From Thermoplasmatota archaeon (lineage in GTDB: Archaea > Thermoplasmatota > Thermoplasmata > UBA10834), in assembly GCA_016930135.1 (NCBI GenBank), contig JAFGHM010000056.1, positions 1 to 34,754 on the forward strand: a DNA stretch of 34,754 bases, read 5' to 3'. Position numbers and translations under genes: made by a program. This document shows, in pieces, positions 1-34,754 of this stretch. The notes under the pieces are model-generated. The model was not told the origin of the DNA, did no database searches, and saw only the letters and a program-made list of their open reading frames with translations. Each line of letters starts with the position of its first letter. Position 1 is the stretch's first letter.

Positions 1-2
1 CG

Positions 3-1496
3 ATCCAGACCTACATCCCAGACCTGATACACAGGAAAGGTGACGACATGCTCCGGATCATCGTGTGTACGGACCGGTTCGGCCCGAGCATATCGTTCGG
101 AATACGGGTGGCGAGGCTCAGCGACGGCAGTTGGGACGTGCTGGCGAACGGCACCATCTCGCACAGGGAGACCACGGTCGAGGTGCTCGTCGACCCCCTG
201 ATGTGCATCATGCGCAGGTTCGTGGAGGTGCACTGCAAGGGGCGCGCCTGGGGTATGGACATCCTCGTTCCGGAAGTCGAGCCTTACGACCTTGCTGAGG
301 CGAGCACATCGGACATCCCAGGCATAGGCGCGTTCCTGTCGAACGTGCCGATACCTGTGCTCGGGCTCTCCGCTTCTGTGGAGGCCGGGATGAGGCTCAA
401 GTACTCCCCGCCGTTCCCGACGGACGTGGTGGTGAACGAGTTCGAGCCCAATCCGAAGGGCGAGGACTCCGGTGAGGAGTGGGTGGAGCTCTATAACCCG
501 CTCGCACAGCCAAGGTGCGTGGATGGGTGGCGCCTAGCCACGGTCCACGGCGGACAGAAAGAGATGGCGATATCCGGCACGATTCCCGCGAACGGTCTAA
601 TGGTGGTCACCTTCGCTGAGACCTCCATAGACAACGGCATCCCCGGCGACCCTTTCAACGACGGGGACGCGATCGTGCTCATCGACGCTGGGGGAGTTAC
701 GGTAGACACGACCCCTGTGCAGAGGGACAGCGCGAACGACGAGCGCACTTGGCAACGCACGTGGGACGGAGGCCCGAGGTGGGCATTCACGGCCGGTGGC
801 AAAGGTGTCTCCAACGGTCCTCCCGTGATGCTCGCGTCCGGGGACTTCATCGCGAAGGCCCTCTTCGAGGCGCTGAAGCAGGCGTTCGTGGACACGCAGC
901 TGCAAGAGGTGTCAGCCTCTCTGGACTTCGTGGCCATGTTCGCCAAGCGGGTCTTGAACAACCTCATAGAGAACCTACTAGGGCTCATCGGCGAGATCAT
1001 TCACGAGGTCATCTTCTACGTCAAGGTCATGGTATCGGACGTGACGGGCTCGGGCAGTGTCGGGTTCAGGGCGTCCTTCGTCGTGACGGGAGAGGCGATC
1101 GTTGACCTTGTGAGGTGGCTCATATTCAACCTCGCGACCTTCATAGTCAACCTCGGCCGGGCGAACAACCCGATCGCCTACCCTGCATTCCCGACGAGCA
1201 TCTTCTCGGGGCTCTTCCTCAGGTTCGAGCTGCTGTTCGAGGTCGGATTGCCGAGGATGGTGAGGGCGATCGGGGCCATCGGCCCTCTCGACCAGGAATA
1301 CGCCTGTGCGGTGTCCATATCGCCCAACATACCCGCTCTGGGAAAGCTCGCGGGCAAGAGCTGGGGCAGCTGGTGCGTCGAGTTCGGGATCTACCTCGAG
1401 GGCGTCCCCCGGCAGTTCGCCAAGGGCATGCTCAGCAAGGGCGCGGGCGACGCGATCGACTTCTGGGTGGTCAAGGCGAGGGCCTACAGCGTGTGA
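3..1496 (+). CDS. Lamin-tail (LTD) domain-containing protein, 5'-truncated by window edge
   Basis: ORF 48..1496 stays open upstream to the window edge (frame 3 reads IQTYIPDLIHRKGDD before M48). LTD-like segment VVVNEFEPNPKGEDSGEEWVELYNPL...DGWRL...GDAIVLID. Confidence 0.75.
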   Translation: MQTYIPDLIHRKGDDMLRIIVCTDRFGPSISFGIRVARLSDGSWDVLANGTISHRETTVEVLVDPLMCIMRRFVEVHCKGRAWGMDILVPEVEPYDLAEASTSDIPGIGAFLSNVPIPVLGLSASVEAGMRLKYSPPFPTDVVVNEFEPNPKGEDSGEEWVELYNPLAQPRCVDGWRLATVHGGQKEMAISGTIPANGLMVVTFAETSIDNGIPGDPFNDGDAIVLIDAGGVTVDTTPVQRDSANDERTWQRTWDGGPRWAFTAGGKGVSNGPPVMLASGDFIAKALFEALKQAFVDTQLQEVSASLDFVAMFAKRVLNNLIENLLGLIGEIIHEVIFYVKVMVSDVTGSGSVGFRASFVVTGEAIVDLVRWLIFNLATFIVNLGRANNPIAYPAFPTSIFSGLFLRFELLFEVGLPRMVRAIGAIGPLDQEYACAVSISPNIPALGKLAGKSWGSWCVEFGIYLEGVPRQFAKGMLSKGAGDAIDFWVVKARAYSV

Positions 1497-1545
1497 GCCT
1501 CAGAAACAAATAAATGCACTTGACGCATCCATTGGACGATACGCA

Positions 1546-2757
1546 ATGGCAATAGACCTCTCAGGCTTCCTAGACCAGCTGCTGGAGGAGGTCTGGTTCG
1601 AGCTCACCTTCCTGCTAGTCATCGCGCTCTTCGCCAGCTTCATATTCACCAGGTTCGGCCAGCCCAAGGTCATCGCGTACATAGTCATAGGCGTGGTCCT
1701 GGGATACTTCGGCATCATCAGGACCTCGGGGTCGGAGGCCGCGGGCTTCCCGGAGACGCTCGAGTTCCTGGCGCAGCTGGGGGCGATAATCCTCCTGTTC
1801 ATGATCGGGCTGGAGTGCGACCTGAAGGAGATATACACGCGGCGGTCGATATCGATCGCCATCGGAGGCGTCCTCGTCCCCTGGGGCGGCGGGTTCCTGA
1901 TCGCGCATCTGTTCGACTACGGGGCCGATGCCGTCTTCATAGGCGCGACCCTGGTAGCCACGAGCGTCGCCGTGACCGCGAGCGTGCTCAACGAGATAGG
2001 CCTGGTGGGCACGCAGGTGACCTACGCGATCGTGGGCGCTGCCGTCGTGGATGACATCTTGGGCATGGTCGTGCTCGCGATATCAGGCCGGACCACGGGC
2101 GGTATCGATATCCCGGAGATATCCTACATCATCCTCGTCGCCGCGCTGTTCGTCGTGGTCGGGGGTTGGCTGGGCTCGCACTTCCTGGTAAAGCTCGTTT
2201 TCAACATCCAGGTCTCGGGATACAGGAGGAGGATGCCCATGAGCGGGTTCGTGCTCGCCCTCGCGATAGCGTTCCTCTACGCGAACGTCGCGGAGATACT
2301 CGGGATCTCTGCGATCGTGGGGGCCTTCGTCGCCGGGACTGCGTTCTCCGGTTCCGTGCTCCGGGACGGCTTCCGGAAAGGCACGCAGTATCTTGAAGCG
2401 CTCTTCGTGCCGATATTCTTCGTCTCGCTCGGTGTGGTCGTTGACGTGAGGGCGATGTGGGACACCATATGGTTCGGCATCGTGCTCACCTTGGTCGCAG
2501 TTGCGACCAAGATAGTGGGCTGCGGGATCCCTGCATGGTTCACCGGCATGTCCAAGATGGACTCCCTGGCCGTGGGCATGGGCATGGTCCCAAGGCTGGA
2601 GATAGCGCTGGTGATAGCGTACTACGGGCTGTCGCAGGAGATAATCGGCCCGGACATATACTCGGTCGTCGTCTTCATGGGCCTGATGACGGCAGTCTTC
2701 ACCCCTTCCGTGCTGAAGTGGATCCTGAAGCTCGGGGGACACAAAGTGGATCTCTGA
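1546..2757 (+). CDS. Cation:proton antiporter (CPA2 / KefB-NapA type)
   Basis: MAIDLSGFLDQLLEEV...; many hydrophobic helices; motifs GAIILLFMIGLECDLKE, AAVVDDILGMVVLAI, FVPIFFVSLGVVVDV. Start taken at ATG 1546, not the ORF-track start at 1306, which overlaps the previous gene. Confidence 0.9.
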   Translation: MAIDLSGFLDQLLEEVWFELTFLLVIALFASFIFTRFGQPKVIAYIVIGVVLGYFGIIRTSGSEAAGFPETLEFLAQLGAIILLFMIGLECDLKEIYTRRSISIAIGGVLVPWGGGFLIAHLFDYGADAVFIGATLVATSVAVTASVLNEIGLVGTQVTYAIVGAAVVDDILGMVVLAISGRTTGGIDIPEISYIILVAALFVVVGGWLGSHFLVKLVFNIQVSGYRRRMPMSGFVLALAIAFLYANVAEILGISAIVGAFVAGTAFSGSVLRDGFRKGTQYLEALFVPIFFVSLGVVVDVRAMWDTIWFGIVLTLVAVATKIVGCGIPAWFTGMSKMDSLAVGMGMVPRLEIALVIAYYGLSQEIIGPDIYSVVVFMGLMTAVFTPSVLKWILKLGGHKVDL

Positions 2758-2786
2758 GCTCGCGCCATCTACACGAGATCGATGTG

Positions 2787-2987
2787 TCAGCTGCCCGCGA
2801 CCGCGTAGTGCTCGCTATGGTCCCTGTTGTGGGCGAACCGGCTGTTCTCGTCGGCGTCTGGGCCCTTCATCCCGAGCGCCAGCAGGAACGCTCTGCCGAA
2901 TGCCATCGCGGCCTCCGTGTTGCCCTCGTCGAGCTCGTGGAGGAAAGCCCTACCCACGAGCAACGCAAAATCCTTGTTCGCCTCCAT
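2787..2987 (-). CDS. Small hypothetical protein (66 aa)
   Basis: MEANKDFALLVGRAFLHELDEGNTEAAMAFGRAFLLALGMKG...; TATA-like ctatataac about 35-40 nt upstream on the minus strand; fills the gap between two genes. Confidence 0.5.
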   Translation of the reverse strand: MEANKDFALLVGRAFLHELDEGNTEAAMAFGRAFLLALGMKGPDADENSRFAHNRDHSEHYAVAGS

Positions 2988-3097
2988 GCAGGACCTACTC
3001 AGTCTTAGAATATTCGACGCCAGGGGTTATATAGAGGGCAGGGGCGACAATCAGTCCTGATTCTCACGTATGAGAAGTCTCCGGGCGCGATTCTAGG

Positions 3098-4360
3098 CTA
3101 CTCGATGAGCTCGGTCCCCTGCATATACGTCCGGAGCACATCCGGAACGGTCACCGTGCCGTCCCTGTTCTGGTAGTTCTCCAGCACGGCGGCCATCGTG
3201 CGAGGAAGCGCGATCCCCGAGCCGTTCAGGGTGTGGACGAACTCGCTCCTGAGGTGCGGCTCGCGTCTGAACTTGATCATGGCCCGTCTCGCCTGGAACT
3301 CCTTGAAGTTGCTGCAGGAGGACACCTCGAGCCACTGGTCCATGCCTGGAGCGTGGGCCTCGATGTCATAGGTCTTCGACGAGTGGAACCCCGTGCTGCC
3401 CGTGCACAGGAGCCTGACCCGGTATGGCAGCTTCAGGCCGCGCACGACCGCCTCGGCATCCCCCAGGAGGGCCTCGAGCTCCTGGAGCGATGTCTCCGGA
3501 AGGACGAACTTCACGAGCTCGACCTTGTTGAACTGGTGGACCCTCGCTATGCCCTTCGTCTCTATGTGCTTCCCCGCCTCCCGCCTGAAGGACGGCAGAT
3601 ATGCCGTGAGATTGATCGGGAGCTGGCGCGCGTCGAGTATCTCGTTCGCGAAAAGGTTGGTCACGGGCACCTCGGCCGTAGGGTTCAGCCAGAGGTCGTC
3701 CCTCTCGCACCAGTACATGTCGTCCTTCATCTTCGGCAGCGCAGCCGTGCCAACACAGCTCTTCCTGTTCGTGATCGCGGGAGGGAAGATCTCCCTGTAG
3801 CCCTGTGCGTGGTGCAGGTCGAGCATGAAATTGATCATCGCCCTCTCGAGCCTGGCACCGTCCCCCTTCAGCACGTAGAAGCCAGCTCCGGTGATCTTGA
3901 TCCCCCGCTCGAAATCGATGATGTCCAGCTTCTCGCCGATCTCCCAGTGCGTCAGAGGCTTGAAGTCGAACTCCCTCTTCTCGCCCCAGTGCCTCGGGAA
4001 GGTGTCGCCCTCGTCCGCGTTCCCTATCGGCACGCTCGGGTCGGGCATGTTCGGTATGTTCAGGAGGCATTCGTCCCTCTCCGACTCGATCCCCCTCAGG
4101 GACACGTCGATGGCCCTGATGCGCTCAGCGACTGCCTTCATCTCCGTTATCTTGGCCTGTCTCTCCTCCTTCGGGAGCTTCGGGATCTCCTCGGAGACGT
4201 CGTTCCTCTTGTTCCTGAGAGCGTTGCCCTCCTCGGTGAGCGCGCGCCAATTCTTGTCGAGTTCGAGGAATCTCTCCAGGACCGATGTCTCATGGCGTCT
4301 GTTCTCGAACGCCTGTCGCACCAGCCCTTCGTTCTCCCTTATGAACCTCGCGTCCAACAA
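3098..4360 (-). CDS. serS: Seryl-tRNA synthetase
   Basis: 420 aa; N-terminal coiled-coil MLDARFIRENEGLVRQAFENRR; class II motifs TNLFANEILDARQLPINLTAYLPSFRREAGKHIETKGIARVHQFNKVELVKF and LNGSGIALPRTMAAVLENYQ. Confidence 0.97.
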   Translation of the reverse strand: MLDARFIRENEGLVRQAFENRRHETSVLERFLELDKNWRALTEEGNALRNKRNDVSEEIPKLPKEERQAKITEMKAVAERIRAIDVSLRGIESERDECLLNIPNMPDPSVPIGNADEGDTFPRHWGEKREFDFKPLTHWEIGEKLDIIDFERGIKITGAGFYVLKGDGARLERAMINFMLDLHHAQGYREIFPPAITNRKSCVGTAALPKMKDDMYWCERDDLWLNPTAEVPVTNLFANEILDARQLPINLTAYLPSFRREAGKHIETKGIARVHQFNKVELVKFVLPETSLQELEALLGDAEAVVRGLKLPYRVRLLCTGSTGFHSSKTYDIEAHAPGMDQWLEVSSCSNFKEFQARRAMIKFRREPHLRSEFVHTLNGSGIALPRTMAAVLENYQNRDGTVTVPDVLRTYMQGTELIE

Positions 4361-4400
4361 CCCGGACCACGCTCACTTTTTTCTGCCAATCACATAGACG

Positions 4401-4427
4401 ATATATAAAAGCTGGTCACAGCCAGCT
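4401..4427 (-). promoter_or_regulatory. serS TATA box abutting a terminator-like hairpin of the upstream gene
   Basis: Minus strand: AGCTGG-ctgtga-CCAGCT followed by TTTTATATAT, about 40 nt upstream of the serS ATG and just after the stop of the YhbY-like gene. Confidence 0.45.
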
Positions 4428-4434
4428 CGCAAGG

Positions 4435-4692
4435 TCATTCCCTCGCAAGTACGACAGTCCTGCCTCTGACCTCGACAAGGAGCGATCCCGAGGCGTCCGC
4501 CAGCTTCCTGCCCGCGTCCTTCATGGGCACCTCGTAGGACTGCAGCACACGCGCCTTCACCAACTTCTTCTTCTCGAGCTGTTTCCTGAGCTCCTCCGCG
4601 ACGGAGGGAGTAATCCCGTCCTTGCCCACGTGGACCGTGGCCGGAAGCGACTGGGCCTTTCCTCTGAGCTCCCTGATGCTTTTCTTGTCCGC
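4435..4692 (-). CDS. CRS1/YhbY-type KH-like RNA-binding protein (start codon uncertain)
   Basis: DKKSIRELRGKAQSLPATVHVGKDGITPSVAEELRKQLEKKKLVKARVLQSYEVPMKDAGRKLADASGSLLVEVRGRTVVLARE. The ORF track starts at GTG 4629, but the domain continues upstream in frame with no ATG/GTG/TTG. A GCG codon sits where the start is expected. Confidence 0.75.
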   Translation of the reverse strand, partial: ADKKSIRELRGKAQSLPATVHVGKDGITPSVAEELRKQLEKKKLVKARVLQSYEVPMKDAGRKLADASGSLLVEVRGRTVVLARE

Positions 4693-4696
4693 GGGC

Positions 4697-5128
4697 TCAC
4701 CTCCCCGGCCGAATCGGATATCTGCTTATGTGTCCGCAATCAAGGCAGGTCATCGAGACCCAGCCTCTGCCCGTGCGGACCCTGACGTTCTTCGGAGGCA
4801 CGAAGAAGACCAGACACTCAGGGCAGTAGGTCCTCTTGTGGCCTGCGCGGACCTTATGCCTCTCGCCCATCCTAAGCGCGAGAGAGACATATCTGCGCGA
4901 GCGCCTGAAGTCTCCGAAGCGCGCCTCGTGCTCCGCGAGCTTGAACAGGCTCTCTATGCGCTCCTTGGCGATGTCCTTCGCGTCGCGCTTCCCCACATGT
5001 CTTCGGCCCATCGAGGCCGCCCATCTCATTACATGCCTATACTTCTTGTGAGATGAAGGCGCCTCGGGAGAGCGCAGTCCCGCATACCAGCGGATGCGTG
5101 CCAGGGTCTTCGCCCATCGATGTGCCAT
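4697..5128 (-). CDS. rnp4: RNase P protein component 4 (Rpp21/Rpr2 family)
   Basis: 143 aa basic protein with paired Cys: CPECLVFF...VSMTCLDCGHISRYPIR; AKERIESLFKLAEHEARFGDFRRSRRYVSLALRMGERHKVR is typical of the family. Confidence 0.85.
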   Translation of the reverse strand: MAHRWAKTLARIRWYAGLRSPEAPSSHKKYRHVMRWAASMGRRHVGKRDAKDIAKERIESLFKLAEHEARFGDFRRSRRYVSLALRMGERHKVRAGHKRTYCPECLVFFVPPKNVRVRTGRGWVSMTCLDCGHISRYPIRPGR

Positions 5129-5209
5129 TGGCCTGCCACTCAGTGAGCTTTAAATACGACGACCATTATCTCCGCAAACCTGAGATAGGAACCGCGTCCG
5201 GTGGTGAAG

Positions 5210-5725
5210 ATGTCCCGCAAGCCTGGAAGCATGTACAGAGAGATCAGAGGGCAGTCCTACTGCCGAAGGGAGTACATGGGGGGCGTCCCGGCCAACAGGA
5301 TAACACAGTTCGAGCACGGCACCAAGGGCGATTATCCGGTCAGGATGACCCTCAAGGTGGTCGAGCAGTGCCAGATCAGGCACATCGCCCTCGAGGCTGC
5401 GCGCATATCCGCGAACAGGTTCCTCGCGAAGAAGGTCCCTCAGTCGGGCTATCATCTCAAGATCAGGGTCTTCCCACACAACGTGCTCAGGGAGAACAAG
5501 ATCGCCACGGGTGCGGGTGCGGACCGTATCTCGGACGGCATGAGGCACGCGTTCGGTAAGCCGATCGGAACGGCTGCAAGGGTCAAGCGCGACCAGGACA
5601 TAATGACCTTGGAGACGACCCAGGCGAACTTCAACACGGCGAAGCTCGCACTCAAGAGGGCGGCGATCAAGATACCTTCGCCCTGCTACATAGTGCTGGA
5701 GCGAGGCAGTCCGCCGGCCGCGTGA
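5210..5725 (+). CDS. rpl10e: 50S ribosomal protein L10e (uL16)
   Basis: MSRKPGSMYREIRGQSYCRREYMGGVPANRITQFEHG...; ARISANRFLAKKV...LKIRVFPHNVLRENKIATGAGADRISDGMRHAFGKPIGTAARV. Confidence 0.97.
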   Translation: MSRKPGSMYREIRGQSYCRREYMGGVPANRITQFEHGTKGDYPVRMTLKVVEQCQIRHIALEAARISANRFLAKKVPQSGYHLKIRVFPHNVLRENKIATGAGADRISDGMRHAFGKPIGTAARVKRDQDIMTLETTQANFNTAKLALKRAAIKIPSPCYIVLERGSPPAA

Positions 5726-5757
5726 TCCGCCGGGCGCCTGGGCGAATCCGCGCAATG

Positions 5758-5763
5758 TTTTTT
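5758..5763 (+). terminator. Possible oligo-T archaeal terminator after rpl10e
   Basis: T6 run (caatgTTTTTTagt) 32 nt after the rpl10e stop, in the intergenic region. Confidence 0.35.
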
Positions 5764-5846
5764 AGTATCGGACTCTTTACTCCAACCGTCAGGCTGGCAC
5801 AGGCGGGTCCAGTGGTTCCCGAGCCGATATGGAAGGCCGTCTTCAC

Positions 5847-6842
5847 ATGTACGACATCGACCTCACTAGCGCGATATCCGAGATCAAGAGGCTGAAGGCC
5901 AGGATCGTCGCGCTGCAGGTGCCTGAGGGACTGAAGAAGAGGGCCTATCAGTTCGCCGAGGACATCGAGAAGAATTCCAGTGCTGAGGTGCTGGTCGTCG
6001 CGGAACCGTGCTTCGGGGCCTGCGACATCCCCAGCTCGCTGTTCGATATGGTCGACGCGGTGGTCAACATCGGCCACTCCCCCATCCCGTCGTTGAAGTA
6101 CGGAAAGCCCGTCATCTTCGTGGCCGCGCGTTCCAAGGTGCCCATAGTTGACCAGCTCAAGAAGTCCGTTGGCATGCTCCATGAGCCCGTGGGGGTCCTC
6201 GCGACTTCCCAGCACTTGACGCAGCTGGACGAGGTGATCGAGGGGCTCGAGAGCATGGGCATCAAGACGAAGATCTCGGAGGGGGACAGCAGGATCTCCC
6301 ACGCAGGCGAGGTCCTTGGCTGCAACTTCACAGCCGCGACCGCGCTCGCCAAGGATGTCAACAGCTATCTGCTGATAGGCAGCGGGTCGTTCCACGCATT
6401 GGGTGTGCATCTGTCGACCGGGAAGAAGATCGTTGTGCTCGACCCCAACCTGGAAGAGCCGCGCGAGATCGACCAGATCAAGGACAAGATGCTCAGGCAG
6501 CGCCATGCGGTCATCGAGAGGGCGGAGAACGCGCGGATCTTCGGCATCATCGTGGGTGAGAAGATCGGGCAGAGGCGTATGAGGAGGGCGAAGGAGCTCA
6601 GGAAGCTTCTCAGGTGGAAGCGGAAGGACGCCGCCCTCATACTCATGGATAAGTTCGACCCCGAGAAGCTGCGCTCGCTGCCCTTCGACGCCTATGTCTC
6701 CACAGCCTGTCCGAGGATCGCAATCGACGATGTGGCCATGTATGACAAACCTCTTCTCACTCCTCAGGAGCTCGAGATAGTGCTGGGAGTGAGGGATTGG
6801 GAGAACTACACCTTCGACCAGATGACCGAGGACGAGATCTGA
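5847..6842 (+). CDS. dph2: Diphthamide biosynthesis enzyme Dph2 (2-(3-amino-3-carboxypropyl)histidine synthase)
   Basis: MYDIDLTSAISEIKRLKARIVALQVPEGLKKRAYQFAEDIEK...VVAEPCFGACDIPSSL...VNIGHSPIPSL; conserved Cys in FGACD, AGEVLGCNF and STACPRIAIDD. ATG 5829 is an alternative start. Confidence 0.93.
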   Translation: MYDIDLTSAISEIKRLKARIVALQVPEGLKKRAYQFAEDIEKNSSAEVLVVAEPCFGACDIPSSLFDMVDAVVNIGHSPIPSLKYGKPVIFVAARSKVPIVDQLKKSVGMLHEPVGVLATSQHLTQLDEVIEGLESMGIKTKISEGDSRISHAGEVLGCNFTAATALAKDVNSYLLIGSGSFHALGVHLSTGKKIVVLDPNLEEPREIDQIKDKMLRQRHAVIERAENARIFGIIVGEKIGQRRMRRAKELRKLLRWKRKDAALILMDKFDPEKLRSLPFDAYVSTACPRIAIDDVAMYDKPLLTPQELEIVLGVRDWENYTFDQMTEDEI

Positions 6843-6855
6843 GGGAGGCTTCTGG

Positions 6856-7626
6856 TTGATGGACATCGATGTTCTTCTCGCGCGTGGGTGCAGTTCCGAC
6901 ATGAGGGTCGGCATCGGCCTTCCTGAGAGCGCGTTTGGGGCGACTCAGCGCAGGCTAAGATCTTCTGAATGTGGAATTCGGCTCGAGAGGTTCGGGGACG
7001 CGCGTGAGCTCGTTCGCTCGTTGAGATCAGAAGACCTGGACGCGGCCGTCAGAGGCACTCTGAGCTCATCGGCGGTGCTCACAGAGATCAGAGGCGCGTT
7101 CGGCATTGATGAGGTGATGCGGGCGGCGATCATGGGAGCCAGCAAGACCTTCGTCTTGGCCCCCGTGGGCATAGACGAGGGCATGGAGGCGTCCTCCAGG
7201 TTGCGCTTGGCAATGCACACGCTCAGGTACTTCGCAGGGGTCGGCTGGAGGCTGAGGGTCGGCGTGCTCTCGAAAGGCAGGCCCGAGGACCGCTCCAGAG
7301 GCTCCGAGATAGAGAGGAGCATTGACGACGGTGATTCGATTGCCGCAGCGCTGGCCGAGAAGGGATTCGAGGCCCGGCACTGCGGGATCCTGGTCGAGGA
7401 GGCGATCAAGGATTGCGACTTCGTCCTGTCTCCTGATGGCGTCTCAGGCAACCTCATGTTCAGGACATTGCACTTCGTCGGAGGCGCAAAGGCCTACGGG
7501 GCTCCCGTGGTTGATATCGAGAGGGTCTTCGTCGACACCTCAAGGGCCAAGGAGGATTTCTCGGAACCTATCATGCTGGCAGCTGCGCTGGCGGTCCATC
7601 CTCGCGCGCGTCAGGGACGGGCCTGA
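6856..7626 (+). CDS. mtxX: MtxX-like protein / methanogenesis marker protein 4
   Basis: DAAVRGTLSSSAVLTEI..., FVLAPVGIDEG, FVLSPDGVSGNLMFRTLHFVGGAKAYGAPVVDIERVFVDTSRAKEDFSEPIMLAAALA. Confidence 0.8.
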   Translation: MMDIDVLLARGCSSDMRVGIGLPESAFGATQRRLRSSECGIRLERFGDARELVRSLRSEDLDAAVRGTLSSSAVLTEIRGAFGIDEVMRAAIMGASKTFVLAPVGIDEGMEASSRLRLAMHTLRYFAGVGWRLRVGVLSKGRPEDRSRGSEIERSIDDGDSIAAALAEKGFEARHCGILVEEAIKDCDFVLSPDGVSGNLMFRTLHFVGGAKAYGAPVVDIERVFVDTSRAKEDFSEPIMLAAALAVHPRARQGRA

Positions 7627-7660
7627 AGTTCAAATACTGCCCTGGACTATCCCGTCGTGC

Positions 7661-8128
7661 ATGAGGCTGGAGATAAACGGTTGGTCGTCCAAGATAACAT
7701 TCTCTGCCACTCACATAATCCCGATGCACAAGAAGTGCGGCCGGCTCCACGGTCACGACTATGCCATCAATGCAAAGATAACCGGCGACATCGGGCCCGA
7801 CGGCGTGATCATGGACTTCATAAGCGTGAAGGAGTTCCTGAGAGGCATCGCGGCCGAGCTGGACCACAGGGTTCTGATTCCCAGGCGCGATCCCGGGGTC
7901 AAGGTCAACGGGGACTATGTGAGCTACAGGGTTGGCAACAACGACCTCCGTCTGCCTCTCTCGGACTGCATCCTCCTGGACATAGAGGTGGCGTCCGCGG
8001 AGACTCTCTCCGAGTTCGTGCTCAAACGGATGCTGGAGAAAGTCAGGTTTCCTGAGAATGTCAGGATGATCGAGATAGGCGTGGACGAGGGCCGTGGCCA
8101 GGGCGCCTGGACTTCGTCTGACCTCTGA
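7661..8128 (+). CDS. queD: 6-carboxytetrahydropterin synthase QueD / PTPS family
   Basis: MRLEINGWSSKITFSATHIIPMHKKCGRLHGHDYAINAKITGDIGPDGVIMDFISVKEFLR...LDHRVLIP...VASAETLSEFVLKRM; zinc-binding His and CxxxHGH. Start at ATG 7661, not the ORF-track start at 7322. Confidence 0.93.
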   Translation: MRLEINGWSSKITFSATHIIPMHKKCGRLHGHDYAINAKITGDIGPDGVIMDFISVKEFLRGIAAELDHRVLIPRRDPGVKVNGDYVSYRVGNNDLRLPLSDCILLDIEVASAETLSEFVLKRMLEKVRFPENVRMIEIGVDEGRGQGAWTSSDL

Positions 8129-8143
8129 GCGGGGTTGTGTTCG

Positions 8144-8830
8144 ATGGCTGAGGCTGTGGTTCTTCTTTCCGGAGGTCTTGATTCGTCCACGGTGCTCGCC
8201 ATCGCCAGGGAGCGCGGCTTCGAGATCACCGCTCTGACCTTCGACTACGGACAGAAGCACAGGCGCGAGGTGGACGGCGCCCGGAGGATAGCCGGGCATT
8301 TGAAGGTCAAAAAGCACATCGTAATGCCTCTGGACATCGGGCGATACGTCAGCACCGCTCTCACGACCGGATCGATGGAGATACCGCAGGGACGGACAAG
8401 GAACGAGATGTCCTCGGGGATACCGAGCACCTACGTCCCTTCGAGGAACACGGTCTTCCTCAGCATCGCTGCCTCCATAGCCGAGAGCGCGGGTGCCGAG
8501 GCTGTGTTCATAGCGGCGAACTCCGTGGATTTCAGCGGATACCCGGACTGCACTCCGGAGTTCCTGGAGGCGTTTCAGAAGGTGCTTGATGTCGGCACCA
8601 AGGCCGGCAAGGAGGGAAGGGGCATCAGGATAGAAGCGCCAATATTGCTCATGTCCAAGTCGCAGATCATAAGGGAGGCCGTGAGGCTCGGGGTGCCCCT
8701 TGAGCTGACCTGGAGCTGCTATCGGGGCGGGGCAAAGGCCTGCGGCAGGTGCGACTCGTGCCTACTGCGGTTGGAGGGCTTTTCGAAGGCGGGCATCGAC
8801 GACCCGCTGGAGTACGAGGTGAGACGCTGA
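8144..8830 (+). CDS. queC: 7-cyano-7-deazaguanine synthase QueC
   Basis: MAEAVVLLSGGLDSSTVLAIARERGFEITALTFDYGQKHRRE...; STYVPSRNTVFLSIA; CYRGGAKACGRCDSCLLR. Confidence 0.96.
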   Translation: MAEAVVLLSGGLDSSTVLAIARERGFEITALTFDYGQKHRREVDGARRIAGHLKVKKHIVMPLDIGRYVSTALTTGSMEIPQGRTRNEMSSGIPSTYVPSRNTVFLSIAASIAESAGAEAVFIAANSVDFSGYPDCTPEFLEAFQKVLDVGTKAGKEGRGIRIEAPILLMSKSQIIREAVRLGVPLELTWSCYRGGAKACGRCDSCLLRLEGFSKAGIDDPLEYEVRR

Positions 8831-9456
8831 AGATATATTCGATATTCAAGTCGCTTCAGGGGGAGGGCTTGACGATCGGGGCGCCCACGGCCTTCATAAG
8901 GACCTCAGGGTGCCCGCTGAGATGCACCTACTGCGACACCCCACAGGCGTTCGAGCAGGGGGAGCAGATGGGAATAGATGCCATACTCGCCAAGGTGGCG
9001 AAGCTGGAGTGCCGGCACGTCTGCCTCACCGGGGGAGAGCCGCTGGCGCAGAAGGACTCAACCAAGCTCTTGGAGAGGCTGCTCGACCAGGGATACCACG
9101 TCGTGCTCGAAACGAACGGGGCGATGCCTCTGGACGAGATGCCCTGCGTGGAGAACCTGACGATCAGCATGGACATCAAGTGCCCGTCGTCAGGCGAGTC
9201 GGGCAAGATGATCTTCGAGAACATCGAGATCCTAGGGCCGACTGACCAGCTGAAGTTCATAGTCTCGGACGACGCCGACTATGAGTACGCCAAGGAGATC
9301 ATCGCGAAGTACGAGCCGAAATGCGAGGTCATATTCACCCCGGTGGGGGGCAAAGAGATGAAGGGCCTCGCCGAGAAAGTCCTGAAGGACCGCCTGAACG
9401 CGAGAGTGCTTCCACAGCTGCACAAGTTCATCTGGGGCGACGAGGACAACCGGTGA
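8827..9456 (+). CDS. queE: 7-carboxy-7-deazaguanine synthase QueE (radical SAM)
   Basis: KIYSIFKSLQGEGLTIGAPTAFIRTSGCPLRCTYCDTPQAFEQG...; radical SAM CxxxCxxC. The ORF-track start (GTG 8749) lies deep inside queC. The likely start is CTG 8827, overlapping the queC TGA. Confidence 0.9.
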   Translation: MKIYSIFKSLQGEGLTIGAPTAFIRTSGCPLRCTYCDTPQAFEQGEQMGIDAILAKVAKLECRHVCLTGGEPLAQKDSTKLLERLLDQGYHVVLETNGAMPLDEMPCVENLTISMDIKCPSSGESGKMIFENIEILGPTDQLKFIVSDDADYEYAKEIIAKYEPKCEVIFTPVGGKEMKGLAEKVLKDRLNARVLPQLHKFIWGDEDNR

Positions 9457-9461
9457 ACCGC

Positions 9462-11300
9462 CTAGCCCCTGAACACGGGGCGTCTGGAGAGCAGCCTCGG
9501 GAGCGGGAGCTTGCCCTCGGGATAGCCGGCCGAGAGCCTCTCGATCTCGGCCTTCAGCTGTTCGAGCGTCATCGCCTTCTGCTCCCCCGTCCGAAGACGC
9601 ACGGGGTATCGGCTTGAAGCCCGCTCCTTCTCGCCGACGACTATGATCATGTTGATCCATTCCATCTCGGCGTTCCTGATCTTCTTGCCGACCTTGTCGT
9701 CCAAGTCGTCTATGTCCACCCGCGCGTCCAGCTGATCAGCGAACCGCTCGCAGTCCGCGACGAACTCCGAGCCCACCGGGATCAGTCTCACCTGGGTCGG
9801 CGACAGCCAGAACGGCAGAGCGGGCTTGTCGTGCTTGAGCGCCTCCTCGAGCAGAACGTATATCCATCTCTCTATCGATCCGATCGAGGAATGGCAGATG
9901 ATACATCCCTTCTTCTTGCCGTCCGAGTCCGTGTATACGATGCCGTATCTCTCCGCGTCCTCGACGTCCAGCTGTACAGTGCTTAGCTGGACAGCGCCTC
10001 CGACAGCATCTATGCCCTGGAACTCGTGCTTCACGGCCCAGTAGTGCTTCATGGCGGAAATGACCTCGACCAGCGCCGGCCTCTTCGAGTGCCTCAGGAG
10101 CTCGAAGATGTTGTCCTTGTACTTGTCGTAGAACTCCTTCACGATCCTGAAGGCGACGGCGTACTCCACGCCTGTCGCGTCGGCGAGGTCGGCGTAGTTG
10201 CGGTACAGGTGAGCGTACTCCTTCCAACCTTCATCGAGGTCCTTGGTGAAGCAGTGTATGTCTGGCATGTGGAACGCTCTGAGCCTCTTCAGCCCCGTCA
10301 GTTCTCCGCGCTGCTCGAGCCTGAAGCTCTTCGAGAACTCGTAGATCCGGAGGGGAAGGTTCCTGTAGCTCAGTGTGGAGCCCTTGATCATCCTGAACAG
10401 ACCGAAGTCGCCTGCGAACCTGAGCACGAACTCCCTCTTCTCCTCCGTCTTGAGGGTGTAGTGTCTTTCGTGGAATGACATCCCCTGGCTCCTGATGTCC
10501 GGCAGCGACCAGTCGTACATGATGGGGGTGTCGATCTGGACCGCCCCTATTCTCTCCAGCGCGATCCACTCGGCCCACTTCTCGAGGAGCTTGAAGATCA
10601 GGTGGCCTTTCGGGAACATCCTGAAGTGGCCTCTGTCGCTCGCCTCTTCGTAGTCCACGAGTTCGAGCCTCTGCATCGCCTTGATGGACGGTGGCTCCTC
10701 ACCCTTGGTCCTGCCTATCTCCTCGGACAGGATGAATGCCTTCAGCGATGGATAGCCATCCAGGATCTTGGCCGAATCTATGTCCTCCATATCGATAGGT
10801 TGTTCCTCGCCCTCCGGTGTCAGGATATAGAACGAGCTCTGGATCTTGTCCACGACCTCCTCCCTGGTGACCTTCTTCTCAGCCACGAATTCCCTGGACA
10901 GCTCTGAGAGCGGGTGGCCCTTGCACTTGATTTCGAAGCCCTTGTACCACCCGAATGGCGACCTGTGCACCTCGATGCCCTTTGCGGCGATCGCAGCCTC
11001 GGTGGCCTTGAGCACATCCACCGCCAGCTTCGGTCCGGCGAGGTTCGAGCTCAGGTGCGCGTATGGGTAGAGCACGAGCCTCTCGGCATTCACCTTCGAG
11101 AACACCTCGGCGAAGTCATTCGCTGCCACCTGGGATATACCCTGGACATCCTCGTCTGAGCCCTCGATGGTGGAGAATGCCACGAGTGCCTCAGTGAAGG
11201 ATTGCCTCCTCTCGAACTTCTCGGGAAGTGGTTCCGCCATCTTCGTGGGGTCCTTGACCTCGTATTCGAACCTGTCTGCATGGATGAGCAGTACCCTCAT
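9462..11300 (-). CDS. thrS: Threonyl-tRNA synthetase (archaeal type with N-terminal DTD-like editing domain)
   Basis: MRVLLIHADRFEYEVKDPTKMAEPLPEKFERRQSFTEALVAFSTIEGSDED...; class II core LRFAGDFGLFRMIKGSTLSYRNLPLRIYEFSKSFRLEQRGELTGLKRLRAFHMPDIH. Start at ATG 11300. Confidence 0.96.
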   Translation of the reverse strand: MRVLLIHADRFEYEVKDPTKMAEPLPEKFERRQSFTEALVAFSTIEGSDEDVQGISQVAANDFAEVFSKVNAERLVLYPYAHLSSNLAGPKLAVDVLKATEAAIAAKGIEVHRSPFGWYKGFEIKCKGHPLSELSREFVAEKKVTREEVVDKIQSSFYILTPEGEEQPIDMEDIDSAKILDGYPSLKAFILSEEIGRTKGEEPPSIKAMQRLELVDYEEASDRGHFRMFPKGHLIFKLLEKWAEWIALERIGAVQIDTPIMYDWSLPDIRSQGMSFHERHYTLKTEEKREFVLRFAGDFGLFRMIKGSTLSYRNLPLRIYEFSKSFRLEQRGELTGLKRLRAFHMPDIHCFTKDLDEGWKEYAHLYRNYADLADATGVEYAVAFRIVKEFYDKYKDNIFELLRHSKRPALVEVISAMKHYWAVKHEFQGIDAVGGAVQLSTVQLDVEDAERYGIVYTDSDGKKKGCIICHSSIGSIERWIYVLLEEALKHDKPALPFWLSPTQVRLIPVGSEFVADCERFADQLDARVDIDDLDDKVGKKIRNAEMEWINMIIVVGEKERASSRYPVRLRTGEQKAMTLEQLKAEIERLSAGYPEGKLPLPRLLSRRPVFRG

Positions 11301-11455
11301 GATGCTCGGGCGTCGAAATGGCGGGGGGAATATTAAAGCAATGCACGGAGCCCGTCTGGATTCAGCTGTCACGGACGCAGCGAAATGTACTTCAGGGCTG
11401 TCGTTGGATACGGGTGCGGGCATCGCGGGAAACGGGCGTTGTCGGACGGGTTGGA

Positions 11456-12598
11456 TTGAACGTGGACGAGGCCAAAGCTGATGTGGGCAGACCTGTGAAG
11501 AGGAGGGCGAAGCGAGACCCTCAGCCGGCGCCCGAACAGGACAAGTGCAAGGAGCCCCTTCCCAGGGCGGTCTGCGTGTCGCTGCCCCATGAGGGAAGGC
11601 CGGTCAGGATCCTGGGCAACTCCCCCAGCGAGTTCATCTCGACCCTGCAGAACTCCGTGGTCGCCTGGCTCAACTTCCCGGTTTGCGACCTTGAGAAGGA
11701 AGGTTCCGCGATAGCCACGGTCCTCGGCTTCAGCGCATCGCTCGTGCCCGATGTGCTGAAAGGCTATCATGCGGCCTTCGAAGACCGGGAGACCGAGCTC
11801 GGGATCATGGTCCCCGCAGTCAAGATCACCGGGCTGAACATCGAGTCCTACCCTCTGCTCATACTGGTCAGGAAGGATCTCGTAGTGACGATACACAGCG
11901 AGGAGGTCGTTCGGCTCGTCCAGTTCGCGAGATATGCCGATACATTCATGCGCAAGCTCCCTGCGTCCATGATCCTCCAGGACAAGCTCATCATGCTCCT
12001 TGTGAGGGTTCTCGATGAGAACAATTCCAGGAACTTCGAATACCTCAGGGAGATCGAAGAGCAGGGAGACCATCTCAGCCAGATGCTGCTGGACACGACG
12101 AAGGCGAGGCTGGAGATAGGCAAGCAGATATACGACCTGAAGCACACGCTCATCACCTACCTCAACACGCTGTGGCGGACTCTGGAAGTCCTACATTCGC
12201 TCAGATACGGAGATGCCGTGCTGATCTCCGACAACCCAAAGATGCTCGCCAGGGTGGGGCTCCTCGTGGAAGATGTGAACAGGCAGATATCCCTCAGCGA
12301 GCACATGTCAGAGGTGCTGGCCTCCGGCCTCGAGGTCCTCCAGGCCCTGTACAACAACCAGCTCCAGGTGCTGAACAACAGGATGGCGCTGACGATGACT
12401 TGGCTTACGATCCTGGGCACAGCTGTCCTGGTCCCGAACACGCTCGCCACCATATTCGGCTCTCTTCTGGGGCTCGATTCGCAGACTCTGCTCTGGTATC
12501 TCATCATACTCGTGGTGACCACGGTCGAGGCCACGTATCTGGCATATTGGTGGGTGAAGAAGAAGGTGAACCTTCCGAGGGGTCCGGAGCCCACCTAG
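11456..12598 (+). CDS. CorA-like divalent metal ion transporter family protein
   Basis: Long helical N-terminal region ending in two TM helices: MALTMTWLTILGTAVLVPNTLATIFGSLLGLDSQTLLWYLIILVVTTVEATYLAYWWVKKK. TTG 11456 or GTG 11462 as start. Confidence 0.8.
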   Translation: MNVDEAKADVGRPVKRRAKRDPQPAPEQDKCKEPLPRAVCVSLPHEGRPVRILGNSPSEFISTLQNSVVAWLNFPVCDLEKEGSAIATVLGFSASLVPDVLKGYHAAFEDRETELGIMVPAVKITGLNIESYPLLILVRKDLVVTIHSEEVVRLVQFARYADTFMRKLPASMILQDKLIMLLVRVLDENNSRNFEYLREIEEQGDHLSQMLLDTTKARLEIGKQIYDLKHTLITYLNTLWRTLEVLHSLRYGDAVLISDNPKMLARVGLLVEDVNRQISLSEHMSEVLASGLEVLQALYNNQLQVLNNRMALTMTWLTILGTAVLVPNTLATIFGSLLGLDSQTLLWYLIILVVTTVEATYLAYWWVKKKVNLPRGPEPT

Positions 12599-12667
12599 GC
12601 CGAGTCCTCCTCCGAGACTGGACGGGAAACAGTTTTACCCGCGTGCCGCGATAACCGCCTCTGAGGG

Positions 12668-13051
12668 TTGGACTTGAAGGAGTTCGACGTCTATGTGCAG
12701 AACAGGCCTGGCGAGCTGGCCAAGGTCTGCGAGATACTTGGCGGCCAAGGCGTGAACATCAAGGCAATCGCGAGCGAGCGCGGTGGGAACCGTCCCCTGA
12801 TACGGGTCGTGACAGATGACGAGGCCACCGCCAAGTCCGCTCTGTCCAGAAGCGGCATCGCTTTCGACCAGCGCGAGGTCATATCTGTCAGGATGCTGGA
12901 CAGGCCCGGCGAGCTGGGCAAGATTGCCCGCAAGCTGGCCAGGGGCATGGTCAATGTGGAGTCTATCTACATACTTGGCAAGGAGGGGGGGACGACCGAT
13001 ATTGCGCTGACCGTCGACGATCCCAAGAAGGCCTCCAGCCTGATGAAGTGA
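12668..13051 (+). CDS. Double ACT-domain protein
   Basis: Two ACT-like units: FDVYVQNRPGELAKVCEILGGQGVNIKAIASERGG... and VISVRMLDRPGELGKIARKLARGMVNVESIYILGKEGG. Confidence 0.85.
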   Translation: MDLKEFDVYVQNRPGELAKVCEILGGQGVNIKAIASERGGNRPLIRVVTDDEATAKSALSRSGIAFDQREVISVRMLDRPGELGKIARKLARGMVNVESIYILGKEGGTTDIALTVDDPKKASSLMK

Positions 13052-13070
13052 CCTTGCTGGCACCGACCCC

Positions 13071-13448
13071 TCAATCCAGACTCTTTCCTCTCTTGACCAG
13101 GATCTCCTCGAGCAGGTTCCTGGCTTCTCTTACCTTCGCCAGCTCGTCATGGGTCAGGTCGAGCCTGAGGAGGTGTGACCACACTTTCGACAATGAGTGG
13201 TAGGATTCCCTGATCAATTCGATGTCCTCTTCTGTCTGGGTGCTGGAAGGAGGTTTCACCTCGTCGACTGGCCTGTAGAACACGTTCCTGCCCACCTTGG
13301 TCCTGGTCAGGGCGCCCTTCTTCTCGAGTTTCTGGAGTGCCTGGGTCGCCCCGGATTGGGTGATTCCCAACTCCGACGCCACCAATGTCGGCGAGTGTAT
13401 GCCCTTTCTCAGCACCTCTAGTATCTGCTTCTCCCTTGCCGTCAACAT
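13071..13448 (-). CDS. Winged-helix (MarR-like) transcriptional regulator
   Basis: MLTAREKQILEVLRKGIHSPTLVASELGITQSGATQALQKLEKKGALTRTKVGRNVFYRPVDE. Alternative ATG at 13460. Confidence 0.8.
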   Translation of the reverse strand: MLTAREKQILEVLRKGIHSPTLVASELGITQSGATQALQKLEKKGALTRTKVGRNVFYRPVDEVKPPSSTQTEEDIELIRESYHSLSKVWSHLLRLDLTHDELAKVREARNLLEEILVKRGKSLD

Positions 13449-13469
13449 GGTGTTCAGCATCCATTAGTC

Positions 13470-13513
13470 ATTCATAAGCAAGTGCTAATGTTTGCTAATA
13501 TGTGCTTATGAAT
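13470..13513. promoter_or_regulatory. Putative operator: 11-bp perfect inverted repeat with internal TGCTAAT direct repeats
   Basis: ATTCATAAGCA (13470-13480) and TGCTTATGAAT (13503-13513) flank agTGCTAATgtTTGCTAATatg, directly upstream of the HTH regulator. Confidence 0.55.
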
Positions 13514-13557
13514 TGCGTTATGGCTGGCTAATAGCTTCCAGCAATATAGATGTTGTT

Positions 13558-13589
13558 GCGCGTCTTCTGGCTCGTTCAGAAGACTGCGC
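13558..13589. other. Strong intergenic hairpin
   Basis: GCGC-GTCTTCTG-gctcgtt-CAGAAGAC-t-GCGC: 12 paired bases with one bulge. Confidence 0.6.
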
Positions 13590-13694
13590 TTCACCTTTGC
13601 GACAGAGGTCAGCTTATGCTTCCCGCCTCGGTCAGAACCAGCAATCGATTCGCAGAGGCAGTCCGTAGCAAGTCGCCTTGACGGGAGGATTCGC

Positions 13695-14315
13695 TCAATC
13701 CAAAAGAAGGAGGCCAGTCCATCTCACACTGCCGTTCGATGAGAATTCCAGCGGCAGGCCTGCCTTCCTGGAGGTCTTGATCACATCAATTCCTAAAGCC
13801 TGCATGGACGGCCTGGCCTTGAACGGATGCCTGCACCCGCCAGGGTCGTGACGCCCCACGCATTCCTCGCACAACAGGCATTCACTTCCGATGAGGCCGG
13901 CTGCCAAGTAGAAGCCCTTCCCGAAGGCCAGTGCCTCCAGGTTGTTGATGATCGCGTGAAGCCTATTCTCCGCCACATTCCCGCCTTTTGTCCGCTCAGA
14001 GCGTCCAGCCGTCTTCCCGTCGAGCCTCCCTTTCGGTCTGTCGGCCAGATCCACATCAGATTCCAGCTGGACCAGTATCGCCCGGTGATAGGAGTCGACG
14101 ATCTTCCTGAAGGCGCTCGGGGATGGGAGGTCTGGCGGGCACATGAGGTGCCTGCCGTAGTTGTGGCAGAGAGGGACGAGGCACTTGAACCGCACACGCT
14201 CGTCCACGAAGATGTCTCGGGCCGAGATGGCCTTCGCATCGGTCGCCCCGAGTCTCTTGGCCTCCTTGATGAGAGCTGATATCCTCAGGTCTGATTTCGC
14301 CAAACACCGCACCAA
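13695..14315 (-). CDS. DUF2284 putative metal-binding protein
   Basis: AISARDIFVDERVRFKCLVPLCHNYGRHLMCPPDLPSPSAFRKIVDSYHRAILVQLE...CLLCEECVGRHDPGGCRHPFKARPSMQALGIDVIKTSRKAGLPL. Confidence 0.85.
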   Translation of the reverse strand: MVRCLAKSDLRISALIKEAKRLGATDAKAISARDIFVDERVRFKCLVPLCHNYGRHLMCPPDLPSPSAFRKIVDSYHRAILVQLESDVDLADRPKGRLDGKTAGRSERTKGGNVAENRLHAIINNLEALAFGKGFYLAAGLIGSECLLCEECVGRHDPGGCRHPFKARPSMQALGIDVIKTSRKAGLPLEFSSNGSVRWTGLLLLD

Positions 14316-14354
14316 GCCTGCAGACTATATGTCGACGGCCAATCCAACTCGCGC

Positions 14355-15812
14355 CTATTCGGACTCGCGCTCTTCGTCCTTTGCCTGCTGGCTCTCTCGG
14401 ACCGCCTCGAGGAGCTCCTGCGTCTCCATCATCTTCTTCTTGGAGATCGAGCCTGGGATCAGGAGGTCCATGAACTTCTCGAAGTATCTCTTCTCGATGA
14501 GTATCTCCTCGCGGCTGACCTCCAGCCCAGCAACCTCCGTGAGCGCCTCCGTCCCCAGGCCGAAAGACCTCGCCCTCAGGCTCGCGAGATCCTTCTCGAG
14601 TTTCTTCTCCTGGTTCTCCAGGACCTTCCCCATCCTCTCGAGGGCTAGGTCCTTGAGCATCTTTTCCATCACGGCTATCTGCTCCTCCCTCGTCTTCTTC
14701 GAGAGGAGCATCTTGGCCGCCTCGTACTTGAAGTCCAGGCGGGCGCCAGCATGGTCCTCGTCCGTCCTGGATATCCATATCAGAGGATGCTCAGGGGCGT
14801 TGAAGGTCACCTTCTCGGGCACCAAGGAGTCGGCCGAGATCTTGATGGCAGGGTCTCCCGAGGAGTGGTAGATCGCATAGAAGCTCATCCTCTCCAGGAA
14901 GTTGATCTCCAGGAAGTCCTTCCTGTTCTTTTCCACGACCGTCGGGTTCTCCTTCACGGCCTCCTCGAGGATCGACATCGGCGTCGAGTCGGGCTTCTTG
15001 TCACCGATGTACCTGGATATCCCCATGATGCACTTCAGAGGCTCGAAGGACCGCGTTAGCCAGAAGGATGGCGGGAAGGCGGTCCAGGACTTCTTCCTCT
15101 CATCGTCCTTTCTGGTCTTCAGCTTGGAGAAGCTGAATGTCGAGAACTGATAGCGTATGCTCCCGTCCTCCCGTTCCAGGATACCAGCCGGGATGCCCTC
15201 CTTCGCGACGATCCTGTCGGCCCAGAAGCCGAGGTCTGAGCGCAGCTTCGGCCTCGTCATCGGCCCCTTCGAGGCCAGGTGGTTGAGTATCTCTCGCCTT
15301 GTGGGTGTGATGAGCCAGCTGAGCCAGAGCACAAGCGATTTCGGCGTGTCGATGTAGGGCACGGGCAGGATCGTGTGATCTGCAGCTGTCCCCCAGCCCG
15401 GGAGGACCGCCTGCCCAGGAGTGTGCGAGAGCGATTTGTCGAGGAAAGCCGATACGGCCACCTCGTCCGTCTTCTCGAATGGCTCCCTAATGGGCGCCGG
15501 CTCGATCCTCAGATCGGAGTTGAGGAAGTAGTAGTTCTGCCTCTTCGAGGTCAAGGGGACGAGCACGCCGCAGTCGACGCCCTTTGCGAGAAGGGTCCTC
15601 ATCTGGACGTCGCTCTTGTCCTTCAGCTGCCTCGTCTGGGCGCTCAGCGACAGCCTCCTCATGGAGTCCGTCAACGGATTCTTCTCGATCTCACGCCTGG
15701 TCAACGGTTGCTTGTGCAGGAGGGCGTACACGACCGCCCTCGAAACGTTGTTCGTGAGGAACTCTCCGACCTCCAGAGCCTTCTCCTTCTGAAGCGGCAA
15801 AACCTGCGTCAT
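14355..15812 (-). CDS. Uncharacterised protein with winged-helix-like segments
   Basis: Long ORF with HTH-like segments (NNVSRAVVYALLHKQPLTRREIEKNPL; PTRREILNHLASKGPMTRPKLRSDLGFWADRIVAKEGIPAGIL) and a C-terminal charged coiled-coil. TATA-like agatataaat about 35-45 nt upstream on the minus strand. Confidence 0.7.
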   Translation of the reverse strand: MTQVLPLQKEKALEVGEFLTNNVSRAVVYALLHKQPLTRREIEKNPLTDSMRRLSLSAQTRQLKDKSDVQMRTLLAKGVDCGVLVPLTSKRQNYYFLNSDLRIEPAPIREPFEKTDEVAVSAFLDKSLSHTPGQAVLPGWGTAADHTILPVPYIDTPKSLVLWLSWLITPTRREILNHLASKGPMTRPKLRSDLGFWADRIVAKEGIPAGILEREDGSIRYQFSTFSFSKLKTRKDDERKKSWTAFPPSFWLTRSFEPLKCIMGISRYIGDKKPDSTPMSILEEAVKENPTVVEKNRKDFLEINFLERMSFYAIYHSSGDPAIKISADSLVPEKVTFNAPEHPLIWISRTDEDHAGARLDFKYEAAKMLLSKKTREEQIAVMEKMLKDLALERMGKVLENQEKKLEKDLASLRARSFGLGTEALTEVAGLEVSREEILIEKRYFEKFMDLLIPGSISKKKMMETQELLEAVRESQQAKDEERESE

Positions 15813-15941
15813 CCCATCCACCTAAGTGTTCTGATTTGCTTCAAATCGATTTATATCTACTTATAACTATGCCTTAATGGCGCATCGGGAACAGGGCAAA
15901 GGCCCCGGTCTTCGCCGTTGAGGAGGACCGGCAGGAGAGGG

Positions 15942-17060
15942 CTACTTCCTCTTGAGATCCGAGACCACAGCCTCTCCCATCTGCGCAGTAGTCGACTTCC
16001 CGCCCATGTCCGGCGTTCTCGTGTCCCCTCTTCGGAGAACCGACTTGACCGCTTCCTCGAGATCCGTTGCCGCCTTCTCATGGCCAAGCGTTTCGAGCAT
16101 CAGCGCGACCGATAGCATCGCGCCTATCGGGTTGGCCATCCCCTTCCCGGCTATGTCCGGTGCAGAGCCATGAACGGGTTCGAACATGCTCACGCCCGCA
16201 GGGTTGATGTTGCCGGACGGGGCGAGCCCAAGGCCACCCTGGAGCGCGGCGCCAAGGTCTGTCAGGATGTCTCCGAACATGTTAGGGGTAACGAGCACCT
16301 TGAAGCGCTCGGGGTTCCTCACCATGTGCAGCGCGACCGCATCCACGTACTGGAACTCCTTGGCGACGGCGTGCTTCGCGGATACCTCCTCGACCATCTC
16401 CCTCCAGAGGCCGTAGGCCTCGGTGAGTACATTCGCCTTGTCGACCGCCGTCACGAGACCCAGGCCCTTCCTCTCTGCCAGCTGGAAGGCGAACTCTATC
16501 ACCCTCCTAGCCCCGGTTTTGGAGACGACGCCCATCTGGTAGGCGAGGTCGTCCTCGTCCTCGAGCTCCACTCCCACATCGAACTTCGCCTCGTAGGCGC
16601 GTCTCTTCAGGTCGAACGAGTTGCTCGAGAGCCCCTTCTTGACCCTCGCGCCGATGCCGACATAGAAATCCTCGGTGTTCTCCCTCACGAAGGTCATGTC
16701 GATCCTCTTGGAGTCGGCCAGCGGAGAGGGCACGCCCTCGTAGAGCTTGACCGGCCTCAGGTTCACATATTGGTCGAAGTGGAACCTGAGCCTCAGGAGC
16801 ACGCCCTTCTCGAGCAGTCCTGGTTTGACCCTAGGGTCGCCCATCGCACCAAGAAGTATGGCGTTCTTCTTCGAGAGCCTCTGGAGAGTCTCCTCCGATA
16901 GCACCTCCCCCGTGTCGAGATAGTGCGCAGTGCCCAGCGGGAACTCCTCGTATTCGAACTCGAGGCCGTGCATCTCCGATACGATGTCAAGGGCTTTCCT
17001 GGCCTCTCGTATGACCTCGGGACCGATGCCGTCTCCTGGTATCACTCCTATCTTCTGCAA
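15942..17060 (-). CDS. leuB: 3-isopropylmalate dehydrogenase
   Basis: [25 protein letters not shown]...; [69 protein letters not shown]. Confidence 0.93.
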
Positions 17061-17545
17061 CCCAACATCTCCTTGGTGTATGGAATGAGACCGCCCTTCT
17101 CGACAACCATCATCACGAAAGGCGGATACGAAGCGAAGGATCCGCTCTCACCCGTCGATTCGTTCCTGAGGGACCCGTTCGAGAGGTCCACGACCATGAC
17201 TTCGCCATCCTTCGCCTTGAGGCGCGCCTCGATGACCGGAAGGCCGATGTTGATCGCGTTCCTGAAGAATATCCGGGCGAAGGACTCGGCGACCACGCAC
17301 GAGATCCCCGCTCCCATGAGCGCCCTGGGCGCGTGCTCCCGGCTAGAGCCGCAGCCGAAGTTGCGCCCCGCGACGACGATGTCCTCTCTCGCGACCCCCT
17401 TGGCGAACTCCGGCCTGGCCTTCTCGAACGCATGCTTGGCCAGCTCCCGGTTGTCCATAGTGACGAGGTACTCCGCTGGGATTATCTGGTCGGTGTCGAC
17501 GTTGTCCCCGAATGTCCAGGCTCTCCCCCTGAGCACGCCCTTCAC
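17048..17545 (-). CDS. leuD: 3-isopropylmalate dehydratase small subunit
   Basis: VKGVLRGRAWTFGDNVDTDQIIPAEYL...VAGRNFGCGSSREHAPRALMGAGISCVVAESFARIFFRNAINIGLP. GTG start overlaps the leuC TGA (GTGA); the 3' end overlaps the leuB start. Confidence 0.95.
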   Translation of the reverse strand: MKGVLRGRAWTFGDNVDTDQIIPAEYLVTMDNRELAKHAFEKARPEFAKGVAREDIVVAGRNFGCGSSREHAPRALMGAGISCVVAESFARIFFRNAINIGLPVIEARLKAKDGEVMVVDLSNGSLRNESTGESGSFASYPPFVMMVVEKGGLIPYTKEMLGCRR

Positions 17546-18804
17546 CGTGCCACCTCCGACGGGTCTGCTATGCGTCCCTTGATCGCACTGGCCGCAACGA
17601 CGGCAGGACTGGCAAGGTAGACTTCGGAGTCCCTCGCGCCCATCCTGCCTACGAAGTTGCGGTTGGTGCTGCTGACGCACCTCTCTCCTGGTGCGAGCAC
17701 GCCCATGTAGCCTCCGAGGCACGCGCCGCATGTGGGTCCGGATATGTACGCCCCGGCATCGGAGAACACCTTCATCAGGCCCTCCTTGACCGCTCTGTCG
17801 AAGACGTCCTTTGTTGCCGGCACGACTATCATCCTGACGCCCTTGCGTATCCTCCTTCCCCTGAGCAGCCTCGCGGCCACCCTGAGGTCCTCTATGCGTC
17901 CGTTCGTGCACGACCCGAGGTAGGCCTGGTCTATGGGCACGCTCACTTCGCTGGCAGGTACGACGTTGCTGGGCAAGTAGGGCTTCGCCACCATGGGAAC
18001 GATATCGCTTCCGTCGTACTCTCTGACGTCCGCGTAGGTGGCATCTCGGTCCGCGAAGACGGCCTTATACCTCCCCCTGACCCTGTCCTCGAGATAGGAG
18101 TCCACCTTCTTGTCGGGCGGGATGATGCACGCTTTCGCACCTGCCTCGATGCCCATGTTCGAGATCGTGATTCTGTCAGAGACCGCCAGGGAGGATATGG
18201 AGCTGCCCTCGACCTCCATGGAAGCGTACCTCGCCCCCTCCACCCCGATGTCCCCTATGATCGTGAGTATGATGTCCTTTCCAGAAACGTGCTTCCCCAG
18301 CCTGCCGTCCACCACGAACCTCATGGATTCGGGCACCTTGAACCAGAGCACGCCCCGCGCGAAGACCGTCGCAGCCTCCGTGCTCCCGATGCCGGCGGCG
18401 AAGGCTCCTAGCGCGCCGTACGAGCATGTGTGCGAGTCCGCCCCTACGATCAGCCTTCCAGGTGCGACGAAGCCCCTCTCTATCATGAGCTGGTGACACA
18501 CACCGCCATCGCCGACTTCGAAGTAGTTCTTCACCTTGTGCTTACTGGCGAAGTCGCGCATCTTCTTCGCCTGGATGGCCGAAGCGACGTCCTTGTTGGG
18601 CACATAGTGGTCGGGTATCAGGACGACCTTGTTCCTCTTGATGGGGGAGCAGAGGCCGTCGAACTCGTCGAACGCCGCCGGGCCGGTGATGTCATTGACC
18701 ATCACGTAGTCGACCTCGGCCTCGACAATCTCTCCAGCACTCACGCTCTTCTTGGCCTTGGCTGACAGAATCTTCTCGGCTAATGTCCTTCCCAAAGAGC
18801 ACAC
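17542..18804 (-). CDS. leuC: 3-isopropylmalate dehydratase large subunit
   Basis: GRTLAEKILSAKAKKSVSAGEIVEAEVDYVMVNDITGPAAF...; GRLIVGADSHTCSYGALGAFAAGIGSTE; YLGSCTNGRIEDLRVAARLL; GPTCGACLGGYMGVL. GTG start assumed at 18804. Confidence 0.94.
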   Translation of the reverse strand: MCSLGRTLAEKILSAKAKKSVSAGEIVEAEVDYVMVNDITGPAAFDEFDGLCSPIKRNKVVLIPDHYVPNKDVASAIQAKKMRDFASKHKVKNYFEVGDGGVCHQLMIERGFVAPGRLIVGADSHTCSYGALGAFAAGIGSTEAATVFARGVLWFKVPESMRFVVDGRLGKHVSGKDIILTIIGDIGVEGARYASMEVEGSSISSLAVSDRITISNMGIEAGAKACIIPPDKKVDSYLEDRVRGRYKAVFADRDATYADVREYDGSDIVPMVAKPYLPSNVVPASEVSVPIDQAYLGSCTNGRIEDLRVAARLLRGRRIRKGVRMIVVPATKDVFDRAVKEGLMKVFSDAGAYISGPTCGACLGGYMGVLAPGERCVSSTNRNFVGRMGARDSEVYLASPAVVAASAIKGRIADPSEVAR

Positions 18805-18827
18805 CTCGTCCGATGACCGCCCGTATC

Positions 18828-20468
18828 TCAGTAGGCCTTCTTGTTTGTCCCGCCGTTCGAGGCGCTGAGCTTCCGCGCCCAAAGCCTGTTGAGTCCCTCG
18901 ACCATGGCGTCCACGCTCGTGGTGACTATGTCCGAGCCGACGCTCTTCCCGAGCGAGAGCAGCTGGGCGTCCTCGCTGTCGCCGAGCTTCACGGTCACCT
19001 CGCAGAGCGCGTTCGAGCCACCCGTGATGGCCTCGAGCCTGAACTCCTTGAGGACGATGTTCTTCGACACGGCCGTCCTCATGGCGCTCATGCTAGCGTC
19101 TATGGGACCGACGCCCGTCTCGGACGACCTTCTCGTCTCACCGTCTATGCTCAGGACGACCGTAGCGGTCGGGGTGAAGTTGAGGCCCGTGAAGACCGTG
19201 AACTCCTCCAGCCTGATCGCGGGCTCGTCCTCCTGGCCTATCACGTCGTAGGCGACGGCCAGCAGCTCGGCATCGTCCAGCTTCTTGCCGGATTCGGCCC
19301 ATTTCTTGACCCGTGTGACGACCTCCTTCATCTGGTCGCGGTTCAGCTCGAGCCCGTACTCCTTCAGCTTGTTGTCGACCGCGTGCACGCCCGAGTGCTT
19401 CCCGACCACGAAGGTCCTCTCCTTGCCGACAAGCTCGGGACGCATCGGCTCGTATGTCGAGGACTCGCTCAGGACGCCGTGGACGTGTATACCCGCCTCG
19501 TGCGAGAACGCGTTCTCGCCCACTATCGCCTTGTTCGGCTGCACGGCGATTCCAGTGAGCTGCGAGACGAGCCTGGAGACGAACGCCATCTTGCGCGAGT
19601 TGATGTTGGTCTTCACGTTGTAGAACGCCTCGAGCCCCATGACGACCTCCTCGAGGGCGGCGTTGCCCGCCCTCTCTCCAAGGCCGTTGATGGTGCAGTG
19701 TATCTCCTCTGCGCCTCCGAGCACCCCTGCGAGTGAATTGGCCACTGAGAGCCCGAAGTCGTCATGACAGTGGACCGCAAGGGGCACCTTGATGGTCTTC
19801 TTGATCTCAGCGACGAACTGCTGCATTGCATGTGGGGTCATCACGCCGACCGTGTCCGGGATGTCTATCCTGTCCGTTCCAGCCTCCTCGACCGCCCTGT
19901 GGACCACACTGAGGTATCCGAGGTCTGTCCTGGTGCCGTCCTCGCAGCTGAACTCGACCACGAGCCCGTGGTCCTTGGCGTACTGCACTGCGGCAGATGC
20001 CTTGTCCCTCGCCTCATCCTGGGTGAGCTTCAGCTTCTTCTCGAGGTGCACCTTCGAGGTCGCCAGGAATATGTGGACCGAATCGACGTCCGCCTTCAGG
20101 GCGGCGTCTATGTCCGCCGGGTTGGCCCTGCACAGGCCGCATATCTCCGCCTTCAGGCCAGCTCCGGCTATCTTCTTCACAGCCTCGGCTTCGCCCTCGG
20201 AGTTGATGGGGAAGCCCCCCTCGATTATGTCCACCCCCAGCTCGTCCAGGGCCTGGGCGATCTTCACCTTGTCGTCGCTCGACAAGGCCACGTTCGGTGT
20301 CTGCTCCCCGTCCCTCAGGGTCGTGTCCAGGATCTTGACCCTCTCGGGCATCCTGGTCGCCCTGAATATCTGCATGTTGTATTCGCTGACGAAGAGCCCC
20401 CTGTCCGGTATCCTGAAGGCTGGTTCCGCCGTATCTGCGGCACTCTCACTCGGAGTTTGTGTTGGCAT
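18828..20468 (-). CDS. leuA: 2-isopropylmalate synthase / LeuA-CimA family
   Basis: MPERVKILDTTLRDGEQTPNVALSSDDKVKIAQALDELGVDIIEGGFP...; HCHDDFGLSVANSLAGVLGGAEEIHCTINGLGERAGNAALEEVVM; C-terminal regulatory domain. ATG 20468 preferred over TTG 20495. Confidence 0.93.
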   Translation of the reverse strand: MPTQTPSESAADTAEPAFRIPDRGLFVSEYNMQIFRATRMPERVKILDTTLRDGEQTPNVALSSDDKVKIAQALDELGVDIIEGGFPINSEGEAEAVKKIAGAGLKAEICGLCRANPADIDAALKADVDSVHIFLATSKVHLEKKLKLTQDEARDKASAAVQYAKDHGLVVEFSCEDGTRTDLGYLSVVHRAVEEAGTDRIDIPDTVGVMTPHAMQQFVAEIKKTIKVPLAVHCHDDFGLSVANSLAGVLGGAEEIHCTINGLGERAGNAALEEVVMGLEAFYNVKTNINSRKMAFVSRLVSQLTGIAVQPNKAIVGENAFSHEAGIHVHGVLSESSTYEPMRPELVGKERTFVVGKHSGVHAVDNKLKEYGLELNRDQMKEVVTRVKKWAESGKKLDDAELLAVAYDVIGQEDEPAIRLEEFTVFTGLNFTPTATVVLSIDGETRRSSETGVGPIDASMSAMRTAVSKNIVLKEFRLEAITGGSNALCEVTVKLGDSEDAQLLSLGKSVGSDIVTTSVDAMVEGLNRLWARKLSASNGGTNKKAY

Positions 20469-20571
20469 GCCAAAACGCTCCCAAAAATCCAACACTGAGC
20501 GTTCAGGCTAGGAGAAGCAGCCCCAAGGGCAGAATAATCAGCTCGTTGCTCTTGTTGGCCATTCCTAGCCT
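20459..20571 (-). promoter_or_regulatory. Putative leu attenuator with overlapping inverted repeats
   Basis: Minus strand: AGGCTAGGA/TCCTAGCCT (20563-20571 with 20505-20513); AACGCTC/GAGCGTT (20497-20503 with 20474-20480); GTGTTGG/CCAACAC (20489-20495 with 20459-20465); palindrome TTGGCATGCCAA (20462-20473) over the leuA ATG. Confidence 0.55.
20503..20562 (-). CDS. Putative leader peptide (uORF) of the leu operon: MANKSNELIILPLGLLLLA
   Basis: ATGGCCAACAAGAGCAACGAGCTGATTATTCTGCCCTTGGGGCTGCTTCTCCTAGCCTGA, with AGGAGG 6 nt upstream of the ATG. 7 Leu and 2 Ile in 19 codons, four Leu consecutive. Lies between the leuA promoter and the leuA ATG. Confidence 0.7.
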   Translation of the reverse strand: MANKSNELIILPLGLLLLA

Positions 20572-20630
20572 CCTCGTTCAGTGGGCGCACGCATGTCTCA
20601 GCGTGTCAATACTCCTCATGGCCTCGCGTG

Positions 20631-20638
20631 ATATAAAC
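20631..20638 (-). promoter_or_regulatory. TATA box of leuA operon
   Basis: Minus strand gTTTATATca. A start site about 25 nt downstream (near 20607) would leave a roughly 45-nt leader before the uORF. Confidence 0.5.
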
Positions 20639-20760
20639 TTTTGCGGCATTGGGCCAGCTGGCCTATCGTGCAGGGTGGTGGACAGATGTGTACACCGACC
20701 GTGTCCGTCCGCCGTGAGAAGGTTAGAAATACCTTGTTTCGGGTACGGCGCGTGATACGC

Positions 20761-21591
20761 TTGAGCAAGGATGTGCTCGTCGGATTCCAGGGTGTTCGAG
20801 GCGCCTACTCGGAGGATGCGTGCTTCAAGTACTTCGGGAAGGACATCAAGACACTCCCGTTGCCGGACTTCAGCTCGGTGTTCGAGGCAGTCGAGAAGGA
20901 CAAGGTGACGCATGCTGTCGTACCGATCGAGAACTCGACCGAGGGGAGCGTCGCGCAGGTGAACGACCTGCTGCTGGATCATGACCTCTCCATCTCGGGG
21001 GAGGTAATAGTCCCGGTCAAGCATGCACTCCTGGCTTATGACGACGCGACCGTTGACACGATCCGCGAGGTCCTCAGCCACCCACAGGCTCTCGGCCAGT
21101 GCAGGAAGTTCCTCTCGAACCATCCGGGATGGCGTCTGACCCCGGCATACGACACTGCGGGGAGTGCGGGCATAGTCTCGGAGGCGAAGAGAGTTGATCT
21201 CGCGGCCATAGCCAGCGTGAGGGCCGCCGGTGTATACGGCCTCAAGGTGCTCAAGGAGGACATCCAGAGCGAGACGGAGAACTACACGCGCTTCTTCGTC
21301 CTCGAGAAGAACCCGAGTCCTGTCCAAGGGGCAGACAAGACCTCGATGGTCTTCGCAGCGAAGAACGTGCCGGGCGCGCTTCACAGGTGCCTGGGCGAGT
21401 TCGCATCGAGGAATGTCAACTTGACCAAGCTCGAGTCGAGGCCGAGGAGGAGCAAGCCCTGGGTATACGTCTTCTACGCGGACTTCGAGGGCAGCATAGA
21501 CGAGCCGAACTGCCATGCCGCGATCGGAGGGCTGATCAAGACCGCCGCCTTCGTGAAGATACTAGGTTCGTACAAGAAGGCCACACCCTGA
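20761..21591 (+). CDS. pheA: Prephenate dehydratase (with ACT domain)
   Basis: VLVGFQGVRGAYSEDACFKYFG...VVPIENSTEGSVAQVNDLLL...TAGSAGIVSEAKRVDLAAIASVRAAGVYGLKVLKEDIQSETENYTRFFVL; ACT motif LTKLESRPRRSKPWVYVFYADFEG. Start TTG 20761 or GTG 20752. Confidence 0.94.
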   Translation: MSKDVLVGFQGVRGAYSEDACFKYFGKDIKTLPLPDFSSVFEAVEKDKVTHAVVPIENSTEGSVAQVNDLLLDHDLSISGEVIVPVKHALLAYDDATVDTIREVLSHPQALGQCRKFLSNHPGWRLTPAYDTAGSAGIVSEAKRVDLAAIASVRAAGVYGLKVLKEDIQSETENYTRFFVLEKNPSPVQGADKTSMVFAAKNVPGALHRCLGEFASRNVNLTKLESRPRRSKPWVYVFYADFEGSIDEPNCHAAIGGLIKTAAFVKILGSYKKATP

Positions 21592-21678
21592 GATGCCTGC
21601 CTCAAGAACGACTAGACGGCCTTCGGTACAATCGGTTAGTGTCTTTTCTGCTCCATGTTTCCGCCGCGATTAGAGCGC

Positions 21679-23073
21679 CTATTCGAAAGCGGCCGCGACC
21701 ATCGACTCGCGCTTCAGCTCCTCGATGCCCTCGGCTCCTCTGACCACTGTCCTGTCCCTCTCGAGGAGCGCGAGATCCTTCGTGTCGAACGCCTTCGGGT
21801 CAATCGTCACCAGCAGGCGCGCTCTTGAGATCCATGCGGTCTCGTTGAGCGCGTCCAGGAGTTTCAGGACCTTCCTGAAGCCGTTGTGCGTGACCAGGTA
21901 TTCCACACCCTCCAGCAACACGATGCTGTTGAGGTTCGCCTCCATGAATCTCGTCATCGTATCCGTGAGCACCGTCAAGCTCGTGGGTGCGATCTTCCGG
22001 TCTCCAGGGGTCTCCGTCAGCCACATCGTCGGCGTGACCTGCAGGTTGTACTTCAGCCTCACATTGTCGGGGAACTCCCTCGTCACGACGAGTCCGTTGG
22101 GGATGAGGAACTCGAGCGTGGCCTTGGCTGATCCCTCCTCGGGAGGCAGCTTCGCGTCGGGCCTGAGCGGGAGGGTGCACAGCTCGGAGAACAGAGAGAA
22201 CGTCAGGTCGGGTCTCGAATCGCATATCAGGTAGACCCCCCTCGGTATGTCGAAAGCCCTGAAGCCGTCCCTCCTCAGGGTCTCCGTCTCTGGGCTGACC
22301 ACGAGCCCCAGGAAGCCGGCGCTTTGGACCGAGCGGGCAATCACAATGAACAGGACCAGGATGACCCAAGAATACGGATTGGCATCGTGGAAGTTCAGGA
22401 CCTTCTCGGGGACGATGTCGAGCGCGAACTCCGCCGCCGGGATGCCCATCCATGCGGTCGCGAGCAACATCATGTTGAGCTTGCCCTCGCGGCTGAGATG
22501 CCTGAGCGTGCCACGCATGGTGGCTAGCACGGGCGCAAGCAGGTCGAACGCCATGGAGATCATCAGATAAGCTGCTATGACGAGCAGCAGTCTGTCCGTG
22601 GCCAGAGATTCCCGGCCTATGTGTTCGGTCCCCGCATACCAGAGGATCAGTGTCGCGGCGCCCGTCAAGCCCCAGAGCGTTATGAAATTGGCAGGTTCCC
22701 TGCGGAACCAACTCATGAAATCGGCTCGCGAAGTGAGCCCTGGGTACAGGGCAATGAGGCTGACCAAGACGGTCGAGAGCCATATCATGAACACGACGAA
22801 GACGACTCCGATCAGATCGTTCGAGTCCTCGAACTCCCCCGATGACAGGCTGGCCGCAAGTTCCGAACATAACAGCACGACTAAGGCCGCCACAGCGAGG
22901 ACGAGCACGAGTCCACGCACGACCTTGAAGAACTGTGCGCGATTGCGGTACGCTCGCACAGCCACGAATCCGGCGACGAGGAGCCCCAGCAGAACGGGCA
23001 GGACTTCGAATACGAAAAGGATTGGATCCAACGGTATTTCCTCCCGGGCCGGCCTCCCACAGGTCAAACACAT
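21679..23073 (-). CDS. Multi-pass membrane protein with C-terminal DUF835 domain
   Basis: N-terminal hydrophobic helices, then GVYLICDSRPDLTFSLFSELC...PTSLTVLTDTMTRFMEANLNSIVLLEGVEYLVTHNGFRKVLKLLDALNE, typical of DUF835. Confidence 0.85.
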   Translation of the reverse strand: MCLTCGRPAREEIPLDPILFVFEVLPVLLGLLVAGFVAVRAYRNRAQFFKVVRGLVLVLAVAALVVLLCSELAASLSSGEFEDSNDLIGVVFVVFMIWLSTVLVSLIALYPGLTSRADFMSWFRREPANFITLWGLTGAATLILWYAGTEHIGRESLATDRLLLVIAAYLMISMAFDLLAPVLATMRGTLRHLSREGKLNMMLLATAWMGIPAAEFALDIVPEKVLNFHDANPYSWVILVLFIVIARSVQSAGFLGLVVSPETETLRRDGFRAFDIPRGVYLICDSRPDLTFSLFSELCTLPLRPDAKLPPEEGSAKATLEFLIPNGLVVTREFPDNVRLKYNLQVTPTMWLTETPGDRKIAPTSLTVLTDTMTRFMEANLNSIVLLEGVEYLVTHNGFRKVLKLLDALNETAWISRARLLVTIDPKAFDTKDLALLERDRTVVRGAEGIEELKRESMVAAAFE

Positions 23074-23130
23074 TGCTGTCCAAAAACCTTTGCCGGGGGC
23101 CAGCCTGGGCCACGGCACCTGCCTCGGAGG

Positions 23131-24819
23131 CTACTGCTCCTCGCCCATGACCGCGCCGAAGCTCGCAGAACCGACCTGGTCTCTGTAACGCCTGAGGTAT
23201 CCAGACACCATGCTCTTGGGCATCTTCCTTTCCTTCAGCCGAGCCTTGATCTCCTTCTGAGACAGCAGCACCTCGATCTCCCGGCCGTCAAGGTCGATCC
23301 TGATGATGTCCTTATCTCTCACGGCAGCCAGAGCGCCACCGACATAGGCTTCGGGTGAGATATGGCCTATGGAGAGGCCGTGCGTGCCCCCAGAGAACCT
23401 TCCGTCCGTGATCAGCGCGACCGAATCCCCGAGGCCCATGCCCGCCATTATCGAGGTGGGTCCGAGCATCTCGGGCATGCCTGGTGCGCCCTTCGGTCCC
23501 TGGTATCTGATGACCACGGCGTATCCGGCCTTGATCTTCCCCCCGAGCATCGCGTCGGTCGCCGATGCCTCTGTGTCAAAGACTCTCGCCGGCCCCTCGA
23601 ACCTCCTCATGGCCGGCACGACCGCCGATTGCTTCACAACGCAACCCTCTTCTGCGAGGTTTCCACGTAGGACTGCGATCCCGCCCTCGTCGTGATAGGC
23701 GTTCTCAAGGTCACGGATCACATCTGGATCCTTGACCTTCGTAGACTTGGCGATGTCTGTGATGTCCCTGCCGTCGACCGTTCCCGCTGACTTGAGCTTC
23801 GGCGCAAGCCGCGAGAGGACAGCCGGGATGCCCCCAGCGGTGTCCAGGTCGATCATGAAGTGCTCTCCTCCAGGCTTGAGGGCCACGATGTGCTTCGTGT
23901 CCCTCGATATCCTATCGAACATGCCGAGTTCGAGCGGTACGCCGAACTCACGGGCTATCGCGAGCATGTGCAGGCAGGTGTTGGTCGAACCACCTATGGC
24001 GTTGTCGACGCGCAGCGCGTTCTCGAAGCTCGCTTTGGTGACGAACTCCCTCGGCTTCCTTCCCTCTCGAACCAGCTTCACCGCGAGCGAGCCGCTCTTG
24101 CGTGCGATCTCCAGTTTCTCCTTGGAGACGGCATGCGATGAGGCGCAGCCCGTCACGCTCAGGCCCAGCGCCTCTGTCAAACAAGCCATCGTGTTCGCGG
24201 TGAAGAGTCCCGAGCATGACCCCGGCCCGGGACATGCTCTGTGCTCGATCTCGTCGAAATCGGTTTGAGATATCTTCCCTGCTGTTAGCTCTCCGACCGC
24301 TTCGAATATGGATATCACATCGAGCCTCTTGTCCTTGTACACCCCAGGCATCATTGGCCCGCCCGTGACCATCACGCATGGGACGTTGATCCGTCCAGCG
24401 GCCATGAGCATCCCAGGTGTAATCTTGTCGCAGTTCGTAACGCCCACCCAGCCATCGGCCAGATGCGATTCGACCATCGCCTCGACGGCGTCTGCGATGA
24501 TCTCCCGCGACGGCAATGAATACCTCATGCCGTCGAGTCCCATCGCAACGCCGTCACATATCCCAGGAACGCCGAACTCGTAGGGCATCCCTCCGGCCTC
24601 CTCTATGCCTCTCTTGACCTCAGCCGTTATCTTGTCCAAGTGGATATGTCCGGGCACGATGGTGTTGAACGAATTCGCAATGGCTATGAGTGGCTTGTCG
24701 AAATCCTCGTCATGCATGCCGAGCGCGCGGAGCAGCCCCCTCGCTGCCGCTCTCGACTGCCCCTTCTTCATCGCATCGCTTCTCAGCGGCTGTTCCGCGG
24801 TCGCTTTCGACAAGCTCAA
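23131..24819 (-). CDS. ilvD: Dihydroxy-acid dehydratase
   Basis: [46 protein letters not shown]...; [73 protein letters not shown]. Confidence 0.96.
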
Positions 24820-26219
24820 TCACCAAGCCCGAAATCGCTGTGCAGCGCCTCGATCGCCTTCTTCGCGTCGGCCTTCTTGACTATGAACGAGATGTTCAGC
24901 TCGGACGAGCCCTGGGCGATCGCTCGTATGTTGATCTCCCCCTTGGCCATGGTACCGAAGACACGGGCAGCCACTCCGGGCGTGCCCCTCATCCCTGCGC
25001 CTATGACTGCCACGATGCTCAGTCCGTCTTCTACGGACACCTCGCGCACCTGCTTCGTGCCCAGCAGAGAGAGTTCCAGTGCGTTCTGCGCCTTCGCGCC
25101 GCCCGCTTTGGGGACCGCGAGCGTGATGTTCTCCTCAGAGGAGCTCTGCGATATCATCAGCACGTCGACCTCCTCGTCGGTGAGTATCTGGAGCACTTTG
25201 GCGGCCAGCCTGGGCGTGCCAACCATGCTCGCACCGCTGACCGTGATGAGGCTGACATCACCTATGTTGGAGATCGCCTTCACGACATCTTTGGACTTGA
25301 TCTTGACCTCGCTCTCTATGGCGGTCCCCTTCCCGTCCTGATTTCTCAGCGCCTTCACCCTGAACGGTATCTTGTACTTCGAGGCGCACTCCAGCGCCTT
25401 CGGGTGAACGACCTCAGCTCCGAAGTGCGCCAGCTCCATCGCCTCGGCGAAGGAGATGACCTCGATCATCCTTGCCGACTTGACCATCTTGGGGTTAGCG
25501 GTCATGAGGCCGTCCACCTCCTTCCAGACCCAGACCTCGTCAACCTTGAGCGCAGCCCCGATTATCGACGCAGTGTAGTCGGAGCCGCCTCTGCCCAGAG
25601 TGGTCTGGACGCCGTCTTGGGTCGACGCTACGAACCCGCTCACGACCGGTATGGTGCCCTCGTTGAGGAGGGGCTCCAGCGTTTGTCTCACTTGGTGAGC
25701 TGTCACGTTCATCAGCGGACCGGCGTCCCCGTACCTGTCGTCGGTCACAATGCCTGCCTCGCCTCCTGTGAGCGCCTTGGACTTGATGCCCAGGTCCTCG
25801 AGGACGCCCTGCAGAATCGGAGCTGAGAACTTCTCGCCATAGCCTATGACGAAATCCTTCGACCTGGGCGTGAGCTCGCCTATGTGCGCCACTCCGAGCA
25901 GGATGTTCTTGAGCTCATCTATGCGCGCATCAACTGCGCTCAAGGTCTGGCCCAGGATCTGCTCGCCCATGATGGAAGCCTCAGCGGCCCTCCTGTGCTT
26001 GCGGTGAGTCTGTTCGATGAAATCTGTCACGGACTTCTTGTCTCCCCGGCTCGCTCTCTTGGCGATGTCTATCAGAGAGTCGGTGACGCTGTGCATCGCG
26101 GAGATGACGACTACGAGTGCGTGGCCCTCGTTGTGGAATCTGCGGACTATGGTGCCGACCTTCCTCAGCCTGTCGCCGTCCGCGACGCTCACTCCTCCGA
26201 ACTTCATCACGATCTTCAT
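24816..26219 (-). CDS. Aspartate kinase (C-terminal ACT domains)
   Basis: [25 protein letters not shown]...; [55 protein letters not shown] repeats [25 protein letters not shown] and [21 protein letters not shown]. Confidence 0.95.
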
Positions 26220-26256
26220 GGTCGAACTACTCCCAAATCGGAGCCCCCAGAAATAC

Positions 26257-27273
26257 CTATCGGGTGAAGGTCCTCCTGATCTCGATCAGATCCCTCAGGA
26301 CTGCTGTCGCGGTCTCCATGCCTCCGGCTCCCTTGCCCACGAGCGTTATCTCCCCGGCGGGGTGCGTATCGAAGCAGACGGCGTTGAAAGTCCCGCTGAC
26401 GTTCAGCGGATGCGTGGATGAAACGACCTCAGGAGACACCTTCGCGCTGCTCCCAACACGCCCGATGAGCTTGATGACCCCTTCCCTGGCCTTTGCCTTG
26501 GCGATGTCTTCCTGGGTCACTTCGGTGATGCCTCTGATGTCAACATCCCTTATGCTGAGGCTGCTGCCCATCACATAGTTGGAGGTGATCACCAGCTTGC
26601 AGGCAGTGTCGAAGCCGCCGATGTCGTATGTAGGATCCGCCTCTGCGTACCCGAGCCTCTGGGCCTCTGCCAGTGCGTCGGCCATCGCGACGCCTTCGGC
26701 CGCCATCTTGCTCAGGATGAAGTTCGAGGTGCCGTTCAGTATGCCGCTTATGGATCTTATCTCGCTGCCCTCGAGGCACTTCTTCGCGAAGTCGAGGACG
26801 GGGGTTCCTCCGCCCACGGTCCCGCTGAACTTGAACATGACATCGTTGTGGTGTGCTAGCTCGATGAGAGCGGGCATGGCGATCGCCAATGGACCTTTGT
26901 TCGTGCAGATCACATGCCTCCCGTTCTGCATGGCCATCTTGATATGACTCAGGCCGGGCTCACCGCGCTTCAGTTCCGTTGGGGTAGATTCGATCATCAC
27001 CTCTGCGTCGGCCTCTCTGATGAGTTCGACGGCTTTCATACCCCTGGTGTAGACCTCTGCCCCTAGCCCCTCGAGCGTCCCCTTTTCGGTCTTGGACTCA
27101 AGTGCCTTCCTCGGGTCTATCCCCTCGTCTGAGACCGCGGCTCCCTTCTGGTCCGCGATCCCCACGATCTTCAGCCTGAGGCCGTAATCGAGTTCCAGCT
27201 TCCTGGCTTCCCTGTCTATGAGTTCGGCGAAGCTGCGGCCGACTACTCCGAATCCCACAAGCACGATCCTCAA
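26257..27273 (-). CDS. hom: Homoserine dehydrogenase
   Basis: MRIVLVGFGVVGRSFAELI...; HVICTNKGPLAIAMPAL; FSGTVGGGTPVLDFAKKCLEGSEIRSISGILNGTSNFILSKM; AEADPTYDIGGFDTACKLVI. Confidence 0.95.
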   Translation of the reverse strand: MRIVLVGFGVVGRSFAELIDREARKLELDYGLRLKIVGIADQKGAAVSDEGIDPRKALESKTEKGTLEGLGAEVYTRGMKAVELIREADAEVMIESTPTELKRGEPGLSHIKMAMQNGRHVICTNKGPLAIAMPALIELAHHNDVMFKFSGTVGGGTPVLDFAKKCLEGSEIRSISGILNGTSNFILSKMAAEGVAMADALAEAQRLGYAEADPTYDIGGFDTACKLVITSNYVMGSSLSIRDVDIRGITEVTQEDIAKAKAREGVIKLIGRVGSSAKVSPEVVSSTHPLNVSGTFNAVCFDTHPAGEITLVGKGAGGMETATAVLRDLIEIRRTFTR

Positions 27274-27274
27274 G

Positions 27275-28486
27275 TCATCCCCCCACGAACATCCTGAGAG
27301 CGTCGACTGAGGCTTCGATCGTTGCGGGCTTCACGCACTGTGAGATCGCGATGTCCGGGTCCTTAAGCCCGTGGCCCGTCGAGACGCAGACCACTTCTGA
27401 TGCCTTATCCAAATCGCCGTTGTTCACGTCCTTGATCATCCCCGCGAGCGCGGCACTCCCCGCGGGCTCGGCGAAGATGCCCTCAAACCTCGCCATCATC
27501 TTCTGGGCCTCTAGTATCTCGCGGTCCGTGACGGTCGTCGCCCGGCCGCCGGATTCCCTGATAGCCCTGACCGTCTTCTTCCAATTGGCGGGGTTGCCGA
27601 TCCTGATTGCGGTCGCTACTGTCTCCGGTTTGGAGACCGGGACGATTTCGTCCGATTGAGTGCTGAACATCCTGGCTATCGGCGCGGAGCCCTCGGCCTG
27701 TATGCCTCTGATTATGGGGCGGTTGGGCACGGCCCCGAGCGCCTCGTATTCGGTGAACCCCTTCCAATAGGCGGCTGAGTTGCCGCCGTTCCCGACAGGT
27801 ATGTAGAGATACTCCGGGCTCTTCCCCTCGAGCTGGTCGCAGATCTCGTACGCGGCGGTCTTCTGACCCTCGATCCTGAACGGATTGACCGAATTGAGGA
27901 CGTAGAGCCCGAGGCGCTCCGACGAGTCCATCACGACTTTGAAGGCCTGGTCGAAGTTGCCCTTGACGGATGCGACCATCGCCCCGTGCATCATCGCCTG
28001 TGCCAGCTTCCCGATCGCGACCTTCCCCTCGGGTATGAGTACGACGCATCTCATCCCTGCAAGCCCTGCGTATGCCGCAAGCGAGGCCGATGTGTTTCCG
28101 GTGGACGCGCACGTCACGATCTTCATGCCAAGCTCCTTAGCCTTGGATATCCCAACGGTCATCCCGCGGTCTTTGAAGGAACCAGTGGGGTTCGCGCCCT
28201 CGAACTTGATATGTAGATTCTTGAGTCCGAGCTCCCTCGCGAGCCTGCTGCACCTGAAGAGCGGGGTGCCCCCCTCGCCCAAGGAGAACACCTCCGCGCT
28301 CCTCCCCAGAGGCAAGAGCTCGCGATATCTCCAAACGGAGATAGGTCTTGAGCGGTGGTCCACCTTCGAGAGCCTCGTGATGGACTCCGCTATGTCCATC
28401 TTGACCTCCAGCAGGTTGCCACAGGAGGAGCACGCGTACGCGGGCCGGCCCATGTCATGGACCTTGCCGCAATCGATACATCTCAT
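27275..28486 (-). CDS. thrC: Threonine synthase
   Basis: MRCIDCGKVHDMGRPAYACSSCGNLLEVKMD...GEGGTPLFRCSRLARELGLKNLHIKFEGANPTGSFKDRGMTVGISKAKELG; CASTGNTSASLAAYAGLAGM. GTG 28528 is an alternative start. Confidence 0.94.
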   Translation of the reverse strand: MRCIDCGKVHDMGRPAYACSSCGNLLEVKMDIAESITRLSKVDHRSRPISVWRYRELLPLGRSAEVFSLGEGGTPLFRCSRLARELGLKNLHIKFEGANPTGSFKDRGMTVGISKAKELGMKIVTCASTGNTSASLAAYAGLAGMRCVVLIPEGKVAIGKLAQAMMHGAMVASVKGNFDQAFKVVMDSSERLGLYVLNSVNPFRIEGQKTAAYEICDQLEGKSPEYLYIPVGNGGNSAAYWKGFTEYEALGAVPNRPIIRGIQAEGSAPIARMFSTQSDEIVPVSKPETVATAIRIGNPANWKKTVRAIRESGGRATTVTDREILEAQKMMARFEGIFAEPAGSAALAGMIKDVNNGDLDKASEVVCVSTGHGLKDPDIAISQCVKPATIEASVDALRMFVGG

Positions 28487-28691
28487 CTGGAAGGGTTCAG
28501 ACGTGGTCTCCCCACCGAATGCGCCCACTATGCCTGGCGTGAATATAAGCCCTTCGCACTGCTGGGTTCTGCCTTCGTCCTCCTCCGCGTGGTCTCTGGC
28601 TCATCGATGTTGCACAATTCTGTCCATGATGGGCACAGTGCGCTCAGATTAATATGCGAGCACGCCATGCCACTTCGTCCAGGTGTCCTGA

Positions 28692-29615
28692 ATGGCTTGT
28701 GACAAGGTTGTCGTGAGTTCGCCAGCGACGATAGCGAACTTCGGACCTGGCTTCGATTCCTTCGGGCTCTGCCTCGAATCGCCAAGGGACAGGATCTCGA
28801 TGAGGCGGCTCCCGAACGACAAGCTGGAAGTGAAGGTCATTGGCAAGCACAAGCTCCCCAGGGACCCATTGCGGAACACAGCATCCTATGCAGCAATCAA
28901 GCTCTCCGAACTGTGCGGGTGCGAGCGCATCGGCTTCTCGATGACGATACGAAAAGGGATGAAGCCTGGTAGCGGCTTGGGGAGTAGCGCGGCTTCGTCA
29001 ACAGGGGGCGCGCTCGCCATGGCGGCCCTGCTCGGGATGAGGAAGAAGGAACTGATCCTCGAGGCAGCGGCCATGGGCGAGGAGCTGGTTGCGGGTTCGA
29101 GGCACTTCGACAATGTCTCCGCCGCACTCTATGGCGGATTTACGGTCGTGTCGGACCTGAGCACGAGGACCGTCATCAAGATAAGACCCCCTTTGTTCCA
29201 GGTCGTCGTTGTCGTCCCGGACATCTCGATCGAGACAAAGAAGGCAAGAGGCATCCTGCCCCAGCAGGTTCCCATGGAGCACGCGGTGCGCAACATAGGG
29301 CTCGCTTCGGGCATGCTCCATGCGATGCTCAAGCGGAACGTCAGGCAGATAGGCGCGTGCCTGGACGACAAGCTCGCCCTTCCGTACCGTGCGGCTCTGA
29401 TACCGGGCTACGAGAGAGTGCGGAATGCCGCGTTGTCCGCCGGGGCCTACGGGGTCTCGCTCGGTGGGTCGGGGCCGGCCATCTTCGCGATCACAGGGGG
29501 GAACGCCTCGAAGATCCGCAGGTCGATGGCCGAGGCTGTCGGTGAGGCTGGGCTGAAATCGGAATCGTTCGTGACAGTGCCCGGCAAGGGCGCAAGGGTC
29601 GAAAGCCGAAGCTAG
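28692..29615 (+). CDS. thrB: Homoserine kinase (GHMP family)
   Basis: VVVSSPATIANFGPGFDSFGLCLESPRD...; GMKPGSGLGSSAASSTGGALAMAALLG; YGVSLGGSGPAIFAI. TATA-like gattaatatg about 40 nt upstream. Confidence 0.94.
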   Translation: MACDKVVVSSPATIANFGPGFDSFGLCLESPRDRISMRRLPNDKLEVKVIGKHKLPRDPLRNTASYAAIKLSELCGCERIGFSMTIRKGMKPGSGLGSSAASSTGGALAMAALLGMRKKELILEAAAMGEELVAGSRHFDNVSAALYGGFTVVSDLSTRTVIKIRPPLFQVVVVVPDISIETKKARGILPQQVPMEHAVRNIGLASGMLHAMLKRNVRQIGACLDDKLALPYRAALIPGYERVRNAALSAGAYGVSLGGSGPAIFAITGGNASKIRRSMAEAVGEAGLKSESFVTVPGKGARVESRS

Positions 29616-29640
29616 TCCCTGCTCTCTGTCCGCAGTCCTC

Positions 29641-30570
29641 TCAGAACACTACCTTCTCGCCGGGCACCCTGGGGAACATCGTGACGTCCCTGATGTGCCT
29701 CTGCCCCGTGAGATATCTCACCATGCGTTCCACGCCCAGGCCGCCCCCGACGGTCCTCGGGATGAGCCCCTTCTCGGAAACGCTGAGGTAGGTCGCGTAG
29801 GCGCCAATGTCGGTGCTCCTCTCCTTCATCTTGCGTATTATCTCGTCGTGTTCGTATTCCCTCTCGCCGCCTGACAGCGCCTCTCCGTAGCCCTCCGGCC
29901 AGAACACGTCGTAGTTGTGGAAGTAGCCTCTCCTCTCCTTGTCTTCCCTGTCGTAGAACTCCCTCCTGAAGTTGGTAATCCAGAAGGGGTCCTCGGCCTT
30001 CTCGGAGGCTATCGTCTCGAACTGCTCTCCATACCGATCTTTGAGCTCCTCCGACTCGTAGACCTTCAGGGGCACAGTGGGCAGCTTCAGCTCCCTTCCA
30101 AGGGCCTTGAGCTCGTCCAGGCACTCCCTGACGACGAACTCGTAGATGTATGCCAGCATGCCGTCGACAAGCTGCATGAAGTCCTTCTTGGTCCTATCCT
30201 TCAGCTCTATGTCGACCTGGGTGAACTCGAACAGGTGTCTTCCCGTGTCGCGGAGTCTCGCCTCTTCCAGCCGGACGTTCGGAGACATGAAGTACACCTT
30301 GTCCATTCCGCCGTTGAACAAAGAGAGCTGCTTCTGTAGGATCATGCTCTTCGTGAGCTGAAGCCTCTGGCCGTAGTACTCCACGTTGGCATCGAAGTGC
30401 GGATGGTTCAACGGGTCCGTCATCGGGGACAAGATGACGGGCATCGACTGAAGCACGCCGTTACTGTACATGTAGTCGTGGATCGCCTTGAGCGCCGCGC
30501 TCTGAACGCGCATGATATGCCGCATGTCTTCTGCCGCTATGTGTGAAAGGGCATCCTGCACCGTCGTCAT
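29641..30570 (-). CDS. AsnRS-like class II aaRS paralog without anticodon-binding domain; candidate archaeal asparagine synthetase (AS-AR type)
   Basis: 309 aa catalytic core only: FNGGMDKVYFMSPNVRLEEARLRDTGRHLFEFTQVDIELKDRTKKDFM...GGGLGVERMVRYLTGQRHIRDVTMFPRVPG. N-terminal OB fold absent. Confidence 0.8.
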   Translation of the reverse strand: MTTVQDALSHIAAEDMRHIMRVQSAALKAIHDYMYSNGVLQSMPVILSPMTDPLNHPHFDANVEYYGQRLQLTKSMILQKQLSLFNGGMDKVYFMSPNVRLEEARLRDTGRHLFEFTQVDIELKDRTKKDFMQLVDGMLAYIYEFVVRECLDELKALGRELKLPTVPLKVYESEELKDRYGEQFETIASEKAEDPFWITNFRREFYDREDKERRGYFHNYDVFWPEGYGEALSGGEREYEHDEIIRKMKERSTDIGAYATYLSVSEKGLIPRTVGGGLGVERMVRYLTGQRHIRDVTMFPRVPGEKVVF

Positions 30571-30666
30571 CGTCCTTTCTACTGTGAGTGCAGCGGACTA
30601 TATCATCATTTCGACAGAAATACCGGCATAAATCCGATTTAGTGGCAATCATAATATACACAGTCC

Positions 30667-30677
30667 GTCATTATGAC
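30667..30677. promoter_or_regulatory. Palindrome overlapping the Lrp/AsnC start, putative autoregulatory operator
   Basis: GTCAT-T-ATGAC, about 10 nt downstream of TATA-like ATAATATA (30651-30658). Confidence 0.4.
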
Positions 30678-31119
30678 AATCATGTTGGATGAGAAGGACA
30701 CCGACATACTCGAGGCCCTCGTGGCCGACTCGAGGAACACGACCAAGGCCATCGCGAAGGCTCTCGACATCCCGAGGGCGACGGTGCACGACAGGATCGT
30801 CAAGATGGAGCAGAAGGGAATCATCAGGAGGTATACGGCCGTTCCGGACTACGCCAAGCTCGGCCTGGGCGTCACCGCCTTCATCCTCGTGCAGTTCGAA
30901 CCCGAGAAGGGAATATCGCAGAGGGACACTGCAGACGAGATTGCCCTGCTTCCTGGCATTTATGAGGTCCACATGATCTCGGGCGAGTACGACATGATAC
31001 TAAAGGTCCGAGGCTCGAGCATGGAGGACGTCGGAAGGCTGGTGATTGACAGGCTGCGCGACGTGAAAGGAGTCGCCAGGACCCTGACCTGCACGGTCTT
31101 CTCGACTGTGAAGGAGTAG
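30673..31119 (+). CDS. Lrp/AsnC family transcriptional regulator
   Basis: LDEKDTDILEALVADSRNTTKAIAKALDIPRATVHDRIVKMEQKGIIRRYTAVPDYAKLGLGVTAFILVQFEP; C-terminal RAM-like domain YEVHMISGEYDMILKVRGSSMEDVGRLVIDRLRDVKGVARTLTCTVF. Confidence 0.94.
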   Translation: MTIMLDEKDTDILEALVADSRNTTKAIAKALDIPRATVHDRIVKMEQKGIIRRYTAVPDYAKLGLGVTAFILVQFEPEKGISQRDTADEIALLPGIYEVHMISGEYDMILKVRGSSMEDVGRLVIDRLRDVKGVARTLTCTVFSTVKE

Positions 31120-31123
31120 GCGG

Positions 31124-32572
31124 TCAGGCCTTCCCAGCTCTCCTCTTCAGGAGTGCCTTCGATGTCTCAGCGACCTCGCCACCGACGGGCTCCACGCTGT
31201 GCTCCTTGAGAATCCTTCTGACCTCTTCTCCGGCCCTGTCCAGGATGGACTTCCTTCCGCGAGACACCCACGCGTCGAACGAGGAGCGGTCCGACACAAT
31301 GGGCATGAAATGCTCCCCTCTGAAATGTTCCATTGTGTGCCTCTGCCCGAGGTAGTCCCTCCCCACTCCTACCGCGTTGATGACATCAAGCGCAAGCGAC
31401 TCCTCGTCCACATCTATGCCCCTGACGATTCGCCCGATGATCTCTGATATCTCGCTGTCTATGACCAACTGCTCCAGCCAGACTGTCCTGCAGTCCTCGA
31501 GCAGCCCTATGCCCGCGATCATATCTGCACCGGCCATGATGGGCACGATTGCGCTGGCGAACTTGTCATAGGCGGCCTGCTCGTCGGGTTCCTTAGCTGT
31601 AGTGACGAAGCCTCCGACGAGCGCGGGAAAGCCGTAGTGATGGGCCATCTGCGCGAACGCAGCGGAGGTCAGCCCGTGCTCCGGGCTTCCGCCCGCCCTT
31701 GTCGAGGTCTTCATGTCGAGGTTGGCCATGCCACAGCTGAAAACAAATGCCGTCCCCGGCCGGTGCAACTGGATGACCGTATTGCCTGCCAGTGCTTCGG
31801 CGATCCCGACGGCGACCGAGCCAGCAAGCGTCGCGGGTCCCGTTGCGCCCGGCCCGGGCATCACGTAGAAGCAGATGGGTATCCCAGCGTCTGCGGCAGC
31901 AAGGCCCGCCTCGAGGCCTTCGCCCTCGATGACGAGGGGTGATGAGCTGGTGTGTATGGATGAGATGATGGGCCTCTTCCTCAGCTCTTCGCGTCCGCCC
32001 ACAGCAGCGGCTGCGAGCTCGATTACGTCCCCAACCTCCCAGCTCGTCGTATTGGTGGCGAGGGTGATGTGCTTCTCCGTGTTCTCAAGAGACGCCTGCA
32101 GATCATGTATGTGTCTCGTCCGCTGGGGCACGTCCTGCGACGTCACGTTCGGCCAGTTCACGCCATGGCCTCTCAGCGCATCGGCGACGAATGCGCTCCT
32201 GGCCACGTCGGCCCTCGTTGACTCCCTGCGCTGTCGCGTCTCGAAGTCCATGGCCTCGGTGCCGTTGCCGTCGCTGCAGACGTGGACATGGTCGAAGTCC
32301 AGGTGTGCGTCGTGCTTCTTCGTCCTGCCGTACAGTGTGACGGCCCGATCGTTCTTCCGAGCCATCTCCTCAACGAGAGTCGGAGGGAATCTCACGACCG
32401 CACTTTTCTCGTCCACCTCGCAACCAGCATCACGAAGCAGTTTCTGCACCTTTTCGCTCCGAACAGCAACTCCTGTGACTTCCAGGATCTCCAGCGCGGC
32501 ATACCTGATCTTCAGCACGCCCGCATTGTCGAGGACGTTCCGCCTGCAACGGACCGGAATACAGTTCGCCAT
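31124..32572 (-). CDS. MttB (trimethylamine methyltransferase) superfamily protein, no in-frame amber codon
   Basis: LKIRYAALEILEVTGVAVRSEKVQKLLRDAGCEVDEKSAVVRFPPTLVEEMARK...; TRAGGSPEHGLTSAAFAQMAHHYGFPALVGG; GRDYLGQRHTMEHFRGEHFMP. Confidence 0.9.
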   Translation of the reverse strand: MANCIPVRCRRNVLDNAGVLKIRYAALEILEVTGVAVRSEKVQKLLRDAGCEVDEKSAVVRFPPTLVEEMARKNDRAVTLYGRTKKHDAHLDFDHVHVCSDGNGTEAMDFETRQRRESTRADVARSAFVADALRGHGVNWPNVTSQDVPQRTRHIHDLQASLENTEKHITLATNTTSWEVGDVIELAAAAVGGREELRKRPIISSIHTSSSPLVIEGEGLEAGLAAADAGIPICFYVMPGPGATGPATLAGSVAVGIAEALAGNTVIQLHRPGTAFVFSCGMANLDMKTSTRAGGSPEHGLTSAAFAQMAHHYGFPALVGGFVTTAKEPDEQAAYDKFASAIVPIMAGADMIAGIGLLEDCRTVWLEQLVIDSEISEIIGRIVRGIDVDEESLALDVINAVGVGRDYLGQRHTMEHFRGEHFMPIVSDRSSFDAWVSRGRKSILDRAGEEVRRILKEHSVEPVGGEVAETSKALLKRRAGKA

Positions 32573-32679
32573 CGGGTCTCACTCCTCTGTGCCTGTTCTG
32601 CCGCAGCGAAGGATAGATTGGAGGTCTGAAGAGACCATGTTCAGACCGGCCGCATCCGCAGGGCCGGCCAGCGATGGTC

Positions 32680-34152
32680 CTAGTCCCTCTTGGTCTCGCC
32701 ACCCCACATCGGCTTCTTTGCCTTCTCGATGACGGCGTCGACCCTCTTCTGAGTGTCCGCATCCAAGGGCGGGACCCTGTGATTCTCCAGGATCCATCTG
32801 GTCTTCTCCCTTGCCTTGTCCACAAGGCTCTTGGAGCCGCTCGCGGACCACGCGTCGAAGGAGCGTCTGTCTATCAGGTCAGGCATGAAGTGCTCCCCCG
32901 CCCTGAGGTGCTGCATCGTGTGCTTCTGGGCAAGGAAGTTCTTGCCGACTCCGACCTTCTCGATTATGTCCAGGGCCATTGTGTCGTCGTCCGCCCATTC
33001 GCCCCTTATGAGCCTTGCAATCGAGCCGACGATCTCGTTGTCGATCACTATCTGCTCGTAGAAGAGGCAGCTGGAATCCTCGAGTAGGCCCACACCGCAC
33101 ATCAGGTCCGCACCGGCCAGCAGGGGACCGACGCATCCTGTGTAGTACTCGAGTACGGCCTGGTCCCCGGGCACCTTCGCGGTAGCGGATACGCCCACGC
33201 AAGAAGGCATCCCGTAGTAGTGCGCCAACTCCGTCGCTATGGCGCTCGAGATTGCGTGCTCAGGGCTGCCCCCGGCCCTGATCGTAGTGCGCATGTCCAG
33301 GGGCGCATTGCCCATGCCGTATATCACCGCAGAGCCGGGAGCGTGCAGCTGAGTCATCACGAGGGCGCTGAGCACCTCCGCGTTGCCGACCACGAGCGAG
33401 CCCACGAGGGTCACTGGGCCGGTCGCGCCGGGCTGAGGCATGCCAAAGAACACGAGCGGCACGCCGTGCTCGGCAAAGTAGAGGCTCGCGTCCATTACTC
33501 CCGCGTCGTGCTGCAGGGGAGCATAGGTGCACTGGAGGCACGAATGTATCGGCCTGTGCCTGAACTCCTTCTCCCCTCCCGCGGCGATGTAGCCGATCTC
33601 CGTGAGGTGCTTCGCGTCGCTGAGAGTCACGCCCGTCTCGTACATTATGTGCTTCTGGGTGTTGCTCATGGACGCGTCTAGGTCGTGAAGGTGCACGACG
33701 CTCGGATGCTTGTCGGTGGAGCTGACCATCGGCCAGTGTATGTGCACGTTCTGGAGGTAGTCGATGATCCTGGACGAGTCCGCCACATCCTTTTTCGTGG
33801 ACGGCCTCCTCTCGCCAGTCTCGAAATCCACAGCCACAGCGCCATTCCCGTTCGCCGTCATGTAGCTGTGGTCCAGGTCCAGCTTCGCGTCGTACTTCGG
33901 GTCTCTCGCGGCCAATGTGATGGAGGTCTTCTTCTTGGACAGGGCCTCTTCGACAAGGTGCGATGGTATCTTGGCTATCCTCTTGCTCTCGTCCACTTCG
34001 CAGCCGTTGTCCTTCAGGAGCTTCCTGCAGGCGACGCTGTCGACCTGCACGCCGACCTTCTCCAGGATGTGCAGCGTGCCCCAGTGGATCCTGTCGAAAT
34101 CGCTCTCGCTGAGTATTTGGAAGCGGACGCCCCGCTTGATGCCGAAAGCCAT
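32680..34152 (-). CDS. MttB superfamily protein, second paralog, no in-frame amber codon
   Basis: HWGTLHILEKVGVQVDSVACRKLLKDNGCEVDESKRIAKIPSHLVEEALSKKK...; IRAGGSPEHAISSAIATELAHYYGMPSCVG; GVGKNFLAQKHTMQHLRAGEHFMPDLIDRRSFDAW. Confidence 0.92.
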   Translation of the reverse strand: MAFGIKRGVRFQILSESDFDRIHWGTLHILEKVGVQVDSVACRKLLKDNGCEVDESKRIAKIPSHLVEEALSKKKTSITLAARDPKYDAKLDLDHSYMTANGNGAVAVDFETGERRPSTKKDVADSSRIIDYLQNVHIHWPMVSSTDKHPSVVHLHDLDASMSNTQKHIMYETGVTLSDAKHLTEIGYIAAGGEKEFRHRPIHSCLQCTYAPLQHDAGVMDASLYFAEHGVPLVFFGMPQPGATGPVTLVGSLVVGNAEVLSALVMTQLHAPGSAVIYGMGNAPLDMRTTIRAGGSPEHAISSAIATELAHYYGMPSCVGVSATAKVPGDQAVLEYYTGCVGPLLAGADLMCGVGLLEDSSCLFYEQIVIDNEIVGSIARLIRGEWADDDTMALDIIEKVGVGKNFLAQKHTMQHLRAGEHFMPDLIDRRSFDAWSASGSKSLVDKAREKTRWILENHRVPPLDADTQKRVDAVIEKAKKPMWGGETKRD

Positions 34153-34158
34153 CGGAAC

Positions 34159-34754
34159 TCACCCGACCAGTCTCTTGGCTACTTCGACCGCGCCTGATGC
34201 GTCGCCGCTGTAGCCGTCAGCGCCGATCTCCTTCGCGTATGTGTCCGTGACCGGTGCCCCGCCTATTAGGACCTTGACGGCCTTGTTCTTCTGCTTAAGT
34301 GGGGTTATTATGTCTGCCATCCTCGGCATCGTCGTCGTCATGAGAGCGGACATGGCCATCATGGTCGGACCGATCTCATCTGCCTTCTTCAAGAAGTCTG
34401 CGGTCGGGACATTCACGCCGAGGTCAATGACTTCGAAGCCGTTCGAGGAGAGCATCGTTGCCACCAGGTTCTTGCCGATTTCATGGATGTCATCCTGCAC
34501 GGTGCCGATGACAACCTTCCCCGCGCTCGACCGGTGCTGCCCAGAGGGCACGGCGGGCTCGAGTACGGCCAATGCGGCCTTCATCGCCTCTGCGCCCATG
34601 ACGAGCTCGGGTAGGAATATCTCTCCCTTGCCGAACTTCTCACCGACGGTCTTGATTCCTTCCGCCAATCCTTTCTCGATGGCGACGAGAGGATCTATGC
34701 CTTCCTTCAGTGCCTGCTTCGCGAGGTCGGCAATCGATTCCATCTCGTAGTTTA
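34159..34754 (-). CDS. Methyltransferase cognate corrinoid protein (MtbC/MttC type), 5' end probably outside the window
   Basis: KQALKEGIDPLVAIEKGLAEGIKTVGEKFGKGEIFLPELVMGAEAMKAAL...GKVVIGTVQDDIHEIGKNLVATMLSSNGFEVIDLGVNVP (B12-binding DxHxxG). Frame is open upstream to the window edge and the usual N-terminal helix is missing. Confidence 0.9.
   Translation of the reverse strand, partial: NYEMESIADLAKQALKEGIDPLVAIEKGLAEGIKTVGEKFGKGEIFLPELVMGAEAMKAALAVLEPAVPSGQHRSSAGKVVIGTVQDDIHEIGKNLVATMLSSNGFEVIDLGVNVPTADFLKKADEIGPTMMAMSALMTTTMPRMADIITPLKQKNKAVKVLIGGAPVTDTYAKEIGADGYSGDASGAVEVAKRLVG

Follow-up and report, generated by a model that had tools for sequence, protein, structure and literature searches.

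Does the short, leucine-rich open reading frame between the promoter and the first gene of the leu operon in this Thermoplasmatota archaeon encode a leader peptide through which the operon is regulated? A sequence-only reading of the window, by which we mean the whole stretch of 34,754 nucleotides that was analyzed, had proposed that leu biosynthesis is controlled by translation of this upstream open reading frame (uORF). Having compared the locus with its relatives, we consider it likely that the uORF is a leader peptide by which the leu operon gauges leucine supply, a judgment that rests on sequence comparison without transcript, Ribo-seq, or starvation data. The local architecture that had been described, with a 19-codon uORF behind an AGGAGG Shine-Dalgarno (SD) sequence, a TATA box, the leuA ATG, and 34 nt between the leader stop and that ATG, was confirmed in full in the window sequence (Table 1). 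The proposed leuACDB gene order is backed by NCBIfam profiles for leuA, leuC, and leuB, with the identity of leuD resting on recognition by eye only. Also by eye, a prephenate-dehydratase-like gene (20758-21591) lies divergent from the leu operon and has its upstream region in common with it, and positions 31124-34743 hold two long open reading frames resembling MttB-type trimethylamine methyltransferases and one resembling a corrinoid protein.

Table 1. Features of the leu operon and its leader region, with the leaders found elsewhere in the same genome; positions refer to the window unless a locus is given.
Feature	Position	Strand	Basis or remark
TATA box of leu operon promoter, TTTATAT at 20637-20631	20631..20638	-	Sequence; alignment of 18 genomes of the family
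CACUGA, possible 5' arm of uORF-enclosing stem	20578..20583	-	Pairs with UCAGUG 20498-20493; weak
Leader SD, AGGAGG, 6 nt 5' of ATG	20569..20574	-	Sequence
Leader ORF MANKSNELIILPLGLLLLA plus stop, 19 codons	20503..20562	-	Translated sequence and family conservation
Four Leu codons in a row, CTG CTT CTC CTA; rare CTA invariant in family	20509..20520	-	Alignment and codon counts
UCAGUG, possible 3' arm of uORF-enclosing stem	20493..20498	-	Weak
U5 run adjoining leuA SD; possible archaeal terminator element	20483..20487	-	T-run excess in family
leuA SD, GGGAG; GGAG able to pair with CUCC 20455-20452 within leuA	20478..20482	-	Sequence
leuA, 2-isopropylmalate synthase	18828..20468	-	NCBIfam profile
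leuC, 3-isopropylmalate dehydratase large subunit; start approximate	17542..18798	-	NCBIfam profile
leuD, small subunit; start approximate	17048..17545	-	Recognized by eye only
leuB, 3-isopropylmalate dehydrogenase	15942..17060	-	NCBIfam profile
ilvB leader	L129:1357-1443	+	Window's genome, outside window
hisG leader	L183, upstream of hisG	-	Window's genome, outside window

The proposal would have been refuted if relatives with the same operon lacked the uORF or if its codons evolved without coding constraint. Neither refutation holds, because the uORF, its start, its stop position, and its Leu codons are conserved and its length varies by in-frame indels of whole codons. In the window's family (f1; other families are likewise denoted by f numbers), the uORF is found at the same place in all 18 genomes with a full-length leuA, including all 8 of the genus, and it stops at a nearly fixed position 32 to 37 nt 5' of leuA. 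The family consensus is M-x(n)-S-x-GLL-x-LPLGL-[LIR]-[IL]-LA followed by the stop, with LRLGL in one genome and a conserved ending LGL-x-x-LA. The codons CTG CCC TTG GGG and, further on, CTA GCC and the stop are almost fixed, and the CTA GCC preceding the stop is invariant in the family alignment. The run of four different Leu codons on which the proposal had leaned is present in the window but is not a conserved feature, as only 4 of the 18 genomes have four Leu codons in a row. The sister family, whose LeuA is 66% identical, has the leuA leader MDAKRSSASILPLQLLLLLC. Rare Leu codons are enriched in these leaders: TTG, CTT, CTA, and TTA together account for 16% of Leu codons in the window genes versus 50% in the family's leuA leaders, and CTA alone for 2.4% versus 14%, an enrichment that fits tRNA sensing.

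Beyond the family, leuA upstream regions were gathered across the class Thermoplasmata (87 loci, 34 genera) and scored by a fixed rule that required an ATG start, a length of 8 to 30 codons, and at least three Leu within five codons near the end. Such a Leu-cluster uORF was found at 61 of the 87 loci and in 24 of the 34 genera, against a chance expectation of 4.1 loci from dinucleotide shuffles, and at none of 15 control loci upstream of LeuA paralogues. The Leu cluster lies close to the stop in the leaders of f6 (MICNAVIGLLLLLE and MIFAQHAGLLLIG), with Leu at position -3 in 21 of 23 leaders and encoded by several synonymous codons, as well as in those of f20 (MSIIIVDGHGLLRA and MRHNKMICLLLLLH), with Leu at position -4 in 13 of 13. 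We refer to f6 as Methanomassiliicoccales on the basis of two loci (Methanomassiliicoccaceae archaeon and Thermoplasmatales archaeon), both from the one genus of this family in which no leuA leader was seen. Leu-cluster short ORFs also precede leuA in f29, f30, f32, and f33, and two other classes of Thermoplasmatota have the leuA leaders MKNVELATRIGCESLLVLGLVVLVSLISH and MEGNLFPSLLGIVIAFILIL. No leuA leader was seen in f10, f47, or f14, and no convincing ATG-started leader was found at the LeuA-like genes of Methanosarcinaceae.

Leaders with other residues precede other biosynthetic operons. Elsewhere in the genome, ilvB is preceded by a leader some 28 codons long in which Ile, Leu, and Val abound and which each of the family's three genera possesses; in the window's genome the peptide is MREPAGQGGPMPILVVLGVLVDLRILRP, with PILVVLGVLVDLRILRP as its C-terminal end, and related Ile/Leu/Val-rich ilvB leaders are found in f2 (L162, L223) and f20 (L165, L166). 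Before hisG, a 13-codon leader with a fixed His codon is present in all 19 family genomes, and hisG-leader-like peptides also occur in f2, f9, and f10. In the window's genome this leader is MAKAEVVFGCLHG, ending in VVFGCLHG, and its only His codon stands two before the stop. Neither a Trp leader at trpE nor a leader at thrC in the window was found, both genes starting close to their TATA boxes. Other elements were noted in passing: a conserved AGGTTTATCTAACATCTGTGGCG shortly 5' of ilvB in f18 (L221, L222), which could be a short leader ending in RFI or another RNA element; a short ORF before ilvB in f9, MKSVSAPVLSDIGHSAIRSFSVLI (L215, L216; SILI in L216), whose last residues are Val/Ile-Leu-Ile; and a hairpin at the end of the hisG leader ORF, which shifts register between genera.

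That the leader residue follows the pathway at leuA, ilvB, and hisG is hard to explain without amino acid sensing, and we regard this match between leader codon and pathway product as the strongest argument for such sensing. Three marks of a ribosome-mediated leader-peptide attenuator are present: a short ORF with an SD lies between promoter and operon, the cognate codons are over-represented and conserved near the stop, and the residues track the pathway at ilvB and hisG. Leader-peptide, that is, ribosome-mediated, attenuation thus probably exists in Archaea at no fewer than three operons, although no expression data bear on it. Against this reading count the single His codon of the hisG leader and the lineages without a leuA leader (f10, f47, and one genus of f6).

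The mechanism by which the leu leader would act is inferred. We envisage that the uORF is translated, that the ribosome stalls on it, and that stalling switches leuA on. Over the final few codons of the leader, a ribosome would have several Leu codons to read, some of them rare; with charged tRNA-Leu scarce, it would stall at these codons, and with leucine plentiful, it would finish and leave. The stalled ribosome would alter the folding of the leader RNA and so release leuA expression. The original idea of regulation through leader-peptide translation is supported by conservation and by the pathway-matched leaders, but the ribosome-mediated step and its output remain inferences.

Evidence on the output comes from the RNA of f6. 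There, ACCGUC directly 5' of the uORF SD pairs with GACGGU 3' of the stop, with 96.6% of cells paired compared to 51% at most in slid controls; three of the six pairs have changed on both sides, and none of 500 shuffles reached the covariation score. A second hairpin, GGUUUG/CAAACC, closes around the SD and start codon of leuA (100% of cells paired, one double change). The two structures share three columns (95-97) and therefore cannot both form fully, and in this family the region of leuA initiation folds with unusual stability (mean z of -1.44 versus 0.45 and 0.07 in controls). In our inferred reading, frequent initiation on the uORF would block the first stem and leave leuA closed, whereas stalling of the ribosome at the Leu codons would free both arms of the first stem and leuA would open. 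Because the covarying uORF stem of Methanomassiliicoccales overlaps the hairpin that holds the leuA SD and start codon, leuA translation is the most likely output, which is unresolved in the window's own family.

Mutually exclusive structures are thus supported in f6; in the window's family, by contrast, the enclosing stem CACUGA/UCAGUG, which CACUGC/GCAGUG in relatives resembles, was no better than shuffles by energy, and when ribosome footprints were masked in an equilibrium fold, the accessibility of the leuA start did not change consistently. The leuA initiation region of this family has a mean z of -0.73, and the window leader, folded as a single sequence, does not stand out (z of -1.02). 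Pairing of the uORF SD with the end of its own ORF (GGCUAGGA/UCCUAGCC) is visible in the window and was set aside, not being kept in all relatives. At ilvB, a covarying stem lies 3' of the leader.

The same leader could instead act on transcription, the translating ribosome deciding whether RNA polymerase terminates at a U-run just ahead of leuA, either intrinsically at oligo-U or through aCPSF1/FttA. T-runs of at least five between leader and leuA occur at 10 of 18 f1 loci and 11 of 25 f6 loci, with 0.6 and 0.7 expected, and since the window's own family has such a run before leuA, termination remains a live rival there. However, no U-run excess was found in the leuA leaders of f20 or in the ilvB or hisG leaders, and the inferred switch in f6 would act on the leuA start hairpin, leaving transcription attenuation, in our estimate, a possible but doubtful account.

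What the leader senses could also be different. Sequence-specific arrest by the nascent peptide, responding to the free amino acid as in TnaC, SpeFL, and the fungal arginine attenuator peptide rather than to tRNA charging codon by codon, would suit both the strong family-wide conservation of leader peptides and the hisG peptide, which keeps V-x-F-G/D-C/S-L-H with one His and has similar counterparts in f9 and f10. We think this unlikely, given that the leuA leaders of different families have little in common apart from Leu codons 2 to 5 from the end and that the rare-codon enrichment is in keeping with tRNA sensing.

It is less plausible still that the conserved entity is an RNA or DNA regulatory element, either a protein-binding site or a structured RNA, in which the uORF is incidental. 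In the f1 leader core the nucleotides are near-invariant, with third codon positions (0.193) nearly as conserved as first positions (0.145), and since third positions are little freer than first ones, a constraint at the RNA or DNA level overlaps the coding constraint; the same core nucleotides probably double as RNA structure. Across families, however, these nucleotides are not kept, whereas Leu codons, start, and stop are, and the in-frame indels likewise tell against an incidental uORF, as does Rfam, which gave no match in the window at the gathering threshold and nothing relevant among ten leader loci searched at E up to 5. A T-box riboswitch was considered and is ruled against by the absence of a T-box match in the same window and loci. 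A leuA-Halobacteria RNA motif has reportedly been described (Weinberg, in 2017), and its overlap with the leuA leaders is not excluded. Finally, a small membrane peptide with a function outside regulation would account for the hydrophobic character of the leader but is very improbable for a product of only 13 to 21 residues that is unrelated in sequence between families, always lies directly 5' of leuA, and has counterparts matched to their pathways at ilvB and hisG.

Leader peptides that sense amino acid supply have well-known bacterial counterparts. The enterobacterial leu leader (leuL) is a transcription attenuator in which consecutive Leu codons, some of them rare, precede leuA of leuABCD, and the archaeal leader is likewise a short ORF with Leu codons, rare ones among them, directly before leuA. 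In contrast to leuL, it has a TATA promoter and no Rfam match, its Leu codons mostly precede the stop by 1 to 5 codons, and a G+C-rich terminator has not been established; U-runs occur in many families, though not in every one. The residues of the bacterial ilvB/ilvGMEDA and his leader peptides also match the pathway product, as do Ile/Leu/Val at ilvB and His at hisG in the archaeal leaders; bacterial hisL has a run of His codons, whereas the archaeal his leader has a single one, and the peptide sequences are unrelated. The f6 arrangement, where the main gene has its SD and start codon in a hairpin to which another stem is the alternative, in competition with it, resembles translation attenuators of the ermC type, except that the archaeal signal would be amino acid shortage and not an antibiotic, and switching has not been demonstrated. 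The leuA and ilvB attenuators of actinobacteria were likewise supported by comparative-genomics evidence for leader peptides before amino acid operons (PMC1262725), the same kind of evidence as ours but in bacteria.

That such a mechanism was not established in Archaea, as the sequence-only reading had noted, agrees with a 2021 paper (PMC8448881), according to which attenuation was not known in Archaea, and with our own search of the open-access literature, which found no archaeal leader-peptide or ribosome-mediated attenuation, an absence that is not proof. On balance we lean toward the view that Thermoplasmatota control leuA, ilvB, and hisG by translated leaders gauging the cognate aminoacyl-tRNA, probably with the first gene's translation as their target, which would be the first such case in Archaea and either independent in origin or older than thought. 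If this view is true, the set of Leu, Ile/Leu/Val, and His leaders would show that archaea read their amino acid supply through the ribosome, and the question at the level of the domain becomes directly testable in cultured Methanomassiliicoccales.
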